Source: Pinibacter soli (GTDB taxonomy: Bacteria > Bacteroidota > Bacteroidia > Chitinophagales > Chitinophagaceae). Taken from it: a stretch of DNA of 64,000 bases. Position 1 is the first letter of the stretch. Each line of letters starts with the position of its first letter. Below, piece after piece: positions 1 through 64,000 of the stretch. The DNA is taken from positions 2,274,189 through 2,338,188 of the forward strand of contig NZ_JASBRG010000007.1 of assembly GCF_029961145.1 (NCBI RefSeq), in the 5' to 3' direction. The position numbers and the translations under genes are program-made. The notes below the pieces were generated by a model, which ran no database searches, was not told where the DNA came from, and saw only the letters and a program-made list of their open reading frames with translations.

Positions 1-1118
1 TGTTCCTCAAACGAGCAATAAGGAAGGTTATAATCCTTAATTAGATCAGTATTTAAATTGGGTTGAGCCGCGCCCATATTAATGTTCCGCAACTCTCTAG
101 TCTTACTCTCCCAGAAATAATATAGGTATTGATTACTTCTTTGGTCAAGATCTAAAAATGCAGCAATACCATCATTTATTGTCGCATCAATCATGCAAAT
201 CTTTGGGATCCCAAGTGTCGCTCCACTATTTGACAGTAGTAGAGTATTGGGTTTTATTTGCCTGGTTTTGTGTAAACCCGCTTCTTTAATAGTATATTGA
301 AAAGTTGTCAAAAACATCCCCACATTGTTTGTCACATCAGCTACTTTCAAAAAAGGGATATTACCCTGATAATATCTCAAATCACCAGCTGGCCTTGGGG
401 AACCTCCACGCACTACTTTACTAATTTCTGAAATCTTCACCCGCTTCCACCCCTCCGGCAATTCCCCATCCTTCACATTCTCATTTGTCAACCTCCCCTC
501 AAATGCCCATTTCAATACACTTTGCCGATAGGTTTTTAGTTGCTGCTGGGCGGTGCGCAGGTTTTCTATGCCTTTGTCTAACTCACTAAAGAGTTCTTCT
601 ATTTTGGAAACAATAGCTTGTTGAGTTTCAATATTTGGAAGAGGAAATTCAAATCGTTTTATAGAGGAAATGCCAACATTTGCTTGAGTAGTTTCAACTA
701 TATACTTTCTAATCTCCTCCCAAATCTTTGGAGACAAAGAATATAAATAAACATACTTTGATAATACTAGATCGCGATCAGGTTTAATAACTGCACACGA
801 ATATGAGACTAGAAATTCCTTATCAAAATCAATGAGAATGTTTTTCCCAATTGTGCCATATCGAGGGAAAATTATATCTCCTCTTTCAGGCTTTATTTTT
901 CTTGATAGATTTAAATAATCCTCTTCCGAAACATACTTTGCATTTTCAAATGAAATCTTTAAATCGTCTGTAAAATCCTTTGTAGACACATAAGGATATC
1001 CAGTTGTTTCTTGCTTCGGCATCTTATGATCGATATCTCCAATTTTCTTACACACATCCCCTAACCTCACCCACTTCCAACCCTCCGGCAATTGTTCGTT
1101 ATTTCCTTCTTCCTTCAT
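1..1118 (-). CDS. hsdS: Type I restriction enzyme specificity subunit HsdS (3' end cut by window edge)
   Basis: DNA-recognition subunit of a type I restriction-modification complex. The reading frame opens at an ATG at 1118 and stays open to base 1, giving 372 residues without a stop; perhaps 40-60 C-terminal residues are missing. Two target-recognition domains are visible, each opened by the same phrase (LPEGWKWV near residue 10, LPEGWKRV near 220). Between them lies the helical spacer at about 163-210 with the family signature IEELFSELDKGIENLRTA and VLKWAFEG. It follows hsdR on the same strand after a 54-base gap, so the two are probably co-transcribed. No methylase gene (hsdM) lies between or upstream of them; it should lie beyond the left edge. 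Family assignment is firm; the target sequence cannot be read from the protein. Confidence 0.9.
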   Translation of the reverse strand, partial: MKEEGNNEQLPEGWKWVRLGDVCKKIGDIDHKMPKQETTGYPYVSTKDFTDDLKISFENAKYVSEEDYLNLSRKIKPERGDIIFPRYGTIGKNILIDFDKEFLVSYSCAVIKPDRDLVLSKYVYLYSLSPKIWEEIRKYIVETTQANVGISSIKRFEFPLPNIETQQAIVSKIEELFSELDKGIENLRTAQQQLKTYRQSVLKWAFEGRLTNENVKDGELPEGWKRVKISEISKVVRGGSPRPAGDLRYYQGNIPFLKVADVTNNVGMFLTTFQYTIKEAGLHKTRQIKPNTLLLSNSGATLGIPKICMIDATINDGIAAFLDLDQRSNQYLYYFWESKTRELRNINMGAAQPNLNTDLIKDYNLPYCSFEE

Positions 1119-1172
1119 TGTTCAATATTGTTATCCAGCACTATCTGGCTCATAAAAATCTGTTTACTTTTT

Positions 1173-3953
1173 TTACGCACTCAACGCCTCATTCAGCTCC
1201 TGCAAAATAAGTTCATAATCGTTTTTGAAAAGCTGATAGAACTTGCCTAGTCCGCCGTTTTTATTAAACGGATCGAGTTCGAAATCTTCTTTTTCTACGT
1301 GGAAGCTGCCGGCCACATAGTCTTTTATCATGCGCAGCCACTGCATTTGTTCTTCGGTAAATTTGGTGGTGGTACCGGCCTGTTTTTTAAATACCCAGGT
1401 TTGAAAGTTTTTGTCCACCATTTTATCATAACTCGTCAACGTGTCGTCTATGCCGCATATGTTGCGTATGAGGCTCACGAGTGCAGTGAGTTCGTTTTTG
1501 GCGGCACCGCCGGCCTGCTTCAGCTGCTCGTATGCACGCCATACATGCGAGGGCGCCAGTAGCGGCTGCTCGCTCGTGAGTTTGTCGCACAGGTCTTTTA
1601 TCATCCGGTAGGTGAGTTCACGGCGGCGGTAAGGCTGGCTATAGAAAATCTGCAACGCAGTGATCTCATCTTTATGGCCCTCCATCCATGCTTTAAAATT
1701 GCTGATGGTCAATTCAGCAGCAGCATCCTGATCTTTTACCCAGCCCATCTTTGTCACCGCATCTATGTTGATGTGGTCTATTACCTGGTCGTATTTTTTG
1801 CGCACATCTACTATGAAGTTGCGCAGCTCAGGATTGTTGAAAACAGCAACTGCTTGTTCAATCAATTTATCGTGCTGCGCTTTCGCTGTTGTATTGATAT
1901 GATCGGGCGATGTGCCGATGTTCTCGCGGATTACAGCTGTCTGTATATTGTTTATCGTATCGGGATCATAGGCATTCAGCAACTGCTTCACCACATGCCC
2001 AATGGATGCCCCACCCGCCTGATCGGCAAAGCTGGCTTTTTCTTTCTCATTAATCTGGCGATCGAGGCGCACAAGTCTGTTAGCAAGTGTGCTCAATATT
2101 TCTTCGCTGGTATTACCCATCGCTACGTTTTGCAGCACATCTTTCAGGCTCATGCCTGGCTTTTTTTCAAGCGGGCGGCTATCTGTTTTTTGAGATTGTT
2201 CTACACCTATGGCATCAATGATCACAAAATGATCTTTGCTAAACTTTGCAGAAGGCGTGCCTTTGGTTCTTAAATCCTCTAGAGAGCAGGTGCGTGTGCC
2301 GCGGCCTTTCATCTGCTCATAGTAGCTGCGGCTCTTTACATCGCGCATGAACACGAGCACTTCCAGCGGGCGAATATCGGTGCCCGTCGCAATCATGTCT
2401 ACGGTTACGGCTATGCGTGGGTAGTAATCGTTGCGAAACTGACTGAGCACGGTTTTGGGGTCTTCATCGCTGCGGTAAGTGATCTTTTTGCAAAACTTAT
2501 TTTCTTCGGCAAATTCTTCGCGCACAATTTCTATAATGTCTTCGGCATGCGAATCCGTTTTGGCGAAGATGAGCGTTTTAGGTACTTCAAATTTTCCATC
2601 CTTATCCAGGCGATCGGGAAACATGAAAGGCAGGTTGTCGCGTATGGCGCGAACGATCATGCGGATAGTGCTTGGATTCACAATGTCTTTATCCAATTGC
2701 TTGCCACTGTATTCAATGTCTTCATCTACCGATTCCCAAAATTTCCTTCGCGTAAGCCGTTCTCGCTTGTCTACTTTTTCGCCGAGTGCAATCGTGCTGC
2801 CATCTTTGGTAATTTTTGTTTCTACTGTAAAAACATTGTAAGGAACAAGCACGCCATCTATCACCGCTTTTTCATAACCATAGTCGCTTACAAGATTTTG
2901 ATTGAAGTAGCCAAACGTCCTGTTGTCGGGCGTTGCAGTGAGGCCCACCTGAAATACGTCAAAGTAATCCAGCACTTGTTTCCACAAATTATAAATGCTG
3001 CGGTGGCACTCATCAATTACTATGAAATCAAAAAACTCTGGTGGTATTTTTTCATTGTACACTACGGGCAATGGTTCCCTTGGTTGAAAACCTTCATTGG
3101 GATTTTCTTCTTCCGCGCTTTCATCCATCTCAGTACCTTTCAATATGGAATACATGCGCTGGATGGTGGAGATGTACACCTGGTTATCTGCAGGAATGAA
3201 ACTGCTTTTTAACCGGGTAACGCCGTATAGTTCGGTAAATTTTCTGTTGTCGTCATTGGGCACAAAGGCCATGAATTCCTGCTCGGCCTGTTCACCAAGG
3301 TTTTTGGTGTCTACCAGGAAAAGAATGCGTTTTGCTTTGGCATATTTTAATAACCGATACACAAAAGTGATAGCAGTAAAGGTTTTGCCGGAACCCGTTG
3401 CCATTTGCACCAATGCCTTTGGATGCGCTTTCTTAAAAGAATCTTCCAGTGTATTGATGGCCGTGATCTGGCAATCTCTTAAATCTCTTTCAACCAAAGC
3501 GGGCAAATCGTGCAGCCTTGTTCGCAGCGATTTTTCCTCTTTTGCATATCCGGCAAATGTTTCCGGACGATGGAAACTAAATACAGGTCTTGACCTTGGC
3601 TTTGGATCACGATAGTCGGTAAAGCGGGTAAGTTCGCCCGTGCTTTCGTACACAAAAGGTAGCGGGTCGTTTTGTAAATATTTTAGTTTGGCGGTAGCAT
3701 AGCCTTCACTTTGCTCTTCGTGAATGGTAAGGTGCTCGCCTTCTTCTGCACGTTTGGCTTCTATTATGCCGACGGGCTTTTTATTGACGAAAAGTACATA
3801 GTCCGCGGGACCAATATCTGTTTGATATTCTCTGATGGCAATGCCAACGCCGGCACCAAGGTTGATGCTCGTTTTATTTTGAATGATCCAGCCGCTCCGC
3901 AGTAGCTCGGCGTCGATCCTGTCTCTGGCAAGTTGCTCGGGGTTTTGATTCAA
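1173..3953 (-). CDS. hsdR: Type I restriction enzyme R subunit HsdR
   Basis: Motor and nuclease subunit of the type I restriction complex: ATP-driven DNA translocation, then cleavage. The 926 residues show an N-terminal PD-(D/E)xK nuclease (Asp51 in GPADYVLF, catalytic pair in IIEAKR at 64-69), then a DEAD/DEAH-type helicase with Walker A MATGSGKT (about 184-191), DECH box (314-317), TATP motif (339-342), and in the second RecA-like domain ATGTDIRPLEV and QMKGRGTR. The rest matches the EcoEI-type R C-terminal region. Length is normal and all key residues are present, so the enzyme looks intact. It is the first gene of the hsdR-hsdS unit; the next gene upstream is unrelated and 130 bases away. 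This order, R first and S second without M between, is less usual than hsdR-M-S. Confidence 0.95.
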   Translation of the reverse strand: MNQNPEQLARDRIDAELLRSGWIIQNKTSINLGAGVGIAIREYQTDIGPADYVLFVNKKPVGIIEAKRAEEGEHLTIHEEQSEGYATAKLKYLQNDPLPFVYESTGELTRFTDYRDPKPRSRPVFSFHRPETFAGYAKEEKSLRTRLHDLPALVERDLRDCQITAINTLEDSFKKAHPKALVQMATGSGKTFTAITFVYRLLKYAKAKRILFLVDTKNLGEQAEQEFMAFVPNDDNRKFTELYGVTRLKSSFIPADNQVYISTIQRMYSILKGTEMDESAEEENPNEGFQPREPLPVVYNEKIPPEFFDFIVIDECHRSIYNLWKQVLDYFDVFQVGLTATPDNRTFGYFNQNLVSDYGYEKAVIDGVLVPYNVFTVETKITKDGSTIALGEKVDKRERLTRRKFWESVDEDIEYSGKQLDKDIVNPSTIRMIVRAIRDNLPFMFPDRLDKDGKFEVPKTLIFAKTDSHAEDIIEIVREEFAEENKFCKKITYRSDEDPKTVLSQFRNDYYPRIAVTVDMIATGTDIRPLEVLVFMRDVKSRSYYEQMKGRGTRTCSLEDLRTKGTPSAKFSKDHFVIIDAIGVEQSQKTDSRPLEKKPGMSLKDVLQNVAMGNTSEEILSTLANRLVRLDRQINEKEKASFADQAGGASIGHVVKQLLNAYDPDTINNIQTAVIRENIGTSPDHINTTAKAQHDKLIEQAVAVFNNPELRNFIVDVRKKYDQVIDHINIDAVTKMGWVKDQDAAAELTISNFKAWMEGHKDEITALQIFYSQPYRRRELTYRMIKDLCDKLTSEQPLLAPSHVWRAYEQLKQAGGAAKNELTALVSLIRNICGIDDTLTSYDKMVDKNFQTWVFKKQAGTTTKFTEEQMQWLRMIKDYVAGSFHVEKEDFELDPFNKNGGLGKFYQLFKNDYELILQELNEALSA

Positions 3954-4083
3954 CTGATTAAGGCTTAGCCCACAAAATAAGTGAAATTTTGGAAAATCTG
4001 ATCTGGGAAGTCCTCATTCTGATATGTCGCGACTTGAGAGTCACATTGAATATCGCTCAGTTTACCAACCAATTGACAACAAA

Positions 4084-4740
4084 CTAAAGTGTCACAAAAT
4101 CCTGCACCAAAATAAAACTACCGGAGTTATAAGGAATAAATGCAACACCGATCAGCCTTGCATTTTTGTTAAGAAGATTACGCCTGTGGCCATAGCCGGG
4201 AACGCCTTCGTCAATGAGTAACGTAATCACTGCATCCAGCGCAGCGTCACCACCGTTATACATATTTTCTGCGCACGGCCCCGGTATTCCGGCCTTCGCC
4301 ATGCGGCGGCTGAATGTGGTACCATCGGAGGAGCTATGAGAAAATTGCTGATGACGTGCTAAATCAGTCGCGTGATTCTTCGACGTTTGATTTAACGTAG
4401 AGATCACTATAAGTGGAGTAACGGGACTTGCTTTGTAAAGTTCATTTTTCAGGGAGCGTACATTCGCACTGTTTGCTTTCCCATTGTTGCTTGCATACGA
4501 TGCAACATATTTGTCGTAAAATTCGCGTGGATGAACGCGAACTACATTTACCCAATACAACACATCCTGTTCACGGTTGGAAAGTTTTGAAAAAGCAGGC
4601 TGCCTTTTCATGTAGTTCATGATTGCGGTATCGCGACCATCAGAATTGCTAATGTTTGCCTGCGCGGCCTGGCACGAAATGACTATAGAACTAAAAATCA
4701 ACGCCGAAACAATCTTTATAAATTTCACCTTTTGTATCAT
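4084..4740 (-). CDS. CAP/SCP-domain secreted protein
   Basis: A 218-residue exported protein of the CAP superfamily (SCP, PR-1, Ag5). The N-terminus is a signal sequence with a lipobox-like IVISC (Cys23) followed by AAQA, so it may be a lipoprotein or be cut by signal peptidase I. The CAP core spans about 55-218, with the usual active-site set visible: His135 in QQFSHSS, Glu158 in CAENMYNGG and His185 in GHRRNLLN, ending in a strand FILVQDF. Bacterial CAP proteins are variously implicated in envelope processes; no specific activity can be given. It sits alone, downstream of another lipoprotein gene on the same strand. Confidence 0.8.
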   Translation of the reverse strand: MIQKVKFIKIVSALIFSSIVISCQAAQANISNSDGRDTAIMNYMKRQPAFSKLSNREQDVLYWVNVVRVHPREFYDKYVASYASNNGKANSANVRSLKNELYKASPVTPLIVISTLNQTSKNHATDLARHQQFSHSSSDGTTFSRRMAKAGIPGPCAENMYNGGDAALDAVITLLIDEGVPGYGHRRNLLNKNARLIGVAFIPYNSGSFILVQDFVTL

Positions 4741-4826
4741 CTAAAAAGTTTGGGGGAAACAATTTCCAAATCAACTCCCTTCAAACATAGTGCCAGTTCA
4801 TCAATACCCGTTCCCGAAACCATGAT

Positions 4827-4853
4827 AGCAGCGTACAAAAACTGCTACGCTGC
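4827..4853. terminator. Hairpin between two lipoprotein genes
   Basis: AGCAGCGTA and TACGCTGCT form a perfect 9-bp stem around a 9-base loop, just past the end of the 4880-5755 gene. On the plus strand it is followed by TTTTATT, on the minus strand only by ATC, so the T-tract is on the wrong side for the nearest gene. It may still act as a processing or termination structure. Confidence 0.5.
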
Positions 4854-4879
4854 TTTTTATTATTCAAATTATTTCTGAG

Positions 4880-5755
4880 TTACTTGCTGTTGCCTTTTCC
4901 GTCACACAGGTACTGCACGGTTACGTTGCCATAGATAAAAGGCAGTAGTGTAACAAGCCCCTGCAAGTACTGAAAGCCGTCGAAATACACCGGCAATCCG
5001 TAGTTGTTATACGTAGCGCTGCTAAATGAATTATTTATACTATAATTCCTGTCAATGAACATCCACATTTTATTGGTTTGCCTGATGCTTATTTTATCAT
5101 CGTATGGGGCGATCCTGAATGTATCATTATAAGGTTGCAACGGATTTGTCGTGCCGCGGTATTGCCTTGCCTGATAAGCTAAATTGCCGCGTCCATCATA
5201 CTTATAGGCATAGTGATATGTGTTCGCAAAACTTCCAAATGCCCAAACACTATCGTCACTGGCAACCACCCTGTCATAAGCATCGTAGTTAATTATAGAA
5301 ACACTCAAAAACTGCGGAGACGGCACCACTGCGCCATCGGGTCCAATGACCGTGAATCCGTACATGGTGTCTCTTATAATCTGGTCCGCCTTATTGAAGT
5401 CAAATTTATGCCAGGCCCACACCTGGCCTGGTGTTGTTGGAGTAGCCGTGAAAGAATATAGCACCTGGCTGACGCGATGCTTTTTGTCATAAATAAAAAA
5501 CGTATTGGGATTACCGGTGCCCAACGGAGTTGCAATAATGCTTTCCAGCTCATTTCGTTTGTTGTAATTAAAAACGTAGTTGGCGGGACCATACTGACCG
5601 ACAGAGGAGACTGTTTGCACCTGGCAGATATCAGAAACATCTTTGCCATTACCAGGCTTATTGATATAATCAATTAATTTCTGACAACTGGTTAAGAAAG
5701 TCGCGAAGGCGAGAGACAGGGCAAACACTGCATTTGCCAGTTTGTTCTTTTTCAT
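4880..5755 (-). CDS. Hypothetical lipoprotein with YD-like strand repeats
   Basis: Exported lipoprotein of unknown function. The ATG at 5755 is preferred over an in-frame start at 5857 because it is followed at once by a typical signal peptide (MKKNKLANAVFALSLA) and a lipobox TSC with the Cys at residue 24; 291 residues result. The mature part has repeated segments such as FNYNKRNELESI, FIYDKKHRVSQV, YDAYDRVV and YKYDGRGNLAYQ, a pattern resembling the YD repeats of RHS-like and DUF4595-type Bacteroidota surface proteins. No enzyme motif was seen. It is likely anchored in the outer membrane. Specific family membership is uncertain. Confidence 0.7.
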   Translation of the reverse strand: MKKNKLANAVFALSLAFATFLTSCQKLIDYINKPGNGKDVSDICQVQTVSSVGQYGPANYVFNYNKRNELESIIATPLGTGNPNTFFIYDKKHRVSQVLYSFTATPTTPGQVWAWHKFDFNKADQIIRDTMYGFTVIGPDGAVVPSPQFLSVSIINYDAYDRVVASDDSVWAFGSFANTYHYAYKYDGRGNLAYQARQYRGTTNPLQPYNDTFRIAPYDDKISIRQTNKMWMFIDRNYSINNSFSSATYNNYGLPVYFDGFQYLQGLVTLLPFIYGNVTVQYLCDGKGNSK

Positions 5756-6022
5756 AAAAGAGGGTTTATATGGGAGGTTAAAAATTGAACCTGGGTTTAA
5801 CGGATTGTGAGGGTATAGACATTTTATCACGCGAAAAAGCAATGCACAACGACTCAATCAAATAATCAACTCGTTTATTTGCATGACAATTGACGTAGGA
5901 GGAACAATAAATGCGGTTGGCAGAGGTTTGTTTTGTCAATATATTAATTTATCGGGAATAAAGGAAGCAATGGAAACATTTTATTGCCAGAAGTTCTACC
6001 AGCGGAAGCGTCATCTGCGTGC

Positions 6023-8095
6023 TCACTTTTCCCAAAACAACAATGCAAAGCCAAATGCCTCCACTTTATATTCCTTACCGGCAACACTTTTCGCCTCTTT
6101 CCTATGGGAAATATCATCGGGAGAGGCTAGTGCGGTATCGACCCATCGCTTCCACTGCACGCCGGGTGGCGGCTCGGGCAGTTCAAACTCAAGGGCTTCT
6201 TTATGAGCGTTAAGCATAAAATGCATGGTCAAATTTCCGCTGAGTGATTCTACCGTGAAAGCAACCGAGTGAGAGTTGGGCAACCAGTCAGCTGCATTGA
6301 GTTTGATGCCGTGCCAGGAGATAACAGCCTTGCCCAAAAGTTGGTTTAATGTCATGCTATATTCTGGTTTCGACATATCGCGCTCCAAGCGAATAACGAT
6401 CAGATTTTTTGTAAATCGCAACAGCCCGGCATGCTTGTCAACCAGCGACCAGTCAAACCAACTCAACTCATTATTCTGGCAATAGGCGTTGTTGTTGCCG
6501 TTTTGTGTTCTGCGTACTTCATCACCCATCAGTATCATTGGCGTGCCAACGGAGAGCAAAGTGAGTGCAAGAAAATTCTTTACCTGCCGGTTGCGTATAG
6601 TTTCAATAGCGGGATCATTTGTTGGGCCTTCTATGCCAAAATTGTAGCTGCAATTGTCATTGCAACCATCCTGGTTGTTTTCCCCGTTAGCTTCGTTGTG
6701 TTTCTGATTGTAGGAAACAAGATCATTGAGTGTGAATCCATCATGGCAGGTAACAAAATTGACGCTCTGTTCCGGGTCGCGATTGCGATAACTATAAATA
6801 TCCGGGCTTCCGATCAGGCGGGTTACGAGTTGCGACAAAGTGTTTTCGTCTCCCCGCATGAATTTTCGAAGATCATCGCGAAAGACCCCGTTCCACTCCT
6901 TCCATCTGTCACCCGCAAAACTACCAACCTGGTACAATCCCGCAGCATCCCATGCTTCGGCGATGAGCTTGGTACCGGCTAATTCGGGATCAGAATCGAT
7001 GTCCCACAACACCGGCGGATTCTCGATGGCTGAGCCTTTTTCATCTCTTGACAAAATAGAAGCCAAGTCAAAGCGAAAACCATCTACATGCATTTCCGAA
7101 ACCCAAAAACGGAGGCTGTCAATGATCATTCTTCGCACGATCGGTTGATTGGCATTTAGAGTATTGCCTGTGCCGGAAAAGTTGGAGTAATACTGTTTGT
7201 CATTTTCTAAAATATAATACACTGAATTATCTATACCCCGGTAACAAAATGAAGGACCATCGTGACTTCCTTCTGCTGTATGGTTGAACACTACATCCAA
7301 TATCACTTCTATACCCACTTTGTGCAAGGCTTTCACCATGTCGCGAAAATCATTCAACACCTGCATGTGATCTTTGGAAGAACTATAAGCCTGGTGCGGC
7401 GCAAAAAATGACACGGGGCTATATCCCCAATAATTGATCATTCCCTCCGGGCTGTCCTGTGCATCGAACTGAAACACGGGCAACAGCTCTACCGCTGTAA
7501 CTCCCAGCTCTTTGAGATAGGGGATCTTTTCAATAACACCGCCATACGTGCCGCGTTTCGCGGCTTCTATAGTTGAATTAGGGTTGAGTGTAAATCCGGC
7601 AGTATGCATTTCATAAATAACGGTTTCTGCAAATGACCGTTCAATAGGCTTGTCATTTTCCCAATCGTACACCGAAAGGTCAGCAACAGCGCTTTTCATC
7701 GCCGGTGTACCGAGTTTCCTTTCATCGGCATTTGCACGCCTGTTATATTTTTCCGGCACGGCCACCACATTTGCATAAGGATCGAGTAGTATTGAAGTGG
7801 CATCGTACCTGTGTCCGTTTGCAGGCTCATGCGGGCCGTCGATTCTGTATGCGTACAATTGCCCGCTTGTAAGGCCGGGAACATACACATGCCAGTATTG
7901 ATCGGTTCGATTTTTTTTCGGATCGAGCTTTATTGTCTTGTTTGGTTCGATAGCTTCTACATTATCAAACAGTAATAATTCAACGGCTGTACCATTTTTG
8001 CAGAACAAAGAAAAATTCACGCCTCCGGGAACGATCGTCGAACCCAGTGGAAAAGTTTCGCCATATTCGTGGATGTGTTTTTTTGCGACTTGCAT
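6023..8095 (-). CDS. glgX: Glycogen debranching enzyme GlgX (GH13 isoamylase type)
   Basis: Cytoplasmic hydrolase that cuts alpha-1,6 branch points of limit dextrin left by glycogen phosphorylase. The 690-residue protein starts with a CBM48-type domain (about 8-110), followed by the GH13 barrel. The conserved regions are present: DVVFNH at 267-272, GFRFDL with nucleophile Asp343, LIAEAWD with acid/base Glu380, and VTCHDGFTL at about 448-456 with the transition-state Asp452. A C-terminal beta domain follows. It lies downstream of glgP on the same strand after 318 bases that hold a palindromic repeat, so the two enzymes form a glycogen-degradation pair, though separate transcription cannot be excluded. 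A maltooligosyl-trehalose-type enzyme is less likely because the motif set and neighbour fit GlgX. Confidence 0.92.
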   Translation of the reverse strand: MQVAKKHIHEYGETFPLGSTIVPGGVNFSLFCKNGTAVELLLFDNVEAIEPNKTIKLDPKKNRTDQYWHVYVPGLTSGQLYAYRIDGPHEPANGHRYDATSILLDPYANVVAVPEKYNRRANADERKLGTPAMKSAVADLSVYDWENDKPIERSFAETVIYEMHTAGFTLNPNSTIEAAKRGTYGGVIEKIPYLKELGVTAVELLPVFQFDAQDSPEGMINYWGYSPVSFFAPHQAYSSSKDHMQVLNDFRDMVKALHKVGIEVILDVVFNHTAEGSHDGPSFCYRGIDNSVYYILENDKQYYSNFSGTGNTLNANQPIVRRMIIDSLRFWVSEMHVDGFRFDLASILSRDEKGSAIENPPVLWDIDSDPELAGTKLIAEAWDAAGLYQVGSFAGDRWKEWNGVFRDDLRKFMRGDENTLSQLVTRLIGSPDIYSYRNRDPEQSVNFVTCHDGFTLNDLVSYNQKHNEANGENNQDGCNDNCSYNFGIEGPTNDPAIETIRNRQVKNFLALTLLSVGTPMILMGDEVRRTQNGNNNAYCQNNELSWFDWSLVDKHAGLLRFTKNLIVIRLERDMSKPEYSMTLNQLLGKAVISWHGIKLNAADWLPNSHSVAFTVESLSGNLTMHFMLNAHKEALEFELPEPPPGVQWKRWVDTALASPDDISHRKEAKSVAGKEYKVEAFGFALLFWEK

Positions 8096-8413
8096 TGCAA
8101 TTGTTGAAGCATTTTTTTATGGAACGAACATTTGTACTGCTATTAAACTTTGGTTGTGTCACTCACTTGTACAGCAGTAATTCTATTGAGCATAGGTTAC
8201 AATCGGCGACGTCATTGCGAAGCCCGCGGAGCTGACAGACCGAAAGAAAATAAACAAAGCACCACGTTTACGAACGGCTGAAGCAATCTCGATGCGCATC
8301 TGAGATTGCTTCGCCCCGTTCACGATATTCCAGCCTTCTCATGTCTGGTGCGACGTCGCAATTTTGCAGGGGCTCGCAATGACGCTGCAACATAAAGCTT
8401 TAGGCGTTTAGCT
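8096..8413. repeat. Palindromic intergenic repeat, family A copy 1
   Basis: The gap between glgX and glgP holds no gene. From about 8209 to 8385 there is a large nested inverted repeat. Outer arms are CGTCATTGCGA (8210-8220) and TCGCAATGACG (8374-8384). Inner arms are GAAGCAATCTC (8280-8290) and GAGATTGCTTC (8302-8312), and they enclose the perfect palindrome GATGCGCATC. The same words recur at 20667-20844 and 35503-35721. Confidence 0.85.
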
Positions 8414-10870
8414 TTACCCGTGCGCGACCTTCCAGATATTCTCACAATAATCTTTTATTGATCTATCGGATGAAAACATGCCCATTCTTGCAACATTAAG
8501 AATTGACATTTTCGTCCATACTTTTTGATTGGCGTACGCAGCTGAAACCTTTTCCTGGCACTCTACATAAGCACGAAAATCTTTGAACACCAAAAACGGA
8601 TCAACGTTGAGCAATGAATCTACGAACGGCTTGAAAACATTGGTATCGCCGTGAGAAAAAACACCCGACTGAATCATGTCAATAACTTGTTTCAGCTCCT
8701 GGTCATTATTGTAAATATCATAGGGCCAGTAGCCGTTGGCTTTTGTCTCTGCTACTTCAGCGGCATGCAATCCAAATAGGAAGAAATTTTCCTCGCCCAC
8801 GCATTCCATTATTTCTATGTTAGCTCCGTCAAACGTACCAATGGTAAGCGCTCCGTTCATTGCAAATTTCATGTTGCCCGTACCGGAAGCTTCTTTGCCC
8901 GCAGTAGAAATTTGCTCCGATAAATCTGCCGCTTTATAAACATGCGCACCATTCTTCACGTTGAAATCTGGAAAGAATACCACTTTGATCAGGCCATTTA
9001 CTTCGGGATCATTGTTAACCGTTTCAGCAACCGAGTTGATCAGTTTAATGATCAGCTTTGCCATAAAATATCCGGGCGCAGCTTTGCCCCCAAAAATGAA
9101 TGTACGCGGCACAATACCTTCTGCGCGTTTTTGCTTTATACGATTGTACAAATGTGCAATGTATAGCACGTTTAAATGTTGACGCTTATATTCATGAATG
9201 CGTTTCACTTGTATATCAAACAATGAATCGGGATTTACTTTGGTACCAACAACGGTCTGTATCAAGTCTGCGAGATCAGTCTTGTTTTGCCTCTTTACAT
9301 CGTGCCATGCTTGCTGAAAGGAAGCATCATTAGCATATTGTTCCAGCTTTATAAGATCTGTTTCAAGATGATTTACCCAACCTTCACCAATATGCGTTGT
9401 AACAAGTGAAGCCAGTCGTGGATTATACAGTTTTATCCATCGCCTTGGCGTTACTCCGTTTGTAACATTGAAGAAAATCTCAGGCTCCAGTTCATAAAAA
9501 TCATGCAGCACATCCTGCTTCAATAATTTTGTGTGCAAGGCCGAAACACCATTGATAGCGTGACTGCCAATCGTTGCCAGGTGCGCCATACGAACTGATT
9601 TATTGCCACGTTCATCAATGATCGACATGCGTTTTACTCTATCTTCATCCCCGGGATATTTATCTCTAATAGTTAAAAGAAAGCGACTATTGATTTCATA
9701 AATAATTTCCAGCGGCCTTGGTAACACATGGGCAAACAAAGGCAGCGACCATTTCTCAAGCGCTTCAGGCAACAAGGTATGATTGGTATACGCGAAAGTT
9801 CTTTTAGTCATGTCCCATGCCTTGTCCCAGCTCACCTGGTGCTCATCGATCAGTAAGCGCATCAACTCGGCAATTGCAATAGAGGGATGTGTATCGTTTA
9901 ACTGAAACGTCATCGACTCGGGAAATTCTTCTATGCTGAGCCCACGCAAATTGAGTATGTGAAATGCATTCTGCAAAGAACATGAAACGAAAAAATATTG
10001 TTGGGATAGTCTCAGCCTTTTACCTTCATCAGACACATCATTCGGGTATAGCACTTTGGAAATATTTTCGGAAAACACTTTTTCATGCACAGCGCCATAG
10101 TAATCACCTTTGTCGAATGCATGAAAATCGAAAGACTCCACAGCTTCCGACTTCCATAAACGAAGTATGCCGGTCACGCCGTTTTTATAACCCGGCACAG
10201 GTGTGTCATATGCAATGCCTTTGATCTCAGATTCAGCCATCCATTTTACCCTGTAATTACCCTTATCATCCGTATAACTTTCAGTATGGCCGCCGAGTTT
10301 TACAGTGTAGTTAAGTTCGGGTTTTACAATCTCCCAGGGGTTACCATTGCGCAGCCATTTGTCGGTAACTTCTACTTGCCAACCATCGCGTATAGTTTGA
10401 TCGAAGATGCCAAATTCATATCGTATGCCATAACCAACTGACGGCACCTGCAGAGTAGCAAGCGAATCCAGATAGCATGCAGCCAACCGCCCCAAACCGC
10501 CATTACCAAGACCGGGCTCTTCCTCCTGTTCCAATACGTCATTCAGGTTAATGCCTAGTTGCTCGACCGCTTTTTTTGTTTCATTTTCTATACCCAGGTT
10601 AATAAGTGCATTGCCGAGATGCGGCCCCATCAAAAACTCTGCAGAAAGATAACCGACGATCTTTAATTTTTTGTTCTGCATTTTCTCGGTATAGCTCACG
10701 AAGTTGCGCATCATTCGTTCGCGTGCCGCATAGGCCGTGGCCATGTACCAGTCGTGCAACGTGGCGATGCGTGGAGATTTTCCCAGGTTAAAACAAAGAT
10801 GCTCAAGTATGGAATCTTTTATTTCCTCAACCTTGTTTATGCTTTCATTTTGTACCAGCGTATTAGTCAT
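8414..10870 (-). CDS. glgP: Glycogen/starch phosphorylase GlgP (GT35)
   Basis: PLP-dependent phosphorylase that releases glucose-1-phosphate from the non-reducing ends of glycogen or maltodextrin in the cytoplasm. The 818 residues match the usual length of the bacterial enzyme. Key segments are visible: the N-terminal EPGLGNGGLGRLAACYLDS glycogen-phosphorylase signature, the glucan-site stretch FQLNDTHPSIAIAE, and near residue 665 the cofactor-lysine motif EASGTGNMKFAMNGALT. It is the first gene of the glgP-glgX pair and is transcribed away from the SusC locus, with a gap of about 540 bases. Its product branches are the substrate of GlgX. Alternative substrate preference (maltodextrin versus glycogen) cannot be decided by reading. 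Confidence 0.96.
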   Translation of the reverse strand: MTNTLVQNESINKVEEIKDSILEHLCFNLGKSPRIATLHDWYMATAYAARERMMRNFVSYTEKMQNKKLKIVGYLSAEFLMGPHLGNALINLGIENETKKAVEQLGINLNDVLEQEEEPGLGNGGLGRLAACYLDSLATLQVPSVGYGIRYEFGIFDQTIRDGWQVEVTDKWLRNGNPWEIVKPELNYTVKLGGHTESYTDDKGNYRVKWMAESEIKGIAYDTPVPGYKNGVTGILRLWKSEAVESFDFHAFDKGDYYGAVHEKVFSENISKVLYPNDVSDEGKRLRLSQQYFFVSCSLQNAFHILNLRGLSIEEFPESMTFQLNDTHPSIAIAELMRLLIDEHQVSWDKAWDMTKRTFAYTNHTLLPEALEKWSLPLFAHVLPRPLEIIYEINSRFLLTIRDKYPGDEDRVKRMSIIDERGNKSVRMAHLATIGSHAINGVSALHTKLLKQDVLHDFYELEPEIFFNVTNGVTPRRWIKLYNPRLASLVTTHIGEGWVNHLETDLIKLEQYANDASFQQAWHDVKRQNKTDLADLIQTVVGTKVNPDSLFDIQVKRIHEYKRQHLNVLYIAHLYNRIKQKRAEGIVPRTFIFGGKAAPGYFMAKLIIKLINSVAETVNNDPEVNGLIKVVFFPDFNVKNGAHVYKAADLSEQISTAGKEASGTGNMKFAMNGALTIGTFDGANIEIMECVGEENFFLFGLHAAEVAETKANGYWPYDIYNNDQELKQVIDMIQSGVFSHGDTNVFKPFVDSLLNVDPFLVFKDFRAYVECQEKVSAAYANQKVWTKMSILNVARMGMFSSDRSIKDYCENIWKVAHG

Positions 10871-11414
10871 TGCATTAGTTGTTAGTTGATAGTTATTTAG
10901 TTGTTAGATCTGGTTCCGGCAAATACCGGTTATATAAACAAGCGAGTTGCAGTAAAGTTGTTGATAATGGATATTATGTAGCCGTTGGCTGGTGGCGGTA
11001 AGCCGTATTTCCAACTGTGTAATTTGGTGGTAATTGCTTAACTCCAAAGGACGCCAGGAGTTGTTTGCAATTACTGGCGGATCACCGCGCAAAAGGAACA
11101 AACAGAACATTTTCTATTTGCTTACTTTACAGCGTTTGTTGCCTCCACTTTTGCAGTAAATCCTATCCATTCTTCGCGGTAAAACCAGCGCCTGCAACCG
11201 ATTACGAACAGCCCATTAACCAGCAACCTCCTACATATTAGAATAAAATAAGTTAATAAAGTATCACTGTTTCCCCGTTAAACTTTCTTTTAAAACTTTC
11301 TTGTAATACAGACACTTGGCAAGAAAACTTGTCAGAAAAACATATATAAGTGATAAAAAAGTATTCTAACTTATGACAAATTGCAAACTATTTTTACCAA
11401 AACAACTTGCCGTT
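10871..11414. promoter_or_regulatory. Divergent glgP / susC intergenic region with 45-base inverted repeat
   Basis: This gap must carry the promoters of glgP (minus) and the SusC locus (plus). Its clearest structure is an inverted repeat at 11030-11074, GTAATTGCTTAACTCC and GGAGTTGTTTGCAATTAC around an 11-base loop. It could be an operator or a leader-RNA structure. The last 150 bases before susC are AT-rich, as expected of a promoter zone, but no confident Bacteroidota -33/-7 pair was found. A 68-codon frame at 10904-11110 has no protein-like features. Confidence 0.5.
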
Positions 11415-14400
11415 ATGACAAAATTGACCAAGCTAGTACTAGTCTTGTTCTTTGCGTTTGCCCTATGCCATATTTCGTGGGCGCAAAGCAGAACAATTTC
11501 TGGTACAGTAAGTGACAACAATGGTAACCCGCTCTTTCGCGCTACGGTTGCCGTGAAAAACTCCAAAGCAGTAACGCTCACAGATGCCGATGGAAAGTTC
11601 TCCCTCAAAGTTCCGGATGGCGCCACTACACTCGTAGTAAGTAACGTGGGCACTTCTACAAAAGAAGTTCCAATTGGCACCAACTCCGTTTTCGCAGTTG
11701 TGCTGCAATCTTCCAGAACACAGTTGAGTGACATTGTAGTGATAGGCTATGGTACCTCCAAAAGAGCAAACCTTACAACTGCCCAACAATCAATTAATGC
11801 AAAGGCGATTGAAAAAACGGTGAACACCACTGTTGAACAAGCTTTGCAGGGCCGTGCAGCCGGTGTGTATGTTACACAAAACTCGGGTCAGCCGGGCGGC
11901 GGCATGTCGGTTAATATCCGTGGTATCAGTACGCTTAACGGCACTACTCAGCCACTGTATGTTATTGATGATGTACAGATCAAGGGGGCTGATGTTGGTT
12001 CTGGTAACGCAACTTCATCCAATCCTTTGTCAGGCTTAAACCCTGCAGACATTGAGGATATACAAATATTGGAAGGTCCGTCTGCAACGGCCATTTACGG
12101 TTCGCAAGGAACAAATGGCGTGGTACTAATCACCACTAAACGAGGTAAGTCCGGTGATTTCAAGGTAAACTACGGCTATCAATACAGTTTGCAAACACCT
12201 CCGGATCATCTTCCTGTAATGAACCTGTCGCAATATGCAAGCATGGTAAAACAATACCACGCTATTGCAGGCGGTACCACTCCGGGTGAGTTTTTAGACT
12301 CTTCTTTGCTTGGTGCGGGCACCGACTGGCAGGCAGAATTGTTCAACAACGCGGCCATGAACAAGCACCAGCTTAGCCTTAGCGGTGGAAGCAACGCAAC
12401 TACCTACTACCTTTCCGGCGAATATCTGGATCAGGATGGTATTGCGGCCGGCTCTGGTTTTAAAAGATATGGCACAAGATTAAACGTTGACAGCAAGCCG
12501 AAAAAATGGCTGGCCCTGGGTGCTAATATCAACTTTAATCAAACCAATGAAAACCTTACTACCACTAACTATGGCGATGCACAAAGCCCACTCATTGCAA
12601 ACGCTTTAAGACTGACACCTCAAATTCCCGTTACGAATTTCGACGGATCATGGGGCGGAAGCGATCCTGTAAACGGAGCCAATCAATATGCACCAATCAA
12701 CCCGATCGCACTGGCAAACCTCATCACGAATACAAATATGAAGAGGCAGTTCATGGGCGGCTTTAATGTTAGCATTATGCCGGTAAAAGGTCTTACCATT
12801 AAAAGTACTTTGAGTAGCAGTTTTGGTAATGGTCTTTCTACTTATTACACACCTACTTATAATATTGACCAATGGCACTACAACACTGTTGCGTCTTTAA
12901 CTACGGGTACCTATTCCAGTTACTATTGGAACTGGAACCAGTGGATCGAATATGCAAAACAAATAGGCAAGCACAACTTTACAGTGATGGCGAGCCACGA
13001 GGCACAGGAATCAAAGTACCAGGCGTTAACCGCCGGAAGAACAGGATTTCTTACCAATGACATTTTTGATATAAATGCAGGCGACCCACTTACTGCAACC
13101 AACAGCGGCGGTACTTATCCAAGCGGCATGGAATCTTATCTCGGAAGGGTTACCTACAACTACGATAACCGCTACCTTGTAGCTGCTGCCTACAGAAAAG
13201 ACGGATCACCAAATTTTGGCCCGGACAAAAGATGGGGGGCGTTCCCTTCTTTATCTGTAGCATGGAGAATAAGCCAGGAAAAATTCTATGACGTTTCATG
13301 GATGAACGAATTGAAGCTTAGATATGAAACTGGTTTAAATGGTAACCAGGGCAACAAATCTGGCGTATACGCACCATTGGCTACCGGTGCCACTCGATGG
13401 GGAACAGGTTTTCTTCCATCCACATTTACCAACCCGGCTTTGCAATGGGAAGAAACCGGGAGCTATAACTTGGGCCTTAATGCAAGTTTCCTGCACAGCA
13501 GATTTAACATTGAAGGAAACTACTACGAGAGAAACATCAGCAATCTTTTGATGAAAGCAAGCGTGCCGGATTATATGGGAACAAATAGCAGCCCCGGATC
13601 TTTAAACGCACCCCAGGTTAATACCGGATCAATGCAAACGAAAGGTTGGGATATCACCATCAACGCAGCCATCATCGATCATAAAGATTTTAAATGGGAC
13701 GCGAACCTGAATATTTCACATTACAAAAGCATCGTAACATCTTTGAACAACAGCCAGACTTTTCTTGAAAGAACTTCATGGTGGATGAACAACTGGACGC
13801 AACGTTCAACGCTTGGTTCAGAGCCATGGTTGTTCAGAGGATATAAAGAAGACGGCTTGTTCCAGTCTGTGGCAGACATCAACAAAAGCCCAAGACCGGT
13901 TGATAACAGCGGCAACAAAATTCCGGCAGATCCAAACACAGGCTTGTGGGTAGGTGATGTAAAATATAAAGACCTTAATGGCGATGGCAAAATTACTGTA
14001 GATGATATGACCGACATTGGTAACCCATGGCCAAAACTTAGCGGTGGTCTTACCAATACTTTCAGCTACAAAGGGTTTGAACTAAGTATGTTGATCATTG
14101 GCTCTTATGGCAACCAGGTATACAACTTCATAGCTGCACAAGCGAGCAATCCAAACAATATCAACCTTAGCAGAAACTTGCTGACCAAAGCCATGGAATA
14201 CGCGAAGATTGATGGCAAGGACCCAGGCAATCCTAAGCTCATCAACCCGGGCACAGATGTTCCGCGCATTACCAACAACCAGATAGCAAGCGACAACAAC
14301 TATGCAAAGATTACTGACAGATTTTTGGAAGATGGTTCGTACCTGCGCTTGAAAAACATTTCACTTACTTATGACTTTCCTGCAAAATGGCTGGGCTACG

Positions 14401-14597
14401 CGAAAGTGGTTAAAGGATTACGTGTAACAGTAGGAACGCAAAATCTATTAACGATCACTCATTATAAAGGATACGATCCGGAAGTTGGCTCTTATGTAGG
14501 CACAGGCTCATCAACGGACAACCAGGCAATTGGTATCGACTTTGGTCGCTACCCATTAACAAGAATGTATAATGCAGCAGTAAGTGTTAACTTCTAA
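11415..14597 (+). CDS. SusC/RagA-family TonB-dependent outer-membrane transporter
   Basis: Outer-membrane barrel that imports oligosaccharides with its SusD lid, powered by TonB. The ATG at 11415 is chosen because a clean signal peptide follows (MTKLTKLVLVLFFAFALCH, cleavage near SWAQ); an ATG at 11373 would add 14 residues in front of it. Residues about 25-95 of the mature protein form a carboxypeptidase-D-regulatory-like domain (GTVSDNNGNPL). Then comes the SusC signature IVVIGYG and a plug domain with QALQGRAAGVYV, NIRGISTLN and IEDIQILEGPSATAIYG. The remainder is barrel, with a Ca-site-like DLNGDGKITVDDM late in the protein. About 1060 residues is normal. It is followed after 12 bases by the SusD gene and starts a five-gene locus. 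Confidence 0.95.
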   Translation: MTKLTKLVLVLFFAFALCHISWAQSRTISGTVSDNNGNPLFRATVAVKNSKAVTLTDADGKFSLKVPDGATTLVVSNVGTSTKEVPIGTNSVFAVVLQSSRTQLSDIVVIGYGTSKRANLTTAQQSINAKAIEKTVNTTVEQALQGRAAGVYVTQNSGQPGGGMSVNIRGISTLNGTTQPLYVIDDVQIKGADVGSGNATSSNPLSGLNPADIEDIQILEGPSATAIYGSQGTNGVVLITTKRGKSGDFKVNYGYQYSLQTPPDHLPVMNLSQYASMVKQYHAIAGGTTPGEFLDSSLLGAGTDWQAELFNNAAMNKHQLSLSGGSNATTYYLSGEYLDQDGIAAGSGFKRYGTRLNVDSKPKKWLALGANINFNQTNENLTTTNYGDAQSPLIANALRLTPQIPVTNFDGSWGGSDPVNGANQYAPINPIALANLITNTNMKRQFMGGFNVSIMPVKGLTIKSTLSSSFGNGLSTYYTPTYNIDQWHYNTVASLTTGTYSSYYWNWNQWIEYAKQIGKHNFTVMASHEAQESKYQALTAGRTGFLTNDIFDINAGDPLTATNSGGTYPSGMESYLGRVTYNYDNRYLVAAAYRKDGSPNFGPDKRWGAFPSLSVAWRISQEKFYDVSWMNELKLRYETGLNGNQGNKSGVYAPLATGATRWGTGFLPSTFTNPALQWEETGSYNLGLNASFLHSRFNIEGNYYERNISNLLMKASVPDYMGTNSSPGSLNAPQVNTGSMQTKGWDITINAAIIDHKDFKWDANLNISHYKSIVTSLNNSQTFLERTSWWMNNWTQRSTLGSEPWLFRGYKEDGLFQSVADINKSPRPVDNSGNKIPADPNTGLWVGDVKYKDLNGDGKITVDDMTDIGNPWPKLSGGLTNTFSYKGFELSMLIIGSYGNQVYNFIAAQASNPNNINLSRNLLTKAMEYAKIDGKDPGNPKLINPGTDVPRITNNQIASDNNYAKITDRFLEDGSYLRLKNISLTYDFPAKWLGYAKVVKGLRVTVGTQNLLTITHYKGYDPEVGSYVGTGSSTDNQAIGIDFGRYPLTRMYNAAVSVNF

Positions 14598-14609
14598 ACT
14601 ACTTGTAAA

Positions 14610-16298
14610 ATGAAAAACATCAGATATAAAAATTATTTCGCCACATTGATACTTGCTGTTGCAGCATTATCAAGTTGCAAGAAAAGCTTTCTCGATATGC
14701 CACCGGAAGACGCAGTGGTAGATGCGAATTTCTATAAAACGGACGACCAGGTAAAAGCCGCGACCAGCTTACTTTACAGTGAAGTATGGTTTGACTATAA
14801 TGACAAGGCCATGTACAACCTTGGCGACTTCAGAGGAGGTTCTGCTTTCTCTGCATGGAACGACAGAGGCAACGTAATGTTTAACACAACTGGCGACAAT
14901 GGCGAGAACGGAGCTTCATGGCGTGCGTTCTTTAACGTGGTTGCACAGTCTAACATGGCAATCTACAATATCAACAAATATGCAGGTCCGGAGGTAACAG
15001 CTTCAACAAAAAAGATTTCGATAGCAGAAGCAAGATTTATGCGCTCTTTGGCTTATCGCTACCTTGTGATGAACTGGGGCGCCGTGCCAATTATCACTAA
15101 CAACGTTGAGCAACTTTTTGATACTTCCATTGCCCGCAATACTGTATCAAGTGTTTGGCGCTTTATTACCAGTGAAATGCGTGCTGCAGCAGCAGATCTT
15201 CCAGAAGCCGCGGCACAGCAGGGAAGACTGACCAAATGGTCCGCAGAAGGTATGCTTGCCCGTTTCTATTTAACCAGGGCAGGCGTGGAAAGCAGCGGCG
15301 GTACCAGGAAACAGCAGTTTTTAGATAGCGCCAAATACTATGCAAATGATGTAATTACACGCAGTGGATATAAACTACTTGACAGCTACGAACAGCTTTT
15401 CAAATATCCATACAATAACAACACCGAATCTTTGTTTGAATTACAGTGGGTATTTTCAGGAACATCAGCATGGGGAACGGCTAACAGTATGCCGGAATAT
15501 TTAGCTTACAGCCCGGACATTTCATTTGGCGGATGGGGCGGCGATAAAGGCGCAACATGGTGGATGCTCAGCCAGTACGATGGATTTGTTGCTCAGGGAA
15601 CTGACACATTAAAAGGAAGAACCGTAGATCAACGCTTACATGCTACGTTCATGCTACCCGGTTTTTACTACCCGGAAATAACCAAGGTAACGGACAAAAC
15701 AAAATTGATATTTCCATTTAGCGGAACAGACAACAACTTCCTGTCTGTTAAAAAATATGTGATCGGATCACCGCTGGATCTTGCGGGCATTGCATCTCAG
15801 CAACACTACCCTAACGATACGTATATGATGCGCCTGGCAGAAATGTACCTGATATATACAGAAGCAACTATTGGTAATGCTGCTTCCACATCCGACGCGA
15901 CCGCTGTAGCATACTTTAACGCAGTTCATCAAAGAGCAGGTTTACCAGCCTATGAAGTAGGCGGCCAGAACGGTAGCGGACCTCTTACACTTGATAAGGT
16001 TTTTTCAGAAAGATTTAAAGAGTTTGCTATGGAAGGCATGGCATGGTACGACTTTGTGAGCCTGCACTACTGGAACCCGCAAAAAGCATATAACATGCTG
16101 AACGCGCAAGACAGAGGCTTGTTCTTTGCAAAACCAGATCAAATGCCTAACCCAACTTTATGGACGTTCAATAAAACATCATGGTTTACCGAAAGAAAGG
16201 TTGTTGCAAATGATGGAAACTTCCTGCTTCCAATTCCAAATACTGAATTAAGCAAGGCTCCTAATTTATCAAAACCACCAGTTGATTATAAGCTTTAG
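14610..16298 (+). CDS. SusD/RagB-family glycan-binding outer-membrane lipoprotein
   Basis: Surface lipoprotein that caps the SusC channel and binds the imported glycan. The signal peptide ends in a lipobox LSSC (Cys23), followed by the typical SusD start KKSFLDMPPEDA. TPR-like helical segments (about 85-230; MRSLAYRYLVMNWGAVPI) and a RagB/SusD C-terminal region (LAEMYLIYTEA and RFKEFAMEGMAWYDFV) are recognisable. The length of 562 residues is normal. The order SusC-SusD with 12 bases between is the hallmark of a Bacteroidota polysaccharide utilisation locus; the glycan is inferred from the GH130 gene downstream. Confidence 0.95.
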   Translation: MKNIRYKNYFATLILAVAALSSCKKSFLDMPPEDAVVDANFYKTDDQVKAATSLLYSEVWFDYNDKAMYNLGDFRGGSAFSAWNDRGNVMFNTTGDNGENGASWRAFFNVVAQSNMAIYNINKYAGPEVTASTKKISIAEARFMRSLAYRYLVMNWGAVPIITNNVEQLFDTSIARNTVSSVWRFITSEMRAAAADLPEAAAQQGRLTKWSAEGMLARFYLTRAGVESSGGTRKQQFLDSAKYYANDVITRSGYKLLDSYEQLFKYPYNNNTESLFELQWVFSGTSAWGTANSMPEYLAYSPDISFGGWGGDKGATWWMLSQYDGFVAQGTDTLKGRTVDQRLHATFMLPGFYYPEITKVTDKTKLIFPFSGTDNNFLSVKKYVIGSPLDLAGIASQQHYPNDTYMMRLAEMYLIYTEATIGNAASTSDATAVAYFNAVHQRAGLPAYEVGGQNGSGPLTLDKVFSERFKEFAMEGMAWYDFVSLHYWNPQKAYNMLNAQDRGLFFAKPDQMPNPTLWTFNKTSWFTERKVVANDGNFLLPIPNTELSKAPNLSKPPVDYKL

Positions 16299-16340
16299 TT
16301 AGTTCCGTCACAATTTTTTTGAAAAAGAAATATTACTTCA

Positions 16341-17477
16341 ATGAAATCTATATATAAAATATTATTCACCCTGTTGATGTTTTTTGCAGCAGCAAGTATC
16401 ATTTACTCCTGCAAAAAAGACGCGGCACCAACGCCTGTCATCAACTATATCAGAGTTACGAATCCCGTGTCTTCAGACTCTTTGCTGGTGTCCGCAAACC
16501 AGGGACAACTCATTGCCATTGTAGGAACCAATCTGCAGGAAGCAAGAGAAGTTTGGTTCAACGATCAGCAGTCAAGGCTAACACCAACTTACATTAGCGG
16601 CAACTCTATCCTGGTGTCTGTGCCAAGCAAAATTCCAACCACAGTAAACAACATAATGACGATCGTTTTTGCGAATGGCTACAAACTGAAGTATAACTTC
16701 AGTGTTGACATCAGCAAGCCATCGTTAAACAGCATGACCTGCGAGTTTGTGAATGCAGGAGATGTTGCAACTATTATCGGCAACTATTTCTACCAACCAT
16801 TAACGGTAACATTTACCGGAGGTGCAACTGGCGAAATTGTTTCTGTAGCAGATGGTGTACTAAAATTCAAAGTGCCTGCAAACGCACAACCAGGGCCAAT
16901 TACAGTGAAAACAAATTTTGGTATAACATCATCTGACTTCTGGTTCCGCGATCCAAGAAACCAGTTTATCACCAGCGACCCTTATGAAGGATGGCACGAA
17001 GAAAACCTTGTAGTAACCAATCCCGGCCCCGGCGATCCTCCAAAGATCAGCGGCAATTACATTCGCGTAAATAAAAAACTGGCAAGCTGGAGCTGGAACG
17101 AAATTGCAGACGGCCCGGCATCTGCAATGCCAAACCACAGCAAAAAAATTCCTGATGATGCTATTCTTCATCCTGAAAAATATTACCTGAAGTTTGAAAT
17201 CTGCACCATGAAACCGTATAACAACGGCATGATAAGAATCAACGCGGGCACGAGCGTTCAGGATGCAGTCAACTACCAATGGGCACCTCCTTATGATTCT
17301 AAAGGTCAATGGCAAACTGTTGTTATTTCTTACGATGAAGTATGGAAAAGCTATACAGTAAAGCCGACTGTAAATCCTGATGGCTACTGGGCAATGCTGT
17401 TGATGCAGGGGCCCGGCGACCTGGATGCTGACATTAGTTTTGACAGTTTCAGAATTGTTCCAAAATCTAACAAGTAG
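16341..17477 (+). CDS. IPT/TIG-domain surface glycan-binding lipoprotein
   Basis: Probable surface glycan-binding protein of the same locus. A signal peptide with lipobox IYSC (Cys24, then KKDAAP) is followed by two IPT/TIG beta-sandwich domains (about 35-120 and 125-200; recurring phrases GTNLQEAREVWF and GNYFYQPLTVTF). A C-terminal domain of about 175 residues begins at DPRNQFITSDPYEGW and ends ISFDSFRIVP; it resembles the carbohydrate-binding ends of SGBP proteins in Bacteroidota loci. Those proteins hold the polysaccharide at the cell surface for hydrolysis and import. It lies 42 bases after the SusD gene. The exact glycan cannot be read from the sequence. Confidence 0.8.
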   Translation: MKSIYKILFTLLMFFAAASIIYSCKKDAAPTPVINYIRVTNPVSSDSLLVSANQGQLIAIVGTNLQEAREVWFNDQQSRLTPTYISGNSILVSVPSKIPTTVNNIMTIVFANGYKLKYNFSVDISKPSLNSMTCEFVNAGDVATIIGNYFYQPLTVTFTGGATGEIVSVADGVLKFKVPANAQPGPITVKTNFGITSSDFWFRDPRNQFITSDPYEGWHEENLVVTNPGPGDPPKISGNYIRVNKKLASWSWNEIADGPASAMPNHSKKIPDDAILHPEKYYLKFEICTMKPYNNGMIRINAGTSVQDAVNYQWAPPYDSKGQWQTVVISYDEVWKSYTVKPTVNPDGYWAMLLMQGPGDLDADISFDSFRIVPKSNK

Positions 17478-17516
17478 CCTCCCGAAAAAATTAGTTCAAT
17501 CATAACATCAATAAAA

Positions 17517-19061
17517 ATGAAAATAATTTATAACGTGCGTTTGCTGTTACTAACGATCTTGATTGGATCGTTGTGCTTCATAGCATGTAAAAAAGACTCC
17601 GCTCCTGCCAACGATGGATCAACGCAATTGCTAAGCTTTGGCCCAACAGGCGCAAGCCCCGGCGACACCATACGCTTCTTTGGTAATAACCTTGACAAGG
17701 TTACAGAGATCGACTTCCAGAAAGCAACTGTTGCCAGCAACAAATTTGTTCGTCAAAGCGCAACAGAAATTTATCTGGTGGTGCCTGCAACAACAGAGAA
17801 AGGTTATGTTACATTAAAATCACCAACAGGTAATGTAACATCAAAAACGCAATTCAACATCGGCATCGCTGCCACAGTTACTTCCATTACAGGAACTGCA
17901 CGCCCCGGCGATAACGTTACCATTACCGGTAATTATTTAAACTGGGTTAGTGCAGTAACGTTTACCGATGGTAAAGTAGCGACCACATTTGTGAGCCAAA
18001 GTATGACTCAAATCGTGGTAAAAGTTCCTGTTGACGCAAAAACAGGAACGCTGGTGCTTAAATACGCAGGTACAGATTCTGGCTTTGTGGAAACAAAAGA
18101 CACATTGCATGTAACGCTGCCTAAAGCAACTGCACTTGCGCCAAATCCTGTTAAGCACCAAACCAACTTAACTATTACCGGAACAGATCTCGATCTTACA
18201 ACGAAGATCTACTTCACAGGTGTGTCTGCTGCTGTTACCACTTTTGTTAGTCAGTCTGCAACACAAATCGTAGTGAAGGTTCCTGCATCCACAACCGCAG
18301 GCAACGTAACACTGGAAGCCGCATCGGGCGTGCAAACCATTTGCCCTGTTAGCTTGCAGGTATCGTTACCGGCAGTTACGAATATGACGCCGAACCCGGT
18401 TGATCCGCTGGCAAATCTTACCATTACCGGCACAAACCTCGACCTCGTTACTGCGGTAGCATTTCAAAACGCGAATGCCGTAACCACTTTCGTGAGCCAA
18501 TCTGCAACACAGATCGTGGTGAAAGTTCCAAGCGGCGTAACTGAAGGGAAAATAACTTTGAGCGTATTGAACTCTACGCTAACTGTTCAATCTCCAAATA
18601 TTCTTCAGATAACAGGAGCCGTTCCTCCTCCTACCATTGCGCTTCCTTTTTATAAGGATGCTGTAACAAACTGGAATGGATGGACAGGCGATGGTTGGGG
18701 CGGTAATAAAAATTACGCCAACACAACGCCGGTGAGAGAAGGCGACAAATCAATAAAGATAGATTATGTAGGTGGCTGGGGATCGCCATTGCAACTTGGA
18801 GGTGCCACAGTTGCCAAAGGCTCGTACACAACTTTTAAAATTTCAATTTATGGTGCGCCAGGCAGCAACGGCAAAACGGTAAATCTGCAATTAAATGGAG
18901 CTGGAGGCCAGAGCATCACCATAGTTGAAGGCAAATGGACAGACTATGCCTTCCCACTTTCGTCCCTGATCAGCGGCGCGAACATAACGGACATCATACT
19001 GCAGGAAACAACCGGCAACGGCGGCTTTACAGTATATGTAGATGCAATGGGAATTAATTAA
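17517..19061 (+). CDS. Multi-IPT/TIG surface lipoprotein with C-terminal carbohydrate-binding-like domain
   Basis: Second putative surface glycan-binding lipoprotein, 514 residues. The signal peptide ends CFIAC (Cys22, then KKDSAP). Four IPT/TIG domains follow in a row (about 38-115, 118-200, 203-285, 288-367). They are marked by the recurring phrase FVSQSATQIVVKVP, seen almost unchanged in domains 2, 3 and 4 and degenerate in domain 1 (FVRQSATEIYLVVP), so the array grew by recent internal duplication. Residues about 375-514 form a jelly-roll-like domain rich in Trp, Gly and Asn (NWNGWTGDGWGG) that ends GGFTVYVDAMGIN, typical of carbohydrate-binding modules. It is 39 bases downstream of the other TIG lipoprotein. 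The array probably acts as a stalk. Confidence 0.8.
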   Translation: MKIIYNVRLLLLTILIGSLCFIACKKDSAPANDGSTQLLSFGPTGASPGDTIRFFGNNLDKVTEIDFQKATVASNKFVRQSATEIYLVVPATTEKGYVTLKSPTGNVTSKTQFNIGIAATVTSITGTARPGDNVTITGNYLNWVSAVTFTDGKVATTFVSQSMTQIVVKVPVDAKTGTLVLKYAGTDSGFVETKDTLHVTLPKATALAPNPVKHQTNLTITGTDLDLTTKIYFTGVSAAVTTFVSQSATQIVVKVPASTTAGNVTLEAASGVQTICPVSLQVSLPAVTNMTPNPVDPLANLTITGTNLDLVTAVAFQNANAVTTFVSQSATQIVVKVPSGVTEGKITLSVLNSTLTVQSPNILQITGAVPPPTIALPFYKDAVTNWNGWTGDGWGGNKNYANTTPVREGDKSIKIDYVGGWGSPLQLGGATVAKGSYTTFKISIYGAPGSNGKTVNLQLNGAGGQSITIVEGKWTDYAFPLSSLISGANITDIILQETTGNGGFTVYVDAMGIN

Positions 19062-19083
19062 TCTATCTGCAAAACTACAAAAG

Positions 19084-19153
19084 CGAAAAAGGCGATTTGA
19101 GTATTCTGTTTGGCAAAAGCTATACGCTTGCTCAAATTGCTTTTGCTTTTTCG
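19084..19153 (+). terminator. Long hairpin between the last TIG lipoprotein and the GH130 gene
   Basis: CGAAAAAGGCGATTTGAG (19084-19101) pairs with CTCAAATTGCTTTTGCTTTTTCG (19131-19153) with a small bulge. It sits in the 180-base gap inside the locus. It may attenuate or stabilise the surface-protein message so that the cytoplasmic phosphorylase is made at a different level. Confidence 0.55.
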
Positions 19154-19241
19154 TGAGGTAACCCTAATACCGGAAAGATAAAAGTCACCAGTATAACAGC
19201 AATCATTTTCCGGTGAGTGCATGGTTTTAAAAAGCAACTTT

Positions 19242-20450
19242 ATGGAGAAAATATTTAACGAGCGTTTGGAGTATCTGAAGAAAAATCATGAAACCCTTCT
19301 TACACAAAAAAACGAACCACTTGAAGGCGGTAACGGCATCATCAAAAGGTTTCACCATCCTGCACTAACAGCTGCACACATCCCAATCACATGGCGCTAT
19401 GATCTTAACGAATCCACCAATCCCTACTTAATGGAACGCTTTGGTGTGAATACCGTTTTCAATACAGGCGCCATAAAATGGAACAATAAATACATCTTAA
19501 TGCCGCGTGTTGAAAGCAATGATCGCAAATCATTTTTCGCCATTGCAGAAAGCGATAACGGCATTGATAATTTTAAATTCTGGGATGAACCCGTTGTTAT
19601 TCCCGAAACAGAAAATCCGGATACGAACATATACGACATGCGTTTGGTAGCCCATGATGATGGCTGGATCTATGGCTTGTTCTGTACAGAAAGAAAAGAT
19701 CCTGCGGCAGCTCCCGGCGATCAAAGCTCTGCGGTGGCACAATGCGGCATTGTGCGCAGTAAGGATTTAAAGAAATGGGAACGCCTTCCTGATCTTAAAA
19801 CAAAATCGCCACAGCAGCGCAATGTTGTTTTGCATCCTGAATTTGTAAACGGCAAATATGCATTTTACACGCGTCCGCAGGACAGCTTTATCGAAGCAGG
19901 ACAAGGCGGTGGTATTGCATTTGGATTGAGTGATAGAATTATTGGAGCGGAAGTAACCGAAGAAACAGTCATCGATCCGAAAATGTACCACACCGTCAAT
20001 GAGCTAAAGAACGGACAGGGCCCAGCACCTGTCAAAACAAAATATGGATGGCTGCATCTTGCACACGGTGTGCGCAACACCGCGGCCGGTCTGCGTTACG
20101 TGCTCTACCTGTTTATGACAGATTTGAAAGATCTCACAAAAATCACTTACAAACCTGCCGGTTATTTTATTGCACCTGAAGGTGATGAAAGAACCGGCGA
20201 TGTTTCAAACGTGGTGTTCAGCAATGGTTGGATAATGGATGACGATGGCAAGGTATTTATTTATTACGCTTCATCAGACAGCCGCGTACACGTTGCAGTT
20301 TCCACCATCGATCAGTTACTGGATTATGTAATGAATACGCCGTCGGATGGTCTGCGTTCAGCGACTACAGTACAAAGACTTCTTGGTATGATCAACGCGA
20401 ACAAAGCTTATGTTCGTGAGCAAAAGCTACAGCCTGCTAATAGTAATTAA
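19242..20450 (+). CDS. GH130 subfamily 1 glycoside phosphorylase (probable 4-O-beta-mannosyl-glucose phosphorylase)
   Basis: Cytoplasmic phosphorylase; GH130_1 enzymes convert mannosyl-beta-1,4-glucose and phosphate to mannose-1-phosphate and glucose. The ATG at 19242 (MEKIFNERLEYL) is preferred over 19221, because family members begin at this point; 402 residues result. Family-wide segments are intact: FGVNTVFNTGAI, RVESNDRKSFF, NIYDMRL with the presumed catalytic Asp at residue 132 (the Bacteroides fragilis enzyme uses Asp131, from memory), IYGLFCTERKD, SSAVAQCGI, QQRNVVLHPEF and GWLHLAHGVRNT. The phosphate-binding basic residues of these stretches are present. It is the only carbohydrate-active enzyme in the SusC/D locus, and is followed by a terminator. 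Subfamily call is good; exact substrate is inferred. Confidence 0.88.
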   Translation: MEKIFNERLEYLKKNHETLLTQKNEPLEGGNGIIKRFHHPALTAAHIPITWRYDLNESTNPYLMERFGVNTVFNTGAIKWNNKYILMPRVESNDRKSFFAIAESDNGIDNFKFWDEPVVIPETENPDTNIYDMRLVAHDDGWIYGLFCTERKDPAAAPGDQSSAVAQCGIVRSKDLKKWERLPDLKTKSPQQRNVVLHPEFVNGKYAFYTRPQDSFIEAGQGGGIAFGLSDRIIGAEVTEETVIDPKMYHTVNELKNGQGPAPVKTKYGWLHLAHGVRNTAAGLRYVLYLFMTDLKDLTKITYKPAGYFIAPEGDERTGDVSNVVFSNGWIMDDDGKVFIYYASSDSRVHVAVSTIDQLLDYVMNTPSDGLRSATTVQRLLGMINANKAYVREQKLQPANSN

Positions 20451-20497
20451 AAAGTAAAAAGTTTCTCATTACCCCTAACCCATAACCCTTAGAACCG

Positions 20498-20520
20498 CCG
20501 CTCCAATGGAGCGGTTTTTT
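20498..20520 (+). terminator. Rho-independent terminator of the SusC/D-GH130 locus
   Basis: A perfect 7-bp GC-rich stem CCGCTCC / GGAGCGG with the loop AAT is followed by TTTTTT. It stands 47 bases after the GH130 stop codon and closes the locus. Confidence 0.9.
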
Positions 20521-20893
20521 GTTTTTTGGAACCAGGCATTTGTAATTCTCTGCATCATCGTTGCGTCGTCCCGATTCGATTCCTCATCGAGATTCCGATA
20601 CGCAGTAAAATCGGAACTTCAACGCAGGGAATTCTATTGGGTGAACGAGGTTTCAATCCGGCAAACCGTCATTGTAAGCCCCGGCCGAGAGTGAATGCAT
20701 CAATTTCAAAACAAAGCAGCACAGCCAACAACGGGGGCGAAGCAATCTCAAACACGCTGCCAGAGATTGCTTAGGTCACACGCCGCTATATTGATTTGTT
20801 TTTGTAATGCAGACATTCATTCTCCGAAGGCCTCGCAATGACGGTGCGGGCTTGCTTTAATTTCTACAAACAGATTCGTTATTTGTATGAAAT
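20521..20893. repeat. Palindromic intergenic repeat, family A copy 2
   Basis: No gene was found between the terminator and the convergent CHAT gene. At 20667-20844 the family A words return: CGTCATTG (20667-20674), GAAGCAATCTC (20739-20749), GAGATTGCTT (20763-20772) and CGCAATGACG (20834-20843), in the same order as copy 1. The stretch 20555-20640 also holds short self-complementary words (CGATTC, GATTCC, ATCGG). Confidence 0.8.
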
Positions 20894-23800
20894 TCATCGC
20901 CTGGAACTGGAAGAGTTTACATGTTCATTTGTCTGTGCTTTCCCTCCCCATACCTGTTTTTCCAATCCTTCCTTAAGATTATCAACTCTCGATTTTAAGT
21001 TATTGCCACTCTCTATAGAAGAAACACCCAACAAGTCGCACAAAGCTTCCAGGGCTTCTATTTCATCTAAGTGCTTTCCTTTGCTGGCTGCATTTCTCCA
21101 AACGTAACTGCACCAATTCAAAAGATCCTGCCAAACACCAGCTTCGTCCTTGCCAGACGGAACAATTGGTGGTCGAGGTCCTAAAATAATACACGTAAGG
21201 TAGCACCAGAAATATTCCATCGATTCCCAATAGTCCAATCGTCTGTTATCGCTTGCACTATACAATACGTTCATACGACTCCTTATTATCTTCCAACGCT
21301 TATCAATCGCACTACCGGTTTGGGGCTTCTTACCGGGCCGTAAATTATCCAGTAGCAGAAAATGACATAAGGCAGAAATATTATCACCCTTCTTGCTAAT
21401 TGCCTGTTGGTAAAACTCAAATGCACCATCGCAGGCAGCTTTTTTATCGTTAGGATTTTTAGCTATCAACGCTTTTTTCTTGTACGTTTCAGCAATAAGC
21501 ATAAGCCTCTCTGACGTTTCTTTTATATTATTCAACTGTTTCAACTCTCCAATTATCACGTCTATTTGTTTTAGTTGTGATGGGCTTGCATTTAGCGGTC
21601 CGGTAGTAAATACAAGATCTCTCGCTTTGGTAATACAATATTTTTCCAATGCCGCCACTGAGAAATCTGCCAGCTCCTGTGCACGCAATAAATCAAATTG
21701 CTTAACAGAAGATGCGTAATCCGCAAGTTCATAAAAGATCAACGCCTGCTGCTCAAGTGTCTTACCATTACTCATTTCAGCCTTTTCAATCGCATCGGAA
21801 ATCAATCCAAGTTTTACTCTCGAATCTTCGCAGGAGATCGTTCTTGTATCAAGATTTCGCCTCAAATTAATGAGCTGTATTTCCGCTTCATCTTTAAAAA
21901 GATAAACTGGTGCCTTTTGTTTCGCATCGCTTTTTGACGCTCTGTTTCTGAGTTTATAGTAAGGATCTCCATAACACTGATAAGCACCCCACGTGTTATT
22001 GGAATTGACATCTTTATAAATAGTGTTTCTTGCCTTTTTTACTGCTTCGCCAAATGCCTCACCATTCATCATCTCCGAATAAAACCTGATCGCGAACTCG
22101 GATGCTGCATCATCATTTACGGCCCATCCTGCGGCAATCACAGCCTTCACGCCCATATCAATTAGTTCTGTACCGATGTTGGCCGCCAACTTGTATCTGT
22201 TTTGAAGATACACTTCATAGTCAGGATTAACTTTACCTAAATGGCAACAGTTAATAAACACCAGTTCAGGAACTGTGCTCATTTGTTTTATCGCGTTAAC
22301 CGACAAAAACAAATCTTTCCCTATCACCATTCCCGAATTATTTACATCAGCAGGATTAAAGAGGCCGTGTCCTGCCAAATGCATGATCTTAAATTCCTTG
22401 CTGTAAATCTCTGGTATTATCTTCTCAGCAGTTTCTCCGATCAGCGAAACCTTCGGATAATTATTTACCTCCAACAGTTTTCCAACGTTTATGCCTTCTC
22501 TTTCTGCTCCTTTCAATTGCGGCAAAAAACCATTCGTTACCGGATCAGCGACAACTAACGCTAAATCAGTTGAAGCCCGCCTGATATCTGCGCGGTAACT
22601 GGATGTCGCCAATTGCCTGATCATGCCGGCATTTATGCACAAAGGTTTTGCATCGTTTACACTATCCTGCAATAACTCCCATGGATATGCTGCGGCATCC
22701 TTGTCCAGCACCCACAAAAGACTACCATTCTTTTTAAGATTTTGTTTAAACTGGTTGGGTATCATTAACTCAAACAGTGTTTTTGCAAGAGTAGCATCCC
22801 ATTGATTTTGTGTGGACATTTGCTCAATAAAAAGATCTATAAGCGGTGTACTGCTAAAAAGTTCCATTTCTTCTTCCCGTGCTTCATTTGTACCTGCGTT
22901 AAAAACTATACTGGGAAGTTCTTTTATAACGTTCTTCGAATCTGCCGGCACTTCCTTTGGCTTTTTAAACCTCACAGAAATCCGGTTCCACCACGCCTCG
23001 GTCATAGCTGATAAATTGAGCGTTTTTTGAGCGCCAAACATTTCACGTATTTTCCTTTCAACCAGCCTTATGTTATAGGTGTTATTTTCGTTGCTTTCAA
23101 TTCTTGTAAGGGAATAAAGACAACTAAACGCTTTGTCTTCATATAGCTCTACAAATTCCAGATTTTGCACAAGTCTTACACCTTCATTGTCTTTTTGCAC
23201 CCCCTGCATTTTGGTGTTGGCACTATTCACGCCTTCTATGATCGCCTTTATGGAACTGTCTATAGTCAGGCCACCATAACCACATCCAATCATTAAAGCA
23301 GAAAGTCCAACTTCCGATGTATCAGGCTTTCTACTATTGATGTCCAGCAGATGTTTTAAAACTCCTTTTTCTACCGTTGCAGAAAGTAGAAATGGCGTGA
23401 GCTTGCCTGCCTCGCCCAGTCCCACGATGATTGCGCCTGCAATCCTATCGGTTTGAATGTTACCGGCAACAATTGTATTGGTGCCAATATCCCCGGGATA
23501 AATACCAAGAGCACTTCTCTTAACAAGATTGTTGTTTAGTGCACTATTGATTGCCGCCTCAGCATATAAAATGCCATCGTTTGCAAAGTGCCCCGCCACT
23601 ATATAATGAGAAGCGTAGTCCAAACAACCGCAACTAACGGACACGGATAGTGGCACCTGGTTTGCCCGTTGTATATTCTCATTCGAAATACCGAGTACAT
23701 TGTTTGAAATACCTCTTTCTGAAAGATCGAAATTGTACGTAACCGGTGAACGGAAGCTTTCTGCCCCACCTCTCACCAAAGGCTTTTGATTACTAATTAA

Positions 23801-26296
23801 AGTAGTGGAGCCGCTGGAAAGTATCTGCTCAATACCATCAAAGATCTTTGGTTCATTTGCCAATGCTCCATGAGACACGTTTACATAGTATACCTGCTTT
23901 TCATACTTTTCAGTCATTTGTTTAGGAATACCCATTTCCCATGTCACGCTTTGGTCACCTTCTGCAGTGCTTAGAAAAACAAGTTCTGTTCTCGGCGGAA
24001 TCATGTCATTATAATATCCGCAAGGCGTGGCTTTATCCTGTCCCGCTATGTAAACAATATTGGTATAATCGATCTCATCCCTTTTAGCGAGAATATTGTC
24101 GCGGTATTTAGCAAAAATATCCAGTTGCTCAGTGGAAGGAAGCGGCCAGTCGCCATCACCTAATGCATTTGCCATTTCTTTCCAAATCTTCTGCTTACCA
24201 AAATCATTTCCTCCATCTGTAGTAATCGGCAACAAACTTAATATTCCGGGGAAAGTTGAAAACATGCTGATCAACTCTTTCTTTGTGTGCCTTATATCAA
24301 GCATACTAAGAGAATGAATGATGGAATCGCTGCCAAACAAAACGGTAAGTATGCGATACGAACCGCCGAGTGGTGCGCCAAGGAATAACAGTTTAAAGCC
24401 TTCCGATTTGTTTAACAGTGTCCATGTTTCTTTATGGTTAATGATAAAATCGCGGACCAACACACCGCCCATCGAGTGACCTATTATTTTGATGGGCTGA
24501 TTAAATTTTAGCAACTCAACGATTTTGTCATTAAAATCTTTTGCACTGTCTTGCAATTGCTTTCGCCAATCAAATGGGTATATCACCACATCATAGTTAT
24601 GTGAAAGGCGTGTGGCCAATTGCTTATAAGAAGATGAAATCAAAGATGTAGCAGTTATGCCTTTATCATCCACTCTTTCCATTTTCAATAACCCTCCGCC
24701 AAGTGCAGAAATGTAATTGAGCCATAGTTTATCTTTTCCTTTTGACAAGTTAGAACCCATAATACCCGGCAATAAAACAACGATAGGTTTCTTGCCTGAT
24801 GGCACATCTGTAAATGGAAAAAGTTCGCCATGATCCAGGCCTCTATCGCTAGCAGGCACTTCATATTGACTAACGCTTGCAAAACCGGGAATAGGTTTTC
24901 CATCTTCAGTTTTCAATGCTCCAATGATCGCAGCGTTGGTTTTACTGTTAAGGAAATAACTGAAATGATCGACTGTTCCTCCCTGGTCGAAAAAATATTG
25001 GATATCGCCATTTCTGCGGGTTCCCAAATACATGGAATCCGTATTAACGACCAGATCGTTCCTCTGCTGGAAAAACAATTTTCCCAGAATGACACCAACA
25101 CTTTTTAGGCTGAGGCTAATAGCACCGTTACCGGATATTACGGCAAGAGATTGCGCACTAATAGAAGCTTCTTCATTTCTATCATTGAGCACCTTAATAA
25201 ATGGCGAATCAGGAGACATTGCTTCTATGCCCGGCAATGTTTTCACATCGGCTTTTGTTTTAACTGTTTCTGCAATCAGTTCCTTGAAAACATCCCCAAT
25301 AACATTTGCACTGCCTCCTAAAAAATTGAATAACGCATTGAATATATTGTCCAGTCTTTTAGACGCCAATCTCGTACCTGCCGCAGGGCACGCAACACGA
25401 ACGAACTTTTTTACTTTTATTTTTCTTTTACCAAATTCCTTGTCTAACTCCCTGATGCAATTAATGTCTTCTGTTCTTCCCTCCATCTGCAGAATACGCA
25501 TTTGCGCATCTGAAAATCCGAGAAAGCTTTTATCGTCGTCTTTGGAATAACGGCAAAGTATATCGCCCACCAAACCACCACGCGAATGACTTATTATATG
25601 CAAATTCAGGTTTGCTTGTTCAGGCAGTTGCGTTACAAAATTCAGCACGTTTTGCAAGGGGCTTATTGTAAGTGTGCGGTGCTCAAACGCGAGAACGTTT
25701 TTGTAGGTATTGTGGATATAGTTCCAGGAATCAACATTTTTGTCAAACTTCCCGAAACCTCCAATGGTATTTGAATTGGTACCGTGTATAAATAAAAGAA
25801 CAGGCGAATCCTTTGACAGTTCTTCGTAATTAACTTTATCTAAAACAAAGTCTTTACGCAGTACACATAAACGATCTTTTCCTTCAACCAACTTTCCTTC
25901 CAGCTTTGCAGCAATTGTTTTTATTCCATCCGGGATAGCATCCTTTGCAAACACGTTAAGGAGTTTTAAAGCAGCCTGCCCCACAACGCCACGTTCACTA
26001 TCAACATTTGCAATAGCATTGGGCACTACAAACTCTCCGGATCTGTTTGGCACGTTTACATCAGGAAACAATTCATGCAGCGTAGAAGCATCACACATCC
26101 AGCTGGAGTCATCTTCAAACACAAACTGCAATAAACGATCTGACTTCTCAAGAGAAATAGGATGAGTTTCCTGTGCACCTCTTGTTGCGGCACCGATCAG
26201 ATAACTATCCACTAGTTTCGCGCCTTCAATAGCGGCATTGGGATTATCAATCTTTTCGCCTTTTACTACTATTTGCCTGGGGTTAAGTTCGTTCAC
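20894..26296 (-). CDS. Giant CHAT-protease protein with two alpha/beta-hydrolase domains
   Basis: An 1800-residue protein without a signal peptide. Domains in order: (1) alpha/beta hydrolase at about 150-310, with LLFIHGTNS at 167-175 and a nucleophile elbow SHSRGG (Ser238; the first Gly of GxSxG is Ser). (2) A second, LCAT/PGAP1-like hydrolase at about 500-815, with PGIMGSN (510-516), GHSMGG (Ser608), FLGAPLGGS, and a possible catalytic His in NVSHGALAN. (3) A region at about 880-1030 with GHFANDGILYAEAAI and IIVGLGEAGKLT, which resembles the macro-like N-terminal fold of M17 peptidases or a macrodomain. (4) A CHAT caspase-like domain at about 1170-1450, with His1310 (HLAGHG) and Cys1351 (FINCCHLG). 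(5) An alpha-helical tail. The start is GTG. It converges on the sugar locus and lies 274 bases downstream of an OmpA-type gene. CHAT proteins are often proteolytic effectors in stress, death or defence systems; the target here is unknown. Confidence 0.85.
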   Translation of the reverse strand: MNELNPRQIVVKGEKIDNPNAAIEGAKLVDSYLIGAATRGAQETHPISLEKSDRLLQFVFEDDSSWMCDASTLHELFPDVNVPNRSGEFVVPNAIANVDSERGVVGQAALKLLNVFAKDAIPDGIKTIAAKLEGKLVEGKDRLCVLRKDFVLDKVNYEELSKDSPVLLFIHGTNSNTIGGFGKFDKNVDSWNYIHNTYKNVLAFEHRTLTISPLQNVLNFVTQLPEQANLNLHIISHSRGGLVGDILCRYSKDDDKSFLGFSDAQMRILQMEGRTEDINCIRELDKEFGKRKIKVKKFVRVACPAAGTRLASKRLDNIFNALFNFLGGSANVIGDVFKELIAETVKTKADVKTLPGIEAMSPDSPFIKVLNDRNEEASISAQSLAVISGNGAISLSLKSVGVILGKLFFQQRNDLVVNTDSMYLGTRRNGDIQYFFDQGGTVDHFSYFLNSKTNAAIIGALKTEDGKPIPGFASVSQYEVPASDRGLDHGELFPFTDVPSGKKPIVVLLPGIMGSNLSKGKDKLWLNYISALGGGLLKMERVDDKGITATSLISSSYKQLATRLSHNYDVVIYPFDWRKQLQDSAKDFNDKIVELLKFNQPIKIIGHSMGGVLVRDFIINHKETWTLLNKSEGFKLLFLGAPLGGSYRILTVLFGSDSIIHSLSMLDIRHTKKELISMFSTFPGILSLLPITTDGGNDFGKQKIWKEMANALGDGDWPLPSTEQLDIFAKYRDNILAKRDEIDYTNIVYIAGQDKATPCGYYNDMIPPRTELVFLSTAEGDQSVTWEMGIPKQMTEKYEKQVYYVNVSHGALANEPKIFDGIEQILSSGSTTLISNQKPLVRGGAESFRSPVTYNFDLSERGISNNVLGISNENIQRANQVPLSVSVSCGCLDYASHYIVAGHFANDGILYAEAAINSALNNNLVKRSALGIYPGDIGTNTIVAGNIQTDRIAGAIIVGLGEAGKLTPFLLSATVEKGVLKHLLDINSRKPDTSEVGLSALMIGCGYGGLTIDSSIKAIIEGVNSANTKMQGVQKDNEGVRLVQNLEFVELYEDKAFSCLYSLTRIESNENNTYNIRLVERKIREMFGAQKTLNLSAMTEAWWNRISVRFKKPKEVPADSKNVIKELPSIVFNAGTNEAREEEMELFSSTPLIDLFIEQMSTQNQWDATLAKTLFELMIPNQFKQNLKKNGSLLWVLDKDAAAYPWELLQDSVNDAKPLCINAGMIRQLATSSYRADIRRASTDLALVVADPVTNGFLPQLKGAEREGINVGKLLEVNNYPKVSLIGETAEKIIPEIYSKEFKIMHLAGHGLFNPADVNNSGMVIGKDLFLSVNAIKQMSTVPELVFINCCHLGKVNPDYEVYLQNRYKLAANIGTELIDMGVKAVIAAGWAVNDDAASEFAIRFYSEMMNGEAFGEAVKKARNTIYKDVNSNNTWGAYQCYGDPYYKLRNRASKSDAKQKAPVYLFKDEAEIQLINLRRNLDTRTISCEDSRVKLGLISDAIEKAEMSNGKTLEQQALIFYELADYASSVKQFDLLRAQELADFSVAALEKYCITKARDLVFTTGPLNASPSQLKQIDVIIGELKQLNNIKETSERLMLIAETYKKKALIAKNPNDKKAACDGAFEFYQQAISKKGDNISALCHFLLLDNLRPGKKPQTGSAIDKRWKIIRSRMNVLYSASDNRRLDYWESMEYFWCYLTCIILGPRPPIVPSGKDEAGVWQDLLNWCSYVWRNAASKGKHLDEIEALEALCDLLGVSSIESGNNLKSRVDNLKEGLEKQVWGGKAQTNEHVNSSSSRR

Positions 26297-26503
26297 AATG
26301 GTGGTATTTGGTAGTTAAAAAATAATCGCGGGGGTATTTATCTTTTGACAAAAGAAGATACCCGTCAGTAATAGTGACAATAACAATACAAGTAAACTTG
26401 ATAAGCTAAATATTTGATAGGAATGTTGGATAAGGTTTAGGAGGTATGCGGATATGCAAAGAAAGTCGAATTTTCAAACTTTTGCAATAGGCAAAAACAA
26501 CAA

Positions 26504-26554
26504 CCGAGTAACTAAACCTGAAGACAAACTTGCCCTTCAGGTATAGTTACCCGG
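26504..26554. terminator. Palindrome at the 3' end of the DUF937-OmpA gene
   Basis: CCGAGTAACTAAACCTGAAG (26504-26523) pairs with CTTCAGGTATAGTTACCCGG (26535-26554), 18 of 20 positions. It starts 16 bases past the stop codon of the minus-strand OmpA gene and is flanked by the words CAGTTATTCAGTTATT that recur at other gene ends here. Confidence 0.65.
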
Positions 26555-26570
26555 CTATTCAGTTATTCAG

Positions 26571-27782
26571 TTATTTCTCCCTCACACTAACCGCCACTCT
26601 TCTGTCCTTAATACGATCTTCTTCCGGCGCTGTTGCGGGATATTTCGCATACTGGGATCCGTAACCTTCTGCTTTTACGACTTGTGCTCCAACACCCTCA
26701 TCCTGCAAGGCTTTGGTTACGGCGTTTGCTCTTTCGTATGATAATTTTACGTTAGCAGCTTCCTCTCCTACTTTGTCCGTATAGCCGCCTATTTTTATTT
26801 TCACTTTAGGAAATGCTTTTAATATCTGTATGATGTTGTCTATTTCTACACGGCTCTCCGGAACAATTTCTGCGGTACCGAATTTAAAGTTCAGTTCGGT
26901 AAAATCAAACCAATTGTCCTTACCCGCAATCTTTGTTGAATCTTTGATAAACGCTATCAACTCATCTTCTATGCCGCCTTTAAACGCATTGATCTCCACT
27001 CCATTCGGCAATGTCAGTTTTAAAGATTCGTGAGCAGGACTGATCATCGTTACTGCGGTAGTATCATGCTTTTCTTCATGGGCAACCATTTCCGTTGCAG
27101 CAGTCTCTTCATGTTTTTCACCATTGCAGCTCCGCATGAGCCACCACATTATGCATAGGAAAAACAGACCGGCTATTACCCACAACAGAAGATTACCTTT
27201 TGGAGGCTCCACTGTTGCTGGCGCAGGGGCCATGTGATGAGATGCGGGACTGTGCAGAGGATACAACTTTGTAACATCAAAACCTGCAGGCAGGCTGCCA
27301 AGCACGGCACTCTTCTGACCTCCCAAAAAAGAAGACAATCCTCCTGCGGAAAGGTTATTATCAACAGCATGCTTGCCCAAAAGCCCTAAAATCAATGGAA
27401 CGATGGAACCAAACAATGCCGACGAAGTAGAACCCTTCAAACCGAGATTACTTGACAATGCGTTAGCAATACCGCCAAAGTTATTACCGAAGATACCCGT
27501 TAGCAAACCCGGTGCCGATGCCGGTATTCCGCCTCCGGAATGACTGAATGTCCCGGCAAAGTTTTGCAGAATGCCGCTGTTATATGCTTGTTTTGCAAAA
27601 TTGAAAATCGTATCAGCACCGCCTGCTTCCGCTTTTTGAATAATGCCTGCCAATGATAGCGGCACGGCAGCATCAAGTCCTCTGGCTACACTGTTTTCTG
27701 ACTCTCCCAAATAACCCGCAGCTTTAGATATTATATCCCCCGGCAAATAACTTTTTACCGCGTCAAGTAAATTGAAGGCCAT
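26571..27782 (-). CDS. DUF937-OmpA fusion membrane protein
   Basis: A 403-residue protein that joins a DUF937-type N-terminal region to a peptidoglycan-binding OmpA domain. Residues about 1-165 are Gly/Ala/Ser/Leu-rich helices (PLSLAGIIQKAEAGGADTIF and VPLILGLLGKHAV), typical of DUF937. One membrane segment lies at 198-216 (WVIAGLFFLCIMWWLM), then a polar linker, then the OmpA C-terminal domain at about 290-403 with ELNFKFGTAEI, IGGYTDKVGEEAANVKLSYERA and DRRVAVSV. There is no signal peptide, so the N-terminal part should be cytoplasmic and the OmpA part periplasmic. It lies 274 bases upstream of the CHAT gene on the same strand, and a palindrome marks its 3' end, so co-transcription is possible but not shown. 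Confidence 0.85.
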   Translation of the reverse strand: MAFNLLDAVKSYLPGDIISKAAGYLGESENSVARGLDAAVPLSLAGIIQKAEAGGADTIFNFAKQAYNSGILQNFAGTFSHSGGGIPASAPGLLTGIFGNNFGGIANALSSNLGLKGSTSSALFGSIVPLILGLLGKHAVDNNLSAGGLSSFLGGQKSAVLGSLPAGFDVTKLYPLHSPASHHMAPAPATVEPPKGNLLLWVIAGLFFLCIMWWLMRSCNGEKHEETAATEMVAHEEKHDTTAVTMISPAHESLKLTLPNGVEINAFKGGIEDELIAFIKDSTKIAGKDNWFDFTELNFKFGTAEIVPESRVEIDNIIQILKAFPKVKIKIGGYTDKVGEEAANVKLSYERANAVTKALQDEGVGAQVVKAEGYGSQYAKYPATAPEEDRIKDRRVAVSVREK

Positions 27783-27840
27783 AGATTGTTTTTTTTGTTG
27801 TTTGGGGGTTTAACAACAAGAAGAAGAAATAGTTCGGGGC

Positions 27841-27982
27841 AATAACTGAATAAGTGAGTAACCGAATAACTGAATGTAGAACTCTAAACGCCTGACCCAA
27901 GGCCCGCATTAGGCATTTAGAGTTGGGCATTAAGCCCAACTCAGTTATTCAGTTATTCGATTATTCGGTTATTCAGTTATTC
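27841..27982. repeat. Large palindrome with CAGTTATTC arms (family F)
   Basis: AATAACTGAAT... (27841-27875) pairs with ...ATTCAGTTATT (27942-27982), and inside it AACTCTAAACGCCT pairs with AGGCATTTAGAGTT. It stands between the start of the OmpA gene and the end of the next minus-strand gene, whose stop codon it supplies (TTA in CAGTTATT). It may act as a terminator for the small membrane protein gene. Confidence 0.75.
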
Positions 27983-28432
27983 CAACATCGACTTCGACGA
28001 CAGCCCAAAAAGTATGTTCAACATGTAAATGAACTGCGCTATGATAAATGCGCAAATGACTATGATTATCGATGTCACGTATGTATGATCAATCGTGTCG
28101 ACGCCTACAATATCTATATATCGTGTAGGTCTATGGGCAGTGTTTGATTGCAGCGCGGAAAGGAAAAGAAATATGGCAGCAACCGTTATTATAACGTGCA
28201 GCCACGTCAGTATGCGTGAATATAAAAAATTATTGGTGGCTCTGTAGAGAAACCAGAAAAAGCCAAGAAACACAACGCCACAAAGACAAATCATTTTTAA
28301 GGAAAGTACATAGTAAGCATCATTGTAATGCAGGTTGGCCGTTTCATCACTTACGAAAAGAGAGACAATAAAAAGCATGGTTGCTGCAAAAAGCAGTAAG
28401 TTGAATGGTTTGCTTATAAATTTTGATTTCAA
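27977..28432 (-). CDS. Small four-helix membrane protein of unknown function
   Basis: A 151-residue integral membrane protein. Four hydrophobic segments are clear: about 11-28 (LLLFAATMLFIVSLFV), 44-65 (LKMICLCGVVFLGFFWFLY), 73-95 (LTWLHVIITVAAIFLFL) and 118-142 (IIIVICAFIIAQFIYML). The second to third stretch vaguely recalls the first helices of haem-copper oxidase subunits but lacks the rest, so no function is assigned. The start must be TTG at 28432 (or ATT just before), because a stop codon precedes it by two codons. It lies upstream of the OmpA gene on the same strand. Confidence 0.7.
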   Translation of the reverse strand: MKSKFISKPFNLLLFAATMLFIVSLFVSDETANLHYNDAYYVLSLKMICLCGVVFLGFFWFLYRATNNFLYSRILTWLHVIITVAAIFLFLSALQSNTAHRPTRYIDIVGVDTIDHTYVTSIIIVICAFIIAQFIYMLNILFGLSSKSMLE

Positions 28433-28601
28433 AATTTACAATTTTATGGGGTTAATTCTCAATGAGGGGAAGCGTTAGCCCTATGAAAATACTGCTTTTC
28501 GATAACAATCGAAAACCTTTATTTTAAAGGGCTTGAAGGAATTGTAGAACAATTGATTAGAAAAAGAATGTGGATTTTCATTAAAAAAACATCTCGTATT
28601 T

Positions 28602-28859
28602 ATGCCACATTTTTTTCGCACAGCTGCAAACACGAAACTAGTTTTTGTAACAGCCAGCATTTTGCCCAACAAAATTATTTTCGCAATGTCTAAGAAAGAA
28701 ATAAACCTGTATGATTTTGCAAATTATTTCAAAAGCATCGGCTGCAAGAATGCATTGTACCTTGATGGATTTGTTTCACGAACTTACCTTCCTGAAAAAA
28801 ATTGGATTCAAACAGATGGCGATTTTGGTGTTATAATTGGAGTAACGACGAATGAATGA
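28602..28859 (+). pseudogene. Remnant of a phosphodiester glycosidase (DUF2233/NAGPA) gene
   Basis: Only the C-terminal end of this family is present. The open frame reads ILPNKIIFAMSKKEINLYDF and then KNALYLDGFVS and TDGDFGVIIGV, which is the hallmark end of the DUF2233/NAGPA family (IxNFYDFA...C-NALYLDG). Known members are exported proteins of about 230-300 residues; here about 60 matching residues remain, without signal peptide and without the GVFY, ATQSGP and RNGVG motifs. The stretch before ILPN (AANTKLVFVTAS) may be the frame-shifted remains of the RNGVG segment. The gene is almost surely dead. Confidence 0.7.
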
Positions 28860-29110
28860 CGTTGTACAGTTGGAGTGCCGGACCTGGCAAGTTTTAGGAA
28901 CATGCCAGATCTCTGAACACCCCCGGTCTTCATCGTCATTTCATCTACGCTTGGCTACCTCGGTTCGTGTTTCATTTTGCAGTCGGATTTTTTGCAGTAT
29001 CAGAGGCAAGCACCCTGGACACTTGCAAAGCAATTCGTTTTCTATATTCAAAAAAAGCAAGAGCAGTGGCTTTCGCCACCGCTCCCCATTATCCGACACC
29101 TGTTCATGAT
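28860..29110. other. Non-coding decay zone between two gene remnants
   Basis: No convincing coding frame on either strand. An imperfect hairpin CCTGGCAAG...CATGCCAG is seen at about 28879-28908. The stretch probably holds further unrecognisable remains of the flanking dead genes. Confidence 0.5.
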
Positions 29111-29844
29111 TTAGAAGAAGCCTATTTTATTCTTGCTGTATGAAATCAACTACGTCTGTTTTGACTACAATAGCTCAACATCATTTTGTCGGTTTCGCGT
29201 CCGAAACCAATTCTTTATAACCACCAAAAGGCACATGAGCAGGATATGCGTGATAACAGTTGACTTAAACTCGTCCGGCCTGCATGGTTCCGGGCGCTTG
29301 ATACAATTCATGAATCTCTCTTCCATACACCCGCGCCCAGTCCATACAATGTGTCATTGGCTATCGCTATTGCTTCCCCGGTTGTTATAAAGGCTGTTAC
29401 GATGTAACAGACCCAAAACTTTTTCGTGGAAAATGTACACCTCTTTGTGTCTATTGAAAATAGCAGGCTTAGTAAAAGCTATTCTCAAGCCCACTATTTT
29501 TTAAGAAATGCTTCGCCGCCGCAAAGAACTTATGCATCTTCCAACTAGCCTATATTGGGTAGCTTTCAATTTTGTCGAATGATCTTCAGAGCCTGTCCTC
29601 TTTTTCTCGCCGTTCAGCAAAATGTGCCCACATACCCGATGGAGCACACAATGCTTACAGGCTTTTGTTCAGCGGTTTTCCTTTTTAAAGACTTCTGTAG
29701 CTCATAAACTACTTCTCTAATTTCTTTTCCATTTCTTATGGCTACTTGTCCTAAACAACTTTCATTCATCATCGGAAACGTTATCGATGTATTCGGCACT
29801 ACCCACTCACCACCAATAAAATGCCCGTATTTTTCTTTACACAT
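29111..29844 (-). pseudogene. Decayed aldehyde dehydrogenase gene (internal deletion, several frameshifts)
   Basis: Read on the minus strand, pieces of one aldehyde dehydrogenase appear in order but in different frames. The N-terminus KYGHFIGGEWV starts just after 29844. It is followed by RNGKEIREVV (compare DNGKPIRE of the family). Further on come EAIAIANDTLYGLGAGVW (29376-29323), ELYQAPGTMQAGRV (29309-29268), VNCYHAYPAHVPFGGY (29264-29217) and the C-terminal LISYSKNKIGFF followed by TAA (29149-29111). The Trp expected after QAGRV is a TAA stop. About 730 bases remain of roughly 1500, and the segment with the catalytic Glu and Cys is deleted. The gene heads away from the AraC gene at 29980, the usual layout for such a regulator and its target. 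Confidence 0.85.
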
Positions 29845-29979
29845 CAGTCTGAATACTAACTTCTAAAATAACTGCTTAAGTGTGCTGCACTTTAGTACTT
29901 TTTTATAGCACAATCGTACTTTACTTTTTCTGTCTTGGATTATTTTTTAGTATTTTGATATAACCAAAAACGTTCGGTT

Positions 29980-30915
29980 GTGCCCAGCCATAATTATCTG
30001 AACACCATTAGCCTCACTCCGCGCAAAGAGCTGCAAACATTTGTGGAGCATAGGCGCGTGTTTAATCTCAACAACTGCGAACTGAATATTTTTGAAAGCT
30101 ACGAGGAAACTTATCGTGTTCCACTTACCTTCAATGATTTTGTAATCACTAGTATGATGCGGGGAAAAAAGATCGTGCATCTTTTTGAGAAACCTGCATT
30201 CACCTACTTACCCGGAGAAACGGCAATCGCCGCTGGAAACGAACCCATGGTAATTGATTTCCCTGAAGCGTCAGAGCTTAATCCAACACAGTGTGTAGCA
30301 CTCGCCATAGCTTCCGGATACATCAATGATACGCTCGGTTATTTAAACAATCATTACAACAGCGATCCAGACATAAAGCATAACTGGAAATTGCAGTTTA
30401 ATCAATACCACTTCAACAATGATGCTGAGATCACAGATATCATTAACAAACTGATCCGCATTTGTAGCAGCAGCGACACTGCTAAAAATATTTACGCAGA
30501 TCTCAATCTTAAAGAATTACTGATAAGACTTGTGCAAAGTCAGCACATGATACAAACGGCGAGTGAAGCATCAGAAATAAGCAATCGTACAAGACTTCAT
30601 TATATTCTCAATTATATTCACGAAAATCTTACAGGCAAAATTGCTGTTGACACGCTTAGCCGCAAAGCATATATGAGCCGCAATGATTTCTTTAAATGGT
30701 TTCGCCAGCAGTTTGGCATTACACCACTTGATTACATTAACAGTGAAAGAATAAAACTTGCGAAACAATTACTGAGTTACGGCAGCCATAGCATTACCGA
30801 AGTAAGCTACCGTTGTGGCTTTTCTGATGTAAATTATTTTGTAAGGTTATTTAAAAAAGTAGAGGGCATTACTCCGAAGGTGTATAAAGATTTGAGTTGT
30901 ATGCGGATCGACTGA
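29980..30915 (+). CDS. AraC-family transcriptional regulator (AraC_N type)
   Basis: A 311-residue DNA-binding regulator. The N-terminal domain (about 10-170) fits the AraC_N type (LNNCELNIFESYEE, TSMMRGKKIVHLF, YLPGETAIAAGNEPMVIDFPEA). The C-terminal double helix-turn-helix spans about 205-308 (LSRKAYMSRNDFFKWFRQQF, ITEVSYRCGFSDVNYFVRLF). The start is a GTG at 29980; no ATG exists between it and the upstream in-frame stop. It points away from the aldehyde dehydrogenase remnant, which was probably its target, so the regulator may be an orphan. Its stop codon abuts the stop codon of the convergent lipoprotein gene without a base between. Confidence 0.88.
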   Translation: MPSHNYLNTISLTPRKELQTFVEHRRVFNLNNCELNIFESYEETYRVPLTFNDFVITSMMRGKKIVHLFEKPAFTYLPGETAIAAGNEPMVIDFPEASELNPTQCVALAIASGYINDTLGYLNNHYNSDPDIKHNWKLQFNQYHFNNDAEITDIINKLIRICSSSDTAKNIYADLNLKELLIRLVQSQHMIQTASEASEISNRTRLHYILNYIHENLTGKIAVDTLSRKAYMSRNDFFKWFRQQFGITPLDYINSERIKLAKQLLSYGSHSITEVSYRCGFSDVNYFVRLFKKVEGITPKVYKDLSCMRID

Positions 30916-31407
30916 TTAATAAGTAAGGTCATTCAACACCTTCCATTCCGGATCTTCCTGCATTTCAAAATTTTCATAATGCTCCTTAAGTTTTTCGGTA
31001 ACACCAACCCAATCTGCGTCCCTGTCTGTATAATAGTAAATAGTCAGATCATCACCATAGATTCTTTGGGCAACCAGATGAGCAACTCCAGTCGTCTGCA
31101 TTTTCTTCAGAATTGATTTTGCCAGCCCCAGGGAATCAGCGCCCAAATTCTGAATTACATATAAATTATTCATTTTAAAATTTGCGCGCACAGATCCTGA
31201 GCAATATTTTTTGTATGGATAATTCTTATAAGGCGTGTTAACCCAGATGTCGGCAGTGTCTTGCCAAAGCGGCTTTTTAAAGCGCACAATTATATCCTTT
31301 AGATAAACACTTTCTTTTTTTTGAATGGCGTTCCATTGTTCTTTTGTTGAGAGCCCGCAAGAACAGCATATCAAAAATGACAACAATAGTATGGTTCTGA
31401 AATGCAT
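30916..31407 (-). CDS. Small hypothetical lipoprotein
   Basis: A 163-residue lipoprotein of unknown function. The signal peptide MHFRTILLLSFLICC is followed by a lipobox CSC (Cys15 or Cys17). The mature part is mixed alpha/beta and rich in Tyr and Lys (TPYKNYPYKKYCSGSV, DDLTIYYYTDRDADWV). No domain was recognised. Its stop codon abuts the stop codon of the AraC gene (convergent, zero gap), so the two transcripts must overlap. It lies 22 bases downstream of the DUF3037 gene on the same strand and may be the last gene of that operon. Confidence 0.75.
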   Translation of the reverse strand: MHFRTILLLSFLICCSCGLSTKEQWNAIQKKESVYLKDIIVRFKKPLWQDTADIWVNTPYKNYPYKKYCSGSVRANFKMNNLYVIQNLGADSLGLAKSILKKMQTTGVAHLVAQRIYGDDLTIYYYTDRDADWVGVTEKLKEHYENFEMQEDPEWKVLNDLTY

Positions 31408-31429
31408 AGATTTAGGGTTATTTACAGGG

Positions 31430-31813
31430 TCAAATTACAAACTCTTCAAACAACTTCTTCGCCGTCTTCTGCGGCTCTGCGCAAAATCCCGGATGCACTT
31501 TAGAAGTTTGAATAATGGTGCTTCGTGTTGCCGTTAGCCAGCGAAAACGTGAGGCTACATCCAGTTTTGCAATCGGACCGCCATTAATATCTCCTGCGGC
31601 AATTAATGCAAAAGCCTTCAAATATTCACGTAGCTGGTCAATATCAATATCGGCGTATAACGCACGAAGACGTTCTTCATCCAGCGAATAAATTGTTTCT
31701 AAAAAAACCGGCTTACGGCAGTACAGCACGATCCCAACGTTCAGAAATTCTTCACGCTCTACGCGAGGCACTACACGTATAACGGCGTACTCAAATAAGT
31801 GATTTTCTTGCAT
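31430..31813 (-). CDS. DUF3037 protein
   Basis: A 127-residue cytoplasmic protein of the DUF3037 family (start FEYAVIRVVPRVEREEFLNV, then GIVLYCRKPVF, later LDVASRFRWLTATRST). Its function is unknown. The start codon lies inside the end of the upstream HipA-like gene (23-base overlap), so translation of the two is likely coupled. From memory, DUF3037 genes commonly sit beside this kind of HipA-like kinase gene in many bacteria, which suggests they act together. Confidence 0.88.
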   Translation of the reverse strand: MQENHLFEYAVIRVVPRVEREEFLNVGIVLYCRKPVFLETIYSLDEERLRALYADIDIDQLREYLKAFALIAAGDINGGPIAKLDVASRFRWLTATRSTIIQTSKVHPGFCAEPQKTAKKLFEEFVI

Positions 31814-32588
31814 GCTGTGCTTCTTTTACAAAAACGTTGGATTGTGCGATACGCGTTGTTAAAAATTGTACATACACCTGCTTGATTTCCTGCGGTGTCA
31901 TATCTTCTCCATAATTACTCAGCCATTCATCAGGCACAGTATTAACGATTGACTGGATACGATCACTCGTTAATATCTCACGGAACCTTTCATCCACTTT
32001 CTCCAATTCACTTGCCTGCGGCAGCAATACATGATCTTTCACCATTGCAAATGGCCTCACAGCCTGCTCTTCCCAATTGCTCCACGAATGATGAAAATAT
32101 AAGGATGCACCATGATCGATCAACCAAAGTTCATGGTGCCACATCAACATGTTGGTGTTGCGTGCAGTGCGGTCAACATTGGTCAAGAGACAATCCATCC
32201 ACACAATTTGTGAAGCCAATAATGGATCAAGCTTCGTCACTACCGGATCGTAAGTGATGGCGCCGGATAAATAATGTATCGCAAGATTCAACCCCACACT
32301 TGCTTTCAGCAGATCCTGTATTTCCTCATCCGGTTCCGTGCGGCCGAATGCTGTATCAAGATTTGCAAAAACTATTTCAGGCATTTTCAACCCAAGTGCC
32401 CTTGCAATTTCCCCACCTATCAATTCCGCCACAAGCGCCTTCACTCCCTGTCCCGCCCCGCGAAATTTAAGCACGTACTTAAACCCGTCGTCCGCCTCGG
32501 CAATAGCTGGCAGCGAACCGCCCTCTCGCAACGGCGTCACATAACGCGTTACATTAACCGTTCTTATTTCTGGTTCAGAAAAATTCAT
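31791..32588 (-). CDS. HipA-like Ser/Thr kinase family protein
   Basis: A 265-residue protein with the HipA/PI3K-like kinase fold. Visible parts: Lys41 in YVLKFRG (ATP site), the catalytic loop DCLLTNVDRTARNTNML with Asp139 and Asn144, and the metal-binding Asp158 in LWLIDHGASL. It is much shorter than the HipA toxin (about 440 residues) and lacks its N-terminal subdomain; no HipB-like antitoxin with a helix-turn-helix is near. Instead the partner is the overlapping DUF3037 gene. Substrate unknown. It is read away from the ABC gene at 32789; the divergent gap holds a long palindrome. Confidence 0.85.
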   Translation of the reverse strand: MNFSEPEIRTVNVTRYVTPLREGGSLPAIAEADDGFKYVLKFRGAGQGVKALVAELIGGEIARALGLKMPEIVFANLDTAFGRTEPDEEIQDLLKASVGLNLAIHYLSGAITYDPVVTKLDPLLASQIVWMDCLLTNVDRTARNTNMLMWHHELWLIDHGASLYFHHSWSNWEEQAVRPFAMVKDHVLLPQASELEKVDERFREILTSDRIQSIVNTVPDEWLSNYGEDMTPQEIKQVYVQFLTTRIAQSNVFVKEAQHARKSLI

Positions 32589-32602
32589 AGTGCAAGATAG
32601 GA

Positions 32603-32748
32603 GTTGAAAATTGAAAATGGAAAGTTGAAAATGGAACGCAGATTTTTATGATTGTTAAGATTAAGTATGATCTTTCTTGAATACCTAACTAATCATCAAA
32701 ACCATGACAATCTGCGTTCCCTTCATTTTCAACTTTCAATTTTCAACT
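32603..32748. repeat. Long palindrome in a divergent gap (families G/H)
   Basis: GTTGAAAATTGAAAATGG... and GGAACGCAGATTTTTATGATT on the left pair with AATCTGCGTTCC and ...CATTTTCAACTTTCAATTTTCAAC on the right. The genes on either side diverge (HipA-like minus, ABC plus), so this is not a simple terminator. The GAACGCAGATTTT word recurs at 52025, and the TTTTCAACTTTCAA word recurs at 55243. Confidence 0.75.
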
Positions 32749-32788
32749 TTCAATTTCTTCGTATTTTCACGCCTCCAAATCCTGACCA

Positions 32789-33766
32789 ATGAGTTTTTTA
32801 CAAGTAACAGATATCTACAAACGTATTGAAACAAGTGATGTTTTGAATGGTGTAAGTTTTTCGCAAAACAAAACGCAGAACATTGCCATTGCCGGCGAAA
32901 CAGGATCAGGAAAAAGCACATTACTCAAATCTATCGCCGGACTTTCACAACCAGACCACGGAAACATTTATTTTGAAGGTACACGTGTGGAGGGCCCTGC
33001 AGAAAAATTAATTCCCGGACACCCGGGCATTGCTTATCTGTCGCAACACTACGAGTTGCTGAACAATTATAGAGTAGAAGAATTATTGTCTTACGCAAAT
33101 GAGTTACCTGAAGATGAGGCCAACAAATTGTTTGACATCTGCGAAATAAGTCATTTGCTAAAACGTAGAACAGACAAACTTTCCGGTGGAGAAAAACAAC
33201 GCATTGCCATGGCAAGATTGCTAATTTCTTCACCGCGGCTTTTATTGCTCGATGAGCCGTTTTCCAATCTGGATCTCATTCATAAAAACACGCTTAAAAA
33301 AGTCATCAAAGATATCCAGGAACATTTGGGCACCTCTTGTATCATCTGCTCGCACGATCCCTTTGACACACTTTCATGGGCAGAGGAGATCATTGTGTTG
33401 AAACAGGGAAAGATTGTACAGCAGGGTACACCACAGGAAATTTACAAACATCCCATCAATGAATATGTGGCAGGACTATTCGGTTCTTACAACTTAATAC
33501 CGGCAGACAATGCGGGCATTTTTGGAAAATTCATCCTGGCCGGAAGCAATCTTTTAATTCGCCCTGAAAGCTTTAAGATTACCAGCGCAGAAACCAATGA
33601 TGCCATCAAAGGCATTGTGAAAAAAGTAAACTTCGAAGGAAGTCTTCACGAGCTTTCTGTCACCATTCCCGGCAATTCTATTACCGTAAAAACAATTGAC
33701 AATCATTACAAGGAAGGAGGCATTGTTTATCTGACATTGTTTGCGGGCGATGTGTGGTATATCTAG
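32789..33766 (+). CDS. Orphan ABC transporter ATP-binding protein with TOBE domain
   Basis: Cytoplasmic ATPase of an ABC importer of the FbpC/PotA type. The 325 residues show Walker A GETGSGKST (36-44), a Q-loop at YLSQHYEL, the signature LSGGEKQR (131-138), Walker B LLLLDEP (151-157), the H-loop CSHD (His189), and a TOBE-like C-terminal domain at about 245-325. There is no permease or binding-protein gene beside it, so its membrane partner is encoded elsewhere or it is shared. Iron, polyamine, molybdate or sulfate import are possible; the sequence does not decide. Confidence 0.88.
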   Translation: MSFLQVTDIYKRIETSDVLNGVSFSQNKTQNIAIAGETGSGKSTLLKSIAGLSQPDHGNIYFEGTRVEGPAEKLIPGHPGIAYLSQHYELLNNYRVEELLSYANELPEDEANKLFDICEISHLLKRRTDKLSGGEKQRIAMARLLISSPRLLLLDEPFSNLDLIHKNTLKKVIKDIQEHLGTSCIICSHDPFDTLSWAEEIIVLKQGKIVQQGTPQEIYKHPINEYVAGLFGSYNLIPADNAGIFGKFILAGSNLLIRPESFKITSAETNDAIKGIVKKVNFEGSLHELSVTIPGNSITVKTIDNHYKEGGIVYLTLFAGDVWYI

Positions 33767-33785
33767 TTGCTCCTGGTGCCGACAG

Positions 33786-33948
33786 TTTTTTTAACCACGG
33801 AGTAAAGGAGTTTTTTTCACAGAGAAAAGAAGGAGGTGTCGTCTGGGTCCCCGAGTATATATCGTTTTCTCATGGGTTCCCATTTATCAACGCCCTAGTT
33901 CTCCTTTCCTCTGTGAAAAAACCTCCGCGCACTCTGTGGTTAAAAAAA
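33786..33948. repeat. Palindrome with CACAGAG arms (family C)
   Basis: TTTTTTTAACCACGGAGTAA and GGAGTTTTTTTCACAGAG at 33786-33824 pair with CTCTGTGAAAAAACCTCC and GCGCACTCTGTGGTTAA at 33910-33942. It occupies the gap between the ABC and AraC genes, both on the plus strand, and may terminate the former. Confidence 0.8.
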
Positions 33949-34033
33949 TCTTCATCATTAAGGAATGTTCATTAACTACTAACGTTCTTGCATCTGCTCT
34001 ATCATTTCGTAAATTTGACTTTCAACATTTCTC

Positions 34034-34936
34034 ATGGAAGAAAAACTCGAACGCATCATTGACAATAGTATCATCCGTTCTACTATATGGACATTTGATG
34101 AAATCAAAATGGGGCACGCCATTTCAAGTGCCGAAGTGGGAAGTACATTTTCTACCGGTCAGCAAAACTCTGATGTCGTTCGGTTACATTTCGGATTGAA
34201 AGGCGATTATGTATTTACTTACAAACAACTCAACAAAACATACGATCTCATTGGTGGTCATCATAACATCATGTTCTCGAAAGATTTTGATATTGTGGTG
34301 CAAAACAAAACTGCCGAGGTAGAAACATTTGGTGTACAATTTCCCAGGGCCGTTTTTGTCAACTTCACACAAAATGCTACTGATGCATTGAAACGATTTG
34401 CCGAAGCGATCATGAATGATAAAAGCATTATGCTTAGTGAAAACTGGGGCAGTATTGATTCTCCTATCCAGCAAGTAATACAACAAGTGATCAATTGCAA
34501 TTATAGCGGCGATCTTAAAAAGCTCTTCATGCTTTCTAAATGCATCGAGTTATTGGTGCTCTGTGCAGAGTCGTATGATCTTGCCAACAAAAAAGATCCG
34601 TTCATTAAAAGCAAAGCTGATAAAGAAAAGATCATTGCTGTGCGCGACCTCATCAATGACAGAGTGACCGACCCTCCTAACCTTTCGCAAATTTCAAGAT
34701 TGGTTGGTCTTAATGAATACAAACTCAAACGCGGTTTTAAAGAAACATTCAACAACACGGTATTTGGTTACCTGGCAGAACAACGTTTGCATCTTGCCCA
34801 TCAATATTTGCGGGACACTAAAAAAACAGCTGCGGAAATTTCTTACGAGCTTGGTTATGCAACGCCACAACATTTCAATAACGCCTTCAAGAAGAAGTTT
34901 GGCCTCACGCCTTTTTCCGTTAGAAATAATCCGTAA
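34034..34936 (+). CDS. AraC-family transcriptional regulator
   Basis: A 300-residue regulator. The N-terminal 190 residues form an unassigned cupin-like ligand domain (RLHFGLKGDYVFTY, FGVQFPRAVFVNF). The C-terminal AraC helix-turn-helix pair lies at about 200-298 (LSQISRLVGLNEYKLKRGFK, AAEISYELGYATPQHFNNAF). It belongs to the Bacteroidota/cyanobacterial type in which the second helix-turn-helix has GYATPQHFNNAFKKKFG. It precedes, by 80 bases on the same strand, an SRPBCC protein gene, which is a possible target or operon partner. Confidence 0.88.
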   Translation: MEEKLERIIDNSIIRSTIWTFDEIKMGHAISSAEVGSTFSTGQQNSDVVRLHFGLKGDYVFTYKQLNKTYDLIGGHHNIMFSKDFDIVVQNKTAEVETFGVQFPRAVFVNFTQNATDALKRFAEAIMNDKSIMLSENWGSIDSPIQQVIQQVINCNYSGDLKKLFMLSKCIELLVLCAESYDLANKKDPFIKSKADKEKIIAVRDLINDRVTDPPNLSQISRLVGLNEYKLKRGFKETFNNTVFGYLAEQRLHLAHQYLRDTKKTAAEISYELGYATPQHFNNAFKKKFGLTPFSVRNNP

Positions 34937-35016
34937 AATGCAATCCATCCGATAATAATCTGTCTAACATTGTATTGAAATATTCAACACAATTGTATAA
35001 ACATAAAAACAACATC

Positions 35017-35466
35017 ATGAGCAATCCATTAATCGTAAAAAACACCATCGTTATTAATGCACCTACTTCAAAAGTTTGGGACACATTAACTAAGCCAGAA
35101 GAAACCAAAAAGTACATGTTTGGCTGCGAAACCGTTTCCGATTGGGAACAAGGAAGCCCGTTGCTTTGGAAAGGAAACTTCAACGGACAGGAAATGGTTG
35201 CAGTAAAAGGCACTATCGTAAATATCGAACCGAATAAATTTTTGGAATACACCACCATCGATCCAAACTCAGGCATAGCAGATGTTCCGGAAAATTATCT
35301 CACTGTAACATACGAACTCACACCGCAAAATGGGGAAACCTTATTAACCGTAACACAGGGCGACTACAGCAAAGTGGGCGACGGCGATAAAAGATACAAC
35401 GAAGCAGTTGCTTCAGGAGGCTGGCAACCGATTTTGGTAGAGATTAAGAAGGTGGCGGAAGCGTGA
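35017..35466 (+). CDS. SRPBCC (AHSA1/START-like) domain protein
   Basis: A 149-residue cytoplasmic protein with the helix-grip fold. The ATG at 35017 is used rather than an upstream frame extension. Family features: VKNTIVINAPTSKVWDTLTK at the start, WEQGSPLLWKG in the middle, TYELTPQNGETLLTVTQ, and the last helix SGGWQPILVEIKKVAE. Members bind hydrophobic ligands or assist Hsp90; the specific role is unknown. It follows an AraC regulator gene by 80 bases. Confidence 0.88.
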   Translation: MSNPLIVKNTIVINAPTSKVWDTLTKPEETKKYMFGCETVSDWEQGSPLLWKGNFNGQEMVAVKGTIVNIEPNKFLEYTTIDPNSGIADVPENYLTVTYELTPQNGETLLTVTQGDYSKVGDGDKRYNEAVASGGWQPILVEIKKVAEA

Positions 35467-35873
35467 TGAACGGCTTATTCTTTTTTATGCGGCCGTCTGA
35501 ATGAGATTGCTTCGGCGATTCCCGCTAGTGCGCGATGCATTCAAAACACCAGGCAACAAGCTCAGCTTGCCTCGCAATGACGTGCAGCAGGCATCAGGCA
35601 CGTGCAGTGTGTAGCAAAAACATAGAAGAGCCGCACTCGTCATTGCGAGACCCAGACAGAAAAAGAATGCATTAATACAAAAGGAAAGACACATTAACGG
35701 AGAGCGGGGCGAAGCAATCTCTTGCTATACAAGGACTGCCACTACTTTTTAGTGGTCACAAGCTCACCCCAAAACGGGGAATTAATTTCCCAACATTACA
35801 TGCTGCAATCCATTGCACTTCTGCTAATTAAAATCGCTGGAATATTTTTTTGTGAAAGAAAAAAAATGCTTTC
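35467..35873. repeat. Palindromic intergenic repeat, family A copy 3 (inside-out order)
   Basis: Between the SRPBCC and receiver genes, which converge, the family A words occur in inverted order. They are GAGATTGCTTC (35503-35513), CTCGCAATGACG (35571-35582), CGTCATTGCGAG (35638-35649) and GAAGCAATCTC (35711-35721), so the whole 219-base unit is a palindrome. A short hairpin CCACTA/TAGTGG follows at 35739-35755 and CCCC/GGGG at 35767-35779. No gene was seen. Confidence 0.85.
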
Positions 35874-36287
35874 TCATTTTACAAAAGAAAGCATATGCCG
35901 GGCAATTTCAGAAAATGATGCAATGTCGTTTGGCTTAATAATGTAATCTACCACGCCCATATCAAAACTCATAGTCTTAAAAACCGGTGATTTGGAAGTG
36001 CTCCACACAATCTTGGGAATGTCGCTATAGCGTTCATCCTCATTAATTATCGTAAGTATTTCAACCCCTGTAAGTTCGGGAATATTATAATCAAGAATGA
36101 TCAGTGCTGGTAATTCCGCGTCCTGTATGCTTTCCAGGTATGAGACAAACTTGCGCCCATTGGTAATGCAGACAATATCCACCTCAGGATCTATCTCACG
36201 AAGAGCACTTGATAAAAGCTCCTGGTCATCGGCATCATCCTCCGCTAAAAGTATGGATCGTGTGGGTTGGCTTAAAGGTACTCTCAT
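35874..36287 (-). CDS. Stand-alone response regulator receiver protein
   Basis: A 137-residue single-domain receiver without an output domain. The ATG at 36287 (MRVPLSQPTRS) is the first true start. Acidic pocket LLAEDDADD, phospho-acceptor Asp in LIILDYNIPELTG (residue 66), the switch Ser/Thr in VWSTSKS, and Lys in DYIIKPND are all present. It is of the Rcp1-like kind used as a shuttle to other proteins. It points away from the poly-HAMP kinase gene with 161 bases between, so it may take phosphate from that kinase or from the receiver-kinase beyond. Confidence 0.9.
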   Translation of the reverse strand: MRVPLSQPTRSILLAEDDADDQELLSSALREIDPEVDIVCITNGRKFVSYLESIQDAELPALIILDYNIPELTGVEILTIINEDERYSDIPKIVWSTSKSPVFKTMSFDMGVVDYIIKPNDIASFSEIARHMLSFVK

Positions 36288-36448
36288 ATTTACGCTCGTA
36301 AGCAAAGCGAGTGCTAAGATACTATTTCACCTGCTGCGATAAAATATTACATGATAAAAATTTAAAATAAATTTCCACATTATAGCGTGTGTTGCAACTT
36401 TAAAAATGGCCTTTTATTTGTAAGATAGTTCGTTACAACAACTGTAAA

Positions 36449-39400
36449 ATGAGCACCCGCAAAAAGTATCCTGCTAACCAACCCAACGATGGAGCGACCG
36501 AAACTTTATCACCTGTAGCAAACGGCACAGCCAGCAAGAAGAAAAGCACTGCAAAAATCACCGATGATTTACTGAGCGATGAATTGGATACACGGCAGTT
36601 GCTTCAAGTACTTTCCGAAGCAAAGGGCGGTAATTTCAGTGTAAGAATGCCTGTTGACAAAGTAGGTGTAAACGGAAAAATATGCGACACTGTTAATGAA
36701 ATTCTTTCGCTTAACGAATTGCTGGTGGAAGAACTTTTACTGGCAAGAAATACCATTGGTAAGGAAGGCAAACTCAATCACCGCGTGGAACTTCCGCGTG
36801 CGGCGCGTGGTTCATGGAACACAGCGGTCGATTCTATCAATACATTGATCTCCGATCTTGTACATCCCACCATTGAGATTGCACATGTTATCAGCTCTGT
36901 GGCAAAAGGAAATTTGTCACAGGAAATGCCATTGCAAATCGGCAATCACCGCTTGCAGGGCGAGTTTGCGCGCATTGCCACAGAAGTAAACGGAATGGTG
37001 AAACAGCTTAACCTCTTTTCAATGGAGGTTACACGTGTTGCCCGTGAAGTAGGTTCTGAAGGTAAACTCGGTGGGCAAGCGAAAGTAAAAGATGTAGCGG
37101 GTGTGTGGAAAGACCTTACCGATTCTGTAAACCAGATGGCAGGTAATCTTACGGCGCAGGTGCGTAACATTGCGGACGTAACTACCGCTGTGGCGAAAGG
37201 AGATCTATCCAAAAAAATTACGGTAGATGTAGAAGGAGAAATACTTGAATTGAAAAACACCATCAATACAATGGTGGATCAGTTGAACTCATTTTCGTCT
37301 GAGGTTACCCGTGTGGCTCGTGAAGTAGGTACAGATGGAAAGCTTGGTGGACAGGCCGAGGTAAAAGGCGTTGCCGGTACCTGGAAAGATTTGACAGATT
37401 CCGTAAACCAGATGGCTTCTAACCTGACGGGCCAGGTGCGTAATATCGCAGAGGTAACAACCGCAGTGGCGCGTGGTGACCTGTCAAGAAAAATTACAGT
37501 GGACGTAAAAGGAGAAATTCTTGAATTAAAGAATACGATCAACACAATGGTGGATCAGCTGAACTCTTTCTCCTCTGAGGTTACGCGTATGGCTCGCGAA
37601 GTGGGATCGGAAGGAAAGCTCGGCGGACAGGCAACGGTAAAAGGCGTTGGTGGTGTGTGGAAAGATTTAACAGAATCTGTAAACCAGATGGGATCGAACC
37701 TTACGGCGCAAGTACGAAACATCGCGGAGGTAACAACAGCGGTGGCAAATGGTGACTTGTCAAGAAAAATTACCGTGGATGTAAAAGGAGAAATTCTTGA
37801 ATTGAAAAACACCATCAACACGATGGTGGACCAGTTGAACTCATTCGCATCTGAGGTAACCCGCGTGGCACTTGAAGTAGGTACGGAAGGTAAATTGGGC
37901 GGACAGGCAAAAGTTCAAGGAGTTGGTGGCACATGGAAAGATTTGACAGACTCTGTAAATCAGATGGCATCTAATCTTACTGCACAGGTGCGTAACATCG
38001 CAGAAGTAACAACGGCGGTTGCGAACGGTGACCTTTCTAAAAAAATTACAGTAGACGTAGAAGGAGAAATTCTCGAACTGAAAAAAACCATTAACACGAT
38101 GGTGGATCAGTTGAACTCTTTTGCATCTGAGGTAACCCGCGTGGCACTTGAGGTGGGTACAGAAGGTAAACTTGGCGGACAGGCGAAAGTACAAGGCGTG
38201 GGTGGTACATGGAAAGACTTGACAGAGTCTGTAAACCAGATGGGATCAAACCTTACTGCGCAGGTGCGTAACATTGCCGAGGTAACAACCGCGGTTGCGA
38301 AAGGTGATCTGTCAAGAAAAATTACCGTGGATGTAAAAGGAGAAATTCTTGAATTGAAAAACACCATCAACACGATGGTGGATCAGTTGAATTCATTCGG
38401 TTCTGAGGTAACGCGTGTGGCGCTGGAAGTAGGTTCTGAAGGTAGACTCGGCGGACAGGCGCAGGTAAAAGGCGTCGAAGGTCTGTGGAAAGATCTGACC
38501 GACTCAGTAAATATCATGGCGTCTAACCTTACATCGCAGGTGCGTAACATTGCCGAAGTAACAACAGCGGTTGCGAATGGTGACCTTTCCCGGAAAATTG
38601 AAGTGGATGTAAAGGGAGAAATCCTCGAACTTAAAAATACAATCAACACGATGGTGGATCAGCTGCGTGCATTCGCATCTGAGGTAACCCGTGTGGCGCG
38701 TGAAGTAGGTACAGATGGTAAGCTGGGTGGACAAGCAAACGTACCCGGCGTGGGTGGTACATGGAAGGACTTAACTGACTCAGTGAACCAAATGGCCGGC
38801 AACCTTACTGACCAGGTGCGTAACATTGCTGATGTGGCAATTGCCGTGGCGAATGGCGATATGTCGCGAAAAATCACGGTGGACGTACGCGGAGAAATTC
38901 TACAATTGAAAGAAACACTGAACACGATGGTGGATCAATTGCGTGCGTTTGCATCCGAAGTAACGCGTGTGGCACGTGAGGTGGGTACAGATGGTAAACT
39001 CGGTGGACAGGCTTTCGTACCGGGCGTTGCGGGTACATGGAAGGACTTGACCGACTCAGTAAATCAGATGACGGGTAACCTTACATCTCAAGTACGTAAC
39101 ATCGCAGAAGTGACCAAAGCCGTGGCTTCCGGGGATTTATCGAAGAAAGTAACGATCGACGTAAAAGGTGAAATCTTCGACTTGAAAAACACCATCAACA
39201 CGATGGTTGATCAGTTGAACTCATTTGCTTACGAGGTAACGCGTGTGGCACGTGAGGTAGGAACAGAAGGTAAGCTGGGCGGACAGGCGGACGTACAGGG
39301 CGTTGCAGGTACATGGAAAGATTTGACAGACTCTGTAAACATGATGGCCTCTAACCTTACCAACCAGGTACGTGGTATTGCAAAAGTTGTAACAGCTGTT

Positions 39401-42400
39401 GCAACAGGTAATCTGAAACAAAAACTGTCGATCGTATCACGTGGTGAGGTCGCGCAGTTAACAGATACGATCAATGAAATGATTGATACACTTGCCGTGT
39501 TTGGCGATCAGGTAACAAACGTTGCCCGCGAGGTTGGTGTTGAAGGCAGATTGGGCGGACAGTCAAGCGTACCGGGCGCTTCCGGCATTTGGAAGAACCT
39601 TACGGAAAACGTAAACCAGTTGGCCGAAAACTTAACCACACAGGTGCGTGCGATCTCAGCTGTGGCTTCTGCGGTAACGAAAGGTGATCTTACACAGATG
39701 ATTCGAGTGGAAGCGAAAGGTGAAGTAGAAGAATTGAAAGACACCATTAACCAAATGATCGCGAACCTGAAGCAAACAACATTGCGTAATCAGGAACAAG
39801 ACTGGTTGAAATCGAACCTTGCTAAGTTCACGCAAATGTTGCAAGGGCAAAAAGATCTGAACACTGTAACACGACGCATCCTTTCTGAATTGGCACAAGT
39901 TGTAAACGCACAGAAAGGTATGTTCTACATTTTGGAACAGGATGAAAATCTTCAAAATCAAAAATTAAAACTCTTCGCTGCTTATGCATATGGTGATGAA
40001 GTAAGCATCTCAAGGGAGTTTGATCTTGGTCAGGGCTTGGTTGGCCAGTGCGCTGTTGACAAAGAAAGAATTTTGTTAACAAACGTCCCTAACAACTACA
40101 GCAAAATTGGTTCGGGCCTGGGACAGGCGAATCCAGTGAATTTGATTGTATTGCCTGTATTGTTTGAAACAGAGATCAAGGCTGTTATTGAACTTGCCTC
40201 TTTCGACACATTTAGCCAAACCCACCTTGACTTTTTAAGCCAGTTAACAGAAAGTATCGGTATCGTATTGAACACCATTGAAGCGAACTCACGTACAGAG
40301 GATCTGCTGGAACAATCACAATCCTTGACTGATGAGTTAAGAAGAACGAATGAAGAGTTGCAGGATAAAGCTCACCTTCTGGTAAAACAAAAAGAAGAAG
40401 TGGAAGCGAAAAACAAAGAGGTGGAAGAAGCAAGAAGATCACTGGAAGAAAAAGCAGAACAATTACAGCTTACATCAAAATACAAATCGGAATTCCTTGC
40501 AAACATGTCGCATGAGTTGAGAACACCACTTAACTCACTACTCATTCTTGCACAGCAATTGTATGAGAACCATGAAGGCAACCTGAATGAAAAGCAGGTG
40601 CGCTACGCAAAAACCATTCACAGTTGCGGTGATGATCTCATCCAATTGATCAACGATATTCTTGACCTTTCTAAAATCGAATCCGGTTATATTTCTACAG
40701 ACTTTATCAACCTGCGATTCAATGCAGTTATATCATTTGTGGAAACAACGTTCAAGCACATCTCCGAAAGCAAGAGTTTACGATTCAGCATTGAAATGGA
40801 TGAAAAGCTTCCTGCAAGCCTTGAAACTGACGCACAGCGTCTTAACCAGATCCTTAAAAACTTATTGTCAAACGCATTTAAGTTTACCGAAAAAGGAGAA
40901 GTTAAGCTACGCATTTACGAAGCAAGGAAAAACTGGAAACACGGCATGATGCCAAGCCTTGACAATGCTGACGGAGTAGTTGCATTTGAAATCAAAGACA
41001 CAGGTATTGGTATATCAAAAGATAAACAGAACATCATCTTCGAAGCGTTCCAGCAAGCAGAAGGTTCTACTAGCCGCAAATATGGAGGTACGGGTTTAGG
41101 ACTTTCCATCAGCCGTGGTCTCGCTGATCTGTTAGGTGGTTCCATTGAACTGGAAAGTGAAGCAGGCGCGGGAAGTACGTTTACACTCTTCTTGCCTATC
41201 AGCTACAATCCTACTACTATCAAAAAAGATAAACAGACAAGCCGTACGGTTAGTGAGTATAAATTACCGGAAGCCATTGATGGTACCATTCACTCTGTAC
41301 CAACGATAAAAGTTGCGGAAACGAAAGATCTGGATGTCCTCAATGAAATCATAAATGACATCGGCGATGACAGAAACAACATCACAAGTACTGACAAAGT
41401 GGTATTGGTGGTTGAAGATGATATCCGTTTTGCAAAGATCATGATGGAGAAAGCACACGAAATGGATATCAAAGTAATTGTTGCTACAAGCTTTGGCGAG
41501 GTACTCGATTTGACAAATAAATATAGCCCTATTGCAGTTACACTGGATGTAAAGCTGCCTGATGCAAGCGGTTGGCGCATTCTTGATCTTTTTAAAAATG
41601 ACATCAACTTCAAACACATTCCGGTACATTTAATTTCAGGTGAAGAAAACAGATTGCTGGCTATGCAGAGAGGTGCGAAAAGCTTCAATCTGAAACCACT
41701 CAAGGCAGAAGTGTTAACTATTTTGTTCGAGGATATTATTGAACACAATGAACGCAAACAAAAACGTGTTTTGGTAGTAGAGGATAACGAGCTTGACTCT
41801 TCACAAATTGCCAAAATACTTGATAATGGAGATTTGCTGAATATTGAAGTAGAATCCAGCGGCATGCGGGCATTGGAGTTGATCAGGAACAATTCTTATG
41901 ATTGCATCATTGTTGACTACATGCTTCCTGATATTGGCGGACTGGAATTTGTAACTGAAATATACACGATCAATAAACACAACTTAACGCCGATAATTAT
42001 TTATTCCGCAAAAGATTTTTCACCCTCAGAACGTCTGAAACTTAAGCAATATGCCAATAAAGTTTTGCTGAAAAACGTAAACACACTGGATGTGTTGCTG
42101 GAAGAATCGGTGCTGTGGCTGCATATAAATCACAAAGATCTTTTGCCGGAAAAACAAAAATTGATAGAGGACCTTCGGTCGAAAAAAGACATTCTGTCCA
42201 ATAAAAAAGTTCTCGTAGTAGATGATGACGTTAGAAACCTGTTTGCGTTGACCACCGCATTCGAGCGATACAATATCAACACAATAACTGCAGAAAGTGG
42301 TAAAGAGGCGATGCACATCTTAAGTGAAAACAACGACATCGATATTGTGTTGATGGACATCATGATGCCGGAGATGGATGGTTATGAAACCACGCAAAAA

Positions 42401-42568
42401 ATAAGACGTGAACACAAAAACAACACATTGCCGATCATAGCCGTTACCGCAAAGGCCATGAAAGGTGACAGAGAAAAATGTCTTGAAGCAGGAGCATCTG
42501 ATTATATAACCAAGCCTGTAAAAATTGATCAGTTATTGTCGCTGATGAGAGTATGGTTGTATAAATAA
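36449..42568 (+). CDS. Giant soluble poly-HAMP hybrid histidine kinase with GAF and three receiver domains
   Basis: A 2039-residue signalling protein with no membrane segment. Two degenerate HAMP-like units stand at about 50-185 ([16 protein letters not shown]). Ten repeats of 92 residues follow at 186-1105, each with a HAMP-like core ([19 protein letters not shown]) and linker ([16 protein letters not shown]). Then a GAF domain (about 1120-1287), a coiled coil (1295-1345), HisKA with phospho-His in [11 protein letters not shown] (about 1355), and an HATPase (DTGIGIS near 1518, [13 protein letters not shown] near 1545). Three receivers finish it (about 1650-1770, 1772-1890 and 1918-2037; Asp in [22 protein letters not shown] and [11 protein letters not shown]). 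The layout matches fungal group III (Nik1/Os-1) kinases extended by a GAF and extra receivers. It is probably a cytoplasmic sensor of osmotic or similar change. Confidence 0.95.
37004..39763 (+). repeat. Ten tandem 276-bp in-frame repeats (HAMP units)
   Basis: Units begin at 37004 and every 276 bases after (37280, 37556, 37832, 38108, 38384, 38660, 38936, 39212, 39488), without a single insertion or deletion. Units 1-9 are close copies; the last is the most diverged ([17 protein letters not shown]). Confidence 0.95.
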
Positions 42569-42576
42569 TTAAAAAT

Positions 42577-42595
42577 TCAGTATCGTTTAGTTAAA
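42577..42595 (+). other. Solitary sequence resembling the end of the 59359-59560 element
   Basis: TCAGTATCGTTTAGTTAAA matches 16 of 19 bases of the inverted end (TCAATGTCGTTTAGTTAAG) of the MITE-like element. It lies 8 bases after the stop codon of the poly-HAMP kinase. It may be the scar of an old insertion, or chance in AT-rich DNA. Confidence 0.4.
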
Positions 42596-42627
42596 CTGTT
42601 TTAATAAAAAGAAACCTATTACAACAT

Positions 42628-43866
42628 TTGACACCTAACATTAAAATATTAGTTGTAGATGATCGTGAGGACAATCTGCTTTCCATAGAAACCATTTTGG
42701 AAAGGGAAAACTATACAATTGTAAAAGCAAATTCGGGTAAGGCTGCCTTAAAGATCCTGCTTACACAACATGATTTTTCCCTGATCCTGATGGACGTTCA
42801 AATGCCCGACATGAACGGATTGGAAACAGCTTCCTTGATTTTTCAGCGCGACAAGTTGAAGAACATTCCCATCATCTTTATCACGGCACACAGTCACGAA
42901 GAAGAAGCTATTTACAAGGGTTATAAACTTGGTGCGGTGGATTTCATATACAAGCCCGTTAACCCGGAACTGCTTCGTCTTAAAGTTGGTTTGTTCGCAG
43001 AACTATTCCGCAAAACGCAGCAGCTTATTGCGCATGAGCAAAAACTCTTGAATACAAATGCATATTTACAAAGAGAGATTGAAGAGCGACTTGCCTCTGA
43101 GCAAAAGGTTATGCATTTGAACATGGAGCTGCAACAGAATAACGTCCATCTGAAATCCATCAACGAGGAACTTGACCGCTTTGCCTATGTAGCCTCCCAC
43201 GACTTGCAGGAGCCACTGCGAAAAATAAAATTATTCAGCGATCTGCTTTTACAGAAAAAAGGATCACCGGAGGATATGGATAAATACCTGTCGAAAATAA
43301 AAACGTCGACAGATCGCATGCATCAACTGGTAAATGATTTGTTGCAGTTTTCGCGCCATCATGTTGATGACAACGACTTTGTTGAAGCCAACCTGAATAA
43401 TGTTGTTAAGGAAGCGATTGTTGAACTGGAAATGCAGATCAATCAAAGCAATGCAAACATCGTTATTGATCAACTGCCGTCTGCCTTGATTATTCCTTCA
43501 TTAATGCGACGTGTGTTTTATAACGTTATCAGCAATGCCCTGAAGTTTAAGAAAAAAGAAGAACCTCCGTTGATACACATTCATGCACAAACGCATTGCT
43601 CGCTTGACATAAACGGAAGCAAAAATGGCAAATCATCTTACTGCAAAATATTCATTACAGATAATGGCATTGGTTTCGATAAAAAATACGCTGATGATAT
43701 CTTCGTAGTATTTAAGAGACTACACAGTTACCATGAAATTGAAGGAACAGGCATAGGCTTATCCATCTGCAAAAAAATAATGGACCGCCACAACGGCCAA
43801 ATCTTCGCTACGAGTGAGCTCGGACAAGGCTCGGTGTTTACAATTGCCATTCCGGAGAGAAAATAA
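42628..43866 (+). CDS. Receiver-histidine kinase fusion protein
   Basis: A 412-residue soluble protein with a receiver in front of a kinase. The receiver spans about 5-122 (DDRED at 11-15, phospho-acceptor Asp56 in LILMDVQMPDMNG, Lys in FIYKPVNP). A coiled coil follows at about 125-185. HisKA carries His191 in VASHDLQEPLRKI, the form used by phytochrome-like kinases. HATPase shows VISNALKFKKK, ITDNGIGFD, and GTGIGLSICKKI. The start is TTG at 42628, as no ATG follows the upstream in-frame stop. It lies 59 bases after the poly-HAMP kinase and is probably co-transcribed. It likely receives phosphate through its receiver, which would tune its kinase output. Confidence 0.92.
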   Translation: MTPNIKILVVDDREDNLLSIETILERENYTIVKANSGKAALKILLTQHDFSLILMDVQMPDMNGLETASLIFQRDKLKNIPIIFITAHSHEEEAIYKGYKLGAVDFIYKPVNPELLRLKVGLFAELFRKTQQLIAHEQKLLNTNAYLQREIEERLASEQKVMHLNMELQQNNVHLKSINEELDRFAYVASHDLQEPLRKIKLFSDLLLQKKGSPEDMDKYLSKIKTSTDRMHQLVNDLLQFSRHHVDDNDFVEANLNNVVKEAIVELEMQINQSNANIVIDQLPSALIIPSLMRRVFYNVISNALKFKKKEEPPLIHIHAQTHCSLDINGSKNGKSSYCKIFITDNGIGFDKKYADDIFVVFKRLHSYHEIEGTGIGLSICKKIMDRHNGQIFATSELGQGSVFTIAIPERK

Positions 43867-43882
43867 TAACTGAGTAACTATG

Positions 43883-43986
43883 CTCTGCAGGCTTGTAGCC
43901 TTGCAGCTCTATTCTATGGTCTTTGACGATAACCAATTGCCAGAGGCAACAAAATAATCCTGCAAAGCTACAAGCCCCGAGCAGAG
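43883..43986. repeat. Palindrome between convergent genes
   Basis: CTCTGC, AGGCTTGTAGCCTTGCAG (43883-43906) pairs with CTGCAAAGCTACAAGCCCCG and AGCAGAG (43960-43986), flanked by AACTGAGTAA and CAGTTATT words. The kinase gene and the DsbA-like gene converge here, so it can serve both as a terminator. Confidence 0.7.
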
Positions 43987-44050
43987 AATCACTGATTAAC
44001 TGAATAATCTTTTGGTCTAACATTTAAACCCTTCATTTACTCAGTTATTT

Positions 44051-44590
44051 TCAATGATGCTGCAGCTCTTGCACCTTATTCTGAAGGAACGTCAACAACT
44101 CCTTGTCTTCCCAAATGCCATTGTATTTTTCTCCGTTCACAAAAAATCCCGGAGTGCCATTTACACCACTTCTCAGCCCACTTTCAAAATCTATATCTAC
44201 TCTATCGGAATAGTTGCTACTATTAAAATCTTTTTCAAACTGATCCATATCAAGCCCCAGCGACTCTGCATAGCCCATCAGATCTTCATAATTCAGGCTA
44301 TCCTGATTTTCAAAAATGATATCATGCATTTCCCAAAACTTTCCCTGTGCACCTGCTGCTTCTGCTGCAGTAGCTGCCATTCTCGCATCTGGGTGAACCT
44401 CTGTTAATGGGAAGTTGCGAAAAACAAATTTCAGGTTATCTCCCATTTTCTTTTGGATCTTCTTGATGATGGGATAGGCGCGTCCGCAATGAGGACATTG
44501 ATAATCGCCATATTCAACCAATTCTACAGATGCGTTTACATTGCCTTGAATATGATCGTTGCTGGTAACATCAGGTCTTAACTTTGACAT
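44051..44590 (-). CDS. DsbA-like thioredoxin-fold protein (cytoplasmic)
   Basis: A 179-residue oxidoreductase of the DsbA family without signal peptide. The redox site CPHC lies at 32-35 (YGDYQCPHCGRAYP) and the cis-Pro loop is NGTPGFFVNG near 146. The helical insert contains MAATAAEAAGAQGKF. This type is the same as the DsbA-like domain fused to NhaA in other bacteria and is likely a cytoplasmic disulfide or detoxification enzyme. It is 11 bases downstream of the peroxiredoxin gene on the same strand; the pair looks like a small oxidative-stress operon. Confidence 0.9.
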   Translation of the reverse strand: MSKLRPDVTSNDHIQGNVNASVELVEYGDYQCPHCGRAYPIIKKIQKKMGDNLKFVFRNFPLTEVHPDARMAATAAEAAGAQGKFWEMHDIIFENQDSLNYEDLMGYAESLGLDMDQFEKDFNSSNYSDRVDIDFESGLRSGVNGTPGFFVNGEKYNGIWEDKELLTFLQNKVQELQHH

Positions 44591-44601
44591 AGATAAACTT
44601 T

Positions 44602-45066
44602 TTATTTTTTACTATTCATTTCATCAAGAGCATCCATAATGCCGTCTGCTCCGGGGTTTATGCCAACTGGCGATAAATATTTCCATCTAACATAACCTTC
44701 TTCATCTAATACGTACAGAGCACGTTTACTTTCGCCCGTTGTATCGTCATACACACCGTAGAGTTTTGATACGGCGCCCTTGGGTTCAAAGTCAGAGAGT
44801 AACGGAAAATGCAAATTTCTATCTTTGCTAAATGCAAGATGGCACCATTTGCTGTCCACTGAAATGCCAATCAGGTCAGCATTTTGCTTGTGAAAAAATT
44901 TCAACATTTCATTATATAAACTCATTTGATCGCCGCACACCGGACTCCAATCGGCAGGATAAAAAGCCAGAATTACTCTTTTACCTTTTAACTGATTCAA
45001 TTCGATCCGCTGATCGGGTGTTGTAAACAATGAAAAATCAGGTGCTTTTGTTCCTACTTCCAGCAT
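44602..45066 (-). CDS. Peroxiredoxin (AhpC/TSA family)
   Basis: A 154-residue thiol peroxidase. The peroxidatic Cys44 is in YPADWSPVCGDQM; the motif has Ser where most members have Thr. A second Cys75 (SKWCHLAF) could resolve. Downstream segments FPLLSDFEPKGAVSKLYGV and FVLDEEG-like ALYVLDEEGYVRWKY are typical of the BCP/AhpE group. It removes peroxides in the cytoplasm and would be recycled by a thioredoxin-type protein, for which the following DsbA-like gene is a candidate. Confidence 0.9.
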   Translation of the reverse strand: MLEVGTKAPDFSLFTTPDQRIELNQLKGKRVILAFYPADWSPVCGDQMSLYNEMLKFFHKQNADLIGISVDSKWCHLAFSKDRNLHFPLLSDFEPKGAVSKLYGVYDDTTGESKRALYVLDEEGYVRWKYLSPVGINPGADGIMDALDEMNSKK

Positions 45067-45410
45067 GTTAAGTTTTTAAACATTAATAAATATTGTTATG
45101 CAAAATAATTTCGTTTGTACGTGCTCCTTCTATTTTCGTATAACAATGTTTTCCGGGAAAAGTTAATGGGAACGGATGCAGAATATCAATCCCTTCTGGG
45201 CCACTAATGTTGTGCCGTACAAGAGAATTGATTGTTGTGAAAATATTAATTGTTTGGGATGGGTGCCGCCCCCCAGAACGGAGGCGCATTACATTCGCGT
45301 GCCCGTAGAGACGCATGCAATGCGTCTCTACGAGAGTGCAGGGTTGTTGATTTTTCGACACAACCGGCCGGTGAATCAGGGCGAATGCAATTCGCCTCTG
45401 GTACCGAAAA
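45067..45410. repeat. Gap with nested palindromes (family B)
   Basis: A 344-base gap between argH and the peroxiredoxin gene. GTAGAGACGCAT (45305-45316) and ATGCGTCTCTAC (45320-45331) form a perfect 12-bp hairpin. Around it AGGCGCATTACATTCGC (about 45281-45297) pairs with GCGAATGCAATTCGCCT (about 45381-45397). The first part (45067-45230) must hold the peroxiredoxin promoter. No gene was found. Confidence 0.75.
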
Positions 45411-46751
45411 TTATTTCAACAAATCATTAACGGCCATGTGAACGCCCTCAAAATTGAACGATGCAATCTGTGCCTTCATCATTTTTTCTATTTGATCATT
45501 GCACAAATTGCCAATGCTGCCTTCATGCGTATGGTTCACGTGTGTTGAATACTGGTAATTATTGTTCTCAATATCCAACCCAATTTTTTTATACGCATCA
45601 CGGAAGGGAATTCCCTGCAGCACAAGTTTGTTCACTTCTTCTACGCTAAACAGAAATTTGTATTTCTCATCTGCGAGAATATCTTTTTTCACTTCAATAT
45701 TGCTCAGCATCAAACCTGCCATTTCAATGCAATCCTTCAATGTCTTGAACGCCTCGAACAAATGCTCTTTCAGCAGTTGCAGATCTCTGTGGTAACCAGA
45801 AGGAAGATTTGTGGTCATCATCATGATCTCGTTTGGCAAAGCTTTTATTCGATTGCAGTGCGAACGGATCAATTCGAATACATCAGGATTCTTCTTGTGC
45901 GGCATAATGCTGCTACCGGTCGTAAGCTCTGCAGGGAAACTTACAAACCCAAAATTCTGATTCAGGAAAAGGCAGGCATCCATGCTTAATCTAGCCAATG
46001 TATCTGCAACATTTGCCAATGCCATTGCAACAATTCTTTCTGCTTTGCCGCGCCCCATTTGTGCATACACAACATTGTAATTAAGGTCAGCAAAACCCAA
46101 AAGCTTTGTTGTAAGCGTTCTGTTGATGGGAAATGAAGAACCATAACCAGCCGCAGAGCCCAGCGGATTTTTGTTTACAATTTCGTATGCGGCTTTCAAC
46201 ACGTTCATGTCATCCACCAGCCCTTCTGCATATGCGCCAAACCACAACCCGAAAGAAGAAGGCATGGCAAGCTGCAAATGCGTGTAGCCAGGCAATAAAT
46301 CGTTTTTGTACTTCTCGCTTTGTTTTATCAGCAATTCAAAAAACGGAACAATTGTGTTGACAACCTGCTCCAGTTCGTCACGCATAAACAACTTCACATC
46401 CACCAAAACCTGGTCGTTTCTGCTGCGTGCAGAGTGAATTTTCTTGCCCGTGTCACCAAGTTTTTCAGTGAGTAAAAATTCTATTTGCGAATGCACATCT
46501 TCAATGTTATCAAGAATTGAAAATGGTGTTGCGCTATCGGGAGAAGTGGTTTTGTAAATATTTTTTAACTCTGTAACTAAGTCGTCCACTTCATCGTTTG
46601 TAAGCAACCCAATTGTTGCGAGCATTTTTGCATGTGCAATATTTCCCAGCACGTCGTGCTTCGCCATCATCACGTCGAATTCGCGATCTCTACCTACTGT
46701 AAAGTTTTCAACTTCCTTAAGCGACGCAATATTTTTTTGCCAGAGCTTCAT
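45411..46751 (-). CDS. argH: Argininosuccinate lyase ArgH
   Basis: Last step of arginine synthesis: splits argininosuccinate to arginine and fumarate. The 446 residues carry the fumarase/aspartase-superfamily signature GSSIMPHKKNPD near 280, where the mobile catalytic Ser lies, the substrate segment SARSRNDQVLVD near 107-118, and LGSAAGYGSSF. It is the last gene of the arginine operon. A 126-base gap with a palindrome separates it from the argE-like gene. Confidence 0.96.
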   Translation of the reverse strand: MKLWQKNIASLKEVENFTVGRDREFDVMMAKHDVLGNIAHAKMLATIGLLTNDEVDDLVTELKNIYKTTSPDSATPFSILDNIEDVHSQIEFLLTEKLGDTGKKIHSARSRNDQVLVDVKLFMRDELEQVVNTIVPFFELLIKQSEKYKNDLLPGYTHLQLAMPSSFGLWFGAYAEGLVDDMNVLKAAYEIVNKNPLGSAAGYGSSFPINRTLTTKLLGFADLNYNVVYAQMGRGKAERIVAMALANVADTLARLSMDACLFLNQNFGFVSFPAELTTGSSIMPHKKNPDVFELIRSHCNRIKALPNEIMMMTTNLPSGYHRDLQLLKEHLFEAFKTLKDCIEMAGLMLSNIEVKKDILADEKYKFLFSVEEVNKLVLQGIPFRDAYKKIGLDIENNNYQYSTHVNHTHEGSIGNLCNDQIEKMMKAQIASFNFEGVHMAVNDLLK

Positions 46752-46773
46752 GATCTTATGATTATTTTTTTCA

Positions 46774-46849
46774 CCACTAAGGCACTAAGGACACAAGATA
46801 CACTAAGGGTTTCTCTTAGTGAAACTTAGTGTCCTTAGTGTCTTAGTGG
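46774..46849. repeat. Palindrome inside the arginine operon (CACTAAG, family D)
   Basis: CCACTAAGGCACTAAGGACAC (46774-46794) pairs with GTGTCCTTAGTGTCTTAGTGG (46829-46849) with few mismatches. It is between the argE-like gene and argH, both minus strand. Confidence 0.85.
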
Positions 46850-46877
46850 TTATTTTAAAAGCCAGCACAGCCGGCGA

Positions 46878-47951
46878 CTATTTTACCACTTTTTCAACCA
46901 ACTGTATATATAGATCGATTCCGTTTTTAATTTCATCGAGATAAATATACTCATCTGCAGTATGACTTCTTGCACTATCACCAGGTCCCATTTTCAAAGT
47001 TGGGAAAGGCATTAACGCTTTGTCTGAAGTTGTTGGCGAACCATAATAACCTCTGCCCAGTGCAATACCTGCCTTTACCAAAGGATGCTCCAAAGAAATC
47101 GATGTTGATTTCATTCTTGTAGTACGAGGCTTGTATTGGCTTTGCAGATTATTTTTCAGTGCATCCAATATTTCCTCGAAAGTGTACAATTCATTCACAC
47201 GTACATCGATCACAAATTTGCATTGTGCAGGAACTACATTGTGCTGTTTGTTCTCTGTTTCAATAACAGTAACCGTCATGCGGGATTCACCCAACAGGTC
47301 GCTTACCTTTTCGAATTTATAGTTGCGAATCCAATTGATGTCTTCAAGCGCTTTGTACAAGGCATTTTCACCTTCATTTCTTGCAGCGTGTCCTGCGCGA
47401 CCTTGTGCTGTGCAATCAATTACCATCAAGCCGCGTTCTGCAACCGCCATTTCCATTTTGGTTGGTTCGCCCACAATACCGAAATCGATATTCCCTAAAT
47501 AAGGCAATACCAATTCAATGCCGTTTACGCCGCTGATTTCTTCTTCTGCACTTGCTGCAAAAACAACGTTGTGATTAATATCTTTTCTATTGTAAAAATG
47601 AAGGAACGTAGCCATCAAGGACACAAGGCATCCGCCCGCATCGTTGCTGCCAAGACCAAACAATTTTCCATCTTTTACTACAGGGGTGAAAGGATCGAGT
47701 GTATAACCCTTATTGGGCTTCACAGTGTCGTGGTGAGAGTTTAATAACACTGAGGGTTTTGAAACATCGTAGTGCAAATTCTTTGCGTACACATTGTTTC
47801 CTACTCTTGCGAACGGCACGTTGTTATCTGTAAAAAACTGCGTTATCAATTCTGCGGTATCATTTTCTTCTTTTGAAAATGATGGCGTGCTGATCAGTTC
47901 TTTCAACAAGGCGATCGCTTTCTCCGATAATTGTTCTACTGAGTTATTCAT
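46878..47951 (-). CDS. M20-family deacylase, probable N-acyl-ornithine/citrulline deacylase
   Basis: A metallo-hydrolase that by context removes the acyl group from an arginine precursor (ArgE role). Metal-site segments: LLNSHHDTVKP (His-Asp, near 72-78), GLGSNDAGG (Asp104), AASAEEEISG (Glu-Glu, 136-138), VGEPTKME, and the late His in ARSHTADEYI. The ATG at 47951 gives 357 residues and overlaps the stop of argB by 8 bases; two ATGs up to 27 bases further upstream lie inside argB. Since the carbamoyltransferase works on acylated ornithine, the true substrate is probably acylated citrulline. The gene lies between argB and argH, as expected. Confidence 0.88.
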   Translation of the reverse strand: MNNSVEQLSEKAIALLKELISTPSFSKEENDTAELITQFFTDNNVPFARVGNNVYAKNLHYDVSKPSVLLNSHHDTVKPNKGYTLDPFTPVVKDGKLFGLGSNDAGGCLVSLMATFLHFYNRKDINHNVVFAASAEEEISGVNGIELVLPYLGNIDFGIVGEPTKMEMAVAERGLMVIDCTAQGRAGHAARNEGENALYKALEDINWIRNYKFEKVSDLLGESRMTVTVIETENKQHNVVPAQCKFVIDVRVNELYTFEEILDALKNNLQSQYKPRTTRMKSTSISLEHPLVKAGIALGRGYYGSPTTSDKALMPFPTLKMGPGDSARSHTADEYIYLDEIKNGIDLYIQLVEKVVK

Positions 47952-48729
47952 GTAAAATTGTTGTTCCGGCATTGCCATTAAGAATGTGATGTAATTGTTC
48001 AGCTTTACCGATGATCACTCTCGTTACGCCACTGTTTAAAGCTGTAAAGGCATTATCAAGTTTTGGGATCATACCGGCAAAGATGAGTTGCTTTTCCTTA
48101 AGTTCTTTGTATGATGCTGGATTGATGGTTTTAATAACCGTACTATCATCGTTTGCATCAAGCAATACTCCGCTTTTCTCAAATGAATAAACCAGGTCCA
48201 CTTTGTAAATGCTACTCAGCGCTTTCGCAGTTTCCTGCGCTATTGTATCAGCATTTGTGTTTAGTAGTTGTCCCTTACCATCTTGTGTAATCGGCGCTAA
48301 GACAACTGCTATATTTTGTTCTAATAAACTCTTTAGTAAGCCAGTGTTCACCTCATCTACATCTCCTACAAAACCATAATCAATAGTTGGGTGAACCCTT
48401 TTGTGTGCCTTTATCACATTGCCATCTGCACCGCTCAGGCCAATTGCATTGCATTTGTTCGCCTGTAGTTGTGCAACGATATTTTTGTTGATAGCGCCTG
48501 CGTAAACCATTGTTACGATCTTCAATGTCTCTGCGTCAGTGATCCTTCTTCCGTCAATCATCTGTTGCTCTACACCCAGCTGTGCAGCCAGTTTCGTTGC
48601 TAGTTTTCCTCCGCCATGTACCAATATCTTTTTTCCTTCAATTGCTGCAAAGTCCTTCAGGAATGCAGACAATTTAGCTTCATCGTCGATAATGTTCCCA
48701 CCAATCTTTATTACAACCAATTTCTCCAT
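47944..48729 (-). CDS. argB: Acetylglutamate kinase-type enzyme ArgB
   Basis: Phosphorylates N-acyl-glutamate, second step of the acylated arginine path. The 261 residues show the amino-acid kinase features VVIKIGGNIID (Lys8 site), LVHGGGKLATKLAAQLG (36-54), DGRRITDAETLKIVTMVYAG, and the Asn-rich AQETAK/ADTIAQE region. It is 53 bases downstream of argF' and overlaps the deacylase gene. Whether it prefers acetyl- or succinyl-glutamate should follow the carbamoyltransferase. Confidence 0.93.
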   Translation of the reverse strand: MEKLVVIKIGGNIIDDEAKLSAFLKDFAAIEGKKILVHGGGKLATKLAAQLGVEQQMIDGRRITDAETLKIVTMVYAGAINKNIVAQLQANKCNAIGLSGADGNVIKAHKRVHPTIDYGFVGDVDEVNTGLLKSLLEQNIAVVLAPITQDGKGQLLNTNADTIAQETAKALSSIYKVDLVYSFEKSGVLLDANDDSTVIKTINPASYKELKEKQLIFAGMIPKLDNAFTALNSGVTRVIIGKAEQLHHILNGNAGTTILHE

Positions 48730-48782
48730 AGCGTTAGTTTTGAAATGTGCGAGCTGAATTAATTACGATTCAAGCCCATGCT

Positions 48783-49748
48783 TTATGCTTTTGCCCCTAA
48801 TATTTCCGCTATCACTGCTTGTGCTGCCCACACGCGATTCGCAGCTTCTTGTGTAACGATACTATTTGGGCTGTCCAGCACTTCGTCACTTAGTTCAACG
48901 TTTCTTCTCACAGGCAAACAGTGCATCACTTTCGCGTTGTTTGTCAAAGCAATCTTCTCATTGTCCAACATCCAGCGAGGATCGTTTTCATATATTTTAC
49001 CGTAGTCAGTATAAGTGCTCCAATTTTTTACATACACAAAGTCGGCATCTTTCAATGCTTCATCCTGGTTGTGTGTAATGGTGGCCCCCTTTGTGAACTC
49101 TTCAGACAGTTCGTAATCTTCAGGATGTGTGATCACAAAATCCGCTTCGCCCCATGCATTCACCCATTGCGCGAAGCTGTTTGCAACGCATTGTGGCAAA
49201 GGCTTTACGTGTGGCGCCCATGTGAGCACTATCTTTGGCTTGCGGGTAATTTTTTGCGCTTGCAAACTTTCCTTTATAGTAATGATGTCCGTTAAAGATT
49301 GTAATGGGTGCAGAGTGGCACTTTCCAGGCTGATCACTGGTACACCGGCATATTTCATGAACTGCGTAATGTACAACTCGCTGTAATCATCTTCTTTATT
49401 TTTCAATGAAGGAAATGTGCGAATGCAAAGAATGTCAAAATAACTTCCCAGGATTGGCGCTGCATCTTTCACGTGTTCTACTGTGTTGCCACTCATAATG
49501 GCGCCTTCTTCAAATTCCAGCGCCCAACCTTCTTTATCTACATTGAACACAATAGCTTCCATACCCAAATTTTTCGCAGCTACCTGGGTACTCAGGCGCG
49601 TACGCAAACTTGGATTCAGAAACAATAATCCAATGCGCTTATCCTTTCCAAGAGATTGCGACATTAAAGGGTTGGCTTTAAAAGCAAGTGCTTTTTTTAC
49701 CAAAGCGTTGATGTCTGTAACATCGTGAACGGAGATGAAATTTTTCAT
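48783..49748 (-). CDS. argF': N-acyl-L-ornithine carbamoyltransferase (ArgF', SOTCase type)
   Basis: Transfers the carbamoyl group to acylated ornithine, a variation of the arginine path found in Bacteroidota and Xanthomonas. The carbamoyl-phosphate loop is SLRTR (47-51), typical of this group, rather than STRTR. Other family segments are Trp75 in EGWALEFEEG, LTWAPHVKPLPQ, and MHCLPVRRNVELSD. Residue 90, in MSGNTVEH, aligns (from memory) with Glu92 of the acetyl-ornithine enzyme of Xanthomonas and Pro90 of the succinyl-ornithine enzyme of Bacteroides fragilis; here it is Val. The published E92V mutant uses succinyl-ornithine, so that specificity is inferred. The length of 321 is normal. Confidence 0.92.
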   Translation of the reverse strand: MKNFISVHDVTDINALVKKALAFKANPLMSQSLGKDKRIGLLFLNPSLRTRLSTQVAAKNLGMEAIVFNVDKEGWALEFEEGAIMSGNTVEHVKDAAPILGSYFDILCIRTFPSLKNKEDDYSELYITQFMKYAGVPVISLESATLHPLQSLTDIITIKESLQAQKITRKPKIVLTWAPHVKPLPQCVANSFAQWVNAWGEADFVITHPEDYELSEEFTKGATITHNQDEALKDADFVYVKNWSTYTDYGKIYENDPRWMLDNEKIALTNNAKVMHCLPVRRNVELSDEVLDSPNSIVTQEAANRVWAAQAVIAEILGAKA

Positions 49749-49801
49749 TCTTTGTGTAAATGAATTTTATATGCTGTTAAGAAAATGTACATAGTACACA
49801 A

Positions 49802-50932
49802 CTACGCTAGTTCTGCTTTCAAGGCGGTCAAAAATTGATCCGCTTCCTTCATTCCTATGTTCAATGTCGGCAAGAGTCTTATCACGTATGGTTTTGCTTC
49901 GCCAGTGAAAATTTTATGTTTCAACAAAAGATTCTTTTTTACATCTTTCAATTCTTCCGGCAAATCGATACCGATCATTAAGCCTCTTCCTCTTACCTCT
50001 TTTATTTTTGGCAATTTCTTCAATTCTGAGATGAGGTAATTACCAATGTTCTCAGCGTTTTGAACCAGGTTGTCTTGCTCAATAACTTCCAACACTGCCA
50101 ATGCAGCGGCACAAGCCAAATGATTGCCTCCGAATGTTGTTCCCAACATGCCGTATTTAGGATGTAGTTTCGGAGCGATGGAAATGCCTGCAACCGGAAA
50201 ACCATTTCCCATGCCTTTCGCCATTGAATAAACATCGGCGTTTACGCCACTAAAATCCTGGGAGTAAAATTTACCGCTTCTGCCATAACCACACTGCACA
50301 CTGTCTGCAATAAATACGGCGTTATATTGATCGCACAAACGACGGATCGCTTGCAAAAATTCGTTGCTTGCTACATTGATACCACCAACACCTTGAATGC
50401 CTTCGATAATCACCGCACTGATCTCATCACCTTCTTTTTTAAAATGATCTTCGAGTGCTTGCACATCGTTGAAAGGAAGAAATGAGACATTTGATGTTGC
50501 ATTAACCGGTGCAACGATCGCAGGATTGTCAGTCGTAGCTACTGCCAATGAAGTTCTTCCGTGGAAAGATTTTGTAAATGCTACTATCTTTTTTCTTCCG
50601 TTGTGAAACGATGCGAGCTTCAATGCATTCTCATTTGCTTCTGCACCGGAATTACAAAGAAATAATTGATAGTCTTCCTTGCCGGAAACTTTACCAAGCT
50701 TTTCAGCAAGCTCCACCTGCAAAGGAATTTTTATAGAGTTAGAATAAAACCCAACCTTGTGTAATTGATCTTCTATTCGCTTAACGTAATGAGGATTTGT
50801 ATGTCCGATGGAAATTACAGCATGGCCACCATAAAGATCTAAGTACTCTTGTCCCTTGTCATCCCATACAGTCGCTCCTAAAGCCTTTTCAATCGTAATG
50901 TCATTAAGCGGATAAACATCAAAAAGTTTCAT
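49802..50932 (-). CDS. argD: Acyl-ornithine aminotransferase ArgD
   Basis: PLP enzyme that makes N-acyl-ornithine from the acyl-glutamate semialdehyde. The class III aminotransferase features are clear in the 376 residues: GGHAVISIGHTNPHYV, LFLCNSGAEANENALKLA, ADSVQCGYGRSG, and the cofactor Lys in YSMAKGMGNGFP near 237. TTFGGNHLACAAALAVLE follows. It lies between argC and argF' on the minus strand. Confidence 0.95.
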   Translation of the reverse strand: MKLFDVYPLNDITIEKALGATVWDDKGQEYLDLYGGHAVISIGHTNPHYVKRIEDQLHKVGFYSNSIKIPLQVELAEKLGKVSGKEDYQLFLCNSGAEANENALKLASFHNGRKKIVAFTKSFHGRTSLAVATTDNPAIVAPVNATSNVSFLPFNDVQALEDHFKKEGDEISAVIIEGIQGVGGINVASNEFLQAIRRLCDQYNAVFIADSVQCGYGRSGKFYSQDFSGVNADVYSMAKGMGNGFPVAGISIAPKLHPKYGMLGTTFGGNHLACAAALAVLEVIEQDNLVQNAENIGNYLISELKKLPKIKEVRGRGLMIGIDLPEELKDVKKNLLLKHKIFTGEAKPYVIRLLPTLNIGMKEADQFLTALKAELA

Positions 50933-50949
50933 GTTGTAGTTTTAGTTGG

Positions 50950-51012
50950 CACACAGATGACACTGACTAGACTGATTTGCACTGATCTTGCTCAATCAGT
51001 ATCATCTGAGTG
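50950..51012. repeat. Palindrome between argD and argC
   Basis: CACACAGATGACACTGA (50950-50966) pairs with TCAGTATCATCTGAGTG (50996-51012). Both genes are read on the minus strand. Confidence 0.7.
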
Positions 51013-51018
51013 CAATTA

Positions 51019-52005
51019 TTAAAAATAATTCGCTTTCAATTTCAATCCGGTGCATTCGTCCAAACCAAACATCAGGTTCATGTTCTGAACTGCTTGGCCA
51101 GACGCGCCTTTTAGCAAGTTGTCAATAATAGTATGTATAACAAGTTTGCTGCCCACTTTCTCCAATTGAATCACACACTTGTTCGTGTTCACAGCCTGCT
51201 TTAAGAAAATAGGCTCTTTGCTTATAGTTGTAAAAGGATCATCAGCATAGAACGTTTCATACATTTCAATCAATGCAGCTTCGCTTAGCTCGCAATGAAG
51301 TTGTGAGCTTACGAAAATGCCTCTTGTAAAATCACCTCGCCATGGAATGAAACTCAGTTCTATTTCTGTTCCAGGTTGCAGTTGATTCAGCGATTGCCCG
51401 ATTTCTTTCAAATGCTGATGTGTAAGCGTTTTATACGCCTGTATATTATTGGCTCTCCAGCTAAAATGTGAAGTTGTTGCAAGGCTTTGTCCTGCGCCTG
51501 TGGAGCCCGTAATGCCTGTTGTATAAACATCATCAAGCAAATTCGCTTGTGCTAAAGGCAACAATCCCAGTTGAATTGCTGTTGCGAAACACCCAGGGTT
51601 TGCAATATGCTGCGCTTTTCTTATTTCATCTTTATTCAGTTCCGGAAGACCGTATACAACTGCTTGTCCGTTGATGGTTGGGCGTGCATTGTCATTGTGT
51701 AGACGATAATCTTGGGACAGGTCAATGATCCTACTGCCTTTTAAAAAATCGGCATTCTCATCTACAAATTTCTTTGCTTCACCATGACCCACGCATAAAA
51801 ACACCACATCTGCTTTTTTATCAAGAGCACCTGTGAATTCTAATTTTGTTTCACCAATTAAATCCTGGTGCACTGTATAAACAGGTTTGTCAGCGTTGCT
51901 TTTGCTGTGTATGTAAAGAATTTCAACCTGAGAGTGGTTAATCAAAAGTCTGATTAACTCGCCTCCTGTATAACCCGCTCCGCCTATAATTCCAACTTTG
52001 ATCAT
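51019..52005 (-). CDS. argC: N-acyl-gamma-glutamyl-phosphate reductase ArgC
   Basis: NADPH-dependent reductase, third step of the acylated arginine route. The 328-residue protein begins with the dinucleotide-binding GIIGGAGYTGGELIRLL and carries the catalytic Cys139 in HIANPGCFATAIQLGLLPL. GSTGAGQSLATTSHFSWRANN is the usual later motif. It is the short bacterial type. Neighbours argG (upstream) and argD fix the context. Confidence 0.96.
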   Translation of the reverse strand: MIKVGIIGGAGYTGGELIRLLINHSQVEILYIHSKSNADKPVYTVHQDLIGETKLEFTGALDKKADVVFLCVGHGEAKKFVDENADFLKGSRIIDLSQDYRLHNDNARPTINGQAVVYGLPELNKDEIRKAQHIANPGCFATAIQLGLLPLAQANLLDDVYTTGITGSTGAGQSLATTSHFSWRANNIQAYKTLTHQHLKEIGQSLNQLQPGTEIELSFIPWRGDFTRGIFVSSQLHCELSEAALIEMYETFYADDPFTTISKEPIFLKQAVNTNKCVIQLEKVGSKLVIHTIIDNLLKGASGQAVQNMNLMFGLDECTGLKLKANYF

Positions 52006-52024
52006 TGTAATATCTTTTTAGAGA

Positions 52025-52098
52025 GAACGCAGATTTTCAAGATTTTCATGATCAATTAAGATCTTCACAAATCATGACAATCATGAAAATCTGCGTTC
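52025..52098. repeat. Palindrome between argC and argG (GAACGCAGA, family G)
   Basis: The 28-base arms at 52025-52052 and 52071-52098 (outer word GAACGCAGATTTTCA) match at 26 of 28 positions. The genes are in the same direction, so this is an in-operon hairpin. Confidence 0.85.
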
Positions 52099-52103
52099 CG
52101 GAT

Positions 52104-53300
52104 TTATTTAGAAGACTCGTTCACTTGTTGCCAGATTGCAGTCTGGTTACCAAATATCTTAGAGAAACCTCTTACGTCTTCGCCGCTCCAGCCGTTGTTC
52201 ATTTCTCCGTATTTACCAAATTTGCTGCTCATCAAATCATAAGCAGACTCAATACCTATCACCTGAAAACGATAAGGAGCCAAATGCACATACACATCAC
52301 CGGTTACATTTTGCTGTGAATGTTCAAAGAATGATTCGATGTCGCGCATTACCGGATCAAGAATTTGTCCTTCATGAAGCCAGTTACCATAGAATTGCGC
52401 CAACTGATCTTTCCAGTTCAATTGCCATTTTGTAAGCACATTCTTTTCCAAAGCGTGGTGCGCTTTCAAAATAACCATTGGAGCAGCGGCTTCAAAACCT
52501 ACGCGCCCTTTGATACCTATAATGGTGTCGCCCACATGAATATCACGACCAATACCATAACCGCCTGCAATGCTTTGCAGATATTGGATCGCTTCAGTTG
52601 GGTGATCGAAACTTTTATCGTTTACTTTAGTTAACTGACCTTTTTCAAAATGAAGTTTTACTTCTTCTTCCCCATTTTTTGTTACTTGTGTTGGCCACGC
52701 AGATTCAGGCAACATGCCTTTTGAAGAAAGCGTTTCTCTACCGCCTACACTTGTTCCCCACAAACCTTTATTGATAGAGTAAGCAGCTTTTTCGAAGTTC
52801 ATTTCCACACCCTTTACTTTCAGATAGGAAATCTCTTCTTCGCGGCTAAGGCGCATGTCTCGGATTGGAGTAATAATTTCAACACCGGGGATCATGATGT
52901 GGAAGATCATGTCAAAACGAACCTGGTCATTTCCTGCGCCGGTGCTACCGTGTGCAACCGCATCAGCATTCAGTTTTTTTGCATGCTCTGCAATGTGCAA
53001 TGCCTGACTCAACCTTTCAGCGCTTACGCTTAATGGATAGGTGTTGTTTTTTAGCACGTTGCCAAACACGAGGTATTTGATAATGTTATCATAATAACCT
53101 TTAACCGCGTTAACGGTTGTGTGTGTTTTAACGCCCAGTTTATAAGCGTGTTGTTCTATGTGTTTTAATTCTTCTTCGGTAAAACCGCCTGTGTTTACGA
53201 TTACACTGTGCACTTCGTAACCTTTATCTTCACTCAGATACTTTACACAGTAAGTGGTATCTAATCCTCCGCTAAAACCAAGAACAACTTTTTTTGACAT
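52104..53300 (-). CDS. argG: Argininosuccinate synthase ArgG
   Basis: Joins citrulline and aspartate with ATP to make argininosuccinate. The 398 residues begin with the PP-loop VVLGFSGGLDTTYC (5-18), followed by VIVNTGGFTEEE and the citrulline/aspartate segment AHGSTGAGNDQVRFD near 112-126. GLWGTSVGGRETL is also as in the family. It is the third gene of the operon, 103 bases downstream of the TonB_C gene. Confidence 0.95.
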   Translation of the reverse strand: MSKKVVLGFSGGLDTTYCVKYLSEDKGYEVHSVIVNTGGFTEEELKHIEQHAYKLGVKTHTTVNAVKGYYDNIIKYLVFGNVLKNNTYPLSVSAERLSQALHIAEHAKKLNADAVAHGSTGAGNDQVRFDMIFHIMIPGVEIITPIRDMRLSREEEISYLKVKGVEMNFEKAAYSINKGLWGTSVGGRETLSSKGMLPESAWPTQVTKNGEEEVKLHFEKGQLTKVNDKSFDHPTEAIQYLQSIAGGYGIGRDIHVGDTIIGIKGRVGFEAAAPMVILKAHHALEKNVLTKWQLNWKDQLAQFYGNWLHEGQILDPVMRDIESFFEHSQQNVTGDVYVHLAPYRFQVIGIESAYDLMSSKFGKYGEMNNGWSGEDVRGFSKIFGNQTAIWQQVNESSK

Positions 53301-53403
53301 GACTTGATGTTTTATTTTTTGATTACCAGCATTTGTACTTCTTTTAATGCAAATGTCCCTTCAATGTTTCAGTAACTTTCAAGCACATTTCTTAAAAGTT
53401 TTT

Positions 53404-54132
53404 TTATTTTTTACTCTTATCATTAGCTAACAAGAAGTGAATATCACATGTTTTCATAAAGACCACTGGATTGCCATTTCGAAGGCCCGGAGTCCATCTC
53501 GGTGATTTTTTTATTACGTCAATAGCTGCAGATTGTAATTCCTCTGGCCCTGATAAAGCTTTTATTTGATTAATTGTGCCGTCTTTACCCACTAAAAATT
53601 GGCCCTTAACTACGCCTTCAATCTTCATTACAAGTGCATATTTGGGATATTGAAGACTATCTTGTAAAAAAACCTCCCATGCGCTCTCTCCTTTAGGAAA
53701 TTCGGGTTCGATTTCGACAGCATCAAATGTTATAGGAGCCTCAAAAACAATTGCTGCTTCATGATAGAATTTTATTGGACTGCCATTTTGCCTTCCCGGT
53801 ATCCATTTTGGAGACTTTTTTATGCAATCTAACGCATAGTGCTTCAAACTTTCGGCACCAGACACAAATTTATAATCAGACAGCGTCCCATCTTTATCAA
53901 CAGTAAAACCAATAACAACAGTTTGTTTTTGATTTTTACTTCTTAGCGAATCTGGGCAACTTAAATTATGATTCACAAAAAGATGCCACCCGAGATCGCC
54001 ACTGGGAAACCTTGGCCTTTCGTTAAGTACTCCAAAAGCGTCACCATTCAAAGGAACATCTGAAGCAACTTGCGAAAATGTAGCTATTGAAACAAATAAC
54101 ACAACTACAAGAACTAAGATTTTTTTCACCAC
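53404..54132 (-). CDS. Secreted protein with two TonB C-terminal-like domains
   Basis: A 242-residue exported protein. The signal peptide KKILVLVVVLFVSIATFSQ is followed by two copies of a TonB_C-type fold at about 45-130 and 150-235. Each has the phrases (G)F.VDKDGTLSDYKFVSGAESLKH or FLVGKDGTINQIKALSGPEELQS, and KKSPKWIPGRQNGSP or KKSPRWTPGLRNGNP. The copies are clearly an internal duplication. There is no membrane anchor or Pro-rich stalk, so it is not a normal TonB. Start is GTG (54132, or the GTG codon next to it). It sits between a GNAT gene and argG, a place where its role is not obvious. Confidence 0.85.
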   Translation of the reverse strand: MVKKILVLVVVLFVSIATFSQVASDVPLNGDAFGVLNERPRFPSGDLGWHLFVNHNLSCPDSLRSKNQKQTVVIGFTVDKDGTLSDYKFVSGAESLKHYALDCIKKSPKWIPGRQNGSPIKFYHEAAIVFEAPITFDAVEIEPEFPKGESAWEVFLQDSLQYPKYALVMKIEGVVKGQFLVGKDGTINQIKALSGPEELQSAAIDVIKKSPRWTPGLRNGNPVVFMKTCDIHFLLANDKSKK

Positions 54133-54144
54133 TTATTTAAATGT

Positions 54145-54858
54145 TTATAGATGAAACAGTGATCTGAATATGGACCTGCCGCCAGATCCGCTTCCACCGC
54201 CGTTTGATTCTTTTTTCAGGAATGGTTTAAGGAACTTGGATTGTTTCAGGCGCATGAAACGTTCGTACAGTTTTGAATGCTGTTTGAAATCCTGCGCTGT
54301 TTCTACTGGCTCGTAATGATCTTTCGGATCATAGAGCATTGCAGTACACATACAGTTCTTACGACCTTTACTCATCAGGATTTCATAGTTCACGCAGCTT
54401 TTACATCCTGCCCAGAACTCTTCGTCGTCTGTAAGTTCAGAATATGTAACGGGCTCGTAACCCAGGTCGCTGTTGATTTTCATTACAGCCAATCCAGTGG
54501 TTAGACCAAATATTTTTGATTCGGGATATTTCTCTCTTGAGAGTGCAAAAATTCTTTGCTTGATAGATTTGGCAACGCCGCTTTTTCTGAATGCCGGGGA
54601 AACAATAAGTCCTGAATTTGCCACAAATTTGCCATGGCTCCATTCCTCGATGTAGCAAAAGCCCACCCAGGCGCCATCTTTAGTTAAAGCAATAACAGCC
54701 TTACCTTCTTCCATTTTTTTCGCAATGTATTCAGGTGAGCGCTTAGCGATACCCGTTCCGCGGGCCTTAGCTGACGCTTCCATTTCATCGGTAATCAATT
54801 GCGAATAGCCTTTGTCGGCAGGTGTTGCCACCCGGACAATTATTTCCTGATTTTCCAA
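54145..54858 (-). CDS. GNAT N-acetyltransferase, candidate acyl-glutamate synthase
   Basis: A 237-residue GNAT-fold acyltransferase heading the arginine operon. The core spans about 5-135: IIVRVATPADKGYSQLI at the start, VGFCYIEEW, and the acyl-CoA loop region LIVSPAFRKSGVAKSIKQ. A C-terminal extension has a Cys cluster (CKSC near 152-155, CMC near 168-170) and a Gly/Ser-rich tail. The window contains no argA or argJ, so this gene is the best candidate for making N-acetyl- or N-succinyl-glutamate (inference from context). Bacteroides homologues in the same position have been proposed for that step, from memory. The start is forced to the TTG at 54858 as a TAA stop directly precedes it. Confidence 0.82.
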   Translation of the reverse strand: MENQEIIVRVATPADKGYSQLITDEMEASAKARGTGIAKRSPEYIAKKMEEGKAVIALTKDGAWVGFCYIEEWSHGKFVANSGLIVSPAFRKSGVAKSIKQRIFALSREKYPESKIFGLTTGLAVMKINSDLGYEPVTYSELTDDEEFWAGCKSCVNYEILMSKGRKNCMCTAMLYDPKDHYEPVETAQDFKQHSKLYERFMRLKQSKFLKPFLKKESNGGGSGSGGRSIFRSLFHL

Positions 54859-55273
54859 TTATGTAAAAATTAAATCAATGAAAAATAGTTCAAAAAACGT
54901 GCGACGTTCATCTATTGGGATTTTTCCACTGATAGGGGCCGGTTTTAATGGCTCGTCCTATCAGCAACCACGTCGCGGTCGAGGCATGCAGTAGCTTTCC
55001 GGTCGGAAGCCTTGCAAAGAAGAATTTATATGTTGCAGTTGATCGTTCAATTCCGTCTTTTTAAGAAGAACAATTATTGGCCGCAAAAGTATAATATAAT
55101 TTAAATAATGAAAGAGTTTTTTCGAAAAAATTTTGTGAAGGTTAAGAAAGATAGAACGCAGATTATCAAGATGCTCATGATATTTTATGATTTTCAAGGG
55201 AGGCAATGTGCGATTTTTTCTCAGCTTAGGTTTCTAATCCGTTCATTTTCAACTTTCAAATGTCAATTTTCAA
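54859..55273. promoter_or_regulatory. Arginine operon upstream region
   Basis: A gap of 415 bases. CTGATAGG (54929-54936) and CCTATCAG (54957-54964) form a perfect inverted repeat with a spacing of 20 bases, upstream of the GNAT gene; it is a candidate operator. Close to the start codon the minus strand reads TTTTTTGAAC, then about 19 bases, then TAATTTTT, which loosely fits the Bacteroidota -33/-7 promoter, but would place the start of transcription very near the TTG. Nearer xerD lie single arms of the GAACGCAGAT and TTTTCAACTTTCAA repeat words. No gene was found. Confidence 0.4.
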
Positions 55274-56173
55274 TTATTTAAACGCCGGATGAAACTTATG
55301 CAGCGTCTCTCTCAAAAATTCCCGGTCAAGGTGCGTGTAAATTTCCGTTGTTGTGATGCTTTCGTGGCCCAGCATTTCCTGCACTGCACGCAAGTCAGCG
55401 CCGCCTTCTACGAGGTGGGTGGCAAATGAATGGCGAAATGTGTGCGGTGAAATGGTTTTGTGAATGCCGGCCTTCTGCACCAAATCTTTGATCAACAAAA
55501 AGATCATTACCCTTGTAAGCTTTACTCCTCGCCTGTTAAGAAACAAAATATCTTCGTTGCCTTTCTTTATGGGAACATGAACCCGTATCTCATCGCGGTA
55601 AAGATTGATATATTTTGTCGCATCACTACCTATAGGCACCAGCCTTTCCTTATCGCCTTTTCCTATAACCCTTACAAATCCCACGTCTAAATGCAGGTTG
55701 CTGATGGTCAGGTTTACCAGTTCACTTACACGCAAACCGCAACTATAAAGAGTCTCCAGAATGGCCTTGTTGCGGCCTCCTTCAGGTTTGCTGAGATCAA
55801 TTTGCGCAATAATGTTTTCAATTTCTTCAAACGAAAGAACATCCGGCAACGAACGTTTTAGCTTAGGTGCGTCAAGCAATACGGTTGGATCTTTGGTAAC
55901 AATATTTTCCAGCAAACAATATTTATAAAAGCTTCTTAGGCCAGAAATGATTCTAGCCTGCGAAGTAGCCGTCATTCCTAGTTCTGCGATCCATTTTAAA
56001 AAGTGCTGGAGGTTTTTTAGCTCAATCTGTGCAGGAGATTTCTTGGCATCAGTTTGCAGCATGAATTGCGTAAGCTTTTCGATGTCACGCAAGTAGGCTT
56101 CAACTGAGTTGTCCGAAAGCGATTTTTCCAGTTGAAGGTATGCTTTGAAGCCTTTCTTATAGGGTTCCCACAT
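55274..56173 (-). CDS. xerD: Tyrosine recombinase XerD-type
   Basis: Site-specific recombinase that resolves chromosome dimers at dif. The 299 residues have the SAM-like N-terminal domain (about 3-90) and the catalytic domain with Arg148 (SCGLRVSEL), Lys172 (IGKGDKERLVP), His244 and Arg247 (SPHTFRHSFATHL), His270 (MLGHESITTTEIY) and Tyr279. Length and motif text are those of house-keeping XerD, and no att-like repeats, excisionase or phage genes are close, so a mobile-element integrase is less likely. Confidence 0.92.
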   Translation of the reverse strand: MWEPYKKGFKAYLQLEKSLSDNSVEAYLRDIEKLTQFMLQTDAKKSPAQIELKNLQHFLKWIAELGMTATSQARIISGLRSFYKYCLLENIVTKDPTVLLDAPKLKRSLPDVLSFEEIENIIAQIDLSKPEGGRNKAILETLYSCGLRVSELVNLTISNLHLDVGFVRVIGKGDKERLVPIGSDATKYINLYRDEIRVHVPIKKGNEDILFLNRRGVKLTRVMIFLLIKDLVQKAGIHKTISPHTFRHSFATHLVEGGADLRAVQEMLGHESITTTEIYTHLDREFLRETLHKFHPAFK

Positions 56174-56323
56174 GTACAGCTTTTTTACAAATGTAAATTA
56201 CATTATCGCAGTTGATACTCCTACTGGCTATTATACAATCGATACTTCGATTTTTTCATTTCACTCAACCTATCATGAGGCTTTTTTGTTATTGACAATA
56301 CTTTTACCACTAAACACTAGTTT

Positions 56324-56929
56324 ATGAATCGATTATTAAAAGCTGCATGTACAGGCATATTCATTATGGCCTCGGCTAATACCTTTTCTCAAAAACTGTC
56401 ACTTGAACAGGGCGATTTGTCGTTCTTAAAAGGCGAAACAGCAATCAATCTTGAACTAACTTACGAAGACATGAAAGTGGGAAAATACGAGAATGAGAAG
56501 GATTATGTCACCAACAAACAAGCTGAAATGAACGGAAAAAAGCCCGGCACCGGCGATACATGGGCCAAGGAATGGGAAAATGATAAGGGCGAACGCTACA
56601 GAGCTAAGTTTGTGGAACTTTTCCAGGAACATTGCCCCACTCTTAAGATTACGAACGATGGCAAAGCTAAATACACCATCATTTACCACACCACATTTCT
56701 TGAACCAGGATATAACATAGGTATTAGCAGAAAAAATGCGCAACACAATGCTATACTTACCGTTGTTGATGCAGCCAATAAAAGTAAAGTGCTGGCGAAA
56801 ATTACTGTAGACAAAGCTCTGGGAAGAACGATGTCTTTTAACGATTACGACACTGGTGCACGGCTTGCCGAAACCTATGCCGATGCCGCTAAGGAAATTG
56901 GAAAAATGTTTGAGAAAAAACTTCATTAG
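56324..56929 (+). CDS. Hypothetical secreted protein, paralogue A of a tandem pair
   Basis: A 201-residue exported protein of unknown function. The signal peptide MNRLLKAACTGIFIMASANTFS ends near SQK. The mature part shares its whole length with the next gene: DLSFLKGE, YEDMKVGKYENEKDYV, GTGDTWAKEWENDKGERY, TTFLEPGYNIGISRKNAQHN, and TGARLAETYADA. The strongest conserved stretch is EPGYNIGISRKNAQHNA. No known motif was found. Secretion to the periplasm or outside is inferred from the signal peptide only. Confidence 0.82.
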   Translation: MNRLLKAACTGIFIMASANTFSQKLSLEQGDLSFLKGETAINLELTYEDMKVGKYENEKDYVTNKQAEMNGKKPGTGDTWAKEWENDKGERYRAKFVELFQEHCPTLKITNDGKAKYTIIYHTTFLEPGYNIGISRKNAQHNAILTVVDAANKSKVLAKITVDKALGRTMSFNDYDTGARLAETYADAAKEIGKMFEKKLH

Positions 56930-56935
56930 AAGCTG

Positions 56936-56982
56936 AACGCTTAACGCACTTTCTATGCGTTAGGCGTTTTGCGTTAAGCGTT
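56936..56982 (+). terminator. Palindrome after paralogue A
   Basis: AACGCTTAACGCA (56936-56948) and TGCGTTAAGCGTT (56970-56982) are a perfect 13-bp stem with a 21-base loop, 7 bases after the stop codon. It likely ends the transcript of the first paralogue. Confidence 0.75.
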
Positions 56983-57167
56983 AGACTTTCCAGTCCGAAA
57001 ACAATTCTCGACTCTTGCCTACACTAAGAGTTTTTACTTATCCCCGCAAGATAATAAATACAGTTGCCTCATTTTAACCGCTTTTTTTCACAATTCACTG
57101 CTTTTTATTTTTCTGCTATTATTTTTTGCAACTATATTGTAGCCCTAAATCCTTAAAACTTTTTTTT

Positions 57168-57770
57168 ATGAAGCAATTGCTTAAACTAACCCTTGCCGTG
57201 GCAATTACCACGCTCTCTGTCACGGGACACGCACAAAAAATCAAACTTGAAGATGGCAATCTTGATTTTCTAAGAAATGAGAAGTCAGTTAACGTTGAGT
57301 TTGTCTACGAGAATGTAAAAGTGGGCAAATACGACAATGAGAAAGATTACATTGACAAGAAGAAAGAAGACATGAACAAGAAAGAGGCCGGCACAGGCGA
57401 CAAATGGGCCAAAGCCTGGATCGACGATCGTGACAACAGGTACAAACCAAAATTTGAAGAGCTGTTTACCAAAAACACTGCGTTACAGGTGAGCGACAAA
57501 GGCACTTCAAAATATACATTGGTCTACAAAACTACTTTCCTTGAGCCCGGCTACAACATTGGTATTTCAAGAAAAAATGCACAGCACAATGCTGAAATAG
57601 TTATTGTAGAAACTGCAAATAAAAACAAAGTATTGGCGAGAATCTCTTTGGACAAAGCGCTTGGAAGAGATTTCTGGGGTGCAGATTTTGACACCGGAGC
57701 CCGCCTAGCTGAAACTTATGCTGACGCTGGAAAAGCACTGGCAAAGTTCATCGAAAAACAAACGAAATAG
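57168..57770 (+). CDS. Hypothetical secreted protein, paralogue B of a tandem pair
   Basis: A 200-residue exported protein, similar along its length to the gene at 56324. The ATG at 57168 gives the clean signal peptide MKQLLKLTLAVAITTLSVTG ending at GHAQ; a TTG at 57126 would add residues without signal features. Shared stretches are GNLDFLRNEKSVNVEF, GTGDKWAKAW, TTFLEPGYNIGISRKNAQHN, and TGARLAETYADAGKA. Paralogue B has more Lys and Asp and lacks the two-Cys difference of copy A. The tandem arrangement with separate terminators shows a local duplication with independent expression. Confidence 0.85.
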   Translation: MKQLLKLTLAVAITTLSVTGHAQKIKLEDGNLDFLRNEKSVNVEFVYENVKVGKYDNEKDYIDKKKEDMNKKEAGTGDKWAKAWIDDRDNRYKPKFEELFTKNTALQVSDKGTSKYTLVYKTTFLEPGYNIGISRKNAQHNAEIVIVETANKNKVLARISLDKALGRDFWGADFDTGARLAETYADAGKALAKFIEKQTK

Positions 57771-57794
57771 GACTGAACGCATAAAGCAAAAACG

Positions 57795-57835
57795 CAAAAG
57801 GCCTAACGCAGAGAATCTCAGCGTCAGGCCTTTTG
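57795..57835. terminator. Bidirectional terminator between convergent genes
   Basis: CAAAAGGCCTAACGC (57795-57809) pairs with GCGTCAGGCCTTTTG (57821-57835) at 14 of 15 positions. It lies 24 bases after paralogue B and 87 bases from the end of the convergent DUF2130 gene; A- and T-rich ends allow both directions. Confidence 0.85.
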
Positions 57836-57922
57836 CCTTAAGTAGCTGAATAACTGTCTCGTATTCATAATGCAAAATCGAAAATGAACATTCAGTTATT
57901 CAGTCATTCAGTTATTCAATTA

Positions 57923-59227
57923 TTAATTCAGCAAATCGCTACCAGCATCATCCAGTAAATTCAAATCGATGGAATCCTGACCGGCTATGCCTTCTATTGA
58001 GCCGCGAATGTGTGCAGCGTTCAGCAATACTTTTTCAAGTTGCTTCTCTCTTGCTTTCCAGAGTTTCTCCATGGCGTCACGCTCTTTTTGTATGGAAATG
58101 CGCATGCTCATAAAACCTTCACGGATGGCGTTCCATTGCTCTGCAAATTCATGGCTGGTCAAATAGTTGTAGAGCAAATGCATTTTATCACCGCGATTTT
58201 CCTGGAATTTTGTTGCTGTGGCAATTTTTACAAGACCGTCACGCAGCACATGTACAAGCGGCTTTACTTCAGCAAACGAACAAACCCACACGCCACTTAT
58301 ATCACCGAATTTGTCCATATCCTTCGGCATTTTCTTAGTGACCAGTACAGCGATATCTGCTTGCTGGCTACGCATATCGTTCTTTAGTTTTTCCACCCAT
58401 TCGCCTCCAAAATTTTCTGCACGTTTACTTTCGAAGATTATCTTACCGCACTCCTGTCCAAAGTTATTTCTTACAGTAAGGATACAGTCTGCACCACGAA
58501 CACCTTTACCTACTTCACTTACCACATCAAACGGAAACGAGGCACGCAACATTTCTTCGAGTGCCAGCTCCTGCACCTCGCCTTGCAATTGCATACTACC
58601 CTGCTCCGCCTTGCGCCTCATTTCTTCAGCAAGCTTCTTCTGGTCCTCCAGTTGCTTTTCCAATTCTTTTAAGCGAAGATTAAACTCCGTTTCTTTGGCG
58701 GCATTTTTCTGTTCTTCAATTTGCCTTATCTCCTCAGAAAGCTTGCTGCGCTCCTCTTGCAGCTTGCGTTGCAAGGAAAGCTCAAGCTCTGCCTCCTTAT
58801 TTTGCAGCTCCTTTTCTTTTTGTAAGAATTCAATTTCTTTCTTTCTTGCTTCTTTCAGCTTTTCTTCGTTCTCCTTGTTATTTAGTTCAAGGAACTCCAG
58901 CTTGCCTTCATAATCAGCCGTTATACTTTTACGAAGATTTTCCTCGAGCTGCTGATTTTTCTTCTTTATTTCGGTTTCCAATTGCAGCTGAAATTTTTCC
59001 TCCTGCCTTCTGGCATTGGCCGCAAACTCTTCCTCCTGTTTTCTCCTGATCACAGAAAATTCTTCATCCTTGCGCTTCAGTTCTTCATCCTTTGTCTTCT
59101 TGTAGTCAATCACCTGCTGACGAAGCTCTTGCTTTTCTTTTTCAATTGCTTCCTTCAACTCGTCGTTCAATGCATCTTCTAAGGGAAACTCATGACCACA
59201 ATTCGTACATTTTATTTGCGTAGGCAT
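57923..59227 (-). CDS. DUF2130 coiled-coil protein, putative PD-(D/E)xK nuclease
   Basis: A 434-residue cytoplasmic protein. A CxxC zinc-ribbon half (KCTNCGHEF, 7-15) starts it. Residues about 20-225 are a long charged coiled coil (runs of Glu, Lys, Gln, Arg). The DUF2130 domain at about 225-380 contains the nuclease-like set Asp in VRGADCILTV and ESK in IIFESKRAENF, then WVEKLKNDMRSQQADIAVLVT, which fits the PD-(D/E)xK fold (D...ExK). The arrangement recalls RmuC. A DNA-acting role is inferred, not shown. It ends next to a palindrome with the CAGTTATT words. Confidence 0.85.
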   Translation of the reverse strand: MPTQIKCTNCGHEFPLEDALNDELKEAIEKEKQELRQQVIDYKKTKDEELKRKDEEFSVIRRKQEEEFAANARRQEEKFQLQLETEIKKKNQQLEENLRKSITADYEGKLEFLELNNKENEEKLKEARKKEIEFLQKEKELQNKEAELELSLQRKLQEERSKLSEEIRQIEEQKNAAKETEFNLRLKELEKQLEDQKKLAEEMRRKAEQGSMQLQGEVQELALEEMLRASFPFDVVSEVGKGVRGADCILTVRNNFGQECGKIIFESKRAENFGGEWVEKLKNDMRSQQADIAVLVTKKMPKDMDKFGDISGVWVCSFAEVKPLVHVLRDGLVKIATATKFQENRGDKMHLLYNYLTSHEFAEQWNAIREGFMSMRISIQKERDAMEKLWKAREKQLEKVLLNAAHIRGSIEGIAGQDSIDLNLLDDAGSDLLN

Positions 59228-59628
59228 CTTCTGAATATTTATACAATTTTACGAAACAGCTTTCATTTTTTGCTAAAAAAATTAGTTTTCATATTTACTA
59301 CAATCTTAGCATTGATTTTCAATCAGCTAAAGTAACACAGAATTTGGGAGTTAGGAATTCAATGTCGTTTAGTTAAGGTGTTTGAAAAAACAAAAGCATC
59401 TCGCTTGTCATCCTGAGGAACGAGGGATCTGGCCTAACACTAACGAACACTAAGCGTAAACAATCACGCAGATCCCTCCTTCGTCGGGATGACAAGCAGT
59501 CTTTCTTTTCTGGCCATAGCAACTAAGTAATTGAAAAGTTGCTTAACTAAACGACATTGAGTTAGGAATTAGAAAAAAGCAGTCGTCCGCTAATTCTAAT
59601 TCCTAATTTCTAACTTCTGATTCCTCAT
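59228..59628. other. Gap between NtrY-like kinase and DUF2130 genes
   Basis: Both genes are on the minus strand, so this gap ends the kinase transcript and starts that of the DUF2130 gene. It is mostly filled by the MITE-like element. Behind the element, AATTCTAATTCCTAATTTC at 59594-59612 gives weak complementarity with the left flank; otherwise nothing was seen. Confidence 0.6.
59359..59560. mobile_element. MITE-like element with nested palindrome
   Basis: The 19-base ends TCAATGTCGTTTAGTTAAG (59359-59377) and its exact inverse (59542-59560) enclose 202 bases. A direct repeat GTTAGGAAT (59350-59358 and 59561-59569) flanks it and looks like a 9-base target duplication. Inside, CTTGTCATCC...GAGGGATCT (59404-59430) pairs with AGATCCCTC...GGGATGACAAG (59470-59496) at 24 of 27 positions. 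No open reading frame fills it, so it would need a transposase in trans. A 9-base duplication and such ends point to an IS4-type family (inference). Confidence 0.8.
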
Positions 59629-62600
59629 TCAATCGACCATTCTCACAATAGGAAGTTCAACAAAAAATGTAGTACCGACGCCCTCGGCGGTTTCGAACCA
59701 AATATTTCCACGGGCATGTTCAGCAATACTTTTACTCATCGCAAGCCCAAGGCCCGTTCCGGAAGACTTAGTAGTGAAGTTTGGAATGAATATCTTGGCT
59801 CTGGTATCAGTGGGAATGCCTTCACCGTTGTCTTTTACAGTAATAATCACTTTTCCATCCTCGATCATTTCGTTGATGATCACTTCCGGGTTTTCCTCCT
59901 TTGAACAGGCTTCAACAGCGTTTTGTAAAAGATTTGTAAACAAACGGTTCAACTGTGTCTTATCGGCCAGTACATAGATTCTTTGTGGCAGCAGATTCAA
60001 TGACAATTCGAAGTTTTCTGTTTTTTCATATAATGAACCGAGTGAGGATAAAACGTCATTCAGATTGAACACTTCATTTCTCACGTTTCCAATATTGGCA
60101 AACTGTGAAAAATCGGAGGCGATTTTTGAAAGGTGATCTATTTGTTCCACCAGCGTCCTTGCCACGTTTGCCGTGTGTTCTTTCACATTCGGCATGTTAT
60201 TGTCGATAGCTTTTTGCAAGTATTGAATACTCAGCTTCATTGGCGTAAGTGGGTTCTTGATCTCATGCGCCACCTGTTTCGCCATTTCCCGCCATGCCCC
60301 TTCCCGCTCACTTTTAGCAAGCGCTGCGGCACTTTCTTCGAGCTTCTTCACCATTTTGTTATACTCCTTCACCAGACCTCCAATTTCATTATCGCGGCTC
60401 CATGTAATTTCTTCGTTCATGGTGCCGAGATTAATTTCCTTCATCTTATTTCCGATGAGCGTGAAATATGAGGTGATGCGGTTTGTAATTACAAGCGCAA
60501 TAATACCGGCGATAAGGAATATGAATGCATTAAGATTAATGATCGTTACAAGGAAGTTGGATATCTCCCTTTTCAATTCTGTTTGTGTATCGAAAGATGG
60601 AATGTTCAGGTAAGCGTATGCTTCGCCCCTGTCATCCCGTAACGGGCAATACACACTCTGATAATCCACACCACCCATTTTTTCCTGGTTCACATACTGT
60701 ACCAGTTTTTTATTGTGTACATTATAGTAAGCAAGCGGATTCATTTTGTTGCTTAGAATTCCTTTGTTGTAAATGAAAGGATTCGATGAAGTTTTCAAAT
60801 CACCTTCAAGACTATAGAGGTTTATGTCAGCACCGTGAATTTCAGAAACCCTTGATATCATATCCTCCAGATCTTTGTCGACACCCATCTTGTAAAGGCG
60901 CATGATATCACGAAATCCAATGTCTCCCTTTACGCGATTCTCTATCTCGTTGTTAACTGTTTGAATTGCCTTGGTTAGTCTGTCCTGCTTGGTTTGATTG
61001 TAGCGGTTAATGAAAAAGAAAATTGTTGCTATACCAATTACAAGAAAGGAAAACAGACTGATGAAAATGATCGTTCCATGTATTTGCGAGCGCAAACTTA
61101 ATTGCCAGTAAGGCTTTAGATTTTTCCAACGCAGGCCCGATTGTATAATGAGCGCAATGATGCGGAATAAAGCCACCAGCAATATAAATGCACTAAAGAG
61201 ATACGCGAACAATGTGATCGCTTCGATGAAGTAATTATTGTTCTTTGCAATAACTACCACCTTGTTGTTATCGCGATACCATAGTTCATCGTAACCGTTT
61301 CTTTTCACCTGCGTGAAATCATTTTTGGGAAGCATACTTGAATCCAACTGCGTTGGAAACGGATAGTCATTGAAATTGGTTAAGAGCTCCCTGCTGTCGT
61401 AAATGGCATAAGAATAAAACGGCGAATATTCATTAGGAAGAAAATCTTTCTTCTGCTTGAACAACTCCGGCACAAGCGCATCGCTCTTGTAAAACTTGGG
61501 ATCGGAAAGCATGAAGAAATAACCCACCGTGTTGCCTAATGTATCAGTCACAGTTTTCTTACTGATGTAGGAATATTTATCAAACGCTCTTTCAAAATAT
61601 CGAAGATCATTTACTGTTGTAGGTTTCCCTTCAATCTGAAAAATCGTATTTAATGTGTCGTATGAAACGGAACCTTCGTTAAAGAGCGGTTTTTCAGATC
61701 CGTCAAATGTGTAAATATGGTTATTGTACCTGTCTAAATAAGCGCTGAAATTTTTGTTGATCAAACTATCTTTCAAATAAGCATTTGAGATAGGCAATCT
61801 GAAACGTTCAAAATTCCCGTAAAGAAAATTATTGTCTACATAAGTAAGCACAATGCTCAAAAGCCTTTCGCTGGAAGGATCCGCCTGCAATGCCAGTTTC
61901 TCCGCTGTCCGTTTGCGTTGCTCAATTTCTATTTTGTTATTTTCTTCAATAATGATGGAGGCAACCGACATTGAGAAAATAAACAACCAGAAGATAACCT
62001 GGGATATATTGAACCTGTTTCCAAGATCGGATAAAAAGGTTTGCTTTTGTAACCATGTATAGAACAGCAGCCAGATAAGTACGTAAATATTTAGCTCAAC
62101 AAACGAAGTTTGCGTTACAATGCTTAACAGGATCAGACCGGCAATAGCAATTGAAAGATAAAGCATGTAAGGCTTGTCAATATTCAGCGGCTGCACAATT
62201 TTGAGAATGATCTGCGAAAGAAAAAAGTAACCGAATGTAATAGCCGCCAACACCACGAAACCGGCGAAGCTGTATTGATTTAGAATGCTGAAGAAATTTG
62301 TTACGTTAAATGAAATCCTCGCATCCGCTATCAGGCTTTGTATTATGCGAGCAACGGCAAACGTAACCGCTACATACAAAAAGATATTGATAATGTACAG
62401 CGGCCATTGCCATCTTGTATTTATATAACGGCTGAAATCTTTGTCGCCAATTTCCCTTCGTACAAACAACACTATCCAGCAGAAAAGAAATACGTTTATC
62501 AGTAGGTCACCCAGCGAACTGAAGATAATATTTGAGCTGTAAATCGTAGGATCGAAAAGCATGAACTGCCGCAAGTTGAGCAGGCCCGGAAACAAATAAA

Positions 62601-63393
62601 TAACTCCGCGTAAGATGAGAATAACCAGCAGCAGAAAACCGATCCCTGTTTTATAATCGTATTTACTTGAAATGCTATGCGCAGCGTTGTTTATAAAAAA
62701 CATCAGAAACGCAATGCCAATAAGCATGAATGTAAGTGAAAGCCAATTATTGTTGCTTGCGGGATGTGTGTTTCGTTTTGCTTCGAGGAAAAACAACACG
62801 TTTCCATTTTTAGAATAAACAGGATAATCCGTTTGAAAGGTGGTGAGAGAAACCTTTTTTTCCGCTTCCGAAAAACCTTCTATTTCCCTGGCGAGGTTAT
62901 TATTTTCAATGAAGTATTCTTTCCTTATGGGTATCAAAGCCGCTATGATCAATGGTTTTCCATTGTAGGCAGATTGCTTTTTTATAAACTCATACTGACC
63001 ATTGCTAAGCTTCACAAAGGATGTCGAATCTGCACTGAATAACAGATCCCTGTCTGGAATGGCGGTTTGCGTGTTCCAAAACTTAAGCTGGGGTTCATTG
63101 TACTCATCCAAAGTAAAAAGATAAATGCCAAACGATTTGTCAACCATTTCACCGATCGTCTTCTCAGAAGGATTTTCACTCAGCAGCTCACCTTGTAATG
63201 TTTTATCGTCACTAAATTCTTGAACATCTTCTTCAATTTTTTGCAGACGTCGTTCAATCCCATTGCGCACTTTTTCAACAGAAGAATATGAATTCCAATA
63301 ATTGTTGATGATAAATGCAATGGTGAAGAGCCATGCTGCGGCTAATATGAAGTAGGCATTACGTTTTAGAATTTCAGAAATAAAACTTCTCAA
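59629..63393 (-). CDS. Large NtrY-like sensor histidine kinase with multi-pass membrane sensor region
   Basis: A 1254-residue membrane kinase. One membrane segment (about 14-31) and an external region to about 215 come first. A cluster of about eight membrane segments follows (about 218-480), then a second external region (490-720), two more segments near 725-750 and 772-796, a third external loop, and one near 960. HAMP, HisKA and HATPase then follow. Phospho-His is in QVAHEIKNPLTPM near 1043, the NtrY-type H-box. LLQNAVEACSKEE, VKDNGEGIP and SSGTGLGLAMSKSI form the ATP site. There is no receiver at the end and no response regulator beside it. Start is TTG and overlaps the stop of mazG by 4 bases (TTGA), so translation is coupled. 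Confidence 0.9.
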   Translation of the reverse strand: MRSFISEILKRNAYFILAAAWLFTIAFIINNYWNSYSSVEKVRNGIERRLQKIEEDVQEFSDDKTLQGELLSENPSEKTIGEMVDKSFGIYLFTLDEYNEPQLKFWNTQTAIPDRDLLFSADSTSFVKLSNGQYEFIKKQSAYNGKPLIIAALIPIRKEYFIENNNLAREIEGFSEAEKKVSLTTFQTDYPVYSKNGNVLFFLEAKRNTHPASNNNWLSLTFMLIGIAFLMFFINNAAHSISSKYDYKTGIGFLLLVILILRGVIYLFPGLLNLRQFMLFDPTIYSSNIIFSSLGDLLINVFLFCWIVLFVRREIGDKDFSRYINTRWQWPLYIINIFLYVAVTFAVARIIQSLIADARISFNVTNFFSILNQYSFAGFVVLAAITFGYFFLSQIILKIVQPLNIDKPYMLYLSIAIAGLILLSIVTQTSFVELNIYVLIWLLFYTWLQKQTFLSDLGNRFNISQVIFWLFIFSMSVASIIIEENNKIEIEQRKRTAEKLALQADPSSERLLSIVLTYVDNNFLYGNFERFRLPISNAYLKDSLINKNFSAYLDRYNNHIYTFDGSEKPLFNEGSVSYDTLNTIFQIEGKPTTVNDLRYFERAFDKYSYISKKTVTDTLGNTVGYFFMLSDPKFYKSDALVPELFKQKKDFLPNEYSPFYSYAIYDSRELLTNFNDYPFPTQLDSSMLPKNDFTQVKRNGYDELWYRDNNKVVVIAKNNNYFIEAITLFAYLFSAFILLVALFRIIALIIQSGLRWKNLKPYWQLSLRSQIHGTIIFISLFSFLVIGIATIFFFINRYNQTKQDRLTKAIQTVNNEIENRVKGDIGFRDIMRLYKMGVDKDLEDMISRVSEIHGADINLYSLEGDLKTSSNPFIYNKGILSNKMNPLAYYNVHNKKLVQYVNQEKMGGVDYQSVYCPLRDDRGEAYAYLNIPSFDTQTELKREISNFLVTIINLNAFIFLIAGIIALVITNRITSYFTLIGNKMKEINLGTMNEEITWSRDNEIGGLVKEYNKMVKKLEESAAALAKSEREGAWREMAKQVAHEIKNPLTPMKLSIQYLQKAIDNNMPNVKEHTANVARTLVEQIDHLSKIASDFSQFANIGNVRNEVFNLNDVLSSLGSLYEKTENFELSLNLLPQRIYVLADKTQLNRLFTNLLQNAVEACSKEENPEVIINEMIEDGKVIITVKDNGEGIPTDTRAKIFIPNFTTKSSGTGLGLAMSKSIAEHARGNIWFETAEGVGTTFFVELPIVRMVD

Positions 63394-64000
63394 GATGATT
63401 GCTTTTGCTTTTTAACAGTGTTCCAAAGGGCATCCATTTCCTGCAAGGTCATATCGTGCAGCTGTTTGCCTTGTTCTGAAGCAATGAGTTCCATTTGTGT
63501 AAAGCGTTGTATGAACTTCTTGTTTGTTCTTTCCAGCGCATTTTCAGCATCTATTTGCAAAAACCGTGCGTAATTGATGAGCGAAAACACCACGTCGCCG
63601 AACTCGTCTTCTATTCTGTTCTTATCATTTTCTTTTACCACTTCCTGCAATTCCTGCAATTCTTCCTGCACTTTATCCCACACCTGTTCTTTATTGTCCC
63701 ATTCAAAGCCCACCTGCTTTGCTTTTTCCTGTAATCGCATGGCTTTAACGGTAGCCGGCAATGACTTTGGAACTCCGCTCAACACAGACTTCTTCCCTTC
63801 TTTTAGCTTCAGTTTTTCCCAGTTCCTTTTTACATCTTCCTCGTCATTCACCTGTACATCGCCGTAGATGTGAGGGTGGCGAAAAATCAATTTTTCCGAA
63901 ATGCCATCGATCACTTCTGTCAAAGTAAAATGCTGTTGCTCCGTTCCAATTTTTGAGTAGAACAGGATATGCAGCAACAAATCGCCCAGCTCCTCCTTTA
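63390..64000 (-). CDS. mazG: Nucleoside triphosphate pyrophosphohydrolase MazG (5' end cut by window edge)
   Basis: Cleaves (d)NTPs to monophosphates and pyrophosphate; a house-cleaning enzyme in the cytoplasm. The frame is open to base 64000; 203 residues of roughly 260 are visible. The first visible residues KEELGDLLLHILFYSKI are the end of the N-terminal MazG domain. The second domain has WDKVQEELQELQEVVKENDK and IEDEFGDVVFSLINYARF, with the metal-binding EExxE..ExxD pattern. The tail RTNKKFIQRF and LWNTVKKQK are typical. It is upstream of the NtrY-like kinase with a 4-base overlap, thus co-transcribed. Confidence 0.93.
   Translation of the reverse strand, partial: KEELGDLLLHILFYSKIGTEQQHFTLTEVIDGISEKLIFRHPHIYGDVQVNDEEDVKRNWEKLKLKEGKKSVLSGVPKSLPATVKAMRLQEKAKQVGFEWDNKEQVWDKVQEELQELQEVVKENDKNRIEDEFGDVVFSLINYARFLQIDAENALERTNKKFIQRFTQMELIASEQGKQLHDMTLQEMDALWNTVKKQKQSS

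Follow-up and report, generated by a model that had tools for sequence, protein, structure and literature searches.

A 200-bp MITE with IS4-type ends and a hairpin core between genes of Pinibacter soli

E. coli IS4 and the IS4 subgroup are characterised by ends of the form -AATR--------WTW, target repeats of 10-13 bp, a length of 1400-1650 bp and a YREK motif (De Palmenaer et al. 2008, PMC2266710, Table 1). Among the Bacteroidota, MITEs with IS-like ends have been described in Porphyromonas gingivalis (BrickBuilt, MITE293 and 464/PgRS), where distinct families combine similar ends with unrelated interiors (PMC4596501). CGTC-tagged palindromic repeats are short intergenic palindromic hairpins with Bacteroidetes among their hosts, for which no dedicated transposase was found (PMC3733652). 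Besides, the Correia element, QMITE2 and Chunjie are MITEs of ∼200 bp; QMITE2 folds stably, and both QMITE2 and Chunjie have partial copies devoid of ends (reviewed in PMC10969869).

The element reported here lies in a 64,000-nucleotide stretch of Pinibacter soli DNA (the window). It resembles the IS4 subgroup in its ends and duplication length and, via related Bacteroidota IS, in size, YREK motif and DDE_Tnp_1 domain, yet differs in having no transposase, in measuring 200 bp as opposed to 1400-1650 bp and in its target, AATTnnnAATT. Its ends are unrelated to those of the P. gingivalis MITEs (e.g. AAGACCTTTGCA / CCGAAAGGTCTC), whose interiors are tandem repeats rather than the one hairpin seen here (PMC4596501), and it is set apart from the Correia element, QMITE2 and Chunjie by ends, target sites and phylum. 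A second family of the same genome (family B, below) has the word CGTCATTGCGAG in its core, that is, a CGTC-type word inside IS4-type ends, a likeness drawn from the published description as distinct from the consensus sequences in the figures of PMC3733652. The MITE family to which the 200-bp element belongs (family A) is apparently undescribed; in the literature collection searched by sequence word, no paper has the end or either of two long core words, and short words gave unrelated matches.

The element occupies positions 59360-59559 and is free of genes, with none of the open reading frames of at least 60 aa in a program-made list falling within it. Its edges were set by the duplication register across copies, ∼29 of which are near full length. 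Perfect 18-bp terminal inverted repeats, CAATGTCGTTTAGTTAAG, are found at 59360-59377 (+ strand) and 59542-59559 (- strand) by end-word search and duplication register, and the exact 11-bp target duplication AGTTAGGAATT flanks them at 59349-59359 and 59560-59570 (both + strand). A first-pass annotation of this DNA had described perfect 19-base inverted ends, a length of 202 bases and a 9-bp target duplication. Inverted ends of 19 bases without a mismatch do exist (59359-59377, +; 59542-59560, -), as does a direct repeat, which extends to 12 nt around the ends (GAGTTAGGAATT; 59348-59359 and 59559-59570). Comparison of copies, however, assigns the first T and the last A to the target duplication, so that the ends shrink to 18 bp, the element to 200 bp, and the duplication grows to 11 bp. 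The 9-bp duplication ATTnnnAAT, which goes with the 19-bp ends, is compatible with most copies, yet it represents the inside of the 11-bp one. At up to three mismatches, the window contains three occurrences of the end word where chance would give 0.04; the third, end-like word (TCAGTATCGTTTAGTTAAA, 42577-42595, 3 mismatches) lies just 3' of a gene with no partner seen, and is either a decayed end or a chance match. Close to the element, an AT-rich short-period tract (59594-59626, +) contains a free AATTCCTAATT target at 59598-59608 and, judged by sequence and target-site comparison, is of the type on which family A usually lands.

The host genome (5.91 Mb, 12 contigs) holds many further copies, as the first-pass annotation had anticipated. 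A search with the whole element placed the ∼29 near-full-length copies on contigs C1 and C7-C12, with identities of 83-96%, and also retrieved shorter or more divergent ones; the end word at up to three mismatches occurs 84 times compared with 5 for a reversed control pattern. All copies are intergenic, and no frame of at least 400 bp crosses any of the rejoined sites. Copies are located 3' of genes: by a simple reading of neighbouring open reading frames, nine lie between convergent genes and one between divergent genes (p = 0.02), with nearly all others between genes in tandem.

Within this genome, 13 elements are flanked by exactly 11 identical bases, among them a family C element (L032), while of the others one shows an 18-bp duplication (in a short-period tract), two show 10 bp and six have one mismatch at 11; exact duplications of at least 11 bp are thus present in 14 elements, this copy included. 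The 11-bp sites (n = 13) align as A12 A11 T13 T12 n n n A11 A13 T12 T11, i.e. as the palindromic target AATTnnnAATT. In family A, the 11-bp duplication corresponds to an element read as CAATG...CATTG, and the same 11-bp copies read in a 10-bp register mostly show 4-7 mismatches. The 11-bp register is fixed by two copies, L021 (flanked on both sides by GATTAAAAACC) and L010 (AATTGCAAATA), in which the outermost base goes with the target sequence, not with that of the element. A caveat applies to some duplications, such as that of L004: they are situated in short-period tracts, which can imitate a repeat of this length. In other genomes, the same end word is accompanied by a 10-bp duplication in 20 of 21 exact cases among the matches listed, as opposed to 11 bp for family A here, and family B also has 10-bp duplications in the host genome (L090 exact, L092 with one mismatch). 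This difference between 10 and 11 bp suggests two transposase lines.

Empty sites were sought in two congeners (G001 and G002), in which both genes neighbouring the element are present at 85-88% identity and the element is absent from the orthologous site. There, the intergenic regions measure 60 and 108 bp, compared with ∼300 and 340 in the window. The site is hence unoccupied in relatives, whereas the single target copy that the first-pass annotation had proposed to look for is unreadable, the congener intergenic DNA at this position being diverged. Other copies provide clean sites: the flanks of L008, joined without the element and the second duplication, match continuous DNA in both congeners along their entire 400 bases (83 and 86%), and the joined flanks of L005, L014, L007 and L022 do so in one or both. 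Given the large number of dispersed copies bounded by the same ends, their target duplications, their intergenic position and the empty sites in relatives, the element is a non-autonomous DNA transposon, which upholds the initial proposal.

Very probably, it is a type II MITE, having only its ends in common with an autonomous element, mobilised by transposases of the IS4 subgroup of the IS4 family. This placement rests on the ends, the duplication length and the transposases that accompany identical or similar ends elsewhere in the Bacteroidota. Specifically, the element ends read CAATG followed by TTA at positions 14-16, which fits -AATR--------WTW; the 11-bp repeat falls within 10-13 bp; and the E. 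coli K-12 IS4 ends match the element end at 14/18 (TAATGCCGATCAGTTAAG) and 13/18 positions. Every feature listed for the subgroup in PMC2266710 is found, size and YREK motif via the partners in other genomes. When genome contigs were scanned with TCAATGTCGTTTnnTTAAG, at least 115 stretches were obtained, nearly all from Bacteroidota by title, and many of those among the matches listed are separated from a contig end by 100-150 bp, a pattern that IS disrupting assemblies would produce. In one (L211), a 19-bp end identical to that of the element is followed by a fragment of an IS4-type transposase (PF01609, E 5e-7), this IS being cut by the contig end before its second end. Two complete IS of 1440 bp are present in G454, with an end (CAATGTCATTAAGTTAAG) that matches the element end at 16/18 positions and with 10-bp duplications, exact in one copy and with 2 mismatches in the other. 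Their 435-aa transposase is related to E. coli InsG (E 4e-14) and can be read to contain Y-x2-R-x3-E-x6-K (YYKRWNVETFYDELK); the domain of the partner transposases in other Bacteroidota is DDE_Tnp_1. G005, a relative from the same family, has an IS whose end, TCAATGTCGTTTCCTTAAG, is of the family B type; it shows nine transposase starts, the majority of which apparently lie at contig edges. Terrimonas ferruginea (L120) has the same end together with the same following bases, in keeping with the placement of the window in the Chitinophagaceae.

A full-length IS with such ends, which the first-pass annotation had proposed to look for, thus exists in other Bacteroidota, with same or similar ends, but was not found in the host genome. 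There, a search with DDE_Tnp_1 (PF01609) gave no hits, two transposase protein probes found no match, and the ends at up to three mismatches included no convincing pair more than ∼300 bp apart. L086, an IS-like candidate with an end pair 1417 bp apart, encloses a 309-aa frame that was not taken for a transposase. Nor does any of the ends detected in the host genome lie near a contig edge, which makes loss of the transposase, or its supply from an outside source, likelier than a gap in the assembly. The absence of a partner transposase does not bear on the definition of a MITE; it weakens any claim that the family is currently active. Phage records gave no match, and a search of viral contigs returned one weak transposase relative. 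Separately, L226 (∼5074-6200) has a Y1_Tnp gene near an IS4-type end without a good partner, with repeats CCCGATGGCGCGGATTTGTAATCCGTG.

From these data, the following course of events can be envisaged. An IS with matching ends would produce a DDE transposase with the YREK motif, which would bind the 18-bp ends, cut the element out and join it to an 11-bp target AATTnnnAATT, presumably by cut-and-paste, and repair of the gaps would leave the 11-bp duplication. Such targets are abundant in AT-rich, (TAATTCC)n-like intergenic tracts, mostly 3' of genes, and a hairpin that, with its flanking T-rich tracts, serves as a terminator or 3'-end structure could render insertions there harmless. The transposase would since have been lost from the host genome or be supplied from outside.

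The hairpin itself, which is nearly symmetrical, spans 59403-59497, with 29-nt arms at 59403-59431 and 59469-59497 that are 90% complementary, and a loop of ∼37 nt. Folded as RNA, this core reaches -49 kcal/mol (z = -9.9 vs. shuffles), and T-rich tracts lie directly outside it on both strands. These sequence features make it probable that the core serves to terminate transcription or to form an RNA 3'-end structure. A scan for intrinsic terminators did not list it, the loop exceeding the limit of the scan, and in Rfam 15 nothing scored above the gathering threshold; sub-threshold matches to microRNA models were put down to chance. The nested palindrome had been noticed in the first-pass annotation, which is correct, together with the idea that it was captured by, or had inserted into, this copy, which is refuted by the presence of the palindrome in nearly all family A copies. 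Capture may have taken place in an ancestor.

The same type of end also carries other cores. Two further families of the host genome (L089-L093, L088, L098 and L099) share the end type of family A and have unrelated hairpin cores: family B, of ∼290 bp and with eight good copies, whose core contains the CGTCATTGCGAG and GAAGCAATCTC words, and family C, of 199-260 bp and with three copies, whose core contains CCTACGGACA and CCCTACGGGCA. Across the host and many other genomes, at least 76 end pairs are supported by duplications, and among the matches listed their interiors group into 32 mutually dissimilar clusters. Representatives of 27 of these 32 clusters fold at z below -3 (median -4.8, among the matches listed), compared with 3 of 56 length-matched flanking segments. 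The sample was chosen by ends and not by cores, so the excess of hairpins is not built in, with the reservations that end matching allowed mismatches, that the host genome was also queried with the whole element and that the counts are those among the matches listed. One IS4 end type thus carries many hairpin words. Tentatively, and with the odds somewhat against it, we propose that IS4-subgroup ends may act as a general Bacteroidota vehicle that repeatedly acquires and spreads unrelated hairpin words, and that several widespread intergenic palindrome families with no known mobiliser, the CGTCATTGCGAG type included, may have been dispersed by IS4-type transposases, with ends that later decayed and hairpins that persisted. 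If true, this would provide a mechanical reason for the recurrence of hairpin words between Bacteroidota genes, and it makes testable what moves CGTC-type palindromes, a question left open by the 2013 survey (PMC3733652). The single element is ordinary; the pattern of cargo across cores matters more.

Both the host genome and the two congeners contain core copies that lack recognisable ends, and the occurrence of unrelated hairpin words with the same end type is also what one might see if the core were an independent, REP-like element. It could then have been spread by another enzyme, e.g. a RAYT, and captured ancestrally by an IS4-type end pair that drove its spread only later, a history we regard as rather unlikely. 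A tandem array of ∼235-bp units without IS4 ends (C10:49.6-52.8 kb) and three Y1_Tnp genes encoded in the host genome fit with it, yet the only core matches adjacent to these genes are weak hits to the 10-base GTCATCCNGA word, and in the host genome this core does not form the hairpin repeats on either side of a Y1 transposase gene that are the hallmark of REP/RAYT systems. Besides, several seemingly end-less copies retain remnants: L254 and L256 have one good end, and L257, L258 and L265 weak matches, their inner flanks scoring 57-96 compared with shuffle maxima of 37-43. Decay of old MITEs explains these free cores with a damaged end or matching flanks. Others (L262, L264 and L268-L270) show nothing clear above shuffles, which would be compatible with an independent hairpin repeat captured long ago. 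That the core is instead an immobile structural repeat, a terminator or RNA element kept in place by selection, would agree with its strong hairpin and its position at gene ends, but is contradicted by the target duplications, the empty sites and the dispersed copies of high identity, and we consider it highly improbable. Dispersal of family A as an IS4-type MITE hence remains our preferred reading.

Further repeats were seen along the way. In L087 (C10:49000-53500, ∼560-3850), the tandem ∼235-bp units, partly masked as N, contain the core hairpin in both orientations and lack IS4 ends. A RAYT-like gene on contig C9 (L237; Y1_Tnp gene at 119698-119901) sits between inverted 50-nt repeats, GCTCTGCAAGGCTTGTAGCCTTGCAG, and words similar to these occur in the window at ∼43880-43985, 3' of a response regulator/kinase gene. 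A second Y1_Tnp gene (L236, C11:608157) is preceded by a palindrome-rich stretch with GCTAAGCTGCATGTCTGCGCCAAC and its inverted partner.
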